From: Bacteroidales bacterium
GTDB taxonomy: Bacteria > Bacteroidota > Bacteroidia > Bacteroidales > P3
Direction: 5' to 3'
DNA length: 64,000 nucleotides
Assembly: GCA_017545365.1 (NCBI GenBank)
Contig: JAFWOP010000048.1
Span: 1-64,000, forward strand
Shown one piece after another: positions 1-64,000 of the stretch. The position numbers were made by a program, and so were the translations under genes. A model generated the notes under the pieces. It ran no database searches. It was not told the DNA's origin and saw only the letters and a list, made by a program, of their open reading frames with translations. The first letter of the stretch is position 1. Every line of letters begins with the position of its first letter.

Positions 1-3000
1 CCAACAGTGTCACTACCATCGGGAGCAATGCATTTAGCTATTGCTCTAGCCTAGACTCCATCTCCATTCCTAACAGTGTCACCGTAATAAACAATGCTAC
101 TTTTTATCAGTGTACTAGTTTGACTTCCATCACCATCCCCAACAGCGTCACCACCATCGAGGGAAATGCCTTCAGTAATTGCTCTAGCCTGACATCCGTC
201 ACCATTCCCAGAGGAATTAGAAGCATATATAGCTATGCATTTTATAATTGCTCCAATCTCTCAACCGTGAACTTCAATGCTGATAGTTGTACGTATATGG
301 GATACCAATATGACGGGAGTGTGGGTTATGTGTTTGGGGGTTGCAATGTCAGTACCTTAAACATAGGTAGCCATGTTAAGATGATTCCTGATGGAGCTTT
401 CGGTGACTGCGAACACCTAAGTTCTATTATAATTTCAGATTCTGTAGAAACAATAGGGCATATATCATTCCAGAACTGCACTAGTCTTACTTCGATTACT
501 ATCCCTAGAAGAGTTAAAAGTATTGGATACAATGCATTCTATGGTTGCTCCAATCTCGCAACTGTGAACTTCAATGCCGACAGCTGCACAAATATGGGAT
601 ATGACAGTGTAAATAATAATGTTTATTATGTGTTTTTGGGTTGCAATGTCAGTACCATAAACATAGGCAGCCATGTTAAGATGATTCCTAATGGAGGGTT
701 CAGTGGCTGCACGCATTTAGGTTCTATTACTATTCCAGATTCTGTGGAATCAATAGGGCATAGATCGTTCTGGGGCTGCACGAGTCTTACTTCGGTTACT
801 ATTCCTAGAGGAATTAGAAGTATTGGAGATAATGCCTTCAATAATTGCAGTAACCTTACAACCGTAAACTTCAATGCCGACAGCTGCACCTATATGGGAT
901 TTCATACTGATACATATACTGCCTACAGGGTGTTTGGCAATTGTAGTGTTAGTACTATCAATATAGGAAATAATGTTAGGGTAATACCTTCTGCTGCATT
1001 TTGGGGGTGTAATCCACAAACCATTATTGTTCCTGACTCAGTGGAATCCATCGGAATCGCAGCATTCTATAATTGTAGTGGATTGGATTCTCTGAGTATT
1101 GGTAGTTCAGTGGATTCGATTGCTGACTATGCATTCTGTCATTGCACGAATTTGCAGAACATATCAGTGCGTAATAATAATCCTCCTAACATCAATACCA
1201 GTAGTGTGTTTGCAAATGTTCCCAGCAACTGTATGGTGACTGTTCCTTGCGGCAGGGATTCCGTATACAGTGCGAGCAACTGGGGGACTTGGTTCTCTAA
1301 TATTGCTACGGACTGTTCCGAACCGGGTAGCACATACTACGACTTCTACGCCATCGCACCGTCGGGCGACACGCTCTATTACATCATCCTCGACTCTAAC
1401 CGTGTGACGGTAGTGCATCCCTTTGCTTCCGACACTACGGAACAGGCCTGGTGGGACGATGCCGTGCAGCCTACCGGCTCGCTGACAATCCCTGCCACTG
1501 TTACACACAACGACATCACCTACACCGTGGTACGCATCAGTGAGCATGCCTTCTATAACTGCACCAACCTCACTTCCGTCACTATCCCCAACACGGTGGA
1601 CTCCATCGGCGAATGGGCGTTTGCCTATAGTACCAGTCTCGGCTCGGTGACACTCGGCAATGCCGTTACCACCATTGGCTACGGAGCCTTCTATGGCTGC
1701 ACGGGGCTCTCGCTGTTGGTTATCCCCGACTCGCTCACCACCATCGGAAGCCATGCCTTCTCCATTCCCGATTGCCATGTGTCGGCAGTGTCTATACCCA
1801 GCACCGTCACCACTATTGGCGACCATGCCTTCTCTGGCTGGGGCGACCTCACCACGCTTACTATCCCGCGTTCGGTGACCTATATCGGCGACTGGGCTTT
1901 TGCCGCTTGCACCAGCCTTGCTACGGTGAACTTCTATGCCGACAGTTGCACCTATATGGGCAGCACCACGGCTCCTGTCTTCGACGGCGACATCCATATC
2001 CAGACCCTCCATATCGGCAATACGGTCAAGACCATTCCGGCAAATGCCTTTTATGGCTGTAGCGGTATTGGTACGGTGACAATTCCCGCCTCGGTTTCCT
2101 CCATCGGCAGCCATGCCTTTGCGGGATGCACCGGGCTTACAAGCATCACTTCCAAACGTGCTATAGCTCCCGTGGCCGGTGCCAGTGCTTTTGACAACAT
2201 CCCGGCCTCAACCCCTGTGTATATCCCCTGCGGAAGCACCGCTTCATACGCTTCTCGCTGGAACCACTTCACTAACTTTATCGAGGTGATGGATGCCCAT
2301 GTATGGGTGCGTTCTTCGGATGCTGCAATGGGTACGGCAAGCGTGACGGTGCAGCCCACATGTGCCACTCCCTCCGCCACCATCGTGGCCACCCCCAATG
2401 CGGGCTACCTCTTCGCCCTATGGAGTGACGGTGACACTCTTAATCCACGTACACTGATGATTGATAGGGACACGGTGCTGACTGCCTTTTTCGTGCCGAT
2501 GCCTGATACTATAACTAATTACGACACCATTATAGTACATGACACATTAATGATTCATGACACCACTGTCGTCAACAATTATATCTATGACACGACCATT
2601 GTACATGACACCTCTTACGTGGAAGTATATATACAAGACACGACCATTGTACATGACACCTCTTTCATTGAAGTATATGTTCACGACACAACCTTTGTAC
2701 ATGACACTGCGTATGTTCATGACACCACCATTGTGAACGTATATATCCACGACACCATCATAGTGAATAATTATATCCATGACACCGCGTATGTACATGA
2801 CACAACGATTGTGAACAACTATATCCATGACACTGTGTATGTACATGACACAACGATTGTGGACAACTATATCCACGACACCGTCATAGTGGACAACTAC
2901 ATCTACGACACCATATACTTGGAACGGTACATATATGACACATTTTATGTCCACGACACAATATATATACAAGGCGAAGGCATAGAAGACGTGACACTGC

Positions 3001-3206
3001 TCAACGCCAAGATATACCAGCGCAATGGGCAGATAGTGGTAGAGGGTGCAGAGGGGTATCCTGTGTATCTCTACGATGTGGTGGGGCGGTTGCTGGCTAC
3101 CAAACGTGAGACGGCACAGGAGGTGCTGCTCGACGTGCCTGCCTCGGGTGCCTACCTCGTCAAGATAGGCGACGCTCCTGCTAGAAGGATTGTGGTGCGG
3201 CGATAA
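1..3206 (+). CDS. BspA-like leucine-rich-repeat surface protein with T9SS sorting domain (5' end missing)
   Basis: A large secreted repeat protein, probably displayed on the cell surface by the type IX secretion system. The frame is already open at base 3 and runs to TAA at 3204-3206, so the start and signal peptide lie before the window; about 1067 residues are visible. Order: a first block of LRR_5 (BspA) repeats to about base 1310, with units of the type LTSITIPNSVTTI; a short beta-rich insert at about 1338-1530; a second LRR block to about 2150; an InlB-B-repeat-like segment at about 2285-2495 ending in WSDGDTLNPRTL; a stalk of repeated HDT/YDT units at 2500-2965; and a CTD ending ARRIVVRR. 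Three copies of a higher-order unit of 99-100 residues, each four LRRs, are seen at about 190-1000. The first block is clearly more AT-rich than the second. The ligand is unknown; BspA relatives bind host proteins or other bacteria. Confidence 0.88.
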   Translation, partial: NSVTTIGSNAFSYCSSLDSISIPNSVTVINNATFYQCTSLTSITIPNSVTTIEGNAFSNCSSLTSVTIPRGIRSIYSYAFYNCSNLSTVNFNADSCTYMGYQYDGSVGYVFGGCNVSTLNIGSHVKMIPDGAFGDCEHLSSIIISDSVETIGHISFQNCTSLTSITIPRRVKSIGYNAFYGCSNLATVNFNADSCTNMGYDSVNNNVYYVFLGCNVSTINIGSHVKMIPNGGFSGCTHLGSITIPDSVESIGHRSFWGCTSLTSVTIPRGIRSIGDNAFNNCSNLTTVNFNADSCTYMGFHTDTYTAYRVFGNCSVSTINIGNNVRVIPSAAFWGCNPQTIIVPDSVESIGIAAFYNCSGLDSLSIGSSVDSIADYAFCHCTNLQNISVRNNNPPNINTSSVFANVPSNCMVTVPCGRDSVYSASNWGTWFSNIATDCSEPGSTYYDFYAIAPSGDTLYYIILDSNRVTVVHPFASDTTEQAWWDDAVQPTGSLTIPATVTHNDITYTVVRISEHAFYNCTNLTSVTIPNTVDSIGEWAFAYSTSLGSVTLGNAVTTIGYGAFYGCTGLSLLVIPDSLTTIGSHAFSIPDCHVSAVSIPSTVTTIGDHAFSGWGDLTTLTIPRSVTYIGDWAFAACTSLATVNFYADSCTYMGSTTAPVFDGDIHIQTLHIGNTVKTIPANAFYGCSGIGTVTIPASVSSIGSHAFAGCTGLTSITSKRAIAPVAGASAFDNIPASTPVYIPCGSTASYASRWNHFTNFIEVMDAHVWVRSSDAAMGTASVTVQPTCATPSATIVATPNAGYLFALWSDGDTLNPRTLMIDRDTVLTAFFVPMPDTITNYDTIIVHDTLMIHDTTVVNNYIYDTTIVHDTSYVEVYIQDTTIVHDTSFIEVYVHDTTFVHDTAYVHDTTIVNVYIHDTIIVNNYIHDTAYVHDTTIVNNYIHDTVYVHDTTIVDNYIHDTVIVDNYIYDTIYLERYIYDTFYVHDTIYIQGEGIEDVTLLNAKIYQRNGQIVVEGAEGYPVYLYDVVGRLLATKRETAQEVLLDVPASGAYLVKIGDAPARRIVVRR
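2500..2965 (+). repeat. In-frame repeat coding the HDT/YDT stalk
   Basis: Degenerate tandem repeat inside the LRR gene, built from units such as HDTTIVHDT and NNYIHDT. Twenty Asp-Thr pairs occur in about 150 residues, spaced mostly 6 or 10 residues apart. Seventeen of them match the Bacteroidota O-glycosylation sequon D-(S/T)-(A/I/L/M/T/V). The repeat separates the folded domains from the sorting domain. Confidence 0.85.
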
Positions 3207-3280
3207 CGTTTGAATTGATAACTAGAGCCCTGCTGGGCAACTCTCCCTTTCTACTCTTCGTATAAGAAGAGAACAAAATT

Positions 3281-3310
3281 CCCTGCCATTGAACATTATC
3301 GATGGCAGGG
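3281..3310. terminator. Hairpin between convergent genes
   Basis: A 9-bp stem (CCCTGCCAT at 3281-3289 with ATGGCAGGG at 3302-3310) around a 12-nt loop, between the stop codons of the LRR gene and the TOPRIM-like gene. On the minus strand the stem is followed by a T-rich stretch (AATTTTGTTCT), so it best fits termination of the minus-strand operon. Confidence 0.6.
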
Positions 3311-3340
3311 AATAAGTCTATTGGGATTCTTTCTGTTTAA

Positions 3341-4075
3341 TCACTTAAAGTAATCATACAAGAACAATGGATAGGCGGCCAAAATGGATACACAAGGGTT
3401 TTCAGTGAGCACATATTTTGACAATTGGGATTGGAATACTTGTAGTTGTGTTATAGCACTTTTGCTTGTTGGTATTTTGTTGTCTCCATGGCATATGTAG
3501 TTGGCTTTGCATACATTCTGTTCCTTTAAGAGATTCCAATTACTTATAGCCTCATCTTCTTTAACTTGCCCCCTTGCTTCGATGAAATTGTTGTTTGCAT
3601 AGGACGAGAATGATGATGTAATACTTTTGAAACCACCACACCTATCAATGTTAATAGTATAGGTATGAAAATCTTTATCAGGCAATTTTTTAGTGTATCG
3701 GAGTGCTTCTATCATGGGATAGTTCACATACAGTTTGCCATGTTCAGTTTCATTGTCAAAGAATGTGAGCATCTCGGCCAGCTCTGAGTTTAGTAACTCC
3801 AAGGATTTGCTCGAATGGGGGTCATAGTCAAAGAATAAATACACCTCAGAAAAATCGGACTCTCTATAATCAAGTAGTTTATGCTCACCGCGACGTACAT
3901 CGATATCTCGAAGAGCTTCAATTACATCCCAATTGTTTTCTCTAAGGATTTTGTACAGAACATGGAACGTGCCTTCAACAATAAAATACTCAATCACATC
4001 TTCTTTTAGAAAGAGACGACTGAGTGGTTGGAACCATTTGTTCTCTCTAGGACCCTCGTATATACAAAGTATCAT
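3341..4075 (-). CDS. TOPRIM-like putative nuclease, partner of AAA15 ATPase
   Basis: A 244-residue protein with no signal peptide, probably the effector of a two-gene phage-defence or abortive-infection pair. The pattern resembles a TOPRIM fold of the RloB/AbiLii/OLD type: an N-terminal strand with acidic residues (CIYEGPRE, Glu7 and Glu11), a DxD motif in LFFDYDPH (Asp83 and Asp85), and NYPMIEAL (Glu123), which sits where RloB-like proteins have a conserved N-x-x-F-E. The TOPRIM assignment rests on these motifs alone. Its start overlaps the stop of the ATPase gene (ATGA, 4072-4075), which implies coupled translation. The gene is AT-rich compared with the housekeeping genes, which suggests transfer. 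Alternatives are another DUF family paired with AAA15 ATPases or a non-nuclease partner. Confidence 0.6.
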   Translation of the reverse strand: MILCIYEGPRENKWFQPLSRLFLKEDVIEYFIVEGTFHVLYKILRENNWDVIEALRDIDVRRGEHKLLDYRESDFSEVYLFFDYDPHSSKSLELLNSELAEMLTFFDNETEHGKLYVNYPMIEALRYTKKLPDKDFHTYTINIDRCGGFKSITSSFSSYANNNFIEARGQVKEDEAISNWNLLKEQNVCKANYICHGDNKIPTSKSAITQLQVFQSQLSKYVLTENPCVSILAAYPLFLYDYFK

Positions 4076-5199
4076 ATGACAAATGCCCCCCCCCTATATA
4101 GTTTCTCAATATTGTGTGCAAAACGTAGTTCCTTCTCAGTGCAGTCTACCAAAGGTTTTATTTTTCCTCCATCAAGTAAGAAATGACAGTCAGGTCTGAG
4201 CAAGTCATTAGTCATTAAGTATGTGTTGTGGGAAGATAGAAATAGTTGGCAATTGGGCATTTGAAACAACTGCTGGCAGACGGCAAATGAGAGTTTAAAA
4301 TGATAAAACGCATCAAATTCATCTATAAAGATAAACGAAGCTTTAGCTGCACGCCTCATCCAAAAAAACAGGAGCTCCAAAGCTTTCGTACCAGTAGAGG
4401 CAATTTGAAAAAAAGGTATTCTCGCTGTAATTCCACTGTCTTCATACCTTGACATCAGCACAGGTCGTTCTGTTGGGTTTTGTTGATTATTTGAGTTTTC
4501 GAGATGAAACTGCTGCCCACTTACTTCTTCAAGAAAATGAGCAAAGTCACCAACAAGGTCGTTTTTAATAATATACTCCTCAATATTGTCGGTTGGCGTG
4601 TTATCGTAACCGATGAATTCTCTACAGTCCAAACATTGATACCACAGCATAGTGTCAACAAACGAACGAAGCCTTGCAAGAACGTGGTTCTCAGCTAATG
4701 GATAATTTGACCACAAATAGCTCAATAGTGACACCTGGCGTTCGCTTGCTAAGAAGTCTCGTTTTATTTGCTCCGCCATTGTGAATTCACCCGTGTACAA
4801 TCCATGCGTATCCCTTTTCAGATATAATTCGCCATTCACCCAAACAGCCTCTTCTACCAAAACAGCCTCATGGTTTTTTTTGTACTGATATTCAATTAAT
4901 TGATTGTCAAACCTAAATGTATATTCGAACTTAACTAATCCAAACGGATTGCCAGCGTAAGAAAAATTATTATAGTAGTCCCTTTTCCTTACCTTCTGAG
5001 AAAGGTGGTTGACTATATCAAAGATTGCGAGGCCAAAGTTAGATTTACCTGACCCATTAGGGCCGTAAATAATCCCATTTTTCACAATCCCATTTTTCAC
5101 AGCATAAGTATTAAAATCATAATGATTGGGATGGGACAAATCCAATTCAATTCGGTCTTTAAATCCTCTAAAATTCTGAACAGCAAATTTTAACAACAT
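4072..5199 (-). CDS. AAA15/RloA-like ATPase of putative defence cassette
   Basis: A 375-residue cytoplasmic ATPase of the AAA_15/AAA_21 (SMC-like, OLD/RloA/AbiL) group. The N-terminus MLLKFAVQNFRGF is the usual start of this family. Walker A is GPNGSGKS (residues 46-53), the signature-like region is ASTGTKALELLFFW, Walker B is FIFIDEFDAF, and the H-loop is LFLSSHNT. Proteins of this kind are the sensor or gate in two-gene defence systems such as AbiL and PARIS, where the ATPase holds back a toxic nuclease. It is the first gene of the pair and overlaps its partner by 4 bp. An exact 15-bp tandem duplication (5071-5100) repeats VKNGI just before Walker A. The AT-rich composition and repeat-rich surroundings suggest horizontal acquisition. 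Confidence 0.85.
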   Translation of the reverse strand: MLLKFAVQNFRGFKDRIELDLSHPNHYDFNTYAVKNGIVKNGIIYGPNGSGKSNFGLAIFDIVNHLSQKVRKRDYYNNFSYAGNPFGLVKFEYTFRFDNQLIEYQYKKNHEAVLVEEAVWVNGELYLKRDTHGLYTGEFTMAEQIKRDFLASERQVSLLSYLWSNYPLAENHVLARLRSFVDTMLWYQCLDCREFIGYDNTPTDNIEEYIIKNDLVGDFAHFLEEVSGQQFHLENSNNQQNPTERPVLMSRYEDSGITARIPFFQIASTGTKALELLFFWMRRAAKASFIFIDEFDAFYHFKLSFAVCQQLFQMPNCQLFLSSHNTYLMTNDLLRPDCHFLLDGGKIKPLVDCTEKELRFAHNIEKLYRGGAFVI

Positions 5200-5222
5200 G
5201 ATATTATAATTATATTATTATG

Positions 5223-5276
5223 CAAATATACTTATTTTTTTTGACATGCCGTATTTTTTTTACGGCATGTCAAAAA
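5223..5276 (-). promoter_or_regulatory. Promoter of the ATPase/TOPRIM-like operon with overlapping palindrome
   Basis: On the minus strand TATATTTG (5230-5223) matches the Bacteroidota -7 element, 24 bp before the ATPase ATG. Immediately upstream lies a perfect inverted repeat with 16-bp arms (5238-5253 and 5261-5276; core TGACATGCCGTA) and a 7-nt T loop. It covers the -33 region. It has T at its 5' side and A at its 3' side, so it is not a normal terminator and looks more like an operator. Confidence 0.6.
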
Positions 5277-5394
5277 CATAATAAATATGGCTCTTCCGAT
5301 AAATGCGTAGGTGAGACACAATAAAGAAGCTGGCATTTCGTATTGTAAATGCTAAAAAATAAGGCTCTAGTTTGATAAAAGACTGATTTTTTAA

Positions 5395-5490
5395 CAGCAT
5401 CGAAGATGCTGAATTTCAATAACCCCACACAAGGAACGCAGTGTGGGGTCAACGAAAACCCTACTACTCAGCGTCCCGGAGGGACGCGAC
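5395..5490 (+). repeat. Three-hairpin dispersed repeat, copy A
   Basis: Hairpin 1: CAGCATC/GATGCTG (5395-5401, 5405-5411). Hairpin 2: CCCCACAC/GTGTGGGG (5423-5430, 5441-5448). Hairpin 3: GCGTCCC-GGA-GGGACGC (5471-5487), followed by GACA. The order and the third hairpin match copies B and C. Stem sequences 1 and 2 differ from B but still pair, which suggests selection on structure. Confidence 0.7.
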
Positions 5491-5560
5491 AATTGGAAAG
5501 ATTGGAAAAAAATCAGTCATACTTTATACTAGAGCGAAAAATAAATATCAATGCTAGCTG

Positions 5561-5725
5561 ATGCCAACCGAGGGCTACACTATATGCCTCTACGATGTGG
5601 TCGGGCGGCTGCTTGCCACACGGCGTGATGCGACACAGGAGGTACTGCTCGACGTGCCTGCCTTGGGTGCCTATCTCGTGAAGATTGGCGACGCTCCGGC
5701 TAGGAGGATTGTGGTGAGGAGATAA
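5561..5725 (+). pseudogene. Stranded T9SS C-terminal sorting domain fragment
   Basis: A 54-codon frame ending in TAA at 5723 encodes CLYDVVGRLLATRR, then LLDVPALGAYLVKIGD, and ends ARRIVVRR. This is almost the same as the last 50 residues of the LRR protein ending at 3206. It has no signal peptide or upstream domains, so it is the 3' end of a duplicated or broken cargo gene. With the CTD of the LRR gene it forms direct repeats on either side of the ATPase/TOPRIM-like cassette. Confidence 0.85.
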
Positions 5726-5755
5726 AACTATCGAAGATTATTTCCCCCATTCAAT

Positions 5756-5800
5756 TATTTTATGCAATTTTGCAATCCGATTGCAAAATTGCATAAAATA
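5756..5800. repeat. 45-bp perfect palindrome (21-bp arms, 3-nt loop)
   Basis: Left arm 5756-5776 and right arm 5780-5800 are exact reverse complements; the core is ATGCAATTTTGCAAT. It lies 31 bp after the stop of the CTD fragment. There is no clear T tract after it, so termination is possible but not evident. Confidence 0.75.
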
Positions 5801-5825
5801 TTACTACTATATGATTATGGTGATT

Positions 5826-5935
5826 TCTATAAATCACCTCGAAGAGGTGTGACCATTAATAACACCGTACAAGCCGTAAGGCGCAGTGCGGTGATTGTCA
5901 AATCGTAGAGAAACTGCGTCCCGGAGGGACGCGAC
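5826..5935 (+). repeat. Three-hairpin dispersed repeat, copy B
   Basis: Hairpin 1: CACCTC-GAA-GAGGTG (5835-5849). Hairpin 2: CACCGTAC with GTGCGGTG (5863-5870, 5886-5893). Hairpin 3: GCGTCCC-GGA-GGGACGC (5916-5932), again followed by GACA. It closely matches copy D at 36.1 kb in hairpins 1 and 2. Confidence 0.75.
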
Positions 5936-6177
5936 ATGAATACAGCATTTATAGAACACGTCTTATATGATACGCAGGTATTTAGCATCTGCCACCTATA
6001 ATTCCACCTTCGAAACTGGTTTTGGTAGGATAACAGAGTTACTCAAATCCTGTCTTGTCCGCCGTGTTGTCATATACAACGGCACTCAGGAACGGCGCAA
6101 CGCTTCTATAGAAGTTCTGCACTACTCTAGTTTGCTTAACCCTGTTGTCTAAGAATTGATGCTTCTCTCTCATATTG

Positions 6178-6207
6178 TCCCGCCCTCGAGATTGCCCGAG
6201 GGCGGGA
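6178..6207. repeat. 11-bp-stem GC-rich hairpin
   Basis: TCCCGCCCTCG (6178-6188) pairs exactly with CGAGGGCGGGA (6197-6207) over an 8-nt loop. No clear T tract follows in either direction. Its position between repeat copies B and C suggests a REP-like structural element. Confidence 0.6.
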
Positions 6208-6228
6208 TGATATATTATGGTTGTATTG

Positions 6229-6343
6229 GTGTCGCGTCCCTAACGGGACGCATTCTGATACTTCAGATATTCACCGCACTGCACCTACAGCTTGTACGGT
6301 GTTATTCATATCTCACCCCTTTGGGATGATTGATAGAAGTTTC
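6229..6343 (-). repeat. Three-hairpin dispersed repeat, copy C (inverted)
   Basis: Read on the minus strand it has the same order as A and B. The GCGTCCC/GGGACGC stem is at 6234-6251, CACCGCAC/GTACGGTG is at 6272-6279 and 6294-6301, and a degraded first hairpin lies near 6313-6330. The end GGGACGCGACA is shared with A and B. Confidence 0.7.
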
Positions 6344-6395
6344 CTATAGTAGACTATGCGCCTCAATATCAGCGTTCATACTTTGGGGCGACGTG

Positions 6396-6419
6396 AAAGT
6401 ACACAAAGTTGTGTACTTT
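6396..6419. repeat. 11-bp inverted repeat
   Basis: AAAGTACACAA and TTGTGTACTTT are exact reverse complements separated by 2 bp. It lies about 70 bp beyond the stop codon of the small membrane-protein gene on the minus strand. It could be a terminator stem or a binding site; nothing further can be said. Confidence 0.45.
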
Positions 6420-6486
6420 GCTCTATGTGGTATAGTAAGATGTTGGCTTATTGATTGATGAAGTAGGGAGAGTCTATGTCCTATGC

Positions 6487-6768
6487 TTATCTCTTACCGT
6501 ATTTCTCTTTGAAATAGGTGTTCTCTTGTTTGCGGCGGCGGTTCCAGCGCACTTGCAGCCAGGCGGAGACAAGGGCTATGATGATGCTCAATGCGATGTC
6601 CAGCGGTATCTCCCACCACGTGAACGACTTGGTGAAGAAGATGCTGGCGACCCATTCGGCCACAGAAAGGATTATCAGGATGATTGAATATTCAATGAAA
6701 TAGTTCTTGAATACCTTTTCTTTGTCTTTTAATAGCAGTAGTTTGCCTTCTTCGATGTGACTGTCCAT
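6487..6768 (-). CDS. Small two-helix membrane protein
   Basis: A 93-residue protein of unknown function. I chose the ATG at 6768 (MDSHIEEGKLLL) because the in-frame extension further upstream runs antisense through the nadC promoter and reads like noise. The N-terminal third is charged. Two hydrophobic segments (about residues 25-45 and 53-72) follow, and the end is basic (RRRKQ, KEKYGKR), so the C-terminus should face the cytoplasm. I recognise no family. It is divergent from nadC. Confidence 0.6.
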   Translation of the reverse strand: MDSHIEEGKLLLLKDKEKVFKNYFIEYSIILIILSVAEWVASIFFTKSFTWWEIPLDIALSIIIALVSAWLQVRWNRRRKQENTYFKEKYGKR

Positions 6769-6960
6769 AGTGCTGTTTTTTTTGTGGTGAGGTGTATATG
6801 TATCAAAATAACGTGAGCAGGCTTTTCTTATTGTGTAAAAATGTGATAAAAACAGTGATAAAGGCTGTAGGTGGACGAAAAATGTGGGACTGTATTGATG
6901 ATGATTACTTGTTGCGAATGATTGATATACAGTAATTTCTGTTCTTTGTGAATGTTTTTG

Positions 6961-6992
6961 TTTGTATAATTGGGCGGAAAGTCGTATCTTTG
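6961..6992 (+). promoter_or_regulatory. Bacteroidota-type promoter of nadC
   Basis: TTTG (6961-6964) and TATCTTTG (6985-6992) are separated by 20 bp, a good match to the -33/-7 consensus. The nadC ATG follows 26 bp after the -7 box. This excludes an upstream start for nadC. Confidence 0.8.
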
Positions 6993-7018
6993 CAATTTCA
7001 AAAATAAAGTTGTTTGAC

Positions 7019-7888
7019 ATGATGACTACTATCCCTAATTTGGACGAGCTGATACGCATGGCGTTGCTCGAAGATGTGGGCGACGGCGACCACAGCACTC
7101 TGGCGTGCATCCCGCCGACGGCAACCAACACCGCCAAGATGGTGGCCAAGCAGGACGGCATAGTCTGCGGCATGGAAGTGGGTGAACGGGTGTTCCATCT
7201 GGTGAACGACTGGTTCTATCACAGCACTGTGCCCATGAAAGTGACATGCCTGAAACATGACGGCGACAGTGTGCAGAAGGGCGACGTGTTGATGCTCGTG
7301 GAAGGCGCTTCGGGCGTTATCCTCACTGCCGAACGCACGGCGTTGAACTTCATGCAGCGGCTGAGCGGCATCGCCACCGAGACACACCGCATGGTGCAGA
7401 TGCTCGAAGGACTGCACACCCGGCTGCTCGACACCCGCAAGACCACGCCCAACATGCGCCTGCTGGAGAAATACGCCGTCAAGTGCGGAGGGGGTACCAA
7501 CCACCGTATCGGCCTCTACGACATGGTGATGCTGAAGGATAACCATATCGACTTTGCTGGCGGAATCGATGCTGCCATCGACCGCACACGTGCCTATCTC
7601 AAAGAGAAAGGCAAGGCCTTGAAGATTGAGATAGAGGTGCGCAACCTCGACGAGCTGGAGCAAGTGCTAAAGCATGGAGGTGTGGACCGCATCATGCTCG
7701 ACAATTTCGACACCGACACCCTCCGCGAGGCAGTGCGGCGCATAGACGGTAAGTATGAAACCGAGGCCAGCGGCGGCATCACCGACGCCACACTCCGCAG
7801 CTATGCCGAGACCGGGGTGGACTTCATCTCCGTGGGCGCCCTCACCCACCATATCAAGAGTATGGATATTTCATTAGTGAAAAAGTAG
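7019..7888 (+). CDS. nadC: Nicotinate-nucleotide diphosphorylase (quinolinate phosphoribosyltransferase)
   Basis: Converts quinolinate and PRPP to nicotinate mononucleotide with release of CO2 and PPi, the entry of de novo NAD synthesis; cytoplasmic. The 289-residue length is normal. Diagnostic motifs are present in order: DTRKTTP (residues 138-144), GGGTNHRIGLYD (157-168), KDNHI (173-177), and near the end the phosphate-binding EASGGI. Two adjacent ATGs (7019, 7022) are possible. Both follow the promoter, and longer in-frame starts would lie upstream of it. nadA and nadB are not in the window. It is followed by the YihY gene after 67 bp. Confidence 0.96.
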   Translation: MMTTIPNLDELIRMALLEDVGDGDHSTLACIPPTATNTAKMVAKQDGIVCGMEVGERVFHLVNDWFYHSTVPMKVTCLKHDGDSVQKGDVLMLVEGASGVILTAERTALNFMQRLSGIATETHRMVQMLEGLHTRLLDTRKTTPNMRLLEKYAVKCGGGTNHRIGLYDMVMLKDNHIDFAGGIDAAIDRTRAYLKEKGKALKIEIEVRNLDELEQVLKHGGVDRIMLDNFDTDTLREAVRRIDGKYETEASGGITDATLRSYAETGVDFISVGALTHHIKSMDISLVKK

Positions 7889-7955
7889 TACTGTAGGGGC
7901 GTGCTCCCATGTGCGCCCGAATCAACAGGTAGGGTATACATGAGGGTATACCCCT

Positions 7956-8972
7956 ATGGATTTAAATATGAACATATTTGACCATATCAAGGAGCTGAGG
8001 GACCGCATAGTTGCCAGTAGGTTTATGCGACTGGTGCATTTTCTAGTCCACAACACCGCGCTGCCGGGCAACAAAGGGGTGCCTCTCTACGACGTGGTGC
8101 GCTATCTGCTCCAAGGTATTATCGATGGCAAGCTGTGGCGTGCGGCCAAGGGGCTGGCGTTCTCCTTCCTCATGGCGCTTCCCCCGCTGCTCATCTTTAT
8201 GTTCACGCTCATCGCCTTCCTGCCCTTCGACGGCTTGCAGGACGAGCTGCTCTTCCAGCTGGAGGACATCGTGCCACAGGGCATCTACACACCCCTTGCC
8301 AATACCATCAACGACGTGATGGGGCATAAGCACACCAGCCTCCTCTCAATCGGTTTTGCCGCCTCCATTATCTTGGCAGCCAATGCTATCCACGGCATGG
8401 TTATGTATTTTGCCGACCGCAACAACGAGCAGCGACGCTTCGTCAGCCGCTACCCGATATGCATCCTGCTGGTGTTCCTGCTCTACTTCATGGTCGTGCT
8501 GGTGCTGATACTCCTCATCGGCTACAAGACAATCCTCATGTGGCTCTTCAAGAACGGGGTGCTCATTCCGGGGTCGTTCACCCACATCGTCATTGGCATT
8601 GGTCGATGGATAATTCTGGTGTTCATGGCGTTGCTGACGCTCAGCTCGGTCTACTATATCATCCCTCTGAAGAAACAGCGGGTGGGCTTCTTCTCGTCAG
8701 GGGCCATGTTCGCCACCATCATGTTCATCCTGATGTCGTGGGGATTCAAAGTATATCTGGCCAATTTCAACCGCTACAACCTGCTTTACGGCTCCATCGG
8801 CACGGTGCTGCTGGTCATGCTGTGGCTCTTCCTCAACAGCTTGGTAATCATGCTGGGCTACGAGCTGAACACCGCCATCCTCAATGGCAAGCTGAAAGGC
8901 CGACAAGTGCAACACAAGATGCGCAAATGGTCGAAAGACAGGGGTCTGAAAGACAATAACAATCGAGAATAA
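7956..8972 (+). CDS. YihY/BrkB family inner-membrane protein
   Basis: A 338-residue polytopic membrane protein of the YihY (UPF0761, formerly called ribonuclease BN) family. About six hydrophobic helices are visible: LAFSFLMALPPLLIF, LLSIGFAASIILAANAI, ICILLVFLLYFMVVLVL, IILVFMALLTLSSVYYI, FATIMFILMSWGF, and GTVLLVMLWLFLNSLVIML. The end LGYELNTAI followed by a basic tail is typical of the family. The molecular function is not settled; the old RNase BN label is not supported. The start could be ATG 7956 or the in-frame ATG at 7968. It probably forms a unit with the methyltransferase that starts 18 bp downstream. Confidence 0.88.
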   Translation: MDLNMNIFDHIKELRDRIVASRFMRLVHFLVHNTALPGNKGVPLYDVVRYLLQGIIDGKLWRAAKGLAFSFLMALPPLLIFMFTLIAFLPFDGLQDELLFQLEDIVPQGIYTPLANTINDVMGHKHTSLLSIGFAASIILAANAIHGMVMYFADRNNEQRRFVSRYPICILLVFLLYFMVVLVLILLIGYKTILMWLFKNGVLIPGSFTHIVIGIGRWIILVFMALLTLSSVYYIIPLKKQRVGFFSSGAMFATIMFILMSWGFKVYLANFNRYNLLYGSIGTVLLVMLWLFLNSLVIMLGYELNTAILNGKLKGRQVQHKMRKWSKDRGLKDNNNRE

Positions 8973-8990
8973 TACTATTAATAAATAATC

Positions 8991-10208
8991 ATGATTATAC
9001 AGAAGATGGGCGGCAAAGTGATGTCGCAGCCGATAGGCAGAGAGAAGTTTAAAATGGTGGCCAAGACCATGATGGGTCTCGAAGAAGTGCTGGCAGAAGA
9101 ACTGCGTGATTGTGGCGCGGAGAATATCGAGTGCCTCAACCGTGCAGTGAATTTCGAAGGGGACATGCGGGTGCTATACCGTGCCAACTATGTCTGCCGC
9201 ACCGCGTTGGCCATTCTTAAACCCTTTGCAGAGTTTACGGCAAATAACGACCAGGAGCTATACGACCAGGTCTATCGTATCAAGTGGGAGAAGATTCTTG
9301 ATGTCGACTGCACCTTCATGATCGACAGCACCACCAGCGGCGACATCTTCACCCATTCCTACTATGCGGCCCTCAAAACCAAGGATGCCATTGTCGACCG
9401 CTTCCGCCGCAACTTCGGTCAGCGGCCCTCCATCGACACCGAGAATGCCGACTATAAGTTCAACCTCCATATCCGCGACAACCAGGTGACCCTGCTGATG
9501 AACTCCAGCGGCGACTCGCTCCACAAGCGCGGCTACCGCCAGGCTGTCGGCATCGCCCCCATCAACGAGGTATTGGCCGCCGGCATGATTAAGCTGGCCG
9601 GATGGAAATGCGACTGCAATTTCTACGACCCCATGTGCGGCTCCGGCACCCTCCTCATCGAGGCTGCCATGATGGCCAACAACATACCCGCCCAGTACTA
9701 CCGCGACGGGCGTTTCGCTTTCAAACGTTGGAAGGAGTTCAACCTTGGCGAATGGAAAAGCGTGAAGGAACAAGAAGACCGCAAGATTGGAGCCAGGGAC
9801 TTCGACTACGAAATCTGGGGCAACGACATCGACATGCAAGTGCTCCACCAGGCCGAGAAGAACCTGGAGTATGCCAAGCTGCACAAGGACGTCATGCTCT
9901 TCAATGGCTCCTTCGAAGACCAAGACCCGCCCGAGGGCAAAACACTCATCGTCACCAACCCTCCCTACGGCGAGCGTATCAAGATTGAAGACCTCAACGC
10001 CATGTACGAACTGTTGGGCGACACCTTCAAAAAGAAATATGGTGAAAACTGCGAGGTGTGGCTCATCACCAGCGACTTCGAGGCTATGAAGCACATCGGC
10101 CTCAAGCCCAGCAAGAAAATACCTCTGCTCAATGGCCAGCTCGACTGCCGTTTCCTCAAGTTCGAGCTCTATGAAGGTAGTAAAAAGGCTTCGAAAGTTG
10201 AAAAATGA
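8991..10208 (+). CDS. THUMP-domain class I RNA methyltransferase (RlmL/YpsC-like)
   Basis: Predicted SAM-dependent guanine-N2 methyltransferase for rRNA, most like the N-terminal half of E. coli RlmL and B. subtilis YpsC. The N-terminal FKMVAKTMMGLEEVLAEEL is the ferredoxin-like/THUMP start. The HKRGYRQAVG segment leads into the SAM site DPMCGSGTLLIEAA, and the catalytic loop is TNPPYGERI. At 405 residues it has only the first methyltransferase domain. ATGs at 8991, 9006 and 9021 are all possible starts; I kept the first. The 3' end overlaps the longest possible queG frame. Confidence 0.92.
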   Translation: MIIQKMGGKVMSQPIGREKFKMVAKTMMGLEEVLAEELRDCGAENIECLNRAVNFEGDMRVLYRANYVCRTALAILKPFAEFTANNDQELYDQVYRIKWEKILDVDCTFMIDSTTSGDIFTHSYYAALKTKDAIVDRFRRNFGQRPSIDTENADYKFNLHIRDNQVTLLMNSSGDSLHKRGYRQAVGIAPINEVLAAGMIKLAGWKCDCNFYDPMCGSGTLLIEAAMMANNIPAQYYRDGRFAFKRWKEFNLGEWKSVKEQEDRKIGARDFDYEIWGNDIDMQVLHQAEKNLEYAKLHKDVMLFNGSFEDQDPPEGKTLIVTNPPYGERIKIEDLNAMYELLGDTFKKKYGENCEVWLITSDFEAMKHIGLKPSKKIPLLNGQLDCRFLKFELYEGSKKASKVEK

Positions 10209-11220
10209 TAATGGAGGGGAATGCTCCAGCCTTACGGGGAAGGGGAGAGAAGATTCTGGGATTACGGCCACCACTCTAAAGAGGGGACAGCTGCCGCCCC
10301 CAGATAATTCTCAATTCTCAATTCTCAATTCTCAATTTATCAAGGCTGCTGCCCTGTCGTTGGGCTTCGATGCCTGTGGCATAGCTGAAGCAACATCCTT
10401 GACCGCCGACGAACTGCATCTGCGTCCGTGGCTGGACAATGGGTGTCATGCCGCGATGCACTATATGGCAGAGCATGTGGCCATGCGCTACGACCCCCGT
10501 ATTCTCCTCCCCGGTGCCAGGTCGGTGATAGTAGTGCTGGTGGGCTATCGGCCCTCCCGACTGTTGGAGGGGGGGGCAAAAGTGGCTCAGTATGCCTATG
10601 GCGAGGACTATCACGAACGGCTCAAACGCATGCTTTACCAGCTTATTGCACTCCTTAAAGATGTCTACCCCGGCTTTGAGGCAAAACCCTGCGTGGACAC
10701 CGTCCCCATCAGCGACAAGGCATGGGCTGTGCGTGCCGGGCTGGGGTGGCGTGGGCGTAACACGCTGCTGGTGAATCCCTCGTTGGGCAGCTATTGCTAT
10801 ATTGGCGAGCTGGTCTCCACCTCCGAAGCCGACCAATACGACACCCCCTTGGAGAACGGCTGTGGTGACTGCCATCGATGTGTGGAGGCCTGCCCCAACC
10901 GATGTCTGGTGCCGACAAAGGACGGCTCATACTGGAACGATGCCCGCCGTTGCGCCTCCTACCACACGGTTGAAAATCGGGCAGAACAGCTGCCCGACGA
11001 CGTACGCCTGTCGGGCTATGCCTTCGGATGCGACTGCTGCCAGCTTGTTTGCCCATACAATAAGGCTGCTAAGGTGTGCTACAACCTCACCGACGAGCAA
11101 AAAGCCGCATTAGAAAATCTCCAACATGCCAATGAATCCACATTCAAACATTCCGTCAAACACTCTGCTCTCAACCGCATCAAGTACCGACAATGGCGGA
11201 GAAACATAGAAAAGCGATAG
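10171..11220 (+). CDS. queG: Epoxyqueuosine reductase QueG (start disturbed by repeats)
   Basis: Performs the last step of queuosine synthesis, reduction of epoxyqueuosine in tRNA; a cytoplasmic B12 and iron-sulfur enzyme. Two 4Fe-4S motifs are clear: CGDCHRCVEACP and CDCCQLVCPYNK. The conserved core begins IKAAALSLGFDACGIAEA, close to the usual N-terminus of the family, but there is no ATG near it. The only in-frame ATGs are at 10171 and 10132, inside the preceding gene, and reading from them passes through intergenic-type sequence and a 7-bp tandem repeat (10307-10334). Either the protein has a repeat-derived N-terminal extension, or it starts at a non-ATG codon near 10330. Identity is certain, start is not. 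Confidence 0.9.
   Translation: MKVVKRLRKLKNDNGGECSSLTGKGREDSGITATTLKRGQLPPPDNSQFSILNSQFIKAAALSLGFDACGIAEATSLTADELHLRPWLDNGCHAAMHYMAEHVAMRYDPRILLPGARSVIVVLVGYRPSRLLEGGAKVAQYAYGEDYHERLKRMLYQLIALLKDVYPGFEAKPCVDTVPISDKAWAVRAGLGWRGRNTLLVNPSLGSYCYIGELVSTSEADQYDTPLENGCGDCHRCVEACPNRCLVPTKDGSYWNDARRCASYHTVENRAEQLPDDVRLSGYAFGCDCCQLVCPYNKAAKVCYNLTDEQKAALENLQHANESTFKHSVKHSALNRIKYRQWRRNIEKR
10307..10334 (+). repeat. Heptanucleotide tandem repeat (ATTCTCA x4)
   Basis: Four exact copies of ATTCTCA directly before the conserved queG coding region. Seven is not a multiple of three, so a change in copy number would shift the frame between the upstream ATGs and queG. Related heptamers surround the DUF2147 gene at 41.5-42.0 kb. 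Confidence 0.85.
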
Positions 11221-11229
11221 GGTGACCTC

Positions 11230-11766
11230 TCATTCACTCAGGGCGTCTGTAAAAAATACTTTTTTCACCACCAGCACCAGGAAGAGGATGAAGAGAAGGA
11301 GGCCGAAGGCAAAAAGGCTGCCGTGGCCGTGAGGATGTTCGGCAACATAACGTGTCCATTTCCTTCTGTATGGGTTAAAGGTCTCTTCGGCATAGACCCG
11401 TATTTCTATTTCTTTATCTGATACACCGTTCTTTATGTCTTGCAGCCTTTGATAGTCTATAGCCCGTATGTGTACTCTCACGGGGGTATCATAATCGTAA
11501 TAAGGGAGTGCGATTTCAGAATAAAACAAGCAGGGGTATCCTTTCAATTGAAAGTATCGATAGCCCATACCCAATAATAGCATGGAACCGGGGAATACGT
11601 CCCGATGCTCAGAAACATGGGGGTGTTTGTCATAACCTTCGATGCAGACGAGGTCTTTCGGCTGGCGTGGGTTAAAGTAAAACAGCAGGCATAGCAGGGC
11701 TCCGATTGCCACAACTATTTCAAAAAGCCAGCTGCTCTGCTTTTCAGGCCGTGTAGGGCTGTTCAT
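11230..11766 (-). CDS. Unknown membrane protein with two terminal helices
   Basis: A 178-residue protein from ATG 11766 (MNSPTRPEKQSS). One hydrophobic helix lies near the N-terminus (LFEIVVAIGALLCLLFYF) and one near the C-terminus (GSLFAFGLLLFILFLVLVV). The roughly 110 residues between them are probably periplasmic and are rich in Tyr. Its ATG overlaps the TGA of the radical SAM gene (ATGA), so the two are translationally coupled. The layout resembles DUF3592-like proteins, but I do not recognise the sequence. No function is assigned. Confidence 0.75.
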   Translation of the reverse strand: MNSPTRPEKQSSWLFEIVVAIGALLCLLFYFNPRQPKDLVCIEGYDKHPHVSEHRDVFPGSMLLLGMGYRYFQLKGYPCLFYSEIALPYYDYDTPVRVHIRAIDYQRLQDIKNGVSDKEIEIRVYAEETFNPYRRKWTRYVAEHPHGHGSLFAFGLLLFILFLVLVVKKVFFTDALSE

Positions 11767-13592
11767 TGTTTGGATGGGTGTTGTTTCTTGTGTTTGGTGA
11801 AATGGATGCCTGGGAACCAACTTCGTATGGGCTGCTCCAACCCCAGTCCGTTCATATAGTTGAAAGTGGCCATCCTCAGGCCGCGCCCCACCTCGTCGAT
11901 GTCATAGTCGAATTGGCTGTTGCCGGCATAAGGCTGTAGGGGAGTCCAGTCCACTTCGTTGTTGCAAAAGGGGTTGGGCGAGAGGTCTGGGCGAGAGGCA
12001 CCATAGCGTTCAGGATTGCGGCCCGAAGGGCTGTGGCAGGTCATGGCGTAACGGTGCCAGAAGGCGCTCTGCACGATGCCTTCGTCGAACATGCGGCGCA
12101 CGGTGTCCAGCGCGTCGAGGGTTTCTTGCAGCGTCTCGGTGGGGAAGCCGTACATGAGGTAGGTGTGCACCATGATGCCCGCATCGCGGAAATGGCGGCA
12201 GGCCTGGATGGTCTGCCCGATGGTGACCCCTTTGTCCATCAGCCGCAACAGGCGGTCGGAAGCCACTTCTAGGCCTCCGCTCACGGCCACGCACCCGGCG
12301 TCGGCCATCAGGTCGCACAGCTCGGCTGTATAGGCCTTCTCAAATCGGATGTTGCCCCAAAAGCTGACGGTGAGACGGCGGCGCAGAATCTCTTCGCACA
12401 CCTCTTTCAGCAGTTTGGGCGGCAGGGCTTCGTCTACGAAATGGAAGCCGCTGGTGCCGGTCTGCGCCAAGATGTGTTCCATGCGGTCCACCACGGTGGC
12501 GGCATCGGGAGCGTCGTAGCGCCCTATATAGTCGAGGCTGGTGTCACAGAAGGCGCAGCGGTGCCAGTAGCAGCCGTGGGCCATCATCATCTTGTTCCAC
12601 CGCCCGTTGCTCCACAGGCGGTGCATGGGGTTGGTCATCTCCGCCATTGAGAGGTATTTGTCGAGCGGCAGCCCGCTGAAGTCGGGCGCGGGGAGGCTGC
12701 GGTTGTCCTCGTTGTCAGGGGTGTCGACGAGGGTGGGGGACTGCTCTGTGATGGTCCTCACCAGTTGGTCGGGGCCTATAGTGCCGGACAGATGGTCGGC
12801 GATACGCAGCAGGGGCAGCTCTCCGTCGTCGTAGGTGATAAAGTCGCAGTAGTCAAAGATGCGGCGGTCGCTCAGCTGGCGCCATTCGGTGTTGACGAAG
12901 CCGCCGCCCAGCACGATGGGCAGCGGGCAGTGCCGTTTGATATGTTGCGCGCAGCGTAGGGCGGCGTAGAGACAGCCGGGGAAGGGGATGGTAAAGCCCA
13001 CAAGCTCTGGCTGCTCGGTGTCGATATGGCTTTGCAAGAGCCGAAGCATCAGTTGGTCGATAGGGAAGTCGGGGGCATCCAGCGCGGCCTGTAGCTCGTC
13101 GAAGGTGGGGGCATAGTTGGCCAGGTGCTCGGCATAGCGGATGAGGTCGAAGTGGGGGTCTGAGTGGTCGCGGATATAGTCGGCGATGTCTTCGATGAAA
13201 AGGGTGGCCAGATGGCGTGCCTTGTCCTCGGTACCCGCCACTCCGAATGCCCATTCCAAATCTGCCAGCTGCTCAAAACGTGGCCCTTCGGGCAGCAGGC
13301 TGCGGTTGGCAATGCGGGGTGCCAGGGTGTTGTCGCTCCCCCGGAGGAACTGTTTCACGGAATCAATAACCTCGCTGCATCGTACCATATAGTCGCGCTC
13401 GTCGGTGTCGCCGATGCCCTGCGCATAATGCTCCAGCCATGGACGGCTGTAGATATTGTCCACCAGCTCAATACCGAGGTCGGCCTGTGCGGCTTGATGC
13501 CCATGCGCCTGTAGGTACGCATTGAGCATGGTGGTGGCAGGGTAGGGGGTGTTGAGCTGTGTCAGCGGCGGGGTAATGAGGAGAATCTTCAT
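11763..13592 (-). CDS. B12-binding-domain radical SAM protein
   Basis: A 609-residue cytoplasmic enzyme. The N-terminus MKILLITPPLTQLNTPYP starts a cobalamin-binding-like Rossmann domain, and VLGGGFVNTEWR is the usual second element. The radical SAM cluster motif is C-x4-C-x2-C in HGCYWHRCAFCD (Cys341, Cys346, Cys349), the spacing common in this subgroup. YGFPTET and SGGLEVASDRLL fit the SAM barrel. Substrate unknown: members act on lipids, hopanoids, tRNA and natural products, and no biosynthetic neighbours help here. It is first in a two-gene operon with the small membrane protein. It diverges from the TPR-like gene at 13687. Confidence 0.88.
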   Translation of the reverse strand: MKILLITPPLTQLNTPYPATTMLNAYLQAHGHQAAQADLGIELVDNIYSRPWLEHYAQGIGDTDERDYMVRCSEVIDSVKQFLRGSDNTLAPRIANRSLLPEGPRFEQLADLEWAFGVAGTEDKARHLATLFIEDIADYIRDHSDPHFDLIRYAEHLANYAPTFDELQAALDAPDFPIDQLMLRLLQSHIDTEQPELVGFTIPFPGCLYAALRCAQHIKRHCPLPIVLGGGFVNTEWRQLSDRRIFDYCDFITYDDGELPLLRIADHLSGTIGPDQLVRTITEQSPTLVDTPDNEDNRSLPAPDFSGLPLDKYLSMAEMTNPMHRLWSNGRWNKMMMAHGCYWHRCAFCDTSLDYIGRYDAPDAATVVDRMEHILAQTGTSGFHFVDEALPPKLLKEVCEEILRRRLTVSFWGNIRFEKAYTAELCDLMADAGCVAVSGGLEVASDRLLRLMDKGVTIGQTIQACRHFRDAGIMVHTYLMYGFPTETLQETLDALDTVRRMFDEGIVQSAFWHRYAMTCHSPSGRNPERYGASRPDLSPNPFCNNEVDWTPLQPYAGNSQFDYDIDEVGRGLRMATFNYMNGLGLEQPIRSWFPGIHFTKHKKQHPSKQ

Positions 13593-13617
13593 GAGCTGTC
13601 CGTTGTCTTATGGAATG

Positions 13618-13625
13618 CAAAGGTA
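13618..13625 (-). promoter_or_regulatory. -7 element of the radical SAM operon
   Basis: TACCTTTG read on the minus strand fits TAnnTTTG, 26 bp before the ATG at 13592. Confidence 0.6.
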
Positions 13626-13655
13626 CGATTTTTTACCGATATGAAAAACTTTTTG

Positions 13656-13663
13656 TATTTTTG
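13656..13663 (+). promoter_or_regulatory. -7 element of the 13687 gene
   Basis: TATTTTTG fits TAnnTTTG, 23 bp before the ATG at 13687. Together with the site at 13618-13625 it forms a divergent promoter pair. Confidence 0.6.
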
Positions 13664-13686
13664 CTTCTCGAAAAATGATGTAATTT

Positions 13687-14367
13687 ATGAAACGAGCCCT
13701 ATTCTTCTGCCTGACTTTGATGGCATTGAATGCCATGTACGCACAGTCCTTTTCCGACCGTTTCGACGATGCTTTTGCCACCAACGACGTGGCCGCCCAG
13801 CGACAAGCCCTTCAGGATTGGGAGCTTTCGGCCCCGGAGGATGTCAACCTGATTATCGCCTGTTACAATTTTTATGCCAATCAGGCTATGGAGCAAACCC
13901 CATATCTTGCGCAGCTGGCCGACAGCGGTCTGCTGGTGATTGAAAGGGGGATAGTGCTCTATCCCGACCGTCTGGACCTCCGCTTCGGAAAGATATTCTT
14001 CCTCGGCGAGTTGAGAAGGTGGGATGCTTTTGCCGACGAGATTATGCGGATGCTGGATTACTCCGACCAGATAAACCATCGGTGGCTGTTCCCCAACGTG
14101 GAGGAGGGTCTGAAGGAGTTGGTGATGGAAGGGGTGGCGGACTACCAGCTTACGATGCGTGAGACCCTTCCGGGCGACTACCCTTTGGCAGCATCCGACA
14201 GCGCCATGGTGAACCGCATACGCAGGGTGGCAAAGCGGACGGTGCAGCTCTTCCCCAGCGACGTCAACGCGCTTCACCTGCTGGGCGAGACCTACCTGGG
14301 TGAAGATGACGAGCGCGCTTCGAAATATCTGAAACGCGCCGAAGAGTTGCTTAGCAGGAGACGCTAA
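13687..14367 (+). CDS. Secreted TPR-like protein of unknown function
   Basis: A 226-residue protein with a clear signal peptide (MKRALFFCLTLMALNAMYAQ, cleavage likely after Ala-Gln). The rest is mostly helical. It ends in a TPR-like repeat (VQLFPSDVNALHLLGETYLGEDDERASKYLKRA would fit one unit). It has no lipobox and no CTD, so it is probably periplasmic. It stands alone behind its own promoter and converges on the acyltransferase operon. The function is unknown; TPR proteins of this size often act as scaffolds in envelope complexes. Confidence 0.75.
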   Translation: MKRALFFCLTLMALNAMYAQSFSDRFDDAFATNDVAAQRQALQDWELSAPEDVNLIIACYNFYANQAMEQTPYLAQLADSGLLVIERGIVLYPDRLDLRFGKIFFLGELRRWDAFADEIMRMLDYSDQINHRWLFPNVEEGLKELVMEGVADYQLTMRETLPGDYPLAASDSAMVNRIRRVAKRTVQLFPSDVNALHLLGETYLGEDDERASKYLKRAEELLSRRR

Positions 14368-14430
14368 GACCCTTTTGAAGTAAGGAATAGGTTCTGAATA
14401 GCACTTTTTTAGGGTGTTATGTCTTAAAAA

Positions 14431-14461
14431 TGACCTAGAATGTTCCTAGCATTGTCCTAAA
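14431..14461 (+). repeat. Degenerate 11-bp tandem repeat
   Basis: Three imperfect units (TGACCTAGAA, TGTTCCTAGCA, TTGTCCTAAAA) in the short gap between two convergent genes. A loosely similar stretch lies near 24661-24690. The significance is unknown. Confidence 0.35.
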
Positions 14462-14478
14462 AGAGGCGAAAGAGGTCT

Positions 14479-15186
14479 CTATTTGGCATCATTTAGGAAG
14501 TCTTCCCTCACCACATTGCGGCGCACCACATGGGCCGGATTCCCAGCGAGGACGGTGCGGCTTTCGGTGTGGGTGCCGTGCAGCACGCTGCCTGTTCCCA
14601 CGGTGGTGTAGGAGGGCAGGCGGGTGCCTTTGGAGACGATGACATGGCAGCCCATCCAGATGTAGTCGTCGAACAGGATGGGGCGGTCTTCGTTGCAGCA
14701 GTTGCCGTTTTCGTCAATCAGGCGGTGCTGGTCGGAGTCCATGAAGGTGCAGCACCACGACACCCTGTTCTGCCTCCCGAAGGTGATGGCCCGATGGCAG
14801 ATGATGAGGGTCTTGGGCCCTATCAGCGACTTGTCGCCGAGTGTGAGGACGCCATTCTCCCCTATCTGTATGCTGCAGCCGGCACCCACTGCGCATTCAC
14901 CCATCACCTCCATCGAACCCTGCAGGCTGAGGGTGGTGATGTCGTGTCGGAAATGGGTCTGCTGGTAGGTGTTGAAGCCAATTTTTACCAACCCTATGCG
15001 CAGACGGTCGGCATGCAGGGTCATGCGGCCGGAGCAGCATAGCACCCTGGTGCGGTGCGACAGCAGCAATGGCATGTGGCACGCCTGTCGGAACGGGAGC
15101 AGGCGGAAGTTGTACCAGATGCTCTTGGGCAGTGCCAGCACATAGCGCAGTGCGGCAAGGCGTTTCTCTCTGTGGCGTTGGTTCAT
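14479..15186 (-). CDS. Left-handed beta-helix acyltransferase
   Basis: A 235-residue hexapeptide-repeat protein of the WcaF/CysE/LpxA superfamily, probably an O-acetyltransferase for a sugar or glycan; cytoplasmic. The hexapeptide coil is seen from about residue 90 (GAGCSIQIGENGVLTLGD, then GPKTLIICH). The final turns YIWMGCHVIVSKGTRLP and GTGSVLHGT, with the late AGNPAHVVR, are diagnostic. The acceptor cannot be read from the sequence. Its ATG overlaps the stop of the HAD gene (15183-15186), so the two are coupled, although no other capsule or LPS genes are nearby. Confidence 0.85.
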   Translation of the reverse strand: MNQRHREKRLAALRYVLALPKSIWYNFRLLPFRQACHMPLLLSHRTRVLCCSGRMTLHADRLRIGLVKIGFNTYQQTHFRHDITTLSLQGSMEVMGECAVGAGCSIQIGENGVLTLGDKSLIGPKTLIICHRAITFGRQNRVSWCCTFMDSDQHRLIDENGNCCNEDRPILFDDYIWMGCHVIVSKGTRLPSYTTVGTGSVLHGTHTESRTVLAGNPAHVVRRNVVREDFLNDAK

Positions 15187-15677
15187 AATGTGAGGGGAGG
15201 CTGCATCAGCAGGGCGATGGCTTTATCGGCATCCTCCTGTGTCAACCCCACGCTGGAGGAGGTCTTTATCAGATAGGGCATCTGTTCTGGTAGGAAGAAC
15301 GAGCTGTCGTCGAGGATGACATAGCGGAAGTTGTCCGACTCGTCATGGCCGTTCTGCGAAAGCCATTTCAGAATCTCCATGCCACGTGTGCAGTAGTCGT
15401 CAATCGAGGCTTCGGGTGTGACCCCCAGCAGTATGCCGGGCATTTCGCGCAGGGTCCACAACGTGTGCATGGCGTCGAGCCCTTTGTATTTCCACGTCGA
15501 GGTGATGACGATGTCGGCGGCGGTAGCCTCCACTATATGGCGCAGGTTCTCCACCGCTTCGGAGTCGAAGAAGGGGCCGTAGTTGTCGCGCCACGGCTCA
15601 CCGGCAGCTACAAAAGCCTTGTAGCTGCGCTCGGTGTTCATCACGCCGTCAAAGTCAAGAAAGATGTACCGTTCCAT
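15183..15677 (-). CDS. HAD-superfamily hydrolase (Swiss-army-knife RNA-repair type)
   Basis: A 164-residue protein of the HAD_SAK_1 group. Motif I is FLDFDGVMNT (nucleophile Asp8 and Asp10), motif II is IVITSTWK, and the acidic motif IV is VILDDSS. The group was named from HAD domains linked to RNA-repair proteins, but this stand-alone form has no known substrate. It lies between the zinc hydrolase (9-bp gap upstream) and the acyltransferase (4-bp overlap), so the three probably form one operon. Confidence 0.82.
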   Translation of the reverse strand: MERYIFLDFDGVMNTERSYKAFVAAGEPWRDNYGPFFDSEAVENLRHIVEATAADIVITSTWKYKGLDAMHTLWTLREMPGILLGVTPEASIDDYCTRGMEILKWLSQNGHDESDNFRYVILDDSSFFLPEQMPYLIKTSSSVGLTQEDADKAIALLMQPPLTL

Positions 15678-15686
15678 CTTCTTACT

Positions 15687-16628
15687 TCAACTCTTCCCTT
15701 TCGCCCAGTTGCGATAGCGTGCCCACACGTGGAGCCACACCCGCGCGATGGAGTCGACGGCGTCGCAGAGGATATATTGGCTGTATTCGTCAAACCGCTT
15801 GAAGTCCTCGGCTGTCTTAAAGACCTCCTTAGTGAGGTTGTTTTCGTCGTAGGTGCTGGGAATCATACGGTAGGCCATGAGGTAGGAGTATTCCGAGACG
15901 GCGCTCATATAGTCCCAGGTGTTGCCGTTGCCCGTTCCCCAGGGGTGGAGGTATTCGCGGTTCACTAGGTCGTCTTCCACGGCCTGCATCAGCGGCGTCA
16001 TCTTCTTGACCAGCGGGTAGCCGTCGGGGGCATAGAAGAAGCGGTTGTTGGCGGTGTCGATGGAGTAGGAGGCCTTCACCTGGTTGTCCCACTGTGTTTC
16101 GATATAGCCGTGTATGTTCTGCCCCGACGAGAAGGAACGGCAGTCGCAGTGCAGCGGCATGTGGCAGTCGGCTATGTAGTGGCTGAGGATGAAGAAGCGC
16201 ATGGCGATGTGGTTGCCTGTGGTGGCAATAGGGTTGCCGCGCTCCTCCATGCGGAGGATTTTGAAGCAGTCGATGATGCTGTGGGCTATCGACTCGCAGC
16301 GGTCGGCACAGTTGCCCGCCTCGATGACGAACGGCTTCTTGTACAGTTCCGACTTCTGCCCCATCGCATAAAGTTTCATGGTCTTGGGGAGCTTTTTGAA
16401 CTTCTGCTCAGCAGTACCCGATGCGGGTCGGTACTTGATGATATGGCTGGTGGCCATGTCTTTGAACACTTCGTCGGGGTACCACGACCCTTCGATGACG
16501 AAGTCGCGGTAGTCGTGGAACCATTTCACGAGGCTCTGGGCATCCTCACGGTTTTCTTCGGGGATATTCGCGTATTGGAGGCGTTTGATGGCCATGAAGG
16601 CCAGCCAGGCATGTGTGTATTTCTTCAT
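15687..16628 (-). CDS. Zinc-dependent phospholipase C / S1-P1 nuclease-like protein
   Basis: A 313-residue protein with the histidine pattern of the zinc-dependent phospholipase C and P1 nuclease superfamily: HAW at residues 6-8, a SHIIKY segment, and HYIADCHMPLHCD, then IHGYIETQWD near the middle. The superfamily binds three zinc ions and cleaves phosphodiesters. No signal peptide is visible at the chosen ATG (MKKYTHAWL), unusual for extracellular members. It is the first gene of a likely operon with the HAD and acyltransferase genes. Whether it acts on lipid or nucleic acid cannot be decided. Confidence 0.75.
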   Translation of the reverse strand: MKKYTHAWLAFMAIKRLQYANIPEENREDAQSLVKWFHDYRDFVIEGSWYPDEVFKDMATSHIIKYRPASGTAEQKFKKLPKTMKLYAMGQKSELYKKPFVIEAGNCADRCESIAHSIIDCFKILRMEERGNPIATTGNHIAMRFFILSHYIADCHMPLHCDCRSFSSGQNIHGYIETQWDNQVKASYSIDTANNRFFYAPDGYPLVKKMTPLMQAVEDDLVNREYLHPWGTGNGNTWDYMSAVSEYSYLMAYRMIPSTYDENNLTKEVFKTAEDFKRFDEYSQYILCDAVDSIARVWLHVWARYRNWAKGKS

Positions 16629-16702
16629 AATTTTTTATAACGTGGGATTGCTTTTTTTATTGCAGGGGTGGCGATATTTAACATTGTTCGGAAAGTTTTT
16701 TG

Positions 16703-16710
16703 TATCTTTG
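16703..16710 (+). promoter_or_regulatory. -7 element of the rhamnosidase gene
   Basis: TATCTTTG fits the consensus. It lies 34 bp before ATG 16744 and 49 bp before ATG 16759, so the longer frame beginning at 16585 is not the real start. Confidence 0.65.
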
Positions 16711-16758
16711 CACTGTGCCTCGGAGGGAGCTGGGGTTCATAATATGTTGAATGTGAAT

Positions 16759-18960
16759 ATGAGAATAAAAAAGGTTATTGTCTTGTTGCTGTTCATGGCT
16801 TTGCTGGCACCCGTCATGGCGCAGTATATAGGGTGTGATGCTGGCGGTGGCTTTGCCGAAACGCCGATGTTGCGCAGTCGGTTCACCTTGCCGCATCCGA
16901 CCGAGAGGGTGTATGCCGCGGTCAATTCGATAGGTTATCATCAGCTTTATGTAAACGGTACACGGGTGGGCGACCGAGTGATGCAGCCAGCCGTGTCGCA
17001 GCTCAACAAGCATTCGTTGTCGGTCAATTACAATATCAGCCCCTATCTCCGCGAGGGGGAGAACACGATAACGCTCTGGCTGGGGCAGGGGTGGGGACGG
17101 ATATACAATATGCCCGCAGTGGCGCAGGCTGTGGTGTACCGAGATGCGGGTTACCGTATTGACACCCTCCTTGTTACGGACAGTACTTGGCAGGCTTCAC
17201 CGAGTGCCTACAGTTATACGGGCAGTTGGCAGCCGTTGCAGTTTGGAGGAGAACGCTACGATGCGCGTTGGAAGCCCGCCTGGCGGCCAGCCACGGTGGT
17301 GCGGTTGGAGGGGATGCGGGTTACGCCACAGGAGTTTGCGGGCAACCGCATTGTGGACACGGTGTGGGTGCAGACGGCCGAACGGCTGGCGGACAGCGGT
17401 CTGTTGCTCGATTTCGGACGGGTGGTGACAGGGTGGTTTGTGGCGAGGTTTGTCCCGATGAATTCTAGCAAGGACGATGACGATGACATGCTGGCTGGTT
17501 TGGATTCGGGTGCTGTGGTGACGATGGAATATCTTGACCATCTCCATGCCGTGCCCCCTCATACCGAGACGGACACTTATATTTCCGCGGGGAGTGGGCT
17601 TGACCATTTCGTCAACAAGTTCCATACCCATTCTTTTCGATATGTCCGCATAAAGGGTGCAGGTGTGGTCGGGGCTTTGGCGTTGCAGATTAGTGCCATA
17701 GACCCCAAGGAGGGCGCCACCTTCGAGTGCTCCGACCCACGGCTGAACGCGGTGCATGACATGGTGAAATATACGCTCTCGTGCCTAACCTTTGGCGGCT
17801 ATATGGTGGACTGCCCACATCTGGAGCGCATGGGCTACGGCGGCGACGGCAATTCGTCGACCATGACGTTGCAGACGCTCTACGATGTGCGCGACACCTA
17901 TCGCAATTGGCTTAGCTCTTGGGAGGATGCGATGGACAGCACAGGTTCGCTGCCCTACGTGGCTCCGGCATTTCCCACAGGGGGCGGCCCCTATTGGAGC
18001 GGTTTTATCGTCAAGGCCCCTTGGCGCACCTACCTCAACTATGGCGACCGCACCTTGATTGACCGCCACTACGACCAGATGAAGCGATGGCTGGCATACG
18101 TGGAACGGTACAGCCCCGACGGGTTGCTGCAGCCGTGGCCCGACGAAGGGCGTATGTGGTTCCTAGGCGACTGGCTGGCGCCCAAGGGCATCGACGTGAA
18201 AGGGGAGTCGGCCTTGTTTACCAGCAACTGCTTTGTCAGCGAGTGTCTGGCCGACATGGAGCGGATGGCGCGGCTCACAGGCCATAGAAAGGATGCGAGG
18301 GCTTTTGCCGCCCGTCGCAAAAGGCTGCTTGCAGACATACATAAGGCTTTCTATCACCCAGAAACACACACATACGCCCATGGGACACCCTTTGACTTGG
18401 CCTATGCGCTGCTGGCCGATGTGGTGCCCGACAGGCAGACTAGGCAGGTGGTCAAGGAGAGGCTCATCGCTGACAGCTATGGCAAACACAACGCCCATAT
18501 AGCCGTGGGGCTGATGGGGGTGCCTGTCTTCACCGAATGGGCCATCCGCGAGCGGCAGGCCGACCTCATGGCCACCCTCCTTCGCCAGCCCGACTACCCC
18601 GGCTACCTCTACATGATGAATCAGGGAGCCACCACCACCTGGGAGTCGTGGGACGGCGAACGCAGCCATGTCCACAACTGCTACAACGGCATCGGCATCT
18701 GGTTCTACCAAGCCCTTGCGGGCATCCGCCCTGACCCTGATGCCCCAGGGTATAAGCACTTCTTCGTCGACCCGCAGCCATGCGACGGCATCACATGGGT
18801 CAAGGCTACGAAACCGACCCCATTCGGCACTATCAGCGTGGAGATAGACGGCAGCCACATGCGTCTCACTATACCAGAAGGCACTACCGCAACCCTTTTC
18901 CCGGGGACAGACTCCGCGCGCACCCTCCCCGCTGGCGAGTGGGCTGTGGAACGGGAATGA
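16759..18960 (+). CDS. Secreted GH78-family alpha-L-rhamnosidase
   Basis: Predicted to remove terminal alpha-L-rhamnose from plant or bacterial glycans, in the periplasm or outside. A signal peptide (MRIKKVIVLLLFMALLAPVMAQ) starts at ATG 16759; ATG 16744 is an alternative. The order fits GH78: N-terminal beta domains (NGTRVGD, GQGWGR), then the (alpha/alpha)6 barrel with the acidic cluster DCPHLERMGYGGDG, corresponding to the DCPxRxERxGWxGD motif with its catalytic acid, then WPDEGRMW, TTWESWDG and a C-terminal beta domain. About 733 residues. It has no lipobox, no CTD and no SusC/SusD pair beside it, so it is not in a classical polysaccharide locus. Confidence 0.92.
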   Translation: MRIKKVIVLLLFMALLAPVMAQYIGCDAGGGFAETPMLRSRFTLPHPTERVYAAVNSIGYHQLYVNGTRVGDRVMQPAVSQLNKHSLSVNYNISPYLREGENTITLWLGQGWGRIYNMPAVAQAVVYRDAGYRIDTLLVTDSTWQASPSAYSYTGSWQPLQFGGERYDARWKPAWRPATVVRLEGMRVTPQEFAGNRIVDTVWVQTAERLADSGLLLDFGRVVTGWFVARFVPMNSSKDDDDDMLAGLDSGAVVTMEYLDHLHAVPPHTETDTYISAGSGLDHFVNKFHTHSFRYVRIKGAGVVGALALQISAIDPKEGATFECSDPRLNAVHDMVKYTLSCLTFGGYMVDCPHLERMGYGGDGNSSTMTLQTLYDVRDTYRNWLSSWEDAMDSTGSLPYVAPAFPTGGGPYWSGFIVKAPWRTYLNYGDRTLIDRHYDQMKRWLAYVERYSPDGLLQPWPDEGRMWFLGDWLAPKGIDVKGESALFTSNCFVSECLADMERMARLTGHRKDARAFAARRKRLLADIHKAFYHPETHTYAHGTPFDLAYALLADVVPDRQTRQVVKERLIADSYGKHNAHIAVGLMGVPVFTEWAIRERQADLMATLLRQPDYPGYLYMMNQGATTTWESWDGERSHVHNCYNGIGIWFYQALAGIRPDPDAPGYKHFFVDPQPCDGITWVKATKPTPFGTISVEIDGSHMRLTIPEGTTATLFPGTDSARTLPAGEWAVERE

Positions 18961-19076
18961 GTAGGGGGCAAGGACCGAGAACTACGGTGAGGCTATAGAT
19001 GGGATCTATTCGTTTCTATCGTAGTGCTCGCTCTCCGCAGCACAGCCTCCTTTCCCGTGGATGTATAGTAGTGTGG

Positions 19077-19688
19077 TCATGTCAACGCTGCTTGTGTAAT
19101 ACGTATGGCGCCGGCACTGTGAATACGGACAACTGGGTGTGCGTCATTCTCGGCCAGCCACTGCAGTTTTTCCAAATAGGGTAACACCATCTGTGGCCGT
19201 CTTTTCCCTAGCACTCGGAACATCTCAGGTGCCTCCGTCCGCACCTTGTCGTCTTTGTCGTGTAGCAGTTCGGCAAACACAGGCAAAGAATGCTCGTACA
19301 CGTCAGGGGTATTGGTGGCGATGTTTTCCGATGCCCAGATGAGGCTCAGCCTGACGCGTGGATTGTTGTCTGTGGCCAGCACAAGCATCTTCTCCATGTA
19401 GGTCTTGACGGTGTCGACCCGGGATCTGCCTATTCTGCCCAACGCGTTCAGGGCACGTTCCCGCAACAGGTCATCCTGAGAGTCGAGGAATGAGGCTATT
19501 TTATCGACGTAAGGCACTATCTCTTCAGGATAGAGCAACCCCATCTCGCCAAGCAGCCACAATGCTTTTGCCTGAATTTTCGAAGACGGGTGTTCAAGCA
19601 GCGACCTCACAGAGTCAATGCTCGCTTTCCAGTCTTCTTTCTTTTTTGTCAGCACACCCAGCTCACGATAAAGCTCTTTGTCATTCAT
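19077..19688 (-). CDS. HEAT-repeat protein
   Basis: About 203 residues made of HEAT/armadillo-like helical pairs, for example KIQAKALWLLGEMGLLYPEE, LLRERALNALGRIGR, and PRVRLSLIWASENIA. Such proteins are protein-binding scaffolds. There is no signal peptide or membrane segment. I chose the ATG at 19688 because it forms an ATGA overlap with the stop of the hydrolase remnant upstream; ATG 19694 is also in frame. The partner is unknown. Confidence 0.8.
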   Translation of the reverse strand: MNDKELYRELGVLTKKKEDWKASIDSVRSLLEHPSSKIQAKALWLLGEMGLLYPEEIVPYVDKIASFLDSQDDLLRERALNALGRIGRSRVDTVKTYMEKMLVLATDNNPRVRLSLIWASENIATNTPDVYEHSLPVFAELLHDKDDKVRTEAPEMFRVLGKRRPQMVLPYLEKLQWLAENDAHPVVRIHSAGAIRITQAALT

Positions 19689-19834
19689 CCCCATATGGTC
19701 TTCAAGAAGTTGTCGATGGCGGTATTCACTATGTCGGGGCGGTCGACATTGAAACTATGGCTTGCTGCGGAAATCCATTGCAGTGACAGTCCATTTCCCT
19801 TTGCCCAGCGGCGGTTGTGGTTTCGTCTTTTCAT
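19685..19834 (-). pseudogene. C-terminal remnant, possibly of an alpha/beta hydrolase
   Basis: A 49-codon frame (from MKRRNHNRR) whose second half, WISAASHSFNVDRPDIVNTA followed by IDNFLKTIWG, reads like the last strand, catalytic-histidine loop and last helix of an alpha/beta hydrolase. The nucleophile part is absent. Upstream is the intact GNAT gene, so the body of the hydrolase gene seems to have been deleted. The ATGA overlap with the HEAT gene is what an operon would leave behind. The family call rests on a short segment. Confidence 0.4.
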
Positions 19835-19844
19835 AGCTGCATTG

Positions 19845-20474
19845 TTATTCTTCGTATCCCAGTTGGCCGGGCAGGCGTAGCTTTTCCTTCGGTGGGAATG
19901 AGGCCTCGTAGGCTTCGAAGGCTTCGGGGGCGTTGTCGGCCACGAAATAGCCTTTGGGCGGGCAGTAGGTGCCTTCGCGGCTGCCCCAGTAGTCGGGGAT
20001 GAGTTCTTGAGCGAGGAAGTAGGGCACTTCGGCGTCGCGTGGCTCGGCGTGGTAATGGATGCGGAGCTTGCTGGCAAGGTCGAAACCAGCGTGGCTGTAG
20101 AAGTCGATGTTGCCCTCCATCGAGAGCAGCCCGATGCCCATCGCACGGGCTTTTTCTAACGCGTGGTTCAGCAGTTTCAGCCCATACCCTTTGCGCTTGT
20201 AGTCGGGATGGATGCTGATGGGGCCGAAGGTCCACGAGGGAAACATCGAGCCGTCGTCGAGGACAATCTCGGCCTTGGAGAACATCACATGGCCTATGAT
20301 TCGGCCCTCCTCCTCCATCACCAAGTCCAGTTCAGGGATGAAGTCGGGGCTGTTGCGGTATTGGTTGAGGACGTAATGCTCGGTGCACCCCGGGCGGTAG
20401 ACGTTCCAGAACGCTTCGCGGGTGAGGTTCTCCACTTCGCGGAAATCTTGGGGTTGTTCGGGTCGGATATTCAT
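19845..20474 (-). CDS. GNAT-family N-acetyltransferase
   Basis: A 209-residue acetyl-CoA-dependent acetyltransferase of the YhbS-like GNAT type. It begins MNIRPEQPQDFREVENLTREAF; the acetyl-CoA-binding segment is FGPISIHPDYKRKGYGLKLL (R/Q-x-x-G-x-G/A), followed by YSHAGF. The substrate is unknown. The start is fixed at ATG 20474 because a -7 box lies at 20512-20519 and a longer frame would begin upstream of that promoter. Confidence 0.88.
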   Translation of the reverse strand: MNIRPEQPQDFREVENLTREAFWNVYRPGCTEHYVLNQYRNSPDFIPELDLVMEEEGRIIGHVMFSKAEIVLDDGSMFPSWTFGPISIHPDYKRKGYGLKLLNHALEKARAMGIGLLSMEGNIDFYSHAGFDLASKLRIHYHAEPRDAEVPYFLAQELIPDYWGSREGTYCPPKGYFVADNAPEAFEAYEASFPPKEKLRLPGQLGYEE

Positions 20475-20511
20475 GTCAGTATTTGTATTTGTTCCTCCTT
20501 TTTTGAAAATG

Positions 20512-20519
20512 CAAAAATA
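20512..20519 (-). promoter_or_regulatory. -7 element of the GNAT gene
   Basis: TATTTTTG on the minus strand, 38 bp before the ATG at 20474. Confidence 0.55.
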
Positions 20520-20636
20520 CACAAATTCCATGACATAAACACAGGTTGCTCATTCAAATGCCATTTTTTGTGGCAAAAGATACAATAATGCTTGAAAGTA
20601 TGCGTTATTGAAAATCAGTTACAATAATACGATGCA

Positions 20637-21425
20637 ATGATTATACAAAGACTCTCTGACTATATCAACGCCAATGCGCCGATGTCCAATCTGCCCGAAT
20701 TGCTCAACATCCACCACAGCAACCCTCTGGGGCTGCATCCCGTTGTCATTCCTCTTTTCTTGTTGGTGCTTGCTGTTGCGATGCATGTGATAACCTACCG
20801 CATCTATTATAAAGACAAGCGCAACCTCATCCCGCTGCTCTACACGCTGGTGGGTGTTGCCGTCGTGTCCACCTATTATTACTGCTTCTCGTCCGATCTG
20901 CCCTTGTTCGAGGATATCGACTTGCACCGCAAGGAAATCAGTGTCGGCTGGTTCTGCCAGCGGAATGTCGTAGGCATAGGGTGGTCGATAGTCGGCGAGC
21001 TGATGCTTACATACATCGTCTACGTGTTTATGACCGCAGTGATGCAGCTGGTGGCCCATCTGAGCGACACTATGGGCATGGAGGAGAAACAGTGGATGGA
21101 GTGGCAGTATGTCATCTTCGTGATGCTCCTGGGTGCCGCCATCGCGGGCCTGTTCGACGAGTTCGCCCCCATCACCGGGGTATGGGTCATGGTGGCGTAC
21201 CAGACGCTGATGCTGCTCATGATTATCGCCAAGACGGTCGTCGACATCGTCCGCACCCATAATTTCTGGCACTGCCTGCTTGTTGCCGCCACTTTCTTTG
21301 TCGGCATCGAAGCCGTCACCATGCTCGCCATCGAGTGCATCGAAGGCTACATCTACGTCTTCCTCCCTGTAGTCTGCATCTTCGCCACCGTGAGCATCCG
21401 ATACAAAAAGAAGCAGGTCAAATGA
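20637..21425 (+). CDS. Polytopic membrane protein of unknown function
   Basis: A 262-residue protein with about seven hydrophobic helices, among them PLFLLVLAVAMHVITY, LLYTLVGVAVVSTYYY, YVIFVMLLGAAIAGLF, and VWVMVAYQTLMLLMIIAKTV. It ends in a basic tail (RYKKKQVK). There is no signal peptide and I recognise no family motif. It is divergent from the GNAT gene and followed by a secreted protein after 127 bp, a gap that holds a fragment of a dispersed repeat (near 21472-21502) and the palindrome GTTAACATGTTAAC at 21518-21531. Confidence 0.75.
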   Translation: MIIQRLSDYINANAPMSNLPELLNIHHSNPLGLHPVVIPLFLLVLAVAMHVITYRIYYKDKRNLIPLLYTLVGVAVVSTYYYCFSSDLPLFEDIDLHRKEISVGWFCQRNVVGIGWSIVGELMLTYIVYVFMTAVMQLVAHLSDTMGMEEKQWMEWQYVIFVMLLGAAIAGLFDEFAPITGVWVMVAYQTLMLLMIIAKTVVDIVRTHNFWHCLLVAATFFVGIEAVTMLAIECIEGYIYVFLPVVCIFATVSIRYKKKQVK

Positions 21426-21552
21426 ATGCTTGAATGTATTATTGTGTTTACTACATATCCCGCCACGTCGTGGCACCCCTCTAAAGAAGAGACGGCTACC
21501 GCATCAAGGACTAACACGTTAACATGTTAACACAATACCTCAGTCGAAAAGT

Positions 21553-22452
21553 ATGAAGAATGTCTTTCTGTTTGTTGCGATGTGTGCTGTAGGATTGATG
21601 GCAGTCTGCCAGACGAGAGACACAGCATGTCTCTCCATTATCGCAGATACCGACATAGAGGAGTATGTGGAAAGATGCGGTGAAGCCTTTCCTGTCGACT
21701 CGATTAACGGTTACGCCACTTTCTCTACGGGAGGCAGAATTGTTGTCGTTCCAGAAGAGATTACCCAAAGACAATATAAGCGGTTGCTCACCGACAGCTA
21801 CATAGTAAAGCCGATTGAAATAGACCCTAATTCCACCCTTTATAAAGAACTGGCCAAGCAGGGCATGCCTACCGCCAAATGGTATTATACACAGAATGAC
21901 ATCAGGTTTGAAGGCCAAATGCTGATTTACAAGGAGTGCCAAGAAGATGGCACTTTTAAGGAGATGGAGTTGCTGCTAGAAATGCCAGATATGAACGAGT
22001 ACGGCTTTCGACGAATCATTTATTACCCAGAAATAAGGCAATATAGAATGAGGGAAGACCTCTTGGGTAGGTCGTTCATGATGACAGAGGATGGTGTGGC
22101 TGACACTACTTTCATGCCCGAGGAAGGTGCTTGTACCTATGGCAAAAATGGAATCATGGTTGTGCAACAGTTCCAAGGGTATAACTGGCATGGCTCTCTC
22201 TGTTTTTACAAATATGACGAGAGCAGCCACCACCTGATTCCCCTCTGTCGTTATGAGGACTATCGCTGGAGTACGGATTGCTATAATGACATGTCTCTTT
22301 GTTGGATAAGTGATTGTGAGCTGTTGGTCTCCGCCTGTTCTATGGGCATTATTGAAAAGAATCCCAACTGGCCGCCCGGAGGCTACCACACGTCCGACCT
22401 CGCCCCAGAAGGCAACCCCGTCTATTACAAACTGCGATTGGTAATACAATAA
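21553..22452 (+). CDS. Secreted protein of unknown function
   Basis: A 299-residue protein with a signal peptide (MKNVFLFVAMCAVGLMAVCQ). The mature part is rich in aromatic and acidic residues and in Cys (for example ACSMG, RYEDYRWSTDCY), and has no CTD or lipobox. It could be periplasmic or attached to the outer membrane. No family is recognised. A strong bidirectional terminator follows it. Confidence 0.72.
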   Translation: MKNVFLFVAMCAVGLMAVCQTRDTACLSIIADTDIEEYVERCGEAFPVDSINGYATFSTGGRIVVVPEEITQRQYKRLLTDSYIVKPIEIDPNSTLYKELAKQGMPTAKWYYTQNDIRFEGQMLIYKECQEDGTFKEMELLLEMPDMNEYGFRRIIYYPEIRQYRMREDLLGRSFMMTEDGVADTTFMPEEGACTYGKNGIMVVQQFQGYNWHGSLCFYKYDESSHHLIPLCRYEDYRWSTDCYNDMSLCWISDCELLVSACSMGIIEKNPNWPPGGYHTSDLAPEGNPVYYKLRLVIQ

Positions 22453-22564
22453 TCAAAAGAAGACTGCTGCCGGTCGCATTTTTTCTCCCCTTGAATTTTG
22501 TCTGTTTTGAAGACAACAATGACAACTGGGACAACTATTATGTTGGTTTTATCCATAATAACGC

Positions 22565-22602
22565 AAAAAAAGTCTGCCATCACGACGATGGCAGACCCTT
22601 TT
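22565..22602. terminator. Bidirectional terminator
   Basis: Perfect 10-bp stem GTCTGCCATC/GATGGCAGAC (22572-22581, 22587-22596) with A7 before it and a T tract after it, between the convergent genes ending at 22452 and 22662. Confidence 0.88.
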
Positions 22603-22661
22603 TGGTGTATTGATGTGTGAATTCGTAAATACGCTATCTCGATTCACGCATTCAAGCGTTC

Positions 22662-23885
22662 TTACTTGATGCCCAGTTTTTTCTTGATGTCCTTGGGCAG
22701 GGCGTCCTTGTGGACGATGATGTTCATGGTCTTGTAGCGGACGAAGGCCTTGCTGGCGTAGAACATGCCGTGGTAGTCGCCGTAGTCGCCCCAGCTGTTC
22801 TTGACCATGTAGTATTCGTTACCCATCTGGTCTTTGGCGGTGCCGTAGATGAGCATGCCGTGGTCGTCGGTGGTCTCACGGTTGTCGTAGGCCATCTGGC
22901 GCTCCTGCTGGGTGACCCAGCGCTGGGGGGTGGGGTGCTTGGCGGCCTCGTCCTGGATGTCTTTGGCCTTCATGCCGGTCCAGTGGGCCATGTCGCTGCC
23001 CATGGTGGCGGTGACGGCGGTGGCGGGGAGCACGCAGAAGCCCTTGCGGGTGCCCATGCGGAAGCCCTGCTCGCTGACATCAGCACCCCAGGCGACGGTG
23101 TAGCCATTGGCGATGGCGTTGTCGAAAATCTGCATCATCTCGTCGAGGGGGACGTTGTAGCACTGGGCGTGACGCCAGTTGTCCTGAATCTCGAGGGGGA
23201 ATTTCTCATAGAAGGGGTGATGGGTGTAGGAGGTGATGCTCACATAGTCGTCGGGGTTGAGGCCTAGGCTCTCGTAGAAGCTCTTGGGGGTGTACTGCTT
23301 GCCATTGTAGGTGAACTTCTCGGGCATCTGGCCGAGGTAGATGGCGTGGGCGGCGCGGATGGCCTTGATGCAGAGAAGCTGGCCTTCCTTGTCTGTTTGG
23401 AGTTTCTTGAGTTTGTCGCTCTTGGCGATAGCGGCGACCATGGCGTCGGTGACGGCGCTGAGCTCGGTGTGGTCGCTGAGGGTGTCGCCGTATTCAACAC
23501 CGGGGCGCATCTCAGATTCGGGGATGAGGCCGAAGGTCTTCATGCCGTAGATGACGTCGTAGAACGAGCCGCCCTGAGAGAAGCTGACGTCGCCGCTGGT
23601 GCGGATGGCAGCCATGGCACGGTCGTTGTAGGTGTTCTCCACGATGTACATCTCGCTGAGGTCGTAGGTGCCCTTGTTCATGCGGAGCAGCTCGGCTTCG
23701 ATGAAGGCGAGACCACTGTAGCACCAGCAGGTGCCGGCGCGGTGCTGGTTCTTGACGGAGGTGACAGGCAATTCCTTCACAACGGTGAACTTGTAGCCTT
23801 CGTCCTCTTTCTCTTTTTGTTCGGTCTGTGCGAAAACGGTGGTGCACATGGCGATAACGCCGAGGAATAAGAATGCTTTTTTCAT
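22662..23885 (-). CDS. Secreted C1B papain-like peptidase (bleomycin hydrolase-related)
   Basis: A 407-residue cysteine peptidase with a signal peptide (MKKAFLFLGVIAMCTTVFAQ), so it acts in the periplasm or outside. The active-site region is NQHRAGTCWCYSG (Cys53), the His region is TTDDHGMLIYG, and the Asn region is MVKNSWGDYG. The length and the insertions between Cys and His place it with the C1B (PepC/bleomycin hydrolase) group rather than the short papains. It probably works as an aminopeptidase. A second secreted C1B peptidase lies at 24762. The gene diverges from the DUF3267 gene. Confidence 0.9.
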   Translation of the reverse strand: MKKAFLFLGVIAMCTTVFAQTEQKEKEDEGYKFTVVKELPVTSVKNQHRAGTCWCYSGLAFIEAELLRMNKGTYDLSEMYIVENTYNDRAMAAIRTSGDVSFSQGGSFYDVIYGMKTFGLIPESEMRPGVEYGDTLSDHTELSAVTDAMVAAIAKSDKLKKLQTDKEGQLLCIKAIRAAHAIYLGQMPEKFTYNGKQYTPKSFYESLGLNPDDYVSITSYTHHPFYEKFPLEIQDNWRHAQCYNVPLDEMMQIFDNAIANGYTVAWGADVSEQGFRMGTRKGFCVLPATAVTATMGSDMAHWTGMKAKDIQDEAAKHPTPQRWVTQQERQMAYDNRETTDDHGMLIYGTAKDQMGNEYYMVKNSWGDYGDYHGMFYASKAFVRYKTMNIIVHKDALPKDIKKKLGIK

Positions 23886-23931
23886 CTGTAAATGATTAAA
23901 TTATTATTTTGTTTATACTCAATTCGCGCTG

Positions 23932-23939
23932 CAAAATTA
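23932..23939 (-). promoter_or_regulatory. -7 element of the 23885 peptidase gene
   Basis: TAATTTTG on the minus strand, 47 bp before the ATG; it fits TAnnTTTG. Confidence 0.55.
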
Positions 23940-24026
23940 CGATTTTTTTCCCACATATCAAGTCTATGGGCCAATAAAAATGACTATTTTTAAATAATAA
24001 AAGAGGCAAGGCATCGTTATGCAGAC

Positions 24027-24614
24027 ATGAAGAAAAGACATTCCAAACCCATTGAAACCATACCCGAAATGGAGGGGTATGTGACTGAATTGAGAACAAT
24101 TGGCATGCTCAAGGCCAATGTTGTAGCCATATCGGTGATAGTGCTTCTGGGATTGCTGGGGTGGGCTGCTATGTATGCCATCTGGGGTGGTATTTCTTTG
24201 GGCAATCCATGGAGCGGCATGCTGTTTATCGTAGGTTTCTGGTTAGGCGTTGCCGTTCACGAACTGATACATGGCTTTACTTGGATGTGGGTAACCCACA
24301 GCAGTTTCCGCCATCTGCGCTTTGGGTTGCTGCGCGGAGGTGTCTACTGCCACATTGACGTGCCGATGAACAAACGTAAATATGTAGTGGGTGCCTTGAT
24401 GCCCTTGCTTCTGTTGGGAATAGTGCCCTTCTTGCTGTCGTTTGCCACACACAGCCTTTGGCTGATGCTGTTTGGCGTCATCTTCATCGGCTGCGCCATG
24501 GGCGATGTGCTGATTGTGTGGGCTATCCGCAAGGAAAGCTCCGACACCCTCGTCTACGACCATCCTTCGGAACCCGGCTGTGTCGTCTACCACTATGCCG
24601 CACAACCTGACTAG
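24027..24614 (+). CDS. DUF3267 membrane zincin-like protein
   Basis: A 195-residue membrane protein with four hydrophobic helices and the zinc-binding motif HELIH (His78, Glu79, His82) inside a membrane segment (GVAVHELIHGF), as in the DUF3267 family of putative membrane metallopeptidases. NKRKYVVGALMPLLLLG is a second conserved region of that family. The substrate is unknown. It is a single gene with a strong terminator behind it. Confidence 0.85.
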   Translation: MKKRHSKPIETIPEMEGYVTELRTIGMLKANVVAISVIVLLGLLGWAAMYAIWGGISLGNPWSGMLFIVGFWLGVAVHELIHGFTWMWVTHSSFRHLRFGLLRGGVYCHIDVPMNKRKYVVGALMPLLLLGIVPFLLSFATHSLWLMLFGVIFIGCAMGDVLIVWAIRKESSDTLVYDHPSEPGCVVYHYAAQPD

Positions 24615-24686
24615 TGCGCTCCCGTAAGGCTTTTTTGACGCTTCTTTTAGGCTGGCTGATGGCACTTTTTAAGGTTGTGATAACCT

Positions 24687-24711
24687 AAAACAGTCCCCCT
24701 GGGACTGTTTT
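24687..24711. terminator. Bidirectional terminator
   Basis: AAAACAGTCCC (24687-24697) pairs exactly with GGGACTGTTTT (24701-24711) over a 3-nt loop. The stem itself carries the A and T tracts. It separates the convergent DUF3267 and C1B peptidase genes. Confidence 0.85.
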
Positions 24712-24761
24712 ATAAGGAGTGAAGGTGGTGTGTCTTCGCTAGGTGTTTTCTGTGTGCCGGG

Positions 24762-26195
24762 TTACTCCTCGGGGGCGAACATGGGGTCCCAGGCGGGGAG
24801 CATGATGGGCTTTTGGTTCATCATGGCGCGGATGTTGGCGGGGATGTATTTTTCTTCCAATACGACGCGGAACATGTATTCGTTGAACCAGTCGTTGGTC
24901 ATGATGAGGAAGCCTTGGTAGCCGTAGCTGCTGCCCCAGCTGTTCTCCACCATCCATTTGAGGGGTTTGCCGTCCTTGTCAAGGTCGACGGCGCAGAGGG
25001 TCATGGCGTGGCTGCTGCCGCTGGCGAAGGTGCTGACACGCTGTTTCTTGTTCATGCCGAAGGTGGTGCCGAAGAGCGACTCGTAGTCGTAGTTGTTCAT
25101 GTCCATGAATCCTTTGTCGCGGTTGAGGAATTTGCCCACGTCGCAGCTGAAATACATCATGGTGCTGTCCTTGATAGAGGCGATGCACATGGGCGCGATG
25201 TCCTCCATGGGGAGGTTGAGGTAGCGCCAGTTCTGGCCGTCGTAGACGTGGCGGTCGTACTGTATCTCATACACTTTGTAGTATTCGCGGGTGGGGTCGT
25301 TCATGACCATGTAGTACTTGGAAAAGTCGGTCTTGGCAAATTTCTCGTAGAAGGATTTGGGGGTGTAGGTGTCGGTGGCGACGATTTCGCCCTTGGCGTT
25401 CTTCTGCTGCCAGGTGAACTGAGCGGGAGGCTCGCCCATGGTGAGGGCCAGCATGCGGTAGATGGTGCTCAGCATATCGGTTTTCTTGGCTTGCAGTTTT
25501 TCGGGGGTGATGCCTTTCTGTACGGCCATGTCGCGCAGCTGTAGGGCATCCTCGCGCAATTTGAGGGCCAGCAGGTTGCTGATGCCGGAGGTGTTGTTGG
25601 TGTTGTAGGTTTCGGGCATCACGTCGGCGGGTACCAGGCCGTATTTGTCAATCAGGTTGGCCACGCCGGTAAACTGGCCGCCGTCGCCGATGGGGTTTTT
25701 CATCAGCCATTCCACCTCTTTGCTGTCCATGGGCAGTTTGTAGGTGTCAATAATGGCTTGTAGGAAGAGGTTGGACTTTTCCAGCTGGTCGTAGAAGAAG
25801 AGGTAGGCCTGTGAGAACTGGAAGTCGTTGGGCAGCCCATGCTGGCGTATGGCCTTGTTGCGCAGTACGTTCATGCCGGTAAACATCCAGCAGCGGCCGG
25901 AGGATTTCTGGTCGGTGACGGCCTTGCTCTCTACGCGGTTGGAGAAGTGGGAGTCGAAGGCGGTGGCGTTCTCGTAGTTGAGTGCCAGCTTGGCGGGGCT
26001 GTTGGTGACGAGGATGTTGCGCAGGGCTTTGTCTGTGGCGTTGCTGCCGTAGCTCTTTTTTATCTGCTGCATCATTTCGGTGGTGATGCCGCCGGTGGGT
26101 TGTGCGCTGATGGCCGTTTTGGAGGACTTGCGTTGCGCCTGGATGGGCAATGCCAAAGTCAGGGCGAGTGCTAATGCGATGTATTTTGCTTTCAT
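24762..26195 (-). CDS. Secreted bleomycin hydrolase/PepC-type aminopeptidase
   Basis: A 477-residue C1B cysteine peptidase with a signal peptide (MKAKYIALALALTLALPIQAQ). The core matches PepC well: DQKSSGRCWMFTG (catalytic Cys102), SSHAMTLCAVD for the His, and MVENSWGSSYG for the Asn. Cytoplasmic relatives form hexameric cages; the exported form is typical of Bacteroidales. It is distinct in sequence from the peptidase at 22662, so the two are old paralogues rather than a recent duplication. It lies 17 bp after the TlpA-type lipoprotein gene and probably shares its transcript, which suggests joint work in envelope redox or peptide turnover. Confidence 0.93.
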   Translation of the reverse strand: MKAKYIALALALTLALPIQAQRKSSKTAISAQPTGGITTEMMQQIKKSYGSNATDKALRNILVTNSPAKLALNYENATAFDSHFSNRVESKAVTDQKSSGRCWMFTGMNVLRNKAIRQHGLPNDFQFSQAYLFFYDQLEKSNLFLQAIIDTYKLPMDSKEVEWLMKNPIGDGGQFTGVANLIDKYGLVPADVMPETYNTNNTSGISNLLALKLREDALQLRDMAVQKGITPEKLQAKKTDMLSTIYRMLALTMGEPPAQFTWQQKNAKGEIVATDTYTPKSFYEKFAKTDFSKYYMVMNDPTREYYKVYEIQYDRHVYDGQNWRYLNLPMEDIAPMCIASIKDSTMMYFSCDVGKFLNRDKGFMDMNNYDYESLFGTTFGMNKKQRVSTFASGSSHAMTLCAVDLDKDGKPLKWMVENSWGSSYGYQGFLIMTNDWFNEYMFRVVLEEKYIPANIRAMMNQKPIMLPAWDPMFAPEE

Positions 26196-26212
26196 ATTGT
26201 GTTGGGTTTAGA

Positions 26213-27340
26213 TTATTCCAGTCCGAGGGTTTTGATGACGGCGGCCTCGATGTCGTCGCCACGCAGGCCACGTTTTACGATGACTCCTTTTCGGTCGAGG
26301 AGCAGGATGGTGGGTATGCCGATGATGCCGTAGGCCTCGGTGGCGGCGCCCACGGTGTCAATCAGCTGGGGATAGGCTATTTCGAGCTTTTGAACGGCGG
26401 CCTTGTGGTCGGCGACGTTGTCCCACACGTCTACACCTATGATGTTGAGACCCTTGTCGTGGTACTCGGCGTAGAGGCGGTTGAGGTTGTCGTTGATTTC
26501 CTGGCGGCAGGGGCTGCACCATGAGGCCCAGAAGTCTACCAGCGTGATGTAGTGGGTGTCGACAAGTGAGCTCAGCTGTGTGGGCTGGCCGGTTGCAAAG
26601 TCGATGCCGTCGATGTTGGCAAAGGGTTTGCCCTCGGAGGTGTTGGCGAGGTGGAAGAGCTGGGTGCGGGCCTTGCGGAGGGGTTCGTAGTCGGCCACGA
26701 TGGGTGCGGCATGGTTCATCAGGTAGTCGAGGCTGTCGAAGGTGATGCCGTCGTAGAAGACCACCTGGCTCAGTGCGTAGGCCCCCAGCACGTTGTTGGC
26801 GTTGCTGCTGTAGGCGTGGCGCGAGATGTCGAGCAGGTGTGCGGTCAGCAGGCTGTCGGCCATGTTGTAGGCAGTGCGGGCTTCCTGTTGTGCCTCTTCG
26901 TCTTCGGCTGTGTAGTACTGCTGTAGACATTCGTCCCTGCGGCCAGACAGTTCTACGGTGGTGGGGTTGGCGGTGTAGGTGCTGTAGAAGAGGTCGTTGA
27001 GGGGTGTGCCGGAGAGCGAGTCGCTCACCAGGTCGATGTAGATTTTGCCAGGTTCCAGCACCAGCGTGCTAGAGCATTGCAGGGCCGATTTGTTCGACTC
27101 GGCAAAGATGCGTCCCATCATCGGCTTTTCAACAGTGTGTCTGAAAAGGAATTTGCCTCCTTTCACAGTGGTGGAGTCGATGGTGTCGTTGTTGTCGAGG
27201 GTGCCTAGGTAGATGGTGCAGCCTTCGAACTCGCCAAGTGTTATTTCACCATTAATGGTGATACCGTTTTTGTCGTGGTTGCAAGAATTGAGAAGTCCTA
27301 GTAGGACGATGCTGATTATTAGTGAGATATGTTTGTACAT
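26213..27340 (-). CDS. TlpA-type thioredoxin lipoprotein with DUF4369
   Basis: A 375-residue lipoprotein (lipobox ending at Cys20, LLGLLNSC). The N-terminal beta region INGEITLGEFEGCTIYLG is DUF4369, followed by a helical linker, then a thioredoxin fold with the redox site WCSPC in LVDFWASWCSPCRQE and the cis-Pro loop GIIGIPTILLL. It probably reduces disulfides or cytochrome apoproteins at the periplasmic membrane face. It is the first gene of a two-gene operon with the C1B peptidase, which has a catalytic thiol; keeping that thiol reduced would be a plausible link (inference). Confidence 0.9.
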   Translation of the reverse strand: MYKHISLIISIVLLGLLNSCNHDKNGITINGEITLGEFEGCTIYLGTLDNNDTIDSTTVKGGKFLFRHTVEKPMMGRIFAESNKSALQCSSTLVLEPGKIYIDLVSDSLSGTPLNDLFYSTYTANPTTVELSGRRDECLQQYYTAEDEEAQQEARTAYNMADSLLTAHLLDISRHAYSSNANNVLGAYALSQVVFYDGITFDSLDYLMNHAAPIVADYEPLRKARTQLFHLANTSEGKPFANIDGIDFATGQPTQLSSLVDTHYITLVDFWASWCSPCRQEINDNLNRLYAEYHDKGLNIIGVDVWDNVADHKAAVQKLEIAYPQLIDTVGAATEAYGIIGIPTILLLDRKGVIVKRGLRGDDIEAAVIKTLGLE

Positions 27341-27368
27341 GATTTGTTGTGTTTTTTAGTACAATTTG

Positions 27369-27376
27369 CAAAGATA
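27369..27376 (-). promoter_or_regulatory. -7 element of the TlpA/C1B operon
   Basis: TATCTTTG on the minus strand, 29 bp before the ATG at 27340. Confidence 0.65.
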
Positions 27377-27718
27377 CGCTTTTTTCCTCGTTTGGCGGAT
27401 GTTTTGCCTCATTTTTTTTCATTCCTTTTTGTAATGTGCAATTAAACGGCTGGCTCTAGGGACGTTGAAATAGCGGTCTTTCTTAACAGGCTGTCCTTGT
27501 CGCATGTGCTGGGAGGGGAATGGCTCAATGGGGTGCCAAATTTGGCAATATCGGGCTGGGGGCATCGTCCTGTGGGTCTGAAAAGAGTTTGGCGAGGGAT
27601 GATGACAGTGAAGAATGGTGAAATCGCAAGTGTAAGAGTTATAGTGTGTTATTGCTTTGCTGTCGGTTAAAAAAGGTTTTTGTGTTATGTGAATGCTGTG
27701 TATGTCAAAAAAAAAGAG
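27377..27718. other. Gene-free gap upstream of guaB
   Basis: About 340 bp between divergent promoters. I see no open frame with a product, no tRNA-like structure, and no convincing riboswitch fold. The middle (27450-27600) is GC-rich and the ends are AT-rich. Confidence 0.5.
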
Positions 27719-27726
27719 TATCTTTG
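27719..27726 (+). promoter_or_regulatory. -7 element of guaB
   Basis: TATCTTTG, 33 bp before the guaB ATG; no clear -33 TTTG is seen. Confidence 0.65.
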
Positions 27727-27759
27727 CACAATTTTTTAGAGTAAAATAAATATATAATT

Positions 27760-29232
27760 ATGTTTACAGATACTTCCAAATTCATCGGCGAAGGCCTCAC
27801 ATACGACGATGTGCTGCTTGTTCCAGCCTATTCTGAAATCATTCCCAGCGAAGTGACGGTGGCAACCCGCTTTTCGCGCAACATCAACCTGAACATGCCG
27901 CTGGTGTCGGCAGCCATGGACACGGTGACCGAGGCTGCTATGGCCATCGGTATGGCGCAGGAGGGCGGTCTCGGCGTGCTGCACAAGAATATGTCGATTG
28001 AGCGTCAGGCCAACGAGGTGCGTAAGGTAAAGCGTGCTGAGAACGGTATGATTGTTGACCCCGTGACCCTGACCAAGGACGCTTTGGTCAAGGATGCCTT
28101 GAAGCTGATGAACGAGTATGGCATCGGCGGCATTCCCATCGTGGACGAGAACAAGGTGCTTATTGGCATGGTCACCAACCGCGACCTGCGTTTCGAGCGT
28201 CAGATGGACCGCCCCCTTTCGGAGATAATGATTACCAAGCTTATCACCACCCATGTGGGCACCACCTTTGCCGAGGCCACCGACATTCTGCAACAACATA
28301 AGATTGAGAAGCTCCCCGTCGTTGCCGACGACGGCAAGTTCTTGGGCCTCATTACCTACCGCGACATTATGAAGACCAAGGAGCGCCCCTTGGCATGCAA
28401 GGACAGCAACGGGCGTCTCTGTGTGGCCGCCGGTGTGGGTATCACCCCCGATATGATGAAGCGTGTGGATGCCCTGGTCAAGGCTGGTGCCGACGCCATC
28501 GTCATCGACACCGCCCACGGTCATAGCAGCAATGTGGTGAAAGCCCTCAAGACCGTTAAAAGCAAATATCCCGACATCGACGTGGTGGTGGGCAACATAG
28601 CCACTGGTGAGGCAGCGTTGATGCTGGCCGAAGCCGGTGCCGATGCCATTAAGGTGGGTATCGGACCGGGAAGCATCTGCTCCACCCGTATCGTCGCAGG
28701 AATCGGAGTGCCCCAGCTTACAGCAGTGTGCGAATGTGTGGGCGCTCTGAAACAGAAGGGCTACGATGTGCCTATCATCGCCGACGGCGGCATCCGTTAC
28801 AGCGGCGACATTGTGAAAGCCCTGGCAGCAGGTGCCAGTTCGGTCATGGTCGGTTCGTTGGTGGCCGGCACCGAAGAGGCCCCTGGCGAGACCATCATCT
28901 TCGAAGGCCGTAAGTTCAAGTCGTATCGCGGCATGGGATCGTTGGAGGCCATGCAGTGCGGCTCCAAGGACCGCTACTTCCAAGAAAAGGAGACCGATGC
29001 CAAGAAGCTTGTGCCCGAAGGCGTGGTGGGTCGTGTGCCTTACAAAGGCACCTTGGGCGAAGTGCTCTATCAGATGGTGGGCGGACTGAAAGCCGGTATG
29101 GGCTACACCGGTTCGCGCGACATCAAAGCCCTCCAGCAGGCCAAGTTTATCCGCATCACCGCTGCCGGCCGCACCGAGAGCCATCCCCACGACATTGCCA
29201 TCACTCGTGAGGCTCCCAACTATTCAAGATAG
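27760..29232 (+). CDS. guaB: IMP dehydrogenase
   Basis: Oxidises IMP to XMP with NAD+, the committed step of GTP synthesis; cytoplasmic tetramer. The 490 residues match the family length. Visible features are [14 protein letters not shown] at the N-terminus, two CBS domains at about residues 95-210, the active-site loop GPGSICSTR with the catalytic Cys307, [10 protein letters not shown], and the mobile flap with YFQE. It heads a plus-strand run with two periplasmic chaperones, a MoxR ATPase, an unknown secreted protein and panB; the 62-bp gap after guaB may carry a second promoter. Confidence 0.98.
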
Positions 29233-29294
29233 GTTGAAAACGCACGAAGTTATCCAGTATAAAATAATTGTAGCTAAACGTAGCAATATAAAAC

Positions 29295-31385
29295 ATGAGA
29301 AAAGTATTCTTAACATTGTTTTTCGCCGCCTCGGTATTGGCCTCTGTCGCCCAGAATGCCAACGACCCCGTGATTTTTGAGATTGGCGGCAAGAATTTTT
29401 ACAAATCGCAGTTCATGAAGGAGTTTCTGAAATCGATGGGCCGAGACCCACAGGCAGCTCCTACGGCCTGCACCTACGAGAAACGCAAAGCTTTGGAGGA
29501 TTATGTGCAGCTTTATGTCAACTTCCAAACCAAACTGGCCGATGCCTATGCCCTCGGATATGACACTTCTCAACTACTGAACAACGAGCTGGCCGGCTAC
29601 CGCAGAGAGTTGGCAGCCCCCTATCTGATTGACTCTACCACGCTGAGCAACCTTTTGCACGAGGCTTACGAGCGGAACCAGTATGTGCTGCATGCCGCCC
29701 ATATCCTCGTACCCTGCCAGGAGAACGCCGTGCCGGCCGACTCCCTCAAGGCCTACAATCACGCCATGGAGCTCTACCAGCAGGCACTCAACGCACCGAA
29801 CTTCTACACCGTCGCCCAGCAGGAAATGCGTGCCCAGCGGCTTGACAACCGTGACCCCTTGGTGCGCGAGAAGGCCAACGAAATCAACCCGACAGAGGGC
29901 GACCTGGGATGTTTTACGGTGTTTGATATGATTTACGCTTTCGAGTCCGCCGCCTACAACATGACCCCCGGCCAGGTTTCCAAGCCTGTCCGTTCCCGTT
30001 ACGGCTACCATATCATCAAGCTGTTCGACCGTTATAAGTTTTACGGCAAGTCGCAGGTGGCCCACATCTGGATTTCGAACAACACCAACAAGGCCGAGGG
30101 CAAAATAAAGGACGCATACTCCAAACTGCAGAGCGGCATCGATTTCGGTGTGGTGGCCAAGAATTACAGCGACGACCGCTCCACTGCTGACAACGGCGGT
30201 ATTATGCCCGAATTGGCCCCCAACCAGCTCCCCGCCGATTATGTCGCGCAGCTGGCCAACGGGTTGGAAGTGGGTGAGTATACCAAGCCTTTCCACACCC
30301 AATACGGCTGGCACATCATCAAGCTCTTACGCAAAGAGACCCTTCCCGACTTCGAAAGCATGGTGCCTTACTACAAGTCGCGCATGACCCGCGGCGAACG
30401 CAGCACCAAACCCCAGAAGATATTCATCCAGCAGTGCAAGGACCGCTACAACTTTGTGGACTATACCCAGGTGGTGACCTCCAAGAAGAAGGCCAAAAAG
30501 GTGACCTACGCTGCCGATTACAAACAGGTGCGTGCCTTTGTCTCCGATTCCATCTTCTCGGCCATCTTCCACTACGACTCCAATCAGATTACCGACATGC
30601 GCCCGCTCTTCAAGATTGGCGACAAGGAGTATAACAATCGCCAGTTCGCTTGGTATATCCACAAGCACAAGAAGGTTCACCAACTCTGCAATATCGACTC
30701 GCTGGTGGCTGAAATGTATGACGGTTTTATCAGTTCCAAAGTGCTGGAGTATGCCAACAATCGCCTTGAGCTGGACAACGAGGATTTCCGAAACCTTATT
30801 GAAGACTACCGCCACGGCCTGATGATTTTCAGATACAACGACCGTATTGTGTGGTCCAAAGCACTACAGGACACCGTGGGCTTCGAACGTTTCTATCAGG
30901 AGGCGAGCACCAAACACAACATCAACGACACCAACGATGCTGTCTATTTCTGGAACGAACGTGCACGCACCCATATCTACACCGTGCCCGACAGCACCGT
31001 CCTCAATAGAGCTAAGGCCATGAAGGTCCTCAAGAAGGCCATGAAGAAAGGGTGGGAGAGCGCACAGCTGATAGCAGCCCTCAACGATAAGTCGAAGAAG
31101 AACAACTTTGTCTCCGACGAGCTCCAGCTTCTCGAGGAGGGTAATCAGTCGCTGCTCTCTTCCAACGAATGGCGCGAGGGCATGTATATCCATGATGCCG
31201 ATTCGGGTTATCAGATTATTGTGGTCGAGAAGATGCTGGCTCCATGCCTCAAATCGCGCGACGAAGCCCGCGGCTATTACCTCAACGATTACCAGAACTA
31301 TCTGGAAGAGCAGAACAATCTGGCCCTTCGTAAGAAATACAATGTGATTATCCATCAGGATGTCATTGACGATATTGTTTACTGA
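29295..31385 (+). CDS. Large parvulin-type peptidyl-prolyl isomerase
   Basis: A 696-residue periplasmic protein with a signal peptide (MRKVFLTLFFAASVLASVAQ). Two parvulin (PpiC-type) segments are visible: the first ends in SRYGYHIIKLFDRYKF, the second runs from VAHIWISNNTN to QYGWHIIKLLRKE. A long helical C-terminal half, possibly a chaperone arm, follows. It probably assists folding of outer-membrane or T9SS substrates as in PpiD/SurA systems. The next gene, a SurA homologue, starts 5 bp later, so the two act as a pair. Confidence 0.9.
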   Translation: MRKVFLTLFFAASVLASVAQNANDPVIFEIGGKNFYKSQFMKEFLKSMGRDPQAAPTACTYEKRKALEDYVQLYVNFQTKLADAYALGYDTSQLLNNELAGYRRELAAPYLIDSTTLSNLLHEAYERNQYVLHAAHILVPCQENAVPADSLKAYNHAMELYQQALNAPNFYTVAQQEMRAQRLDNRDPLVREKANEINPTEGDLGCFTVFDMIYAFESAAYNMTPGQVSKPVRSRYGYHIIKLFDRYKFYGKSQVAHIWISNNTNKAEGKIKDAYSKLQSGIDFGVVAKNYSDDRSTADNGGIMPELAPNQLPADYVAQLANGLEVGEYTKPFHTQYGWHIIKLLRKETLPDFESMVPYYKSRMTRGERSTKPQKIFIQQCKDRYNFVDYTQVVTSKKKAKKVTYAADYKQVRAFVSDSIFSAIFHYDSNQITDMRPLFKIGDKEYNNRQFAWYIHKHKKVHQLCNIDSLVAEMYDGFISSKVLEYANNRLELDNEDFRNLIEDYRHGLMIFRYNDRIVWSKALQDTVGFERFYQEASTKHNINDTNDAVYFWNERARTHIYTVPDSTVLNRAKAMKVLKKAMKKGWESAQLIAALNDKSKKNNFVSDELQLLEEGNQSLLSSNEWREGMYIHDADSGYQIIVVEKMLAPCLKSRDEARGYYLNDYQNYLEEQNNLALRKKYNVIIHQDVIDDIVY

Positions 31386-31390
31386 GCCTT

Positions 31391-32737
31391 ATGAAGAAGA
31401 AGTCATTCATAATCATAGCAGCCCTCCTTTGTGGCTGCCTCTTACAGGCTCAGAATCGTCAGTTGGCTGATGGTATCGTGGCCGTGGTGGGGCAGACCAT
31501 CATCAAGAACTCCGATATCGAGCAGGCTTATGCTCAAATACGTCTGCGCCAAGGTATTGATAATGCCCAGCTGGAGCGCTGCAATCTTTTGGAAAGCATG
31601 CTCATAAGCAAGCTCTTGGTCCATAAGGGTATGATTGACAGTGTTGAGGTGACCGACGATCAGGTGGAGGAACAGGTGGAACGCTACCTCAAGATGGCTG
31701 TCCAACAGGCCGGAGGCAAAGATAAGTTGCGCGATGTCTTCTTCGCCAGCTACGACGAGCTCCACGACCAATACTTCGACCTTCTCCACGACCGAATCCT
31801 CAGCCAGAAGGTGGAATATCAGCTGACCGAGAATCTGAAAGTCACCCCCGCCGAAGTGTTGGAGTATTTCTCCACCTTCAATGTCGACAGCCTGCCGGAG
31901 ATACCTACACAGTATGAGGTTTCCGAAATCGTCATCCAGCCCACTATCAGCGAAGAGGAACGCGACCGCGTGCGCGGCGAGCTGGCCGAGTTGCGCGAGC
32001 GTATCTTGAAGGGCGAGAAATTCTCCATGCTTGCAAAGCTCTATTCCCAAGACCCAGGTTCCGCCGCCAAGGGTGGCGAGTTGGGCTTCTTTGGACGTGG
32101 GCAGATGGTGAGCGAGTTCGAGACTGCCGCCTTTGCCCTCAAACCTGGCGAGGTGTCCCCCATTATTGAGACCCAATACGGCTTCCATATCATCCAGCTG
32201 ATTGAGCGTCGTGGCAACACCGTCAATGCCCGCCACATCCTCATGCAGCCCCGCACCTCGTCCGACGACCTGCTCAAGGCGCGCATCATGCTTGACAGCC
32301 TGGGGCAGGAAATCCGCCAGGGTAAGATTTCCTTTGAGGATGCCGCCAAGAAATACTCCGACGGCGTGAGCAAAAGCCAAGGTGGTGCCGTGATTAACCA
32401 GATGACCGGTAACAGCCGTTTCGACAAAGAAACCTTTGGCCAGTTTTATCCCGGTATTGGAATCGTAGCCATGGAGGAAGGCGAAGTGTCCAACGCCACC
32501 CCTATCACTACCGAGGACAACAAGAGTGCCTATTGCATTGTCAAGGTGACCAAAAAGATCCCCGCCCACAAGGCCAATCTCACCGACGACTACGACCGCA
32601 TCAGCAATGCCGCCCTCGAGGCCTCCAAAGCCAAGAAAATCATTGAGTGGAGCAACCGCATGGTCAAGACCACCTACATCCGTATATCCGACGATTATAA
32701 AGACTGCCCCAACTTCAAGGTCAACTGGCCTCGGTAG
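31391..32737 (+). CDS. SurA-like periplasmic chaperone/peptidyl-prolyl isomerase
   Basis: A 448-residue protein with a signal peptide ending LLCGCLLQAQ. The SurA-type N-domain (ADGIVAVVGQTIIKNSDIE) is followed by two parvulin domains, of which the first is clear (YSQDPGSAAKGGELGFFGRG, QYGFHIIQLIERRG) and the second more divergent (ARHILMQPR). It probably escorts outer-membrane proteins across the periplasm. It is tightly linked to the larger isomerase upstream. An internal Cys near the signal end does not form a convincing lipobox. Confidence 0.92.
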   Translation: MKKKSFIIIAALLCGCLLQAQNRQLADGIVAVVGQTIIKNSDIEQAYAQIRLRQGIDNAQLERCNLLESMLISKLLVHKGMIDSVEVTDDQVEEQVERYLKMAVQQAGGKDKLRDVFFASYDELHDQYFDLLHDRILSQKVEYQLTENLKVTPAEVLEYFSTFNVDSLPEIPTQYEVSEIVIQPTISEEERDRVRGELAELRERILKGEKFSMLAKLYSQDPGSAAKGGELGFFGRGQMVSEFETAAFALKPGEVSPIIETQYGFHIIQLIERRGNTVNARHILMQPRTSSDDLLKARIMLDSLGQEIRQGKISFEDAAKKYSDGVSKSQGGAVINQMTGNSRFDKETFGQFYPGIGIVAMEEGEVSNATPITTEDNKSAYCIVKVTKKIPAHKANLTDDYDRISNAALEASKAKKIIEWSNRMVKTTYIRISDDYKDCPNFKVNWPR

Positions 32738-32791
32738 CAGTGCAACATATTATTACTTCTCGCAACACACATTATCCAACTCTTAACTTCG

Positions 32792-33754
32792 ATGACAGAC
32801 AGCGAACGTTTAAACACATTTGTTAAGCAATACCACCTGCTCAAGGAAGAAATAGGCAAGGTCATTGTCGGACAGGACAAGGCGGTGCAAAGCCTCCTGC
32901 TTTCCATCTTCACCGGCGGGCATTGTCTGCTCGTAGGTGTGCCTGGCTTGGCAAAGACTTTGATGGTCAATACCCTTTCCCGCGCCTTAGGCCTATCCTT
33001 CAGCCGCATCCAGTTCACCCCCGACCTCATGCCCTCCGACATCACGGGCTCTGAGATATTAGACGAGAACCGCCGGTTCCAGTTTATCAAAGGCCCCGTA
33101 TTCGCCAATATCGTGCTGGCCGATGAAATCAACCGCACCCCCCCCAAGACTCAGGCAGCCCTGCTCGAAGCCATGCAGGAGAAGTCGGTCACCGTCTCCG
33201 GCAAGAGTTACCGTCTCCAGGCTCCATTCTTCGTCCTGGCCACTCAGAACCCCATCGAGCAGGAAGGCACCTATCCCTTGCCCGAAGCCCAGCTCGACCG
33301 CTTTATGCTCAACATACGCATCGACTACCCCTCTTTCCAAGAGGAGGTGGACATCGTGAAAGACACCACCGTCGACGCCACCCAGGAGGTAGCCGTCGTC
33401 ATGACCGCCGAGGACATTCTCTCTTTCCAAGAGGTCATCCGCCGCATCCCAGTGCCCGACAATGTATGCGAGTATGCGGTGCGTCTTGCCGCCTCCACAC
33501 GCCCCCATGCCGAGGGCGCTTCCGAGTTGGCTTCAAAATACCTCTCCTGGGGTGCTGGCCCGCGTGCTTCCCAGTATCTGGTCATGGGTGCCAAAACCCA
33601 TGCCGCCATGCAAGGGAAATATTCCCCCGACATTGAGGATGTCAACGCTGTCGCCGAGGAGGTGCTGCGCCATCGTATCGTGCGCAACTACTACGCCGAA
33701 GCCGAAGGCATTTCCACCGAACAGATTATCCATCGGCTGATTTCTAATTCATAA
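32792..33754 (+). CDS. MoxR-family AAA+ ATPase
   Basis: A 320-residue cytoplasmic AAA+ ATPase of the MoxR class. Walker A is GVPGLAKT (residues 49-56), Walker B is VLADEINR, sensor 1 is LATQNPIEQEGTYPLPEAQ, followed by LDRF. MoxR proteins usually work with von Willebrand A proteins encoded beside them, often in the Bacteroides aerotolerance (Bat) operon. Here no DUF58 or VWA gene follows; the next gene encodes an unknown secreted protein. So the usual partners must lie elsewhere or be missing. Confidence 0.93.
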   Translation: MTDSERLNTFVKQYHLLKEEIGKVIVGQDKAVQSLLLSIFTGGHCLLVGVPGLAKTLMVNTLSRALGLSFSRIQFTPDLMPSDITGSEILDENRRFQFIKGPVFANIVLADEINRTPPKTQAALLEAMQEKSVTVSGKSYRLQAPFFVLATQNPIEQEGTYPLPEAQLDRFMLNIRIDYPSFQEEVDIVKDTTVDATQEVAVVMTAEDILSFQEVIRRIPVPDNVCEYAVRLAASTRPHAEGASELASKYLSWGAGPRASQYLVMGAKTHAAMQGKYSPDIEDVNAVAEEVLRHRIVRNYYAEAEGISTEQIIHRLISNS

Positions 33755-33783
33755 TCGATTATTCATTAAAGCAGTATTGTGTT

Positions 33784-35052
33784 ATGAAGCGACTTTTGTT
33801 CACCTTTCTGTTGCTCTCCGCCTTCACGGCTTCCGCTCAACAGTCGGGTTTGTATATCCCTTCCGAAAAACCGCTGAAACCCAAGGAATTGCTCAAGGCT
33901 TGGATTAACCCCGAAGTCTTTTGTCTTCTGCTTCATTTCGATGAGGGTGACAGTTCCTATCGCGAGAGGGACCTCGACCTCCTCGACTCAGCCTACAGTA
34001 TTGCTTTCAGCCGCGAGAACCCCCGCCTCTACACCATGTCTATCGAAGCCTTTGGCGATGCTTGGAATACAGGATTGATGAATGCACGTGTCGAGTCGGT
34101 CTATCGCTATTTCACCATGCGTGGGCATGAGGTGATGCCTGTCCGCTTTGCCTACAACCCCATCCATTGCAGCTGCCATGGCGACACCGTCGAGCTCATC
34201 CGCTACGAGGTGCCTACCGATAAGCAGATTTATGACTGCGACGAACTCCCCCCCAGCCGCATGGTCTTCAACCAGAACATACAGCTCCAAGGCACTGTCC
34301 TCGTCACCTTCCGCCACGACCCCATGGAATGCCTGGGCGGCAATAGCGGGTGCTTCCTTCCTGCACAGGACAGCAACATCCGTGCCTACTACACCCAGCT
34401 GATTCTCAAGAAAGGCTCGGTCTATGCCGTTTACAACACTAAGGACGAGTGCCCGCCACCAGTCCAGCTGACCATTGACGAGCATCTCGACTACAAACAG
34501 ATTGTCGACCGCTTTTTCCTGGTGCCTCACCGCCGTCAGATTATTCTTCCTGTGGGCTATGTGGTGCTTCATTCCTCCTTCAACCGCAAACCCGACGAAT
34601 GTCGCTATCTTGCCGACTCCATCTTCATCCGCTTTCCTGTCACCGACGAACAGGTCGAAGGGGGCTTGCGCATCTTCGCTAAGAAATACACCTCCAAGGG
34701 CACCGAGTTCAAGTCGTTGCCCACCAAGAAAATCAAAGGCGGCCCGGTCCTTATGATTCAGGGTGCCATCAATGCCACTCAGTTCGACACCATCTTCCTC
34801 GCCAAGCGCATCGAAGCCGACGAGGTCAACAAATACCTCTATCGTGCCGACTCCCCCACCGAGCAGGGAGCTGTCACCATTATGGTCAAGGGCGAAGAGC
34901 AGTACTTCAAACCCTTCCGTGTCGACAGTAAGGGCGAATACGAGTTTAAGAAACCTTTCCGAGCCCTCTTGCGAATCATCGAGGCCGAAGAGGAGGATTT
35001 GGAATCCTCCGGCATCCGCTTCCGCAACGACGGCGACGAAGAAATAGAATAA
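33784..35052 (+). CDS. Secreted protein of unknown function in the MoxR-panB interval
   Basis: A 422-residue protein with a signal peptide ([19 protein letters not shown]). The mature part is mostly beta-like with several Cys pairs ([17 protein letters not shown]). It ends in a strongly acidic tail ([19 protein letters not shown]). No CTD or lipobox is present. I recognise no domain. It is 29 bp after the MoxR gene and 2 bp before panB, so it is cotranscribed with both. Confidence 0.75.
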
Positions 35053-35054
35053 TA

Positions 35055-35873
35055 ATGGCTTATCTGCAATCTGACGTAACGAAAGTTACCACTCATGTGC
35101 TTCAACGCATGAAACAAAACGGCGAGAAAATCGCCATGCTTACCGCATACGACTATTCCATGGCCAAGCTCCTCGATGCCACCAAAATCGACGTAGTCCT
35201 GGTTGGCGACTCTGCCGCCAATGTCATGGAAGGCTATGAGACTACCCTGCCCATCACCCTCGACGAGATGATAGTCTACGCCTCCTCGGTCAAACGCGCC
35301 ATCAAGCGTGCCTTGGTGGTGGTCGATATGCCCTTCGGTACCTACCAGGGCAACTCCAAACAGGCCCTTGCCTCCGCCATCCGTATCATGAAGGAGACTG
35401 GTGCCGATGCCGTCAAGCTCGAAGGTGGCGAGGAGGTTCTCGAATCCATTTGCCGCATACTCACCGCTGGCATCCCCGTGATGGGTCATCTGGGTCTCAC
35501 TCCTCAGAGCATCAACAAGTTCGGTACATACGTAGTGCGTGCCACCCAGAAGGAGGAGGCCGACCGCCTCATCCACGACGCACATGTCCTCGAACAGGCC
35601 GGTTGCTTTGCCCTGGTGTTGGAAAAAATCCCTGCCCAGTTGGCCAAACAGGTCACCCAGGAGATTAAGATTCCCACCATCGGCATCGGAGCTGGTAGCG
35701 GCACTGACGGCCAAGTCCTAGTCTTGCAGGACATGCTCGGCATCACCCAGCAGTTCAAACCTCGCTATCTCCGCACCTACGGCACCTTCGGTGAAGATAT
35801 CAGCAACGCCATCCGCCAGTATATCAGTGATGTGAAAGCTGTCGACTTCCCCAACGAGAAGGAGCAGTACTAA
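35055..35873 (+). CDS. panB: 3-methyl-2-oxobutanoate hydroxymethyltransferase
   Basis: Makes ketopantoate from alpha-ketoisovalerate and methylene-tetrahydrofolate, the first step of pantothenate and CoA synthesis; cytoplasmic decamer. The 272 residues are the usual length. The motifs are [21 protein letters not shown] (metal-binding Asp), [26 protein letters not shown] and [11 protein letters not shown]. The start lies 2 bp after the preceding stop. panC and panD are not in the window. A small hairpin terminator follows. Confidence 0.97.
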
Positions 35874-35879
35874 ACACAA

Positions 35880-35901
35880 ATCGGTCATTAGACCGACTTT
35901 T
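35880..35901 (+). terminator. Probable terminator after panB
   Basis: TCGGTC (35881-35886) pairs with GACCGA (35891-35896) over ATTA, followed by CTTTTC. Short but correctly placed at the end of the plus-strand run. Confidence 0.6.
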
Positions 35902-36079
35902 CAATGATAACAGGGAACTTCTGATGGGTTCTATTATTTCATAATTTGGGAGTAAGAGTGGAAGTAAAAGCGGAAGTTAAAATGGACAATACTGATGACG
36001 ACCAAGCATTTGTCCTATTTAGCTCCTTATTTATCTTCCTTTGTTAACTCCATATTATTTAATTTATTGAAGTCTTCTT

Positions 36080-36147
36080 CTATAAATCACCTCGAAGCGG
36101 TGAAACAGTTAATGACACGGTACATACCGAAGGCGCAGTGCCGTGTC
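36080..36147 (+). repeat. Three-hairpin dispersed repeat, copy D (degraded)
   Basis: Contains TATAAATCACCTCGAAG as in copy B, then the second hairpin GACACGGTAC/GTGCCGTGTC (36114-36123, 36138-36147). The third hairpin has decayed to GCATCCCG near 36167. Stem 2 differs from copy B at paired positions, so pairing is kept. Confidence 0.65.
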
Positions 36148-36180
36148 ACTCAGACATCAGAAAACTGCATCCCGAATATG

Positions 36181-36280
36181 AAGAAGAGCCAGTGGCTCTT
36201 CGATAACGGAGTAAAACGAAGTGGAGAATTAAGAAGAGCCAGTGGCTCTTCGATAACGGAGAGCAACGAAGTGTGGAAAA
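36181..36280 (+). repeat. 50-bp tandem direct repeat with hairpins
   Basis: Two units (36181-36230, 36231-36280) that are nearly identical over their first 30 bases. Each carries GAAGAGCC-AGT-GGCTCTTC. It lies in the gene-free gap between panB and the DUF1846 gene. Confidence 0.7.
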
Positions 36281-36302
36281 CGACACGCATACAGATTTGG
36301 GC

Positions 36303-36371
36303 AAAAAAGAAAGCAGCCGTTCTCGGCTGCTCCTATCATGCAAGAAAAAGCAGCCCTCCTCGGCTGCTTCT
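36303..36371 (-). terminator. Tandem terminators of the DUF1846 gene
   Basis: Two hairpins: AGCAGCCG/CGGCTGCT (36312-36331) and AAGCAGCC/GGCTGCTT (36348-36369). Both are followed on the minus strand by T-rich runs (TTTTTC, and TTTCTTTTTT). The second ends 10 bp beyond the DUF1846 stop. Confidence 0.85.
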
Positions 36372-36380
36372 CTTGAAGCG

Positions 36381-37844
36381 TCATTTCTTAGGCTGGGGGT
36401 CGGTGGTGAGGCCGATGCCTAGTTTCTTGAATATCTTCTGGTCCACCTCGCTGAGCATCACGGTGACATGTACCTGGCAGCCGTTCAACTGAGGAAGGGT
36501 GCGCAGGGTGGCACGGCAGTTCTCGTCCTTCAGGCTCAGCATCGAAAGGGCCACCAGCACCTCGTCGGTATGCAGGCGCGGGTTGTGGCCATGCAGCAGC
36601 TGGGTCTTGGTGTGTTGGATGGGCTCTATGTATTCCTGCGGTATCAGCTTCACGCTGTGGTCTATGCCCGCCAGATGCTTGGTGGCGTTGAGCAGCAGTG
36701 CTGCGCAGGGTCCCAACAGGTCGCTGCTGTGGCCAGTGATGATGGTGCCGTCGGCCAGCTCTATGGCGGCGGCGTGGGCACCCTCCTTCTCTTTGCGTTC
36801 GTGAGCCGCGATGGTGGTGCGGCGGTCGTCCGTGGTAATCTTCATCTGCTTCATGAGCAGGCGTATTTTGTTCACCTCGGTTTCTGGTATTTTCCCTTCG
36901 GCATAGTTGCACAACGCCGTGTAGTAACGGCGGATAATCTCGTCCTTCGATGCCTGGGCGCATACCGCGTCGTCGCAGATGCAGAAGCCTGCCATGTTCA
37001 CCCCCATGTCGGTAGGCGACTTATAGGGGTTCTCGCCGTAGATGCCTTCGAAGATGGCATTCAGCACAGGGAAAATCTCGATGTCGCGGTTGTAGTTGAC
37101 GGTGGTCTTGCCGTAAGCCTCCAAGTGGAAGGGGTCAATCATGTTCACGTCGTTGAGGTCGGCGGTGGCTGCCTCGTAGGCCACGTTGACAGGGTGTTTC
37201 AGCGGTATGCTCCAAATGGGGAAGGTCTCGAACTTGGCGTAGCCTGCCTTGATGCCGCGCTGGTTCTCCTGATAGAGCTGGCTCAGACACACAGCCATCT
37301 TGCCGCTGCCGGGGCCGGGGGCTGTCACCACCACCAAGGGCCGTGTGGTCTTGACATACTCGTTCTTGCCAAAACCGTCGTTCGAACAGATGAGCTCCAC
37401 GTTAGTGGGGTAGCCCTCGATGACGTAGTGGTAGTAGACGTTGATGCCCAGGCGCTCCAGCCGCTCACGGAAGGCCATGGCGCTGGCCTGCCCGTTGTAC
37501 TGGGTGATGACAACCGAGCTGACCATCAGCCCACGCTCCATAAACTCGCCCCGCAGACGCAGCACGTCAACGTCGTAGGTGATGCCCAAGTCGCCGCGCA
37601 CCTTGTTCTTCTCGATGTCGCGGGCACTGATGGCGATGACGATTTCGGCATCGTCGCGCAGCTGCATCAGCATCTTCAACTTGCTGTCAGGTTCAAAACC
37701 GGGGAGGACACGACTGGCGTGGTAGTCGTCGAAAAGCTTACCGCCAAATTCTAGATAAAGTTTGTTGCCAAACTGCGAAATTCGCTCCTTGATGTGTTCA
37801 GATTGTATCCGCAGATACTTCTCATTATCAAATCCGTGTTTCAT
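36381..37844 (-). CDS. DUF1846 family protein
   Basis: A 487-residue cytoplasmic protein of the UPF0371/DUF1846 family. Features include KLYLEFGGKLFDDYHASRVL at the N-terminus, a P-loop-like APGPGSGKMA, and conserved segments YHYVIEGYPTN and PGFEPDSK. Structures exist for family members, but the reaction is unknown; the GPGSGK segment suggests nucleotide binding. It is a single gene with its own promoter and tandem terminators. Confidence 0.92.
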   Translation of the reverse strand: MKHGFDNEKYLRIQSEHIKERISQFGNKLYLEFGGKLFDDYHASRVLPGFEPDSKLKMLMQLRDDAEIVIAISARDIEKNKVRGDLGITYDVDVLRLRGEFMERGLMVSSVVITQYNGQASAMAFRERLERLGINVYYHYVIEGYPTNVELICSNDGFGKNEYVKTTRPLVVVTAPGPGSGKMAVCLSQLYQENQRGIKAGYAKFETFPIWSIPLKHPVNVAYEAATADLNDVNMIDPFHLEAYGKTTVNYNRDIEIFPVLNAIFEGIYGENPYKSPTDMGVNMAGFCICDDAVCAQASKDEIIRRYYTALCNYAEGKIPETEVNKIRLLMKQMKITTDDRRTTIAAHERKEKEGAHAAAIELADGTIITGHSSDLLGPCAALLLNATKHLAGIDHSVKLIPQEYIEPIQHTKTQLLHGHNPRLHTDEVLVALSMLSLKDENCRATLRTLPQLNGCQVHVTVMLSEVDQKIFKKLGIGLTTDPQPKK

Positions 37845-37878
37845 ATTCCTTGTGTGTTGGATTAAAAAATACGGGATT

Positions 37879-37886
37879 CAAAAATA
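37879..37886 (-). promoter_or_regulatory. -7 element of the DUF1846 gene
   Basis: TATTTTTG on the minus strand, 35 bp before the ATG at 37844. Confidence 0.55.
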
Positions 37887-37956
37887 CACTTTTTTCAGAA
37901 ACTATCAGTTTTTTTTTCACCGAGTGCTGCTTTTTTAACAATTCGCACATAAGAAA

Positions 37957-37993
37957 AGTCCATGCCTATGTGTGAGAGGCTTAGGCATGGACT
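37957..37993 (-). terminator. Terminator of the lipocalin-like lipoprotein gene
   Basis: Perfect 11-bp stem AGTCCATGCCT/AGGCATGGACT with a 15-nt loop, followed on the minus strand by TTTTCTT, about 54 bp after the stop at 38047. Confidence 0.7.
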
Positions 37994-38046
37994 GATTCGG
38001 AAGACCTGCATGGGCTGTGGCCATCGTGGTGTGGCCGTGCGCCCCA

Positions 38047-38556
38047 TTAGTTGTTTCTCACCCGCTGGCTAAGGCGTCCGCTGATGATGCCGGACGTGTC
38101 TATTTCGCCCGTGTTGGTGATAACGCCATTGTAGTTTGTTGTAAACATTCCTTCAACAGTAAGGAATTTGTCCGTGTAGTTGGAGTTTACTGCCACCTCT
38201 TCATAGTTTTTCACCGTCAGCGTGAATTTCTCCCACCAGGTTCTATCCCATTGGTCAGGAAGCGAAGTAAAGGTGCTTTCCAGGGTGTTGCCGTTCAGCG
38301 TCCATACATATTCGCGGCTGCGGCCGTTATAACTCATTGTATGGTTGCTCTTAAATTCCAAGTAATCCCCACCATAATCGGGCGAAGTGGAAGGAATGTA
38401 CCATTTGCCGAGGATGTCGCTCTCCTTGGCCTGATAGGGGGTTGAGGGAGATTGCGGATTGTCGTTTCCATTTTCTTTTTCGGTGCAGGCATTAAATGTC
38501 AGCATTGTAGCTGCCACAAAGAGCAGCACGGTCAGTCTTTTGAAATTCTTAATCAT
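38047..38556 (-). CDS. Lipocalin-like lipoprotein
   Basis: A 169-residue lipoprotein. I chose the ATG at 38556 (MIKNFKRLTVLLFVAATML, lipobox Cys24 in LTFNAC); the longer frame only adds a lysine- and asparagine-rich leader. The mature part begins with a low-complexity linker, then ILGKWYIPS and a string of beta strands (YLEFKSNHTMSYN, FTLTVKNYEEVAV), the pattern of lipocalin-like DUFs common in Bacteroidales. Ligand unknown. It is a single gene with its own promoter and terminator. Confidence 0.75.
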   Translation of the reverse strand: MIKNFKRLTVLLFVAATMLTFNACTEKENGNDNPQSPSTPYQAKESDILGKWYIPSTSPDYGGDYLEFKSNHTMSYNGRSREYVWTLNGNTLESTFTSLPDQWDRTWWEKFTLTVKNYEEVAVNSNYTDKFLTVEGMFTTNYNGVITNTGEIDTSGIISGRLSQRVRNN

Positions 38557-38702
38557 GTTATTGTCTTTTTTGTTGTTCAAGTGTCATACAATAATCGTGC
38601 TTGGGCTTTTTCCCTGTCGTTAGTAGCAAGATGTATGGCAAATGTTACAACTGTACGAAAAAAAGCCATGTCTGCTGCTTTGGTAGTTGGAAAAAGCGAG
38701 TG

Positions 38703-38710
38703 CAAAAGTA
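38703..38710 (-). promoter_or_regulatory. -7 element of the lipocalin-like gene
   Basis: TACTTTTG on the minus strand fits TAnnTTTG. It lies about 150 bp before the ATG, which would leave a long leader. Confidence 0.4.
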
Positions 38711-38778
38711 CGTCTTTTTTCTGAAACAATAACCATTTATTTATCCGGGTTACTTTTTTTTGTCTGAAATACAATTAT

Positions 38779-41109
38779 TTATTGGATGATAATTTTCTTG
38801 GTGGTCGACCCGTAGGGATTGGTGAGTGTCACAAAATAGATGCCAGACGGCCATGTTTTTGTCTGAATTGAGGTGGTGGGGCTGTCGGGCCGGAGCTCTA
38901 TGACACGTTTTCCCGTAGCATCCATCACCGTCAGGCGGTGCTCTCCGGCGGGCATCTTGTCGGCATTAAAGGCTACCTTCACGAAACTGCTGGCGGGATT
39001 GGGCGAGACGGAGAGTTTTGGGGCTTGCGCAGCGGGGACGGACTCGTCGCAGTCGTCGATGTCGAGCAGGGCAGTGTCCACCACCGCTAGGATGAACTCG
39101 CCTTTCAACGGTGTGCCAACTATCTGCATGTAATAGGTGCGGCCGCCAAGCGGGCTGGAGTAATACTCCACTGTGGCTGACTTCCGCATCTTCCAGGGCT
39201 GGCTGGCATCTTTCCGGTAGAACAATCGCAGCGAGTCCCTAGTAGCGGAGCCTTGGTAGAACTCATCATCATACACTGGATAGGTGTTGCCAAAACAGAA
39301 ACCTGTCTTGGCCTTGAAGTTGTTGTCGTAGTCGCCATTGATATACCAGCGCCGGTAGTCCCATCGCATCACTCCGGGTATCTGCGCTTCCTCGGGATAG
39401 CCATATTGGAGGCCGACATACATATTCACAGTGTCGTTGATGTTTTCGGGAAGGATGGTCATCTGGGTATAATAGTCGGTCAACCGCTGCGTGGAGGTCA
39501 GCTGCAGCCTGTCGGAGAAATTAGCATTGGCAGACACTCCGACGTAGTCTACCAAGGCAAATTTCGGGGTGAATGGTAGCCGGAACTCCCCCTCGGAATA
39601 CCTGCCGTCGCAGTAGACCATGCAGGTCGTGGTGTCGCCTTGTGCTGAGAAGAAGGTGACCGGCACATTGGCTTGACGGCAGTAGTCAGAGGCATGCCAC
39701 AGACGTTGGCTCAACCAGATGTGCGTGATGCCGTCGGCGGTCTTCAGCGAGTCCACGCCGTAGCTGGCAAAGCCCGTGCCGAAGATGTGAAAGTCATAGA
39801 AGTCGGTGATGTCCCGCCCGCAGTAGGCGCTCATCGAGTCGCGCAGCTGGTAGCTGTCCAGGTTGCTGTAGGCATTGCGGTGCAGCAGGGTCTGCATTGT
39901 GGCAAAGAAGATGGAGTCGCCCAACAGCAGACGCAGCTGGTGGAACACCAAGGCCCCCTTATAGTAGGTGGTGTGCATGAACGAGTATTGGTTGGGCATT
40001 CCGCAGAGCGGATGGTAGCCCCCCTCATCTAAAGGGGTCAACACTATCGCTTGTTTTTTATATCCCCGGGGGCTGTACATGTTTCCTCGGTTGATTGATG
40101 CCAGCTGGTCGGCAAAGGTGGCCCCACCTTCGTTGAACCACATGTCCTCCAGCCGGGCGCAGGTGACCTGGTTGCCAAACCATTGATGGGCGAACTCATG
40201 GTCTATCAGGTATTGGATGTCATAATAGTCAAACGTAATGCAGATGTTGTTTACATGCTCCATGCCTGCACCGGGCCCGCCTTCGCTGAATCGGATGTCG
40301 CCCCAGCTGTAGGGGCCGAAGAACCGCTCGTACAGCTGCAAGGTCTGGTTCAGGCTGCCGAAATCTTGTGCAATCTGCGAACTGCTGCGGTTGCGGCACG
40401 CCACCTGCACGGGGTATCTGCCGTAGAGCCCTTCGGCCTCAAAACTGTACACCTGATAGGGAGCGGCGTTTATGCCCACCTGATAAGTCGAGATGGGGTG
40501 GCTCAGCTCGAAATGGAACGTCCGGCTGCTGTCGGCGTGGGTCGTCAGCCCAGTCTGCTCGCCGCTGCACACTGCCGTCCAGGCGGGCGGCACGGTGATG
40601 TGGAACGTATAGGTGGCGCGGTCGTACACGCTGTCGCTGCACGGGAACCAGCTCCTACCCATGCTGAAGGGGCGCACCATGCGGTCTTCGCCCAGGTTGT
40701 AGAAAAGGTTGTCCCCGCACCAGAAACCTCCGTCGCTTCCCACCCAGCCGTAACTGCCATAATGCACCTTCAGGCGCATCGTGTCGCCCACGGCGGCATT
40801 GCCTATGGGTATGCGCAGCTCGCTCTGGTCGTAGCCGAAAGCCGAATCGCTTACCCGCACCCCGTTCACCAGCACCGAGTCAATGCTGGCGGCCATCAGG
40901 CCCAGCCCCACCTCCGTCGAAGGTTGGAGCAGCCGCAGCGTCACCTCGCACCATCCCTGTATGTGCCGTGGCTGGTGATGCCCCAGGTCGAGGCAGATGG
41001 TGTAATGCAGCACATCCGTCGTGTCGCGCTCGGTGAAATTCCCTTGGGCTCTTCCAACGAAACCCAAGCTTAGTGCTATAGCTAAAACAATCAGTCTGTT
41101 GTGTCTCAT
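38779..41109 (-). CDS. M1-family metallopeptidase with T9SS sorting domain
   Basis: A 776-residue secreted zinc aminopeptidase-like enzyme. I chose the ATG at 41109 (MRHNRLIVLAIALSLGFVGRAQ, signal peptide) because the ATG at 41133 lies inside the -7 box. The M1 N-terminal beta domain is followed by the exopeptidase loop GPGAGMEH, which stands in place of GAMEN, then the zinc site HEFAHQWFGN with the distant Glu in WFNEGGATFAD. The last 80 residues (SVSPNPASSFVKVAF to TTKKIIIQ) are a type A CTD, so it should be exported by T9SS and anchored at the surface. The His in place of the usual Asn in GAMEN could change N-terminal recognition. Confidence 0.93.
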   Translation of the reverse strand: MRHNRLIVLAIALSLGFVGRAQGNFTERDTTDVLHYTICLDLGHHQPRHIQGWCEVTLRLLQPSTEVGLGLMAASIDSVLVNGVRVSDSAFGYDQSELRIPIGNAAVGDTMRLKVHYGSYGWVGSDGGFWCGDNLFYNLGEDRMVRPFSMGRSWFPCSDSVYDRATYTFHITVPPAWTAVCSGEQTGLTTHADSSRTFHFELSHPISTYQVGINAAPYQVYSFEAEGLYGRYPVQVACRNRSSSQIAQDFGSLNQTLQLYERFFGPYSWGDIRFSEGGPGAGMEHVNNICITFDYYDIQYLIDHEFAHQWFGNQVTCARLEDMWFNEGGATFADQLASINRGNMYSPRGYKKQAIVLTPLDEGGYHPLCGMPNQYSFMHTTYYKGALVFHQLRLLLGDSIFFATMQTLLHRNAYSNLDSYQLRDSMSAYCGRDITDFYDFHIFGTGFASYGVDSLKTADGITHIWLSQRLWHASDYCRQANVPVTFFSAQGDTTTCMVYCDGRYSEGEFRLPFTPKFALVDYVGVSANANFSDRLQLTSTQRLTDYYTQMTILPENINDTVNMYVGLQYGYPEEAQIPGVMRWDYRRWYINGDYDNNFKAKTGFCFGNTYPVYDDEFYQGSATRDSLRLFYRKDASQPWKMRKSATVEYYSSPLGGRTYYMQIVGTPLKGEFILAVVDTALLDIDDCDESVPAAQAPKLSVSPNPASSFVKVAFNADKMPAGEHRLTVMDATGKRVIELRPDSPTTSIQTKTWPSGIYFVTLTNPYGSTTKKIIIQ

Positions 41110-41130
41110 AATAAGTCTAGTTTTGTCATG

Positions 41131-41138
41131 CAAATATA
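41131..41138 (-). promoter_or_regulatory. -7 element of the M1 peptidase gene
   Basis: TATATTTG on the minus strand, 22 bp before the ATG at 41109. Confidence 0.65.
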
Positions 41139-41197
41139 CGCTTTTTTTTGCTGATGGAAAGAAAAAAAGGCTTTTAGTCCCTTGGGAGGGATACGAT

Positions 41198-41237
41198 TCC
41201 GCCCACAGGCTGGAACGACCGAATGCCTGTGGGCGGA
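41198..41237. repeat. 13-bp-stem hairpin
   Basis: TCCGCCCACAGGC (41198-41210) and GCCTGTGGGCGGA (41225-41237) are exact reverse complements around a 14-nt loop. It stands in the gap between the DUF2147 stop and the M1 peptidase promoter; no T tract follows directly. The rest of the gap (41139-41470) holds a short direct repeat CGAAAGGGCA near 41400 and nothing else I can name. Confidence 0.6.
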
Positions 41238-41470
41238 TGCGTGGGTATGCCGCTGGTGTGGCAAGGCGTTTTTCTTTCTTTTTCTTTTCCCAATAAGTAA
41301 TACTTTCTTTATTATTTGTTTTGATGAGTTAAATGAAATCAGAACAAAATCAAAACTAAATCAGAACAAAATCTAGTTGAATCTCACGATTCGTCCCGAA
41401 AGGGCAGGTGCCGAAAGGGCAAGCAGGCATGTAAAGGTGGAGAGTTGAAAATCGTCCGTGTGCGGCAGCC

Positions 41471-41506
41471 AACTCTCAATTCTCAATTCTCAACTCTCAA
41501 CTCTTT
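41471..41506 (+). repeat. Heptanucleotide array, left side of DUF2147
   Basis: Units AACTCTC, AATTCTC, AATTCTC, AACTCTC, AACTCTT in tandem. The array supplies the last codons and the stop of the DUF2147 gene on the minus strand (tail KELRVEN). Its part 41491-41506 is an exact inverted copy of 41970-41985. Confidence 0.8.
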
Positions 41507-41962
41507 TAGGGGTTGCCAGTAGACGGTTTCGCCGATGCCGAAGACCGAGCCGCGGAGCTTGAGCCGGCGGTCGGCGGTGAACTCGCAGGTGCACCGCGCA
41601 TGCAGCCCCCGTGTGGGGTCGTAGATTCTGCCTTTCTCCCACCGCTGTTTGTCGGGGTTGTAGCGCAGCCCTTGGATGAGGATGACCCTGTTGCTGGGGA
41701 CGTTGCGGAGTTCGCGGTTGGGGTTTTTGCTGTCGGTGAGTAGCTTGCCGGTCTTGGGGTCGATGCTGTCCTTGAGGTATATGCACTGTGCGCTGTAGGT
41801 GCCGTCGGTACATTTGTAGATGCGCACTTTTGACACCTGTCCCCCGTACTCTATTTTGTAGACTCCCACGATGGCGTCGGGGTTGGCGTTGGGGCCGCGT
41901 TGGGCTTGCGCCATCAGCATGGCGGTGAGGAAGGTGACGAGGAGTGCGGCGGCTTTGTTCAT
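41483..41962 (-). CDS. Secreted DUF2147 protein
   Basis: A 159-residue protein with a signal peptide (MNKAAALLVTFLTAMLMAQAQ). The mature part has the DUF2147 pattern: DAIVGVYKIEYGGQVSKVRI, then YNPDKQRWEKGRIYDPTRG and LKLRGSVFGIGETVYWQ. The family is periplasmic and of unknown function. The last residues after YWQPL (KELRVEN) and the stop codon come from a heptanucleotide repeat rather than from family sequence. Heptamer arrays lie on both sides of the gene. Confidence 0.85.
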   Translation of the reverse strand: MNKAAALLVTFLTAMLMAQAQRGPNANPDAIVGVYKIEYGGQVSKVRIYKCTDGTYSAQCIYLKDSIDPKTGKLLTDSKNPNRELRNVPSNRVILIQGLRYNPDKQRWEKGRIYDPTRGLHARCTCEFTADRRLKLRGSVFGIGETVYWQPLKELRVEN

Positions 41963-41969
41963 GGGTAGT

Positions 41970-42037
41970 AAAGAGTTGAGAGTTGAAAGTTGGAAAGTGT
42001 CCTGTGTGGAAGCAGCCTTCAGCTTTCAACTCTCAAC
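41970..42037. repeat. Heptamer-derived inverted repeat, right side of DUF2147
   Basis: GTTGAGAGTTGAAAG (41975-41989) pairs exactly with CTTTCAACTCTCAAC (42023-42037), a 15-bp stem with a 33-nt loop. The left arm continues the AGAGTTG heptamer series. It fills the gap between floA and the DUF2147 gene and could act as a terminator stem or be repeat debris. Confidence 0.75.
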
Positions 42038-42050
42038 GGTCGGTTTGTTG

Positions 42051-43046
42051 TTATTTCTGGTCGGCGGGTTTGGGGCCGTTGGCTTTGCCTGCTGTGGGTT
42101 TGGAGATGCTTTCGCGCATGTCGGTGTCGGCCTGGATGTTCTTCATGCGATAGTAGTCCATGATGCCCATGTTGCCTGAACGGAAGGCGTCGGCCATGGC
42201 CTTGGGCACTTCGGCTTCGGCCTCAATGACCTTGGCACGGGCTTCCTGTGCCTTGGCTTTCATCTCCTGCTCGGAGGCAACGGCCATGGCACGGCGTTCC
42301 TCGGCCTTGGCTTGTGCGATGTTCTTGTCGGCGTTGGCCTGGTCCATCTGCAGCTGGGCGCCGATGTTCTTACCCACGTCGATGTCGGCGATGTCGATGG
42401 AGAGGATTTCGAAGGCAGTGCCGCTGTCGAGGCCTTTGGTGAGGACCAGCTTGGAGATGCTGTCGGGGTTTTCGAGCACTTCCTTGTGGGTGACGGCAGA
42501 ACCGATGGAGCTGACAATACCTTCACCCACGCGGGCGAGGATGGTCTCTTCGCCAGCGCCACCAACCAACTGCTTGATGTTGGTACGGACAGTGACACGG
42601 GCTTTGGCTATGAGCTGGATGCCGTCTTTGGCCACAGCTGCCACGGGAGGTGTGTCGATAACCTTGGGGTTGACGGAGGTGTGGACGGCTTTGAGCACGT
42701 CGCGGCCTGCCAGGTCGATGGCGGTGGCGGTGCGGAAGTCGAGGTTCATGTTGGCTTTGTTGGCCGAGATGAGGGCCTGCACCACACTGCCCACATTGCC
42801 ACCGGCGAGGTAGTGGGCTTCGAGCTCGTTTTGCGAGAGTTTGAGGCCAGCCTTGGTGGCGTTAATCATGTTGTTGACGATGACGCTGGGCGGTACCTTA
42901 CGGAAGCGCATGAACATCAGCTGGATGAGTGAGGTGTGTACACCTGACACGAGGGCTTGGAACCAGAGTCCCACGGGCACCAGGTAGAGGAACAGGAAGA
43001 AGAGGATAACAATCAGCGCAATGAGGATGACAGTTGTAATTGGCAT
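42051..43046 (-). CDS. floA: Flotillin-like protein FloA
   Basis: A 331-residue membrane-microdomain scaffold of the FloA (YqfA/UPF0365) family. It has an N-terminal membrane hairpin ([23 protein letters not shown]), the SPFH-like middle with [20 protein letters not shown], and a C-terminal coiled coil rich in Glu-Ala ([35 protein letters not shown]). It organises lipid domains at the inner membrane. It is downstream of nfeD, the usual partner, with a 39-bp gap. Confidence 0.96.
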
Positions 43047-43085
43047 AATCGTAATGTTTTTGTTATAAGGTGAATAATTAATTGT

Positions 43086-43568
43086 TTATTGTTCGAAACG
43101 TTTGTCTTCAATTTCGCACACGTCGATGCGGTAGCCTTCGACGGCGACCACTTCGATGGGGCGGTCGGGGTCGATGAATTTGTTGATGGCGTGTACTTCG
43201 ACCAGTTGGCCGTTGAAGAGGGCTTTGCCAGTGGGTGCCAGACGGGCGACGGTGGTGCCGCGGGTGCCGACGGTGAGGCTGACGGCATCGACGTGGTTGA
43301 CCGAGCTGTCGGACTCCTCGTTGAGGCTGAACTTCTTCCATGTCTTGGCTTTCAGAAAGATGGCGAGCATGGCGGCGGTGATGGCGGCACAGACGCAGAG
43401 GATGATGTTGCCGACGGTGTCGCCCCACATGAGGTAGCTCTGCCACACGCCGAAGCCGGTGAGGAGGATGCCGAAAAGACCGGCTATGCCGCCAGGGATG
43501 GCGACGATTTCGAGGGCGAGCAGGAGGACGCCCAGGATGAGAACGATAATGAGTAGTGTCGGGGTCAT
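43086..43568 (-). CDS. NfeD-like membrane protein
   Basis: A 160-residue protein (ATG 43568) with three or four hydrophobic helices (LLIIVLILGVLLLALEIV, GGIAGLFGILLTGFGVW, ILCVCAAITAAMLAIFL) and a C-terminal OB-fold domain (GTRGTTVARLAPTGKALFNG, PIEVVAVEGYRIDVCEI). This is the short, protease-less NfeD form that pairs with flotillins, here encoded directly before floA. The longer in-frame extension upstream overlaps clpS antisense-free sequence and is not supported. Confidence 0.92.
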   Translation of the reverse strand: MTPTLLIIVLILGVLLLALEIVAIPGGIAGLFGILLTGFGVWQSYLMWGDTVGNIILCVCAAITAAMLAIFLKAKTWKKFSLNEESDSSVNHVDAVSLTVGTRGTTVARLAPTGKALFNGQLVEVHAINKFIDPDRPIEVVAVEGYRIDVCEIEDKRFEQ

Positions 43569-43594
43569 GATGATGGGTTTGTTTCGTTTATGGG

Positions 43595-43876
43595 TTATCT
43601 GACTATTTCGGAGGTGAGCTGTTTGTCGAGAAGGGCCGTGTGCATGGGCAGGAGGGCATCGTAGCTGCCATGTTTGATGGTGCATTTGCCATGGCAGTGG
43701 ACGATGATGGCGCATTGTTCGGCCTGGGAGGTGGTGATGCGGCAGATGTCGACGAGGGCTTTGATGACGTAGTCGAAGGTGTGCACGTCGTCGTTGTGGA
43801 GCACCAGGCTGCATCCCGAGTCTTCCAGCACTTGGGCATCGGATTGCGATTGGGGTGATATTTTGGGCTCTTCCAT
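43595..43876 (-). CDS. clpS: ATP-dependent Clp protease adaptor ClpS
   Basis: A 93-residue adaptor that hands N-degron substrates to ClpAP or ClpCP. The core CSLVLHNDDVHTFDYVIKAL is diagnostic: Asn-Asp-Asp and Thr/Phe line the N-degron pocket. A flexible acidic N-terminal tail precedes it, as in other ClpS. It lies 11 bp after ispF and 26 bp before nfeD in the minus-strand operon. No clpA or clpC is in the window. Confidence 0.93.
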   Translation of the reverse strand: MEEPKISPQSQSDAQVLEDSGCSLVLHNDDVHTFDYVIKALVDICRITTSQAEQCAIIVHCHGKCTIKHGSYDALLPMHTALLDKQLTSEIVR

Positions 43877-43887
43877 GGTCTTGGGGG

Positions 43888-44361
43888 TTAGCGGTTGTCA
43901 ATGAGTACGGCGGCATGGGTGCTGATGCCCTCTTCGCGGCCTTCGAAGCCGAGGTGCTCGGTGGTGGTGGCTTTGACGGACACTTGGCCGAGGTCGAGGT
44001 GGAGGATGTCGGCGATGGTTTGCCGCATGGCTGGGATATAGGGGCCTACTTTGGGTTTCTGTGCCACGATGATGCAGTCGATGTTGCAGATGGTGTAGCC
44101 CTCTTGTTGAAGGAGTTCGTTGCAGCGGCGGAGAAGGAGTTTGCTGTCGATGTTTTTGTACTGGGGGTCGTTGTCGGGGAAGTGCTTGCCGATATCGCCG
44201 AGGGCTGCGGCGCCGAGCATGGCATCGCATATGGCGTGCAGGAGCACGTCGGCATCGCTGTGTCCCAACAGGCCGAGGGTGTGGGGTATTTGGATGCCTC
44301 CTAGCCAGAGGTCGCGGCCGGGGGTGAGTTGGTGGACGTCGTATCCTATTCCGATGCGCAT
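43888..44361 (-). CDS. ispF: 2-C-methyl-D-erythritol 2,4-cyclodiphosphate synthase
   Basis: Fifth step of the MEP isoprenoid pathway; a zinc trimer in the cytoplasm. Metal ligands Asp8 and His10 are in GYDVHQL and His42 in [24 protein letters not shown] and the late GREEGI are the CDP-binding part. The 157-residue length is normal. It begins 12 bp after the porV stop, so isoprenoid synthesis and T9SS share a transcript here. Confidence 0.97.
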
Positions 44362-44373
44362 GGGGTTGTGGTG

Positions 44374-45579
44374 TTAAGATTCAATGGGGCTGTTCTTTGT
44401 ATGCTTGAGGTTGATGGTGAGGGAGATGCGGATGGTGTTGGTGAGGGGGTTGGAGGAGAAGTTGGTGGTGGGCACGATGTAGGAGAGGTCGAACTGCATG
44501 ATTTGGTAGCGGAGGGCAAAGCCGAAGGTGGCGTATTGGCGGCCGCCTTTGGCGTAGCTTTCGTAGAAGTAGCCCATACGTGCGGCGAGGGTCTGTTTGT
44601 ACCAGTATTCGGCACCGGCGGAAATCTGGATTTCTTGGAGTTCCTCGGTCAGGCCGCCGGGGGCATCGTAGAACGATTGGATGGCGCCGCGCATGACGCC
44701 GGTCTGATACCATTCGGTCTTGTCTTTATAGTATCTGTTCAGAGAGGTGTCGCTGATGGGAGGGGTGGGGACGAGGAGCTTGTTGAAGTCGACGAGGACG
44801 GAGAGCTCGTTGTAGGCATCGAGCTGGGTGGTGTAGCGGCCGCCTACGCGCAGGTTGGTGGGAAGGAATTCTTTGCGGGTGTCGTCGTTGGTGTAGGAGA
44901 GCTTGGCACCCATATTGCTGATAAAGGCTCCAAGGGCGATGTCCTGTTCGCGGTCGATGGGGTGTTGCCAGTAGAGGCCGAGGTCGGCGGCGATGCTGCG
45001 TGCCGGCTTGGTGGTGACGTAGCTGGAGCCGTCGGAGAGTATCTGGCCGTTGGTGAGGTCGGACTGGATGAAGCGGCCGGATGCGCCGATGGATAGTTCG
45101 TCGTTGAGTTTCATGGCATAGGTGAGGTCGAAGGCGAACTCGTTGGGGCTCATGACCCCGATGGGCTGTCCGGTGACATCGGTACTCTGGATTTCGCCCA
45201 GGGAGAAGTAGGTGAGTGAGGCGGCAGCGGTGCTGCGTTTGTTGATGCGGTAGTAGCCACCGAGGTAGAGGAGGTTCATGTCGCCCACGTTGAGGTTGCG
45301 GAGCCAAGGGGTGTAGGTGGTGCTGAAGCCGAGGTTGCCGTCGACGAAAGCAAACTTGGCGTTGTTCCAGTGGGCAGAGTAGATGTCGGGCAGAGAGGCG
45401 ACACCGGCGTCGCCGAGGGCGCTGGAGACTGCGTCGGGCGAGATGAGCAGTATGGGCATGCCTGTGGAGACGAAGTTCTTGTTCTGTCCAGTGGTACGTC
45501 CGTTTTGTGCTTCGAGGGTAGTAGGTACTGCGAGCCACAAGGTAAGAGTGCACGCAAGTATGATTCTAATTTGTTTCAT
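44374..45579 (-). CDS. porV: T9SS outer-membrane shuttle protein PorV (LptO)
   Basis: A 401-residue FadL-like outer-membrane beta barrel with a signal peptide (ends LAVPTTLEAQ). The PorV signature PILLISPDAVSSALGDAGVA follows the N-terminus, then AHWNNAKFAF and repeated amphipathic strands up to an aromatic-rich end. PorV takes cargo from the translocon to the PorU sortase complex. In Porphyromonas porU and porV are adjacent; here they lie on the same strand but are separated by an HD-domain gene and a MITE-like element. ispF, clpS, nfeD and floA follow closely. Confidence 0.93.
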   Translation of the reverse strand: MKQIRIILACTLTLWLAVPTTLEAQNGRTTGQNKNFVSTGMPILLISPDAVSSALGDAGVASLPDIYSAHWNNAKFAFVDGNLGFSTTYTPWLRNLNVGDMNLLYLGGYYRINKRSTAAASLTYFSLGEIQSTDVTGQPIGVMSPNEFAFDLTYAMKLNDELSIGASGRFIQSDLTNGQILSDGSSYVTTKPARSIAADLGLYWQHPIDREQDIALGAFISNMGAKLSYTNDDTRKEFLPTNLRVGGRYTTQLDAYNELSVLVDFNKLLVPTPPISDTSLNRYYKDKTEWYQTGVMRGAIQSFYDAPGGLTEELQEIQISAGAEYWYKQTLAARMGYFYESYAKGGRQYATFGFALRYQIMQFDLSYIVPTTNFSSNPLTNTIRISLTINLKHTKNSPIES

Positions 45580-45684
45580 TCAACTGTTATAAGTGAGATT
45601 TTGCCTAAGAAAACGAAAGAGGACTTTTTTTATTGTTTTATGGGGATTTTTTTTTCCTAAAGAGTTATAAAAAGTGTCCTCCTG

Positions 45685-45847
45685 CCAGGGCAAACGCATT
45701 AAAATTGGTTGTCCTGTGTGCGAAAGTTCATATATGATGTGAGGCAATGCGACCCCGACTTCAGCCCAAAGGGCTGGAACAGATGTAGCCTGGGGCAACG
45801 CCCTTCTGGAACCCCAAGAATTGCTGTATTTGATGCGTTTGCCCTGG
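45685..45847. mobile_element. MITE-like element with 15-bp terminal inverted repeats
   Basis: CCAGGGCAAACGCAT (45685-45699) is repeated exactly in inverted form at 45833-45847. The pairing resumes for AAA after one mismatch. The 133-bp interior contains the palindrome CAGCCC-AAA-GGGCTG (45762-45776) and TGGGG/CCCCA arms. There is no transposase and no clear target duplication. It lies between porV and the broken HD region. Confidence 0.65.
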
Positions 45848-45860
45848 GTTTATTACCTGC

Positions 45861-46082
45861 TCATGGTCTAAGTTTATCAATCTGTTTCAGTAGCTCTATC
45901 ACATGCAGGGTCAGTTCTTCCGCCGTCTGCAGCAGCACCTTGTTCATCTCGCCGAGTGAAAGGCCGCCCTCCTCCACCTCTGCCGTCGACGGCGCGTTGG
46001 ACAAGTGGCTGTTGTTCCGTATGTAACGCTCCGTCTCTTCCATCGAGAGGAGTTTGTAGCCGTCGCCGACCACACAGGTAGT
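45861..46082 (-). pseudogene. 3' remnant of a tail-fibre/S74-like surface protein gene
   Basis: The frame reads VVGDGYKLLSMEETERYI, then SNAPSTAEVEEGGLSLGEMN and ELTLHVIELLKQID. This matches, from memory, the conserved C-terminal end of a Bacteroidota family of tail-fibre or endosialidase-chaperone-like proteins (YxLxSLEExExYIxxNxHLP...SAxEVxExGLxLGEM...). No start codon or N-terminal part is present. It overlaps the HD gene in another frame, starting exactly where the HD homology ends (near 46080). Confidence 0.6.
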
Positions 46083-46494
46083 GCCATGCCTTCAGATATT
46101 TGGCGGTGCGGGCAACATCGGTGGTGGTTATCTTTGGAAGCCGGCGGAGGTCCATGTTGTCTTCGAGGTCGGCAATCTTCACCTCGCAGCCCAAGGGATT
46201 CTGCGCAGCACGGAGGATATACTGTTCGTAAGGTTCGCCCTCCCCACGGGTGACGGACAGCACCGCTTCCACTATCTCATCGGGGAAGCCCTGTTGGCGC
46301 AGATGGTCGGCGGTGACGGGTGTGTCCTCGATGGTGTCGTGCAGGAGTGCCACGACTTTGGCTTCGGCGGTACGGCAACCGGCTGCCACCCGGAGGGGGT
46401 GGAGGATATAGTCGGCTCCTGCCTTGTCGCGCTGTCCGGCATGTGCTGTGCGGGCTATCTGCAAGGCTTTTTCGTAAAGGGTATCAGAATGCAT
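45877..46494 (-). CDS. HD-domain phosphohydrolase, 3' end replaced
   Basis: A cytoplasmic HD-domain hydrolase like the hydrolase domain of RelA/SpoT. HAGQRDKAGADYILHPLRVA and VALLHDTIEDTPV hold the metal-binding His and His-Asp; KIADLEDNMDL is the third motif. Homology ends near KYLKAWHYL (about 46080), where such small proteins normally finish. The frame then continues for about 65 codons of arginine- and glycine-rich sequence that is antisense to nothing useful but overlaps the surface-protein remnant in another frame. So the gene lost its own stop through a junction or frameshift. It may still give an active HD domain. ATG 46500 is an alternative start. Confidence 0.7.
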   Translation of the reverse strand: MHSDTLYEKALQIARTAHAGQRDKAGADYILHPLRVAAGCRTAEAKVVALLHDTIEDTPVTADHLRQQGFPDEIVEAVLSVTRGEGEPYEQYILRAAQNPLGCEVKIADLEDNMDLRRLPKITTTDVARTAKYLKAWHYLCGRRRLQTPLDGRDGALHTEQQPLVQRAVDGRGGGGRPFTRRDEQGAAADGGRTDPACDRATETD

Positions 46495-46555
46495 GCTCAC
46501 TGAGGAGAGTGGGGCTTAAAAGGACAATTTGTTTGGCGACCAAGCTTTTTCAAAC

Positions 46556-49500
46556 TTAGTTGCGGACTATCTTGGTGTTCTGCTGGAGGGTCTGCCCGTC
46601 GGCGGTGGTGATGAGGACGCGGGCGACATAGATGCCTTTGGGCAGGGGGGTGCCGTCGTCGGTGGTGAAGTCCCAAGGGTAGGTGAGTACGCAGGTGGGG
46701 CCCGAGGGGGTGAGCGTCACCTCACGCAGGTGTCGGCCACGGATGTCGTAGATGTGGATGATGGCATTGGTGATGGCATCGGTAAGGTTGTGCTCTATGC
46801 GGAGCGTGGTGTGGTCGCGCGCGGGGTTGGGGGCGGAGGCGAAGAGGCCGATTTGTGCCGTGCGGTCGTTGACGACGTGGAAACCGATGGTGGCACTGCC
46901 GGAGTAGTTGAAGATGTTCCAGCATCGGACGGTGAGGGTGTGGTAGCCTTCGTCCAGCTTTCCTAGGGTGTAGCGGACCTCGCCGTTGCGGCTGTCGAAG
47001 ATGTCGGGCTCGAAGAAGTCGTTGAGGGTGACGGTGCTGTATGGGTTGTTGTCGATGATGGCGGTGATGTCGTGCCCCAGGCCGCACCCGGCGGCGTTGA
47101 TGCCCACGGAGTCGGAGAGGCGTGCGAAGATGGTGGGGGTTTCGTTGGTGAGGCCTCCGTTGCGGAAGTTGGTGTCGTTGATGTAGAGCTCGACGGTGGG
47201 GTGCAGCTCGTTGATGACGATGTCTTCGTTGAAGCCGCCAAACATGATGTTGCTGTATTCGCCGGTGGCGTCCTCGTAGCCGTTGGTGGCGTAGTGCGAC
47301 AGCTTGGCGTAGTCGTAGCGGTAGGCCACATCGCGGGGGATGATGAAAGAATAGGAGAAGCGGCCGTGGGTGACAGTCTCGCGTCCTTTGTAAAGGATGT
47401 TTTTCTGCTGCATGAAGCTCACTTCGGTGCTGTCGTTGTCGTTAGCCAGGGTGCGGCAGCGCACTTCACGGTCGAAGACGATGGGGTAGATGGTGCCGTT
47501 GAAGTCTTCGAGCAGGGCTCCGTCGGGATTGCGTATCTCACCTTCGACGGTGACGTGCGAGAGGACTTGGGCGGAGTCGGTGACCAGAGGGTCGACGGGG
47601 CGTCCGTTGATGTGGGTGACCACCACTTGGTTGCTGGGCAGGGAGAGGCGGAGGGCGGGGTCGCCCATGAGGGCGATGCAGTGCGAGGTGCCGGAGTAGT
47701 TCTTTGCCAGGCGGAGGGCGTCGCCGATGGTGTTCAGGGGATTGAGCACGTAGAGGCAGCAGTTGGTGTTGAACACCTGGGTGTGGTGGATGGGGCGGGC
47801 GGCAGAGATGATGCCGATGCCGGCCGCGTCGGCCAGGAGGAATGCCTCGGCACCGCAGATGTCCTGCGCTTGGTCGTAGCGGCCAAAGGAGCAGGTACTC
47901 GTGATGAAGAAGGTGAGGCGGTCGGTGTTGGCGTATTTCTCGATATCGGAGATTTCCATGTAACGCTCGGTGCCGATGTAGTTGCTGGAGCCGTGGCCGA
48001 TGTAGTTGAGCAGGAGGGTGCCGTAGTTGATGCGTTGGCGCAGGGCGTTGTTGACGTCGGGGTAGTAGGAACCGTCGGCCCCGGACTGCTGTATGTAGGC
48101 ATCGGCATAGATGCGGTCGATGTTGAGTTGGGGGTAGAGGGCTTTGATGGAGCGGGCTGTTTTCTCGGAGTCGCTGGCGAAGACCGAGTCACCCGGAAGG
48201 GAGGGGTCGGCATCGTCGGCCAGGAGGGTGACATAGTTGCGCCAGTCGCCCCGGACGCCGTCGATGGTGAGGTCGCTGCGGTTGAGGTAATGCTCTATCT
48301 TTTCCACCATGTGGGTGGCTTCGGCGGCAGACTTGGCGGGCAGCCGCCCTATGCCGACAGATATGGAGCCTTCGAAGTCGCCGACAGCTAGGCTGTCGAG
48401 GTAGCCGTAGATGTCGTCGCTGGGGTAGACGTTGCTCTCGTCGTCAAAGGAGTCGGGTGTCTGATAGGTGATGACGGAGGGTATATGGGCCTGTAGTATG
48501 TCGCGGTTGTCGTAGGTGCCTTTGCCGAAAAGGAGGAGGTAGCGGGGGGCTTCGGCGTTCTTGCTGCGCAGGCAGCGGAGCATGCGGCGGATGGCGACGG
48601 GGTCGGGGCGGCCGGAGGAGAATTCGTTGAAGGCCTGCTCCTGGGTGACTACCAGCACGCTGAGCCCGCTATGCTGGCGGTGGAGGTCGGCGAGGGCCTG
48701 GGCTTGGGACAGGAAGTCTTGGTGGGTGACGATGACGTAGTCGGGTGTGGCAGTGCCGCGGATGTCCTGGTTTTCCAAGGGGGTGATGCCCGAAGGGGTG
48801 AGGGCGTCGGCATCGGTGAAAGCGACGAAGGTGCGTGGCAGGTCGGTGAAGCCGACGAAGAAGGGCAGGCCGTTGGCCTGACTTGCCACGGGCAGGGCCA
48901 TGGGCTGGCTGGGGCGGGTAACATCCCATACTCTCATGCCGGGGAGGCTTCCGTCGAAGAGGAAGCGGCTGGCAGTATTCTCCTCCAGAATCTGGGTGTT
49001 GCGTATGAAATACTGGCCTCCCGAATAGTTGATGGGCTGGGAGCCGTTGAGCTCGAAGAAGTCGAAATAGCCGGTGGCGTTGCTCTCTTGGGGTGTGTAG
49101 CTGATGGTGAACGTCAGGCTGCCGGAGGGGGAGACGGCGAAGTTCTCATTAAAGGTCTGATAGCTGTTGCCGTAAATGAGGTTATGGGTGCGGGTGGTGT
49201 TGGGGCTGCTCACGGTGAAAAGTGCGGACTGGGACGAGGTGCTTGCCAAGCCGTAACGGGTCCTGACGACGCCGTCGACGGTGGGGAAGGTGAAGTTCAG
49301 CGTGCGCTGATTGCCTGAATAGGAGAACTTGCTGTCAATCCATACTTGTCCCCCCGACAGGGCATTGATGTTGTCGTTGTGGATAAGGGCCACGCCCATA
49401 TGGGTGGAGATGTCGGGGCGGTTGTAGTCGCTGTTCTGACAGGTGGTGATGCGAAGCGAGTCGGCCGCAGCCGCATCGAAGGGGCAGGAGAGGGTGAGAT

Positions 49501-49933
49501 AATAATAATTGTAGTTCGCGTAGGCGTGCATGCGGTATTCAAAAAGAGTGGTGCGGCTGTTGTAGCGCCACACGCTGGGGCCTTCGCCGTAAAAGAGCAG
49601 ATAGTCGCCATGCTCAAAGAGCCCGTTGCCGTTGAGGTCCACCACCTCGATGGCAGCTGGGGTGACGTCGTAGGGGACGGCCACGCGGTTGCTGGCCGAA
49701 AGCATCCCCTCCCCGTCGCCGTAGAGGGCGAGGGAAGAGCAGCTGACCCCTTCGAGGGCAGGGATGTCGGTGGGGGTTAGTTTGTATATTCCGCTGGTTT
49801 GTACGGGGATTTTATACCACTGGCCGGAGGCAAGCACCGTATGGTCGGCAACACCCCGCTGGGCCTTGCTCCCAAACGTCAGTGAGAGGGCTATGAAAAG
49901 GGCTAGGAGCCGCAAGATTTTTCTGTCACACAT
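46556..49933 (-). CDS. porU: T9SS signal peptidase/sortase PorU
   Basis: A 1125-residue C25-type protease that removes CTDs from T9SS cargo and attaches A-LPS at the cell surface. I chose the ATG at 49933 (MCDRKILRLLALFIALSL, signal peptide); the longer frame adds noise. Catalytic residues are visible as His647 in LNYIGHGSSNYIG and Cys681 in ITSTCSFGRYD, close to the P. gingivalis pair (His657, Cys690). YVIVTHQDFLSQAQ and KGTYDNRDIL fit the C25 fold. The end (PNPARDHTTLRIEH, GIYVARVLITTADGQ) is PorU's own retained CTD-like domain. It lies 79 bp after the FnIII cargo gene. Confidence 0.95.
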   Translation of the reverse strand: MCDRKILRLLALFIALSLTFGSKAQRGVADHTVLASGQWYKIPVQTSGIYKLTPTDIPALEGVSCSSLALYGDGEGMLSASNRVAVPYDVTPAAIEVVDLNGNGLFEHGDYLLFYGEGPSVWRYNSRTTLFEYRMHAYANYNYYYLTLSCPFDAAAADSLRITTCQNSDYNRPDISTHMGVALIHNDNINALSGGQVWIDSKFSYSGNQRTLNFTFPTVDGVVRTRYGLASTSSQSALFTVSSPNTTRTHNLIYGNSYQTFNENFAVSPSGSLTFTISYTPQESNATGYFDFFELNGSQPINYSGGQYFIRNTQILEENTASRFLFDGSLPGMRVWDVTRPSQPMALPVASQANGLPFFVGFTDLPRTFVAFTDADALTPSGITPLENQDIRGTATPDYVIVTHQDFLSQAQALADLHRQHSGLSVLVVTQEQAFNEFSSGRPDPVAIRRMLRCLRSKNAEAPRYLLLFGKGTYDNRDILQAHIPSVITYQTPDSFDDESNVYPSDDIYGYLDSLAVGDFEGSISVGIGRLPAKSAAEATHMVEKIEHYLNRSDLTIDGVRGDWRNYVTLLADDADPSLPGDSVFASDSEKTARSIKALYPQLNIDRIYADAYIQQSGADGSYYPDVNNALRQRINYGTLLLNYIGHGSSNYIGTERYMEISDIEKYANTDRLTFFITSTCSFGRYDQAQDICGAEAFLLADAAGIGIISAARPIHHTQVFNTNCCLYVLNPLNTIGDALRLAKNYSGTSHCIALMGDPALRLSLPSNQVVVTHINGRPVDPLVTDSAQVLSHVTVEGEIRNPDGALLEDFNGTIYPIVFDREVRCRTLANDNDSTEVSFMQQKNILYKGRETVTHGRFSYSFIIPRDVAYRYDYAKLSHYATNGYEDATGEYSNIMFGGFNEDIVINELHPTVELYINDTNFRNGGLTNETPTIFARLSDSVGINAAGCGLGHDITAIIDNNPYSTVTLNDFFEPDIFDSRNGEVRYTLGKLDEGYHTLTVRCWNIFNYSGSATIGFHVVNDRTAQIGLFASAPNPARDHTTLRIEHNLTDAITNAIIHIYDIRGRHLREVTLTPSGPTCVLTYPWDFTTDDGTPLPKGIYVARVLITTADGQTLQQNTKIVRN

Positions 49934-50011
49934 GCCCCAATAACGGAAATACCTCTTTTTTATTGTAGAGGATGTAAAATATCCGTCGTGACAAGGTTCG
50001 CGCATCTTCCC

Positions 50012-51271
50012 CTAAGGTCCCACCACCAGCCGCTTGGTCGCTATGCCGGCGGAGGTGTGGATGACCACGACATACGCCCCATGGGGCAGTACGCCCACAT
50101 CGAGGGTGGCCTCCAAGCCCTCTTTCGGCTGCACCAGCATGGTGTGCCCTTGAAGGCCGTATACCACCACTTGGTTCAGCGGGTAGGCGGACTGCACGGT
50201 CACCTCTCCGCTGGCAGGGTTGGGCTTGACATTCGTCAGGTGGCTGAGTGCAGAGATGGACACTATGTCTAGTTGATTTGTGTCGGGCTGTTGGGTTGTG
50301 TCGGGCTGGTGTGCGCCCGTCCTCGCCTCGATATAGCGGGTCCAAGGACTGTAAGCGTAGGTGCACACTCCGCGCACATGCGCCAGATAAGAGGTCGAAG
50401 GTCTCAGCCCCGTCAGTGTCGCCATCGGGCTGCTGGTGGTCATACTGTACAGAACGGACCCTTCGGCCTCAGCATATTCCACTTCCCACTGTGAGGCGTT
50501 CCCGCCGTCCCACATCAGTGTGACGCTTGTGTCCGAAGCCTCTGCCACCGACAGATTCCACACAGGGTCGCACCGTGTGGAGTCGGGTGGTGTTAGTATG
50601 GGGAAATAGCCGCCCCACAAGTGCGAACCGGGTGAGCCATAAAAATATTCTATATCGCCAGTTAAGTAATATCTCTCGCCCAACAGCGGAGGAAGGACAC
50701 TATTATAACTTTCCAAATTTCCAGTATTCCACACTCCGAATGGGCGTATAGAGTCTTTTATGGGAGCAAATCTTACACCTATATAAAAAGTGTCAAGAAC
50801 CACTGTCGGAGTGTCAAAATAGAATTCGTACGAAGGCACAACAACATCAGGTTTGGCGGCATGTGTAATATAGTCCATGTCTGGATATACAAAATATCTG
50901 TCAGGACGGTTCGGATGCAACCATCTTACCGAGTCTATACGGTTGTAGTGCTGGCCCTCTTTGGTGATGAGTACAGCATACGCGGTGAAGTTCAGACTGG
51001 TTCCCATACTCCTCGTCCAGTCGTCGGGCGTTTGTAAAGTCGTATTGGCAATCCCATATATTACAGTGGGGTGGCTGGCAACGTAACAAGGGTAATATGA
51101 CGTCACAGGATTGCAGCCATTACTACTATAACGTTGACCGTAGGAATACAAGTCCGCTGTATTATATGGTTGATACATGTAATTTGAGTCGGGATACCTT
51201 ATCGTGTCTTGCGCTTGTAGCAAACAGGTGACGCAGACAAGTAATGCAATGGTTAATATAATCTTCTTCAT
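50012..51271 (-). CDS. Secreted fibronectin-III protein with T9SS sorting domain
   Basis: A 419-residue cargo protein: signal peptide (ends LLQAQ), an N-terminal beta-rich region of unknown type (about 25-230), one fibronectin type III domain (about 235-320: SDTSVTLMWDGGNASQWEVE ... LRPSTSYLAHVRGVC), a Thr/Gln/Pro linker (DTTQQPDTNQ), and a type A CTD (NVKPNPASGEVTVQSAY to TKRLVVGP). The ligand is unknown. It is directly upstream of porU on the same strand, which would handle its CTD. Confidence 0.87.
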   Translation of the reverse strand: MKKIILTIALLVCVTCLLQAQDTIRYPDSNYMYQPYNTADLYSYGQRYSSNGCNPVTSYYPCYVASHPTVIYGIANTTLQTPDDWTRSMGTSLNFTAYAVLITKEGQHYNRIDSVRWLHPNRPDRYFVYPDMDYITHAAKPDVVVPSYEFYFDTPTVVLDTFYIGVRFAPIKDSIRPFGVWNTGNLESYNSVLPPLLGERYYLTGDIEYFYGSPGSHLWGGYFPILTPPDSTRCDPVWNLSVAEASDTSVTLMWDGGNASQWEVEYAEAEGSVLYSMTTSSPMATLTGLRPSTSYLAHVRGVCTYAYSPWTRYIEARTGAHQPDTTQQPDTNQLDIVSISALSHLTNVKPNPASGEVTVQSAYPLNQVVVYGLQGHTMLVQPKEGLEATLDVGVLPHGAYVVVIHTSAGIATKRLVVGP

Positions 51272-51304
51272 GGTGTTAGTGTTAGTATGTGGTACAGGTT
51301 GCTC

Positions 51305-51547
51305 TCATATCGTATTGGTCATATTGCTCACTACAAAGTGCTGATGTCCCTGTAATGGATATATTCCCCCAGCATCTTTGTATGAAGCTATGACACTTAG
51401 TGAGTCCACATTGCGAAAAACGGCGCTTGACGATTGGGTGCTACCTTCACCCAAAGCAAAATTGGGGTAGGTCTGCCCTTTCACATGAGGGAAAAGCATC
51501 ACAAAAAATAATGTGAATGCTAGAAATGGCAAAAGATTCTTTTTCAT
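51305..51547 (-). CDS. Small secreted protein, possibly truncated
   Basis: An 80-residue protein with a signal peptide (MKKNLLPFLAFTLFFVMLFPHVKG). The 55-residue mature part (QTYPNFALGEGSTQSSS) has no recognised domain. It looks like the first piece of a longer secreted protein cut short by a stop, but the rest is not visible downstream: the next gene starts 33 bp later with its own signal peptide. Confidence 0.6.
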   Translation of the reverse strand: MKKNLLPFLAFTLFFVMLFPHVKGQTYPNFALGEGSTQSSSAVFRNVDSLSVIASYKDAGGIYPLQGHQHFVVSNMTNTI

Positions 51548-51653
51548 ATAGTATAAGAATTGTTTATTGTCGATGTTGTCTGTTTGTGGGAATGCCTGTG
51601 TGAGTTAGTGTAGTGTTATAGTGTGGGGCTGTGTATTGGGCAAATTCACGTTG

Positions 51654-51661
51654 CAAATTTA
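51654..51661 (-). promoter_or_regulatory. -7 element upstream of the 51547 gene
   Basis: TAAATTTG on the minus strand, 107 bp before the ATG; it probably drives the small protein, the FnIII protein and porU. Confidence 0.5.
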
Positions 51662-52077
51662 CGAATAATAATTTGAATATCATTTTTTTTTTTTGAATAA
51701 CATGACGTGCGTTCAATCGTTTGACTTATTGGGAAATAGATATGGATAATATGGCTTCTCTGTCAGTCTGGAGGGGAGCAAGAATAGCCAAAGTTAAGAC
51801 GGTCATAGGTGGAGTGGGAGACAGGGCGGGTCGGAACAGAGCTTGAGGCACTGCCAAATAGGGGGTTTTGGGCGTGAAAAAGTGATTAAAAAAGAGCCGA
51901 AATTTGAAAAAATGGGCTCTGAAAATGAGAAAAAATCAGCTTTTGAGTAGCTATTGTTGAAAACTAAATAGATTGATAATCACGTTGATGTATTTTTTTT
52001 TTACGCGAAAGATGATTATGTAACAAAAAAATCGTAATATTGCCAATCAATTTTAGGCTAAACATATACTTTTTTGT
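51662..52077. other. AT-rich gap before porP
   Basis: About 400 bp without a gene. I see a weak 6-bp stem (AGAGCC/GGCTCT, 51893-51920), long T and A runs, and TAATATTG at 52035-52042, a one-mismatch -7 box for porP. Nothing else is recognisable. Confidence 0.45.
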
Positions 52078-53085
52078 ATGATGAAAAAGTGCAATAAAAT
52101 AACGGTTATACTGCTGCTCCTCGTGCTGGGTTTGCAGCATGTCAATGCTCAGGATGTGGGATTCTCGCAGTTCTATGCCAATCCCGTGTATCTCAACCCC
52201 GCTTTTGCAGGCTCGAAAGTGGCTCCACGAATCTCGTTGACCTACCGTGCCCAGTGGCCCGGTCTGGTGAGTGCGTTCACCACCGTGAGTGCCTCTTACG
52301 ACCAGTATATACCTGACCTTCACGGCGGTATTGGTGCTATCGTGCTTGCCGACTGGCAGGGCGACCATGGCATTCTGTCCACCACCGCTTTGGGTGCTGT
52401 CTATTCATTCCGCTTCAGGGTGATTGAAGATATTTATATCAACTTGGCATTACAGGCCAATGTGGTGAACACCAGCCTGAACTGGGAAGAGCAGTTCCTC
52501 CGCTTCCCCGACCAGATTGACCCCAACAACGGCTTCATCAACCGCACTTCGGCCACCGCTCCCGACCAGCTGAGCAAGTTCTACCCCGACTTTGCCGCCG
52601 GTCTGCTTGTCTACGGTCCCGCGTGGTATGCAGGCTTCGCTGCCCACCACCTCAACCAACCCAGCCAGGGATTCTATAGCGAGGACCCCGTTCCGATGCG
52701 TTTCACCGCCAATGCCGGTGGCCTCATCAACCTCTCCGAGGAGCGACGCCGCCAGTCTTCGTTGGGCCTTGGCCAGCCCGTTGTCTCTCCCAACTTTATC
52801 TACCAGTATCAGGGAGGGTTCAATTATTTCAACTATGGTGTGTATCTTGACTGGCGTCCTTTCTTGGTCGGCGCATGGTATCGTCATGGTGTCATCAACT
52901 CCGATGCGTTCATCTTCATGATTGGTGTTCAGCAGGACTATTTCAAAGTCGGATATAGCTATGACGTCACCGTGTCGCAGCTGGGCAACAGCACCGCCGG
53001 TGCCCATGAGCTGACCATCGGATTCCTCCTGCCCGCCCCCGAGCAGAAACACAAGATTAAGGCTATTCGCTGCCCCTCCTTCTAA
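52078..53085 (+). CDS. T9SS membrane protein of the PorP/SprF family
   Basis: A 335-residue outer-membrane beta-barrel protein with a signal peptide (ends LGLQHVNAQ). The family start is exact in type: DVGFSQFYANPVYLNPAFAGS, then RISLTYRAQWP and the alternating strands to a C-terminal barrel. In Porphyromonas porP opens the porPKLMN core operon; in Flavobacterium the related sprF pairs with SprB-like adhesins. Here it is followed after 63 bp by a GldJ/PorK-like lipoprotein and then a strong terminator, with no porL, porM or porN. Confidence 0.92.
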   Translation: MMKKCNKITVILLLLVLGLQHVNAQDVGFSQFYANPVYLNPAFAGSKVAPRISLTYRAQWPGLVSAFTTVSASYDQYIPDLHGGIGAIVLADWQGDHGILSTTALGAVYSFRFRVIEDIYINLALQANVVNTSLNWEEQFLRFPDQIDPNNGFINRTSATAPDQLSKFYPDFAAGLLVYGPAWYAGFAAHHLNQPSQGFYSEDPVPMRFTANAGGLINLSEERRRQSSLGLGQPVVSPNFIYQYQGGFNYFNYGVYLDWRPFLVGAWYRHGVINSDAFIFMIGVQQDYFKVGYSYDVTVSQLGNSTAGAHELTIGFLLPAPEQKHKIKAIRCPSF

Positions 53086-53148
53086 AAAAATCATAAAAAC
53101 GAAACAAATAATAGAGTATAACGTATAAGATAGAAAAATTAATCTACT

Positions 53149-54708
53149 ATGAAGATCATAAAAATCTCGTTACTAATGATTGCTTCCGCCCTGCTGCTGG
53201 CAGCATGCGGTAGCAAGGAGCAGTCCGCTGTCACAGGTTGGAATCTGAACGATACAGAGTGGGGCGGTTTTGACCGTTCTGAATACTCTGAGCAGATTAC
53301 CGGACCCGGCTTGGTGTTTATCGAAGGTGGTTCGTTCCAGATGGGACGCGTCGCCGACGAGTCTCGCTTTTCGTGGAACAACCTGGTCCACACCGTCAGC
53401 GTTTCTTCTTTCTATATGGATGAAACGGAAGTGTCCAATTTCTCCTACAGAGAGTTTGTCTATTGGATGAACCGCGCCTATGGTGAGGAATATCCCGAAT
53501 TGGTCAAACAGATTTATCCTGATACCACCGTGTGGCGTTCCCGCCTCTCCTGGGTGGAGAACTTCGTGGAGAACTATTTCCAGTGCGCCATGTTCAACGA
53601 CTATCCCGTCGTGGGCGTGACCTGGGAGCAGGCTCAGCAGTTCTGCAAATGGCGTACCGACCGTGTCAACGAGAAAATCCTTGTTGATGCAGGCATCATC
53701 GAGCTCGCACAGTCCGAGCTTACCGGCTCCGAAGCTTTCCAGACCGATGTTTATCTGGCCGGCCTCTACAAGGGCGAAGGACAGGGCGTGCCCAATCTCG
53801 ACCCCGCTGCCGGTGGTGAGAACCGTAACGTCCGCCGTTCCGACGGTATCCTCCTGCCCAACTACCGCCTCCCGACCGAGGCCGAGTGGGAGTTCGCTGC
53901 CCTCGGTATGATTGGCAACACCTACGACGAGCGTGTCGTCGAGCATAAGACCTACCCCTGGGCCGGTCAGAGCCTCCGTTCCGCCAATAAGAAATACTAC
54001 GGCCAGTTCCTTGCCAACTTCAAACGCAGCCGTGGCGACGCCATGGGTGTGGCTGGCAACCTCAACGACGGTTGGGAGTATACCGCCCCCGTCATGTGGT
54101 ACTTCCCCAACGACTACGGTCTCTATCACATGGCCGGCAACGTAGCCGAATGGTGTGGTGACGTCTATCGTAAAGACGCCAACCCCGTCGGTGCCGACGA
54201 CCAGAACCCCTTCCGTGGTAACGTCTATCAGTATGTGGCAATGAGCGAGGACGGCGAAGAAGCAGCCATCGACGAGGCTACTGGCAACCTCATCTATCAG
54301 AATGTCCCCGATGACATGAACCGCCGCAACTACCGTCAGGCCGACAACATCAACTATCTTGATGGTGACTGGAATTCCAGCATCTATGACTTTGAGAGCA
54401 AAGAGGCTACCTCTGCCTCTGGCTGGCTGAGAGAGACCGACGAAGACGAGGATTACGCCGAAGAGGGTGGTGTGGTTCGTTCTCATGACGAGCAGACCAA
54501 CCAGATGTACCACCGCTCCGACAGCACCGACAAGGCCAACATCACTTCGATGATCAACAACCGCGTCCGTGTCGTCAAGGGCGGCTCCTGGAGAGACCGC
54601 GCCTACTGGATGCAGTGCGGCACCCGCCGTTACTACGACCAAGACCGCAGCACCTCCTGGATTGGCTTCCGCTGCGCTATGGACCGCATGGGTTCCCGTA
54701 CCATGTAA
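53149..54708 (+). CDS. GldJ/PorK-like T9SS lipoprotein with SUMF1 (FGE-sulfatase) fold
   Basis: A 519-residue lipoprotein (lipobox Cys20, LLLAAC). The formylglycine-generating-enzyme-like fold is shown by GLVFIEGGSFQMG, SFYMDETEVSNFSYREFV, GVTWEQAQQFCKWR, LPTEAEWEFAA, YHMAGNVAEWCGDV, and the end VKGGSWRDRA followed by GFRC. GldK/PorK and GldJ share this fold without enzyme activity; PorK forms the periplasmic ring with PorN. The opening TGWNLNDTEWGGFD resembles GldJ more than PorK, as I recall it. The gene ends the porP operon. Confidence 0.85.
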   Translation: MKIIKISLLMIASALLLAACGSKEQSAVTGWNLNDTEWGGFDRSEYSEQITGPGLVFIEGGSFQMGRVADESRFSWNNLVHTVSVSSFYMDETEVSNFSYREFVYWMNRAYGEEYPELVKQIYPDTTVWRSRLSWVENFVENYFQCAMFNDYPVVGVTWEQAQQFCKWRTDRVNEKILVDAGIIELAQSELTGSEAFQTDVYLAGLYKGEGQGVPNLDPAAGGENRNVRRSDGILLPNYRLPTEAEWEFAALGMIGNTYDERVVEHKTYPWAGQSLRSANKKYYGQFLANFKRSRGDAMGVAGNLNDGWEYTAPVMWYFPNDYGLYHMAGNVAEWCGDVYRKDANPVGADDQNPFRGNVYQYVAMSEDGEEAAIDEATGNLIYQNVPDDMNRRNYRQADNINYLDGDWNSSIYDFESKEATSASGWLRETDEDEDYAEEGGVVRSHDEQTNQMYHRSDSTDKANITSMINNRVRVVKGGSWRDRAYWMQCGTRRYYDQDRSTSWIGFRCAMDRMGSRTM

Positions 54709-54726
54709 GCAAACAAATAAACTCAT

Positions 54727-54764
54727 AAAAGGGATGTGGTCTGGAATAGGCCACATCCCTTTTT
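54727..54764 (+). terminator. Strong terminator of the porP operon
   Basis: AAAAGGGATGTGG (54727-54739) pairs with CCACATCCCTTTT (54751-54763), followed by further T residues. It closes the porP/lipoprotein operon, so no further T9SS genes are cotranscribed. Confidence 0.9.
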
Positions 54765-54964
54765 TATCTCTGACCAATACCGCTCATGCAATCAACGCCT
54801 TGACTCTTTCTTCCCCCACTATTTCCCACATCCCCAACCTCTAATTAGTCGACTATCAAAAAAAGTAAAATAGGTTATCATCATGTATTTCTCACGATAG
54901 TGTTGTCTCAATAAACTCATCTCCTATAAGAATAGCCATACCCTCAGATGAGAAGTGGCAACAG

Positions 54965-55112
54965 GAAAACTCGACCATTGGAGGCTGTGAACGGCTCGTT
55001 TAAAAAGATTGTCATAGTCAAGGATGTCGTCCTCCTTCGCCGCACCGACCGTGGCATCAACACCCTCGGCCTCCGCCAGTTTCTCCTTGACGAGAGCAGC
55101 CTTAACCTTTAG
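54965..55112 (+). pseudogene. C-terminal remnant of an AAA_14/DUF4143-type ATPase
   Basis: The frame ending in TAG at 55110 reads FKKIVIVKDVVLLRRTDRGI, then NTLGLRQFLLDESSLNL. This is the typical last strand-helix of the DUF4143 ATP-binding proteins common in Bacteroidota. No start or ATPase domain is left; upstream sequence down to the terminator at 54764 shows nothing readable. A perfect terminator hairpin follows, as expected for the end of a former gene. Confidence 0.5.
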
Positions 55113-55135
55113 TCCCTATGGATTATCCATAAATA

Positions 55136-55170
55136 AAAGGACGCTGCAAGCAACCCTCGCAGCGTCCTTT
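55136..55170. terminator. Bidirectional terminator
   Basis: AAAGGACGCTGC (55136-55147) pairs exactly with GCAGCGTCCTTT (55159-55170), 20 bp beyond the stop of the DUF285 gene on the minus strand. Confidence 0.85.
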
Positions 55171-55190
55171 CCTTTAAGACAACAATGTGT

Positions 55191-57383
55191 CTATTTCGAC
55201 GAAGTGGGTCTCACCCAAGTAAATGTCACCCCACTAGTGGGCAGGCCTGTAATATAATAATAAAAATGCTCATGCACATTTGATGGGTCATATTCGGGAT
55301 CCACTTCTTTGATGGCTGTTTCTACAGACGACGGGCATGTAATAGTACAGTATCCTGAATAAACAGAAATGTCTGCACACATGTGCTCTTTGGATGATAT
55401 ATCGCTCATATCGAAGTTCGACAAGTCAAGGTTTGTCAAGTTGTAGCACCCCTCAAACACGCCCGCCATATTCGTCACATTCGAGGTGTTGAAATTGGTA
55501 AGGTTTAGGGTATGCAATCCGCTACATCCAAGAAACATACTCCCCATATTCATCACATTCGAGGTGTTAAAGTTGGTAACATCAAGGGCTTGCAATCCAC
55601 TACACCAAGCAAACATACCATTCATCACTATTACACTATCGGTATTAAAATGAGTGACATCAAGGCTTGTCAAGCCACTACACGAACTAAATAAATGATC
55701 CATATTTTTTACCCTCGCAGTGTTGAAGTTAGAGATGTTAAGACTTGTCAATCCGCTACAATCTCCAAACATAGTTTCCATTGTCGTCACATTCTCCGTA
55801 TTAAAATGAGAGACATCAAGGCTTGTCAGGCCACTACACCTATAAAACATCCATCGCATACATGTAACATTTTCCGTATTGAAATTGGAGACATCAAGAC
55901 ACGTCAACTCTCCGCAATCAAAAAACATTTCTCCCATATCCGTCACACTAGAGGTATTAAAGTAGGAGACATCTAGATTTTTCAATCCTCTGCATGCCGC
56001 AAACATGCTGTTCATATTTGTTACATTCGAGGTGTTGAAATGTGATACATCAAGACTTGCCAACTCGCTGCATTCCCAAAACATCCTATACATATTTGTC
56101 ACACTTGATGTGTTAAAATTGGATACATCAAGGCTTCTCAAACTGCAGCATCCTGCAAACATTTCACACATATTTGTCACATTCGAAGTGACGAAATGGG
56201 ATACATCAAGGCTTGTCAAATAGTGGCGATCTCGAAACATATAAGACATATCCGTCGCATTTGAAGTATTGAAACCCTCACCAAAATCTATTGTCTCTAG
56301 ACGAGGAAGATTACCATCGTTCCAATGCGGGGAAAACATCCAACCGCAATATGGATTCGCATTCATCATCCTTGCAGCGGTGGAAATACGCCACGTTGTG
56401 CCGTCCGAATCCAAATTGCCATAGATGGGTACGGGAGAATTCGTGGTGGAAAGCAGTGTGCCAGAAGTGACAGACGGGTTGTTGTACTCAAACACTATCG
56501 CCGTGGCGTTGTTGGGAATAGCATCCCTAAAGTTGAGTCCGCTCACCAACTCGGCGGCGGTGATTTGGGTCAGTTGGTTGACGTTCAGCGTGACGGTGGT
56601 GATGCAGTTGCGCCAGAGGGAGACGTTATGCTTGGTCGTCTCGAAATAATGGTCGTCCGTCGTGTAGACGGTGAAGGTCACATTGTCACGCGCGAAGGCA
56701 GGCACCACGATGTCGAACGTCTTCGAGCCGCGTGCCGGCACCGTCACGGGGCAGTCGGTCGTGAAGCCCAGGCAGGCGGCATGGCGCGCCGTGCCTGACA
56801 TGGTGATGTGGTTGGTCGAGTCGCCGCTGACCGTGGCGGTGCCCTCGCCGCTGAGCCGGGCGTTTTCAGCCTCCAGCACAAGGTGCCTTAGCGGCAGTGG
56901 CTGGTTCAGCGCGTTGCTCACCGTCACGCGCACGATGGAGCAGAGGTTGTAGAACCTCAGCGTGCTGCCATTGGTGAGGTAGGCCCCCATCGGCACGTCC
57001 ACCTGCTGGTGGTTGCCCACCAACTCGTAACGCTGCACCGACGGCAGGGTGATAGGAAAGCTGCTGTTGTTGCTGATGTCGGTGTTCGGCGTCACAATGC
57101 TGGCTGGGAATATGGCGCGGTAGTTGCTGCTTGTCGTCACGCCCTCGATACGCGCAGAGGAACCCGAAGCCGCCACGATGGGATAGGCCGCATCGTTGAT
57201 ATAGACCATGTCGCCGTTGTGCCAACAGGGAGTGTAGCCGTCGATGTAGGCCTTCGCGCCACCGATAGCCTCTTCAATCTGCGCACCCAGCGTAACCGTC
57301 GCCGGCTCTTCTTTCTGGCAGCCGACCGCCAGCATGGCCATTGCCGCCATGACAAAGGATAGGATAAAATGTTGTTTCTTCAT
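55191..57383 (-). CDS. Surface lipoprotein with fimbrillin-like domain and DUF285 repeats
   Basis: A 730-residue lipoprotein (lipobox Cys22, MLAVGC) that probably sits on the outer membrane. Residues about 25-270 resemble the Mfa/fimbrillin-like N-terminal fold of Bacteroidales lipoproteins (AYIDGYTPCWHNGDMVYIND, SIVRVTVSNA, TTVTLNVNQL). Then come eleven 25-residue DUF285 (BspA-type LRR) repeats of the form SLDVSHFNTSNVTNMxxMFxxC, at about 375-650. There is no CTD, unlike the LRR protein at 1-3206. The repeats should form a solenoid for binding. It probably shares a transcript with the small WDD-repeat protein upstream (46-bp gap). Confidence 0.88.
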   Translation of the reverse strand: MKKQHFILSFVMAAMAMLAVGCQKEEPATVTLGAQIEEAIGGAKAYIDGYTPCWHNGDMVYINDAAYPIVAASGSSARIEGVTTSSNYRAIFPASIVTPNTDISNNSSFPITLPSVQRYELVGNHQQVDVPMGAYLTNGSTLRFYNLCSIVRVTVSNALNQPLPLRHLVLEAENARLSGEGTATVSGDSTNHITMSGTARHAACLGFTTDCPVTVPARGSKTFDIVVPAFARDNVTFTVYTTDDHYFETTKHNVSLWRNCITTVTLNVNQLTQITAAELVSGLNFRDAIPNNATAIVFEYNNPSVTSGTLLSTTNSPVPIYGNLDSDGTTWRISTAARMMNANPYCGWMFSPHWNDGNLPRLETIDFGEGFNTSNATDMSYMFRDRHYLTSLDVSHFVTSNVTNMCEMFAGCCSLRSLDVSNFNTSSVTNMYRMFWECSELASLDVSHFNTSNVTNMNSMFAACRGLKNLDVSYFNTSSVTDMGEMFFDCGELTCLDVSNFNTENVTCMRWMFYRCSGLTSLDVSHFNTENVTTMETMFGDCSGLTSLNISNFNTARVKNMDHLFSSCSGLTSLDVTHFNTDSVIVMNGMFAWCSGLQALDVTNFNTSNVMNMGSMFLGCSGLHTLNLTNFNTSNVTNMAGVFEGCYNLTNLDLSNFDMSDISSKEHMCADISVYSGYCTITCPSSVETAIKEVDPEYDPSNVHEHFYYYITGLPTSGVTFTWVRPTSSK

Positions 57384-57429
57384 AATTGTGTAATTTTCAC
57401 TGTGTAGTTCTTAATTCTAACCTCTTATT

Positions 57430-57672
57430 TCAATCGTCCCAACTGCGGGAGCCGAAAGTAGAATTGGACGAGGACGAGGAGCCGTCCGACCAGTCCCGAC
57501 TGCCGAAAACATTGGTGGAAGAGGACGACGAGGGGTCGTCCCAAGAGCCGCTGCCAAAGGTGCTGAGCGGTGGCACGGCAAGCGTTTGCGACGCGGCCTG
57601 CCCCACCTCTACCTTGAAGGTGACAGCCACCACCTTGGGCGGCTCATAACTGAGTTTGTTTTTTTTGTCCAT
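57430..57672 (-). CDS. Small WDD-repeat protein upstream of the DUF285 lipoprotein
   Basis: An 80-residue protein without a signal peptide. I chose the ATG at 57672 (MDKKNKLSYEPPKVVAVTFK). The first half contains the pattern YEPPKV...VEVGQAAS, seen in many short Bacteroidales proteins of unknown role that lie next to surface lipoproteins (from memory). The second half is three copies of FGS-x2-WDD/SD joined by poly-Ser (DDPSSSSS, DGSSSSSNSTFGS). A longer frame to 57738 exists but runs into the leader hairpin. Function unknown. Confidence 0.65.
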   Translation of the reverse strand: MDKKNKLSYEPPKVVAVTFKVEVGQAASQTLAVPPLSTFGSGSWDDPSSSSSTNVFGSRDWSDGSSSSSNSTFGSRSWDD

Positions 57673-57727
57673 AGGCAATACCTGAAGTTTAAAAAACACT
57701 GCCCCAAGTCCCCAACAGGCAGCAAAT

Positions 57728-57766
57728 AAAAAAGGCATGAGACTTATGTGCTCATGTCCGTTTTTT
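57728..57766. terminator. Terminator-like hairpin in the leader of the WDD/DUF285 operon
   Basis: GGCATGAG (57734-57741) pairs with CTCATGTCC (57751-57759) with one bulged T, flanked by A6 before and T6 after, so it fits termination in both directions. It stands between the promoter at 57977 and the small gene at 57672, a position where it could attenuate the operon. Confidence 0.6.
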
Positions 57767-57976
57767 GCTAGGTATCGCCAAACACCTTGAAGGAACGGTT
57801 GAAGGAACTAATCTCACGCCTGATGATATGCCTCGGCATGAAAGCCTATAGCATACACAACAAGCGAAAGCATAAATGCCTCGTCCTCCTTCTTTGTTTT
57901 TGGCGAAATTCAGCAAAAAGGACAATCTTGCCATGCTTTTCTTGCAAAGTGCTTACTTCACTCTCGTAAGCGGGTG

Positions 57977-57984
57977 CAAAGATA
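57977..57984 (-). promoter_or_regulatory. -7 element of the WDD/DUF285 operon
   Basis: TATCTTTG on the minus strand, about 305 bp before the small-protein ATG. The long leader holds the hairpin at 57728-57766 and a short open frame (57752-57934) without a recognisable product. Confidence 0.55.
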
Positions 57985-58089
57985 CGAATAAAATATTGAT
58001 TTATACTTATTCGACCCTTAAAAAAGTGTCAATAATTTGATTGTTAATAAAATAAAGTATTCCCCGCGCACCAACCAGTAGACGTTGTT

Positions 58090-58556
58090 TTTCGGCATTG
58101 AGCCACAGCTGAGCCCAAAGCACCAGCTATATCTACTGGCCAATAAGATAGGCTGGGATGTCTTTGAAGGAGCTTTCAAAGGCTACTGCTACGCCGATAA
58201 CGGTCGTCCGAGCAAGCCTATCCGGCATATGGTGGGGTGCTGATACTGAAACATGTCCGTAATCGAAGATGCTTGCCGGAGGCAAAGGCTGTAGGGGGGG
58301 CAGAAACAGTTGGACACTACAGAGATAGCGATACCGGGCGTGCCAAAGGCGGATGTCTTCTACTACAAGAGACGGAAGAAACACAAGCTGTTCTGCAAAC
58401 GAGCTGGAATTGAATCCGTCATTGGGCACCTCAAGGCAGGCCACCGTATCTGCCGCAAATTCTATGCCGGAGTCTTCGGCACAACATCAACGTGTTGCTC
58501 GCAGCTGCGGGATTCAGCATCAAGAGGGCGATGAGGCTCTCTGTGCCCTCTTGAGA
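58090..58556 (+). pseudogene. Degraded IS5-like transposase remnant
   Basis: The N-terminal part reads IEPQLSPKHQLYLLANKIGW then YADNGRPSKPIRHMVGC, typical of the start of IS5-type transposases in Bacteroidota. After a deletion of the catalytic core (near 58240-58300) the C-terminal part reads FYYKRRKKHKLFCKRAGIE, SVIGHLKAGHRICRKFYAGV, and, after a frameshift, AAAGFSIKRAMR. Stops and frameshifts show that it is dead. No terminal inverted repeats were found by eye. It lies directly before a duplicated cargo-gene end. Confidence 0.8.
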
Positions 58557-58583
58557 AGGCTGTCTCTCCAGCCCCCATACAGC

Positions 58584-58994
58584 ATATATGAAGGTGACAC
58601 AGTGAAGCTGACTGCCGTTGCGAACGAAGGGTATGTGTTCTACAGGTGGGACGACGCGACCCGCCAGAACCCGCGCACCTTGGTGTCCACACAGGATGAG
58701 ACGTATGAGGTGTTCTTCAATCAAAGCCAGTCGATAAAAGAGTGCGACAATGCGGGAGTTGCCGTTACGATAATGCCCAATCTTGTGCGGGGGCAGGTGA
58801 CTCTACAGCTGCCGGAGGGTGTGCTCGGACAAGGCGAAGTGGTGCTGTGCTGCGAGTCGGGCAAGGACTTGAGCCGTCTGCAGACAGAGGCAGGCTCGTT
58901 GACACTCTCCATTCGAGACCTTGCTGCCGGAGCGTATTTTGTGACTTTCGTGACAGTCCAAGGCTCCTCCACACGGAAGCTTTTGGTGGAGTGA
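58584..58994 (+). pseudogene. Duplicated 3' end of a T9SS cargo gene
   Basis: From YEGDTVKLTAVANEGYVFYR to GSSTRKLLVE the frame is nearly identical to the last 136 residues of the protein encoded at 60488-61930, covering one InlB-B-like repeat and the CTD. It has no own start and joins the IS remnant at about 58556-58584. It carries several substitutions not in the intact gene (for example CCESGKD for RDESGKE), so it is drifting. Confidence 0.85.
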
Positions 58995-59066
58995 GGAAAA
59001 GTGCCAGGTGCGGCTGAAGTCTGACATCGTTTTTGTGCAGGAAATCGCAAGACTTTTGTAAAAATA

Positions 59067-59097
59067 TTTGTTGTTTTTAAAAAAAAATGTATATTTG
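59067..59097 (+). promoter_or_regulatory. Promoter of the 59114 gene
   Basis: TTTG (59067-59070), 19 bp, TATATTTG (59090-59097): a full match to the Bacteroidota consensus. It shows that ATG 59087, inside the -7 box, is not the start. Confidence 0.8.
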
Positions 59098-59113
59098 CAA
59101 AAAAATACGAGCC

Positions 59114-60427
59114 ATGAAACCAGTGTTTAGTAATCTAGTTAGAGTGTGTAGTCCAGAGAGATACGATGTTTTTAAAAGGCTTCTTCCCTTGTGGGCGAGT
59201 GTCCTGTTTCTGATGTCGTCCCTATCGGCGCAGTCCTCATGGGAAAGCCAGGTGGAGCGTTACGGTGGCAGCCACACCGGCAGGGGTCTGATAGTGCGCA
59301 CGGTATCGAACAATTCTGTCCTCATGTGCAGCAGGACTCTGCAATGGACGGGAACACACTCCTTTATGTGCAGGAGTCTGACAGGAGGTACAAACGGCTT
59401 CACATGCAATCTATCCTCCCTTCTTACCGACAGTACCAGTACCTTCGTTGTCAAGGATATGTATATCTTTAAGGATACGTGCTATTTCTGTGGGTACATT
59501 TCGGTCAAAGAATGTGAGCCATTTTATGATAACGAAGGGAATGTTGTTTATACGGGTTGGTATTCCCAAGGGGTGGTGGGTTTATTTGATCTCAGGGATT
59601 TGAATATGTCCACAGTAGCACTACAGCTGCTGCGGGTAGGGGAGGTGGACAGCCTGACGCATCTGGTGGTTCATCGGGACGACCCGACGAGTGGGCCGTT
59701 GATTATGGCGGTAGGGAGGAGTTCGATGTATTCTCCCACGTCGTGCGTGGTGGAGTTGCAGCCTTATTCAGGAATTGCAGCCGGCCCAAATATATGGACG
59801 AAACGTATAGTTCAGCCGACATGTGCTGATGAGGAGTACTTTACAGACATTATTCTGACGGACAGCTATGTGGAGGTGGTGTCCAAGCTGCCGTATTATG
59901 GAGGTGTAGAGGACCCCAACCACTATATTTTTCGTCTGCACGAGACCAAGCGTGACGGCTTTTATACAATGTCAGCCAGTCCGGGCATTCCGGCCAGCGT
60001 GGCCCAATATTCGGTACATGGGCCAGGAGGATTTATCGGGATGCATCAGGCGGACGAGCCAATAAGCCTATGCACGATGTATGATGACAGGTTCTGTGTA
60101 ACGTATGGGTCAGAGGTATATAACGGTATGGGAGGGCCGATAGTCCTACGGATGAACAGTTCTCTTACGATGGAGAAGGCTCTTTGGATGGAATACCATA
60201 GGCACTGCCATGTGAGGGATGTGGCCTATCTGAAAGACTTATTGTGTGTCGACACTTACGCTGATTTTTTTGAACTGTTTTCGGTAAGTCAACCCACTAT
60301 TATGGATTGTGGATGGGTAAAATTGAAAGATGGCACTGTCAATGGCCAGATATTTAATATACCAGTACAGGTCTATAACTCATATTCGGATTGCTTGGTG
60401 GATGAAAAACAATGGCAGGGAAGATGA
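59114..60427 (+). CDS. Secreted protein of unknown function
   Basis: A 437-residue protein from ATG 59114. An unusually long N-terminal region (MKPVFSNLVRVCSPERYDVF) precedes the hydrophobic signal segment LLPLWASVLFLMSSLSAQ. The mature part is beta-rich with several Cys and Tyr, and might form a propeller-like fold (repeating segments such as GLFDLRD, YIFRLHE), but I recognise no family. There is no CTD. The next gene, a CTD-bearing protein, starts 60 bp later, so they may be a pair. Confidence 0.72.
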   Translation: MKPVFSNLVRVCSPERYDVFKRLLPLWASVLFLMSSLSAQSSWESQVERYGGSHTGRGLIVRTVSNNSVLMCSRTLQWTGTHSFMCRSLTGGTNGFTCNLSSLLTDSTSTFVVKDMYIFKDTCYFCGYISVKECEPFYDNEGNVVYTGWYSQGVVGLFDLRDLNMSTVALQLLRVGEVDSLTHLVVHRDDPTSGPLIMAVGRSSMYSPTSCVVELQPYSGIAAGPNIWTKRIVQPTCADEEYFTDIILTDSYVEVVSKLPYYGGVEDPNHYIFRLHETKRDGFYTMSASPGIPASVAQYSVHGPGGFIGMHQADEPISLCTMYDDRFCVTYGSEVYNGMGGPIVLRMNSSLTMEKALWMEYHRHCHVRDVAYLKDLLCVDTYADFFELFSVSQPTIMDCGWVKLKDGTVNGQIFNIPVQVYNSYSDCLVDEKQWQGR

Positions 60428-60487
60428 GTTTGTTGGAAACATCTAAATTAGCCTATAGTAGCAGAAACAACCAAATTAGTTTGTATT

Positions 60488-61930
60488 ATGAAGAAGTTAT
60501 TATTGTTGTTAGTGTTGTCAATCACGGTTGAACAGGTTTGGGCTCAGACGTATGACACCGTAAATTGCCGTTCCAACGAGCTGTATTATTCAGAATGGTA
60601 TGACACGTGCTCATATTTTTTTGAACCGCCTTGCCACAATCTGAGCCGTAATGCATATTGCCTTTATACAAGGACATTGGAATCCGAAGCTAGTACATTC
60701 CAATTGTACAATTTTCTAGTGGTCCCGGACTATGTTTCGCGGCCGTTGAAGGTGAGGGGTCTGGCGGTAATGCATACATGGGATTACCAAATGTGTTTAT
60801 GGAATCGAAGTATCTTATGTCACGATACATCCCGTCTGCCCGAATATCTATATTTGTATCAGAAAGTGGGAGACTCATTGAGAAAACTGGCGGAGGTGCA
60901 GTGGGACACGGCGACACCACAAATTCTGAAGTTGCCACGCAACCACGACACAGCCACCTATGGTTTTGAGTACTGTTACCTGTACAAGGTCTATTTTGAC
61001 ACCTTTATCACTGTCGACTCGGTGTTCTATATTGGTGGTTCGTTCTTCAACAATTTGATTCCTGATTATCATGCCTATCTGCATCTCCCCACTTTCTATG
61101 TAGGGATGCAGTCTGTATGTAGTCCACGACCTCGTTATCACTCAGAAATACTGTATGGCTTAAATACAAGTGGGAAGGATCTTTGGACGTTTAACGGTGG
61201 TAATAATGACTTGTGGGGACCTTTTTTTGCCATTGCACCAGACACCAGCGTGCTGCTGGAGGTGCAGACGAGCGACAGCACGATGGGTCAGGTGGAGGGG
61301 AGCGGCTGGTGTCTCGACTCGTCGCTGATGACAATCCGAGCCATCCCCAGCTATCACCATCGGTTTACACATTGGAACGACGGGGACACCAGCAATCCGC
61401 GTACGGTGCTGGTGACTAAGGACACGGTGTTCACGGCCTATTTTCAGGAGTATGCCAAGTATAGTATTGATGCGGTGGTGAGACCCCAAGGGGCAGGGCG
61501 AGTTCAGGGGACAGGATTATATTATGAAGGAGATACGGCGGTGCTGAAAGCCGTTGCAAACGAAGGGTATGTGTTCTACAGGTGGAACGATGCGACCCGC
61601 GAGAACCCGCGCACCTTGGTGTCCACGCAGGATGTAACGTTTGTGGCGTTCTTCAACCAAAGACAATCGATAGAAGAGTGCGACAATGCGGGAGTTGCCT
61701 TTACGATAGTGCCCAATCCGGCGCGGGGGCAGGTGACGCTACAGCTGCCGGAGGGTGTGCTCGGGCAAGGCGAACTGGTGCTGCGCGACGAGTCGGGCAA
61801 GGAGTTGCGCCGTCTACAGACAGAGGGAGGCTCGTTGACACTCTCCATTCGAGACCTTGCTGCTGGGGCATATTTTGTGACTTTCGTGACAGCCCAAGGC
61901 TCCTCCACACGGAAGCTTCTGGTGGAGTGA
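60488..61930 (+). CDS. Secreted InlB-repeat protein with T9SS sorting domain
   Basis: A 480-residue T9SS cargo protein. Signal peptide MKKLLLLLVLSITVEQVWAQ; unknown N-terminal domain (about 21-250); two InlB-B-like (Listeria-Bacteroides) repeats at about 255-325 and 328-395 with the signatures FTHWNDGDTSNPRTV and FYRWNDATRENPRTL; a type A CTD (IVPNPARGQVTLQLPEG to STRKLLVE). Ligand unknown. Its 3' third is duplicated at 58584-58994 beside an IS remnant. Confidence 0.87.
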   Translation: MKKLLLLLVLSITVEQVWAQTYDTVNCRSNELYYSEWYDTCSYFFEPPCHNLSRNAYCLYTRTLESEASTFQLYNFLVVPDYVSRPLKVRGLAVMHTWDYQMCLWNRSILCHDTSRLPEYLYLYQKVGDSLRKLAEVQWDTATPQILKLPRNHDTATYGFEYCYLYKVYFDTFITVDSVFYIGGSFFNNLIPDYHAYLHLPTFYVGMQSVCSPRPRYHSEILYGLNTSGKDLWTFNGGNNDLWGPFFAIAPDTSVLLEVQTSDSTMGQVEGSGWCLDSSLMTIRAIPSYHHRFTHWNDGDTSNPRTVLVTKDTVFTAYFQEYAKYSIDAVVRPQGAGRVQGTGLYYEGDTAVLKAVANEGYVFYRWNDATRENPRTLVSTQDVTFVAFFNQRQSIEECDNAGVAFTIVPNPARGQVTLQLPEGVLGQGELVLRDESGKELRRLQTEGGSLTLSIRDLAAGAYFVTFVTAQGSSTRKLLVE

Positions 61931-62023
61931 TGAAAACTTCGACCGCAGCCGGAAGAACGGCTGATGATGTTTGCTGGTGGATACGAAACATATCTGCTTT
62001 CTGAATATATGGAATAATTTTCG

Positions 62024-62031
62024 TATCTTTG
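62024..62031 (+). promoter_or_regulatory. -7 element of the OstA-like gene
   Basis: TATCTTTG, 22 bp before the ATG at 62054. Confidence 0.65.
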
Positions 62032-62053
62032 CATTTTAATCACGTTCACAAGG

Positions 62054-63592
62054 ATGCGGATAAATGTTTTAAAATGTGTGCTGTGGCTTTTGGCGGTGGT
62101 GGCTTTCGTGCCAGTGCAGGCGCAGAAGTTGATTACCTACGAGGCTGGCATGGGTACACGCGACCCGAATGACCCAGATACATGGATATTGTATCAGCAC
62201 GTGCGTGCAGAGCACGACGGCATGGTTCTTTATGCCGACTCGGCACTGCTCAACCAGGTGCGCAACGACCTCACAGCCTTCGGCCATGTGAAGATTGAAA
62301 TCAGCGACACAACAACCATTTTTGGCGACCAGCTGTTCTATGATGGCGAAGTGCGGGTCTTGGATATTTGGGACGACACCGTCCGCCTCATTGATGGGAA
62401 GACTATCCTCAAGTCAGATCATCTCACCTACGACCGCTTCTCCTCCACGGCCGCCTACGACACCTGGGGCATCACGGTGAATCAGGACAAGCGGCTGGTG
62501 AGCAAAATAGGCTACTACAATTCCGACATCAAGGTGTTCGACATCTATCAGGACGTCGTGCTGACCGATTCGAATATGCGGCTGGAGACTGACACGCTGA
62601 CATATAATGTCAACACCCATCTGGCCGAGTTTTGGAGTCCCACGCATGTCTATACCGATTCCACCACGATGTACAGTGAGCAGGGCACATACAATACCGA
62701 CCTCCGCTATGCCCATTCCGTCAAGTCGTCCGAGGTGCATAACGGCGAGAAACACCTCTATTGCGACACCCTGCATTATTACGAGGAGAGAGAGTTTGGC
62801 AAGGCCTTGGGCCATGTGGTGCTTATTGACACGGTCAACGAGATTATCAGCACCAGCCGTTATGCCGAAACCCGTCAGGAGGAACACACCTCTCTGGTTA
62901 CCGACAGTGCCTTGGTGCGCATCGTCTACCGCGCCGAAGATGATACCTTGGCGGTGCCCGACACTATCTATGTTCATGCCGACACTATCTTGGTAACCAA
63001 CGACTCCTCTCGGAATTTCCAGTCCCTTACAGCGCATCATCATGTGAAGATATTCCGTGCCGATGCCCAGGCAATGTGCGACTCGGCCTACTATCTTGCA
63101 CCCGATTCCCTGCTGCAGATGTTCAACGGCCCCGTCATCTGGTATGAACACTACCAATGCACAGCCGACACGATACTGGTCTACCACGACTCATCTGGCG
63201 CAAAGCTGGCGTACCTCAACAGCAACCCGTTCAGCATTGAGCAGTTGGATTCGGAGAAGTTCAACCAGGTGAAAGGGCGTAATATGGTGGTCTACTTCAA
63301 AGAAGGGGAGCCCGATTATGCCGATATTTTGGGAAATGCCGAGATGGTCTACTACATTACCGACGACGAGCCCAACGGAGGCAAAAGCCTCATTGGGGTC
63401 AATGTGGGTGTGGGTTCCGACATGCGTGTCTATTTCCTCGACCGTGCACCCGACCGTGTGGTGACCTACGGCAAGCCCGATATGAATACATACCCCCTTG
63501 ATAAGTTGGAAACAGAAAAACGCCGACTGGGTAACTTCCATTGGTATGAGGACCGCCGTCCCCGAAAACCGCTGGACGTCTTCGTATGGTGA
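62054..63592 (+). CDS. OstA/LptA-like periplasmic protein
   Basis: A 512-residue protein with a signal peptide (ends VAFVPVQAQ). It consists of OstA/LptA-type beta strands repeating about every 25-30 residues (MVLYADSALLNQVRNDLTAF, GKTILKSDHLTYDRFSS, MYSEQGTYNTDLRYAHS), the jelly-roll unit that carries LPS across the periplasm. It is much longer than E. coli LptA (about 185 residues), as in other Bacteroidota. It probably belongs to the LPS transport bridge. It is followed after 76 bp by grpE. Confidence 0.88.
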   Translation: MRINVLKCVLWLLAVVAFVPVQAQKLITYEAGMGTRDPNDPDTWILYQHVRAEHDGMVLYADSALLNQVRNDLTAFGHVKIEISDTTTIFGDQLFYDGEVRVLDIWDDTVRLIDGKTILKSDHLTYDRFSSTAAYDTWGITVNQDKRLVSKIGYYNSDIKVFDIYQDVVLTDSNMRLETDTLTYNVNTHLAEFWSPTHVYTDSTTMYSEQGTYNTDLRYAHSVKSSEVHNGEKHLYCDTLHYYEEREFGKALGHVVLIDTVNEIISTSRYAETRQEEHTSLVTDSALVRIVYRAEDDTLAVPDTIYVHADTILVTNDSSRNFQSLTAHHHVKIFRADAQAMCDSAYYLAPDSLLQMFNGPVIWYEHYQCTADTILVYHDSSGAKLAYLNSNPFSIEQLDSEKFNQVKGRNMVVYFKEGEPDYADILGNAEMVYYITDDEPNGGKSLIGVNVGVGSDMRVYFLDRAPDRVVTYGKPDMNTYPLDKLETEKRRLGNFHWYEDRRPRKPLDVFVW

Positions 63593-63668
63593 CAAAATGG
63601 CATGTCCTTGCCCTTTGGCACACATCATGATTCCCTCTTATCAATCAATGTTATAATAATAAATAATT

Positions 63669-64000
63669 ATGAGCCAAGAAGAGAAAGTATTTGAAAAAGA
63701 ACAGGCTGCAGCCGAGTCCCAGGTTTCTGAAGCCAAGGAGACAGCTGCTGAACAGACAACCCATACCGAAGGACACCATAAAAGAAACCACAAAAGACGC
63801 ACTGACAAAGATGCTGAAAATGCTGAGAAGGTGCAGGAGCTGGGTCAGAAGTTGGTCGAGGCCAACGACAAGTATGTGCGTATGTATTCCGAGTATGAAA
63901 ACTACCGCAAACGTACCAATATGGAGAAGGCCGACCTCATACTCAATGGCGGCAAGGAGGTGGTGAAGGCCATCCTGCCCATAGTCGATGATATGGAGAG
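63669..64000 (+). CDS. grpE: Nucleotide exchange factor GrpE (3' end missing)
   Basis: The first 110 codons are visible; the gene runs off the window. An acidic, Gln/Glu-rich N-terminal tail with a short basic stretch (HHKRNHKRRTDK) leads into the coiled-coil helix and the family motif YSEYENYRKRTNMEKAD, then AILPIVDDMER. GrpE releases ADP from DnaK. dnaJ often follows in this phylum but lies beyond the window. Confidence 0.93.
   Translation, partial: MSQEEKVFEKEQAAAESQVSEAKETAAEQTTHTEGHHKRNHKRRTDKDAENAEKVQELGQKLVEANDKYVRMYSEYENYRKRTNMEKADLILNGGKEVVKAILPIVDDME

Follow-up and report, generated by a model that had tools for sequence, protein, structure and literature searches.

A conserved promoter dyad accompanies PDC-M12, a candidate phage-defence operon pairing an ATPase with a divergent RloB/TOPRIM-type protein

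We identify a two-gene operon in a 64,000-nucleotide stretch of a Bacteroidales contig (hereafter the window) as a copy of PDC-M12, a pair already catalogued as a phage-defence candidate. Two of its properties are new here: the kinship of the second protein, B, with RloB, and a palindromic, operator-like site in the promoter that is conserved in copies from several phyla. Our favoured reading, to which we assign a probability of about 0.6, is that PDC-M12 is a mobile-element phage-defence operon working like AbiL and PARIS, in which the ATPase, A, restrains a nuclease, B, and the operon regulates itself. A nameless database candidate is now placed beside AbiL with a testable mechanism. Such a promoter site, kept by a single defence operon in several phyla, offers an unusual handle and points to autoregulation; it also shows where a DNA-binding surface should be sought. 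By DNA alone it found two copies that protein searches had left unlisted, a fragment of A near a contig end (L132) and a viral contig carrying the pair (L155). With this operon, the question of how defence operons stay ready without killing their host becomes directly testable.

The gene pair and its proteins

The two genes occupy the following positions.

4072..5199, minus strand: gene A, 375 aa; SMC/Rad50/PtuA-type ABC ATPase, PADLOC PDC-M12A, proposed sensor/antitoxin
3341..4075, minus strand: gene B, 244 aa; divergent RloB/TOPRIM-type protein, PADLOC PDC-M12B, proposed nuclease toxin/effector
4072..4075, minus strand: ATGA overlap of the A stop and the B start; translational coupling

Both open reading frames are intact and encode separate chains, and bases 4072-4075 read TCAT on the plus strand and ATGA on the minus strand, confirming the 4-bp overlap described in a first-pass annotation of the sequence. 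That annotation also called the cassette AT-rich, rightly: its G+C content is 0.380 versus 0.526 for the window, and of 125 equally long windows sampled, only 1 lies lower. It erred in setting the pair among surface-protein debris. To the left runs a long BspA-type LRR gene with an open frame of 1028 codons (120-3206), and just the right flank, 5570-5725, is a fragment, namely the 3' tail of a gene whose tail resembles that of the BspA-type neighbour (129 of 156 bases identical to 3051-3206). The cassette thus sits between the two copies of a direct repeat of 156 nt (83% identity), one being the BspA-type 3' tail (3051-3206) and the other the tail fragment of the second gene (5570-5725); it looks as though the cassette inserted into a tandem gene pair or took the place of part of one. 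Several repeats lie nearby. The segment 5855-6309 has terminal inverted repeats (24 nt at 92% and 21 nt at 86%) around some 366 nt whose largest listed ORF has 61 aa, and is MITE-like; two identical REP-like palindromes, GCGTCCCGGAGGGACGC, each followed by GACA, lie at 5471-5491 and 5916-5936; and a perfect 22-nt inverted repeat with a 1-nt centre (5756-5800) separates the gene fragment from the MITE-like element. The remainder of the window appears, by eye, to be ordinary chromosome from a Bacteroidota-like bacterium.

In A, the Walker A (GPNGSGKS), Walker B (FIFIDEFDAF) and H-loop (SSHNT) motifs previously read as intact are present, and G46, P47, N48, G49, G51, K52, D293, E294 and H324 are invariant in a 65-sequence alignment. 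Walker A and B, the signature position, the H-loop and the fold together identify A as an SMC/Rad50/PtuA-type ABC ATPase. In the earlier designation as an AAA15 ATPase, the AAA_15 label gives way to AAA_21, the better Pfam match (55.9 bits, above its cut-off, versus 27.9 bits for AAA_15 against a cut-off of 32.1). In PADLOC-DB, A matches PDC-M12A at 1.4e-127 over residues 1-373, the next named system being AbiLi at 1.2e-36; its match to AriA coincides in extent with the generic AAA_21 match.

B matches PDC-M12B at 2e-59 over residues 1-244, so that both proteins match the PDC-M12 models over their full length, in the gene order of the other copies. These models (PADLOC-DB 2.0.0, phage-defence candidate M12A and M12B) carry a label only, and the pair is therefore a catalogued candidate without a description; the suggestion that it matches nothing known and may be a new branch is set aside. 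No NCBIfam model matched the pair above its cut-off. The name PDC-M12 was not found in the literature searched, a collection holding few subscription papers and no preprints, and "M12" occurs nowhere in the main text of the rumen paper PMC13356809.

Homologues of B number 1152 at E up to 0.001. The acidic pattern picked out by eye in the first-pass annotation is conserved over 151 sequences (E7 in 149, D83 in 150, D85 in 145 with E in 6 more, E123 in 149 with Q in 2 more), so that the family keeps an E / DxD / E acid set of TOPRIM type; E11 and P120 are also near-invariant. The same annotation had named a 244-residue fold lacking a TOPRIM core as evidence against its reading. The predicted structure (pLDDT 94.4, pTM 0.91) has four parallel-type core strands (residues 2-6, 28-32, 77-83 and 113-119), with E7, D83/D85 and E123 at or just past strand ends, and its match to solved TOPRIM structures is weak. 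Foldseek returned nothing from the PDB at E 0.001, and many of the weaker PDB matches are non-TOPRIM Rossmann-like folds; the OLD C-terminal region was the top but tied VIA match, and a weak one. In a viral fold library the top match was an RloB-like protein (E 3.8e-3, probability 0.98, TM 0.38/0.43), followed by a match at E 0.043.

The profile searches proposed at the outset gave a divided result: AAA_15 fell below its cut-off for A, RloB and DUF4435 did not match B, and kinship with RloB emerged from profile-profile comparison. Pfam gave no match for B, either to RloB (PF13707) or, at E up to 1, to DUF4435. PF13707 was nonetheless reached by 39 of 117 B homologues at E up to 1 (best 6.5e-5), the next-best family by 13 (best 0.016). 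Three PDC-M12B or intermediate relatives scored 21.9-25.8 bits against a PF13707 cut-off of 31.5, and a genome search with PF13707 gave sub-cut-off matches at the B genes of five genomes (G001, G146, G240, G276 and G355). Alignment of 151 B sequences with 35 RloB sequences by hhalign gave a probability of 93.1, an E of 3.1e-7 and a score of 54.1, and brought the EGxxxE, DxD and PxxE motifs into coincidence; none of 100 column shuffles scored above 18.2, and the reversed alignment scored 14.2. A narrower comparison with 9 RloB sequences found just a 21-column match at a probability of 2.1%. By its sequence, B is a divergent RloB/TOPRIM-type protein.

The promoter dyad

Upstream of A lie three further features.

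5249..5265, minus strand: 17-bp putative operator core CCGTA-A7-TACGG, first base at -66 from the A start codon
5238..5276, no strand: extended 39-bp dyad with 16-nt arms and a 7-nt centre, the arms mirroring each other at distances of 4 to 19 nt from base 5257
5223..5230, minus strand: TAnnTTTG element, TATATTTG, 18 nt downstream of the putative operator

The first-pass annotation missed the dyad because it lies just outside the interval then described, 3341..5199. The pattern CCGTA-(A/T)7-TACGG matches once in the 64 kb and never in 100 shuffles. We grouped A proteins greedily at 70% blastp identity and inspected upstream stretches of 120-200 nt from start codons picked by pattern. Among the resulting 36 clusters, less than 70% identical to one another, 34 have the core GTA-N7-TAC within 200 nt upstream of A; the two others are L139 and L084, the A gene of the latter being cut by the record start. 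Perfect dyads with at least 6 of 7 central A/T bases occur in 27 of the 36, compared with a mean of 0.095 and a maximum of 1 in shuffles. The shuffles serve as control for the perfect dyad, and real sequence as control for the core alone. A scan of 567 kb, taken around 16 pairs and at 14 control places, yielded 18 perfect dyads, of which 12 precede A genes; counted by gene, a perfect dyad precedes 12 of 18 A genes versus 3 of 441 other genes (one of these three being an A site viewed from the divergent gene), and the core precedes 16 of 18 versus 6 of 441.

None of the 34 cluster sites departs from a 7-nt spacer or from the inner GTA and TAC. Their outer bases read CC/GG in 22; of the other 12, seven are asymmetric and five symmetric (AT/AT twice; TC/GA, TT/AA and GT/AC once each), and the symmetric ATGTA, GTGTA and TTGTA dyads fall in one A clade (L011, L015, L019 and L143). 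Carriers of the dyad span Pseudomonadota, Fusobacteriota, Bacilli and Bacteroidota-like organisms. Among named hosts it is perfect in Pectobacterium, Acinetobacter, Vibrio and Fusobacterium and has the left arm GTGTA in Escherichia and Raoultella; uncultured Bacilli are also carriers. Relatives intermediate between PDC-M12 and AbiL have GTA-N7-TAC in all seven upstream stretches examined, for example as CTGTA-W7-TACAG. No account of a PDC-M12 operator was found in a narrow search of the same literature, with its few subscription papers and no preprints. A separate observation concerns L090, where a second, more distant A-like gene (6300-7418; 94 bits) lies near the pair with its own ATGTA-W7-TACAT dyad at L090:6255.

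The site also stands in a promoter-like register. TTG[ACT] begins 4-8 nt after the dyad in 19 of 34 loci (500 shuffles gave a mean of 2.6 and a maximum of 7), placed as a -35 box would be. The TAnnTTTG element of the window, which we take to be a Bacteroidota-type -7 box, recurs at offset 16-18 after the dyad in L031 and L034 as in the window, and at offset 1 in L052 and L016. The -35-like register downstream of the site suggests that in most loci it is a DNA element at the promoter and not a leader RNA. An RNA hairpin or leader with a 5-bp stem and a 7-nt loop, resembling an anticodon arm, was considered and rejected, since the site is upstream of the -35-like box in many loci and since A-tract and T-tract orientations are both found. 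Rfam gave no match in the window stretch holding the dyad, and no intrinsic terminator is listed there.

The exact form, CCGTAW7TACGG, occurs five times in 32 genomes (16 with and 16 without a B match), always upstream of A sequences; four sites are at known pairs and one (G270, L132) precedes a 79-codon A fragment near a contig end. A reversed control pattern occurs twice in the same genomes. Just 4 of the 16 pair-bearing genomes hold the exact form, the rest having other arms or one G/C in the spacer. With no exact copy in the 32 genomes beyond the five at A, there is no visible host regulon for this form. On viral contigs, A lies downstream in 9 of 81 stretches with the exact 17-mer, eight assigned by rule, all on IMG/VR contigs already known to carry the pair, and one, L155, by inspection. 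The other 72 sites fall inside gene calls (40) or between genes (32). Some of the intergenic ones precede a family of phage amidases of endolysin type (the two scanned matched Amidase_2 and CW_7) or a capsid family (the one scanned matched Phage_capsid); the amidase/capsid loci are L144, L163, L172, L180, L203, L216, L218 and L221; L161, L165, L183 and L190. The 17-mer is kept between amidases as low as 36-55% identical, and several of the contigs are near-copies.

Carriers and neighbours

A is immediately upstream of B on the same strand in all 47 loci with a B match, some of which overlap or are near-identical. The PDC-M12B model matched 21 of 392 genomes from the phylum of an uncultured Bacilli MAG and 26 of 395 from one class, two overlapping sets in each of which five or six matches are of a weak intermediate type (1e-7 to 1e-10). 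A plasmid collection yielded 14 records with the pair, one being a 2.1-Mb Fusobacterium record. In E. coli a near-identity search found it in 9 of 5426 genomes, always on plasmids of 4.0-4.4 kb; for the 4,011-bp plasmid an incomplete gene table lists just A, B, MobA and a Rep gene. Three Vibrio phage records carry the pair, the one that was read being filamentous, and IMG/VR adds 16 loci; the 99 neighbours at eight viral loci include terminases, portals and major head proteins of tailed-phage type. Homologues confined to non-defence settings would have been unwelcome to the first-pass annotation; those found are on plasmids and phages and beside some defence genes, and its candidate two-gene ATPase and TOPRIM-type defence operon of the AbiL/RloB kind is upheld as a candidate.

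Across 30 loci with 220 neighbours, no gene family besides A and B recurs: the largest set of linked neighbours is present at 8 loci and mixes ABC transporters with other proteins, and every other set is present at 2 at most. Defence genes show a modest enrichment near the pair. In a scan that left out one of 121 listed neighbours, PADLOC models matched 136 times in 120 genes of 16 loci versus 16 times in 126 control genes of 14 loci at E 1e-10, and 24 times versus once at 1e-40. These totals include overlapping models: matches to several ZorD and DpdE models may come from a single helicase, and the DndA/SspA and mad3 models are generic. Real defence genes among the neighbours therefore probably amount to no more than a handful.

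Decay was judged on ORF structure, HMM coverage being confounded by divergence. B is short or split beside an intact A in L002, L018, L021 and L143, A is split beside an intact B in L045, and both are affected in L026; with so few such copies, earlier loss of the toxin is not proven.

Proposed mechanism, alternatives and known systems

Two precedents inform our reading of PDC-M12 as a self-regulated defence operon. In E. coli an AAA ATPase neutralises an RloB-type TOPRIM toxin (PMC10440598), and AriA restrains the tRNase AriB until a phage trigger (PMC12409363). By analogy, A would be an ABC-ATPase sensor that binds and restrains B, and B a metal-dependent TOPRIM/RloB-type nuclease freed once infection triggers A. 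Freed B would cut essential host or phage nucleic acid and stop the infected cell (abortive infection); tRNA as substrate would fit the PARIS precedent. The operon would be held low by its own product, A or an A-B complex on the 17-bp dyad, bound upstream of or over the -35/-33 region, and an infection that removed A would release B and also increase transcription. We infer that the dyad is most likely read by A, B or A-B, since A and B are common to copies from several phyla, no third gene family is, and the 4-kb plasmids list little else. A bolder version, which we hold only tentatively, makes the SMC-like ATPase or A-B a sequence-specific regulator of its own operon, so that phage sensing, nuclease release and induction would be a single act. 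Since some phage contigs have the exact 17-mer ahead of major-capsid and endolysin genes, replicating phage DNA could titrate the repressor, and such titration could be the trigger.

Alternatively, the dyad's reader might be a regulator of the host or a helix-turn-helix protein encoded nearby, or the dyad might be a structured RNA, in which case the operon would answer to another signal. The Fur-family Zur box is TCGTA-N5-TACGA and the LexA box CTGT-N8-ACAG; the dyad resembles both and equals neither. It is short, symmetric and near the -35 position, and the helix-turn-helix genes near some copies keep a host or neighbouring regulator under consideration. We nevertheless regard this explanation as unlikely: the spacer does not vary in the 34 cluster sites, the dyad is kept across Pseudomonadota, Fusobacteriota, Bacilli and Bacteroidota-like carriers, its symmetric forms ATGTA, GTGTA and TTGTA fall in one A clade, and no neighbouring gene family recurs widely. 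As for RNA, a site upstream of a -35-like box in many loci is probably not transcribed, and Rfam is silent. Least probable of the alternatives is that B is not a nuclease at all, being instead a structural partner of A whose RloB/TOPRIM-like scaffold binds nucleotides or nucleic acid; the weakness of the fold matches, many to non-TOPRIM Rossmann-like folds, would suit this, and it is opposed by the near-invariance of E7, E11, D83, D85 and E123 over 151 diverse sequences and by the place of the conserved acids at or near strand ends of the predicted sheet.

The strongest competitor to the defence reading, though still rather improbable, is that PDC-M12 is a toxin-antitoxin addiction or stability module of plasmids and phages, whose gain is the persistence of its carrier and whose dyad is the usual antitoxin operator. 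The pair is cargo on very small plasmids and phages, the dyad is in the promoter, and relatives have been validated as toxin neutralisation (PMC10440598). Against this, both AbiL and PARIS, its relatives, act in defence according to work cited in PMC10440598 and PMC12409363, and some chromosomal copies adjoin other defence genes. Addiction and defence are not mutually exclusive.

With defence as the preferred function, PDC-M12 can be set beside the systems it resembles. OLD and Gabija GajA likewise couple an ABC ATPase to a TOPRIM domain; assignment to the OLD nucleases was rejected, as the pair has two chains and OLD one. PARIS (AriA ABC ATPase and AriB TOPRIM tRNase) is alike in its separate ATPase and TOPRIM-type effector and in the proposed restraint and release, and membership was rejected because B has no AriB or DUF4435 match at E up to 1. 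In the Vibrio filamentous phage PQ189355 (L051) the depositors label A Paris_II__AAA_21, whereas PADLOC calls it PDC-M12A at 3.6e-149; PARIS counts from a generic ATPase model may thus include PDC-M12. Promoter control has a parallel in the RptR-regulated defence island, where conserved palindromic promoter sites control defence genes. RptR is, however, a separate repressor with a 6-bp TAGCTA site (PMC12255303), whereas the PDC-M12 site is 5-7-5 and the PDC-M12 copies have no third gene family in common.

AbiL of Lactococcus, which joins the ATPase AbiLi to the RloB/TOPRIM protein AbiLii, shares the ATPase type, the effector superfamily and the two-gene plan. It differs in that B of the window has no AbiLii match at E up to 1, in that the dyad is absent from all 7 AbiL/RloB-type loci with at least 120 nt upstream, and in that A does not group with AbiLi proteins, PDC-M12A being its own clade. 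In a quick-search tree of 48 A proteins with some long branches (L142 and L065), the 35 PDC-M12A rows lie on one side of a branch (SH-aLRT 99), the window's A grouping with L031 and L034 (99); 7 AbiL/RloB-type rows are on another branch (96), and 6 intermediates fall outside PDC-M12. Among the relatives scanned, AbiLii was matched by L020 (1.1e-5) and by two RloB-type proteins (1e-27 to 1e-28). L020 bridges the families in both genes, its B matching PDC-M12B (1.9e-10) as well as AbiLii and its A matching AbiLi (3.7e-45) and PDC-M12A (1.5e-23). PDC-M12 is a sister family of AbiL, joined to it by intermediates.
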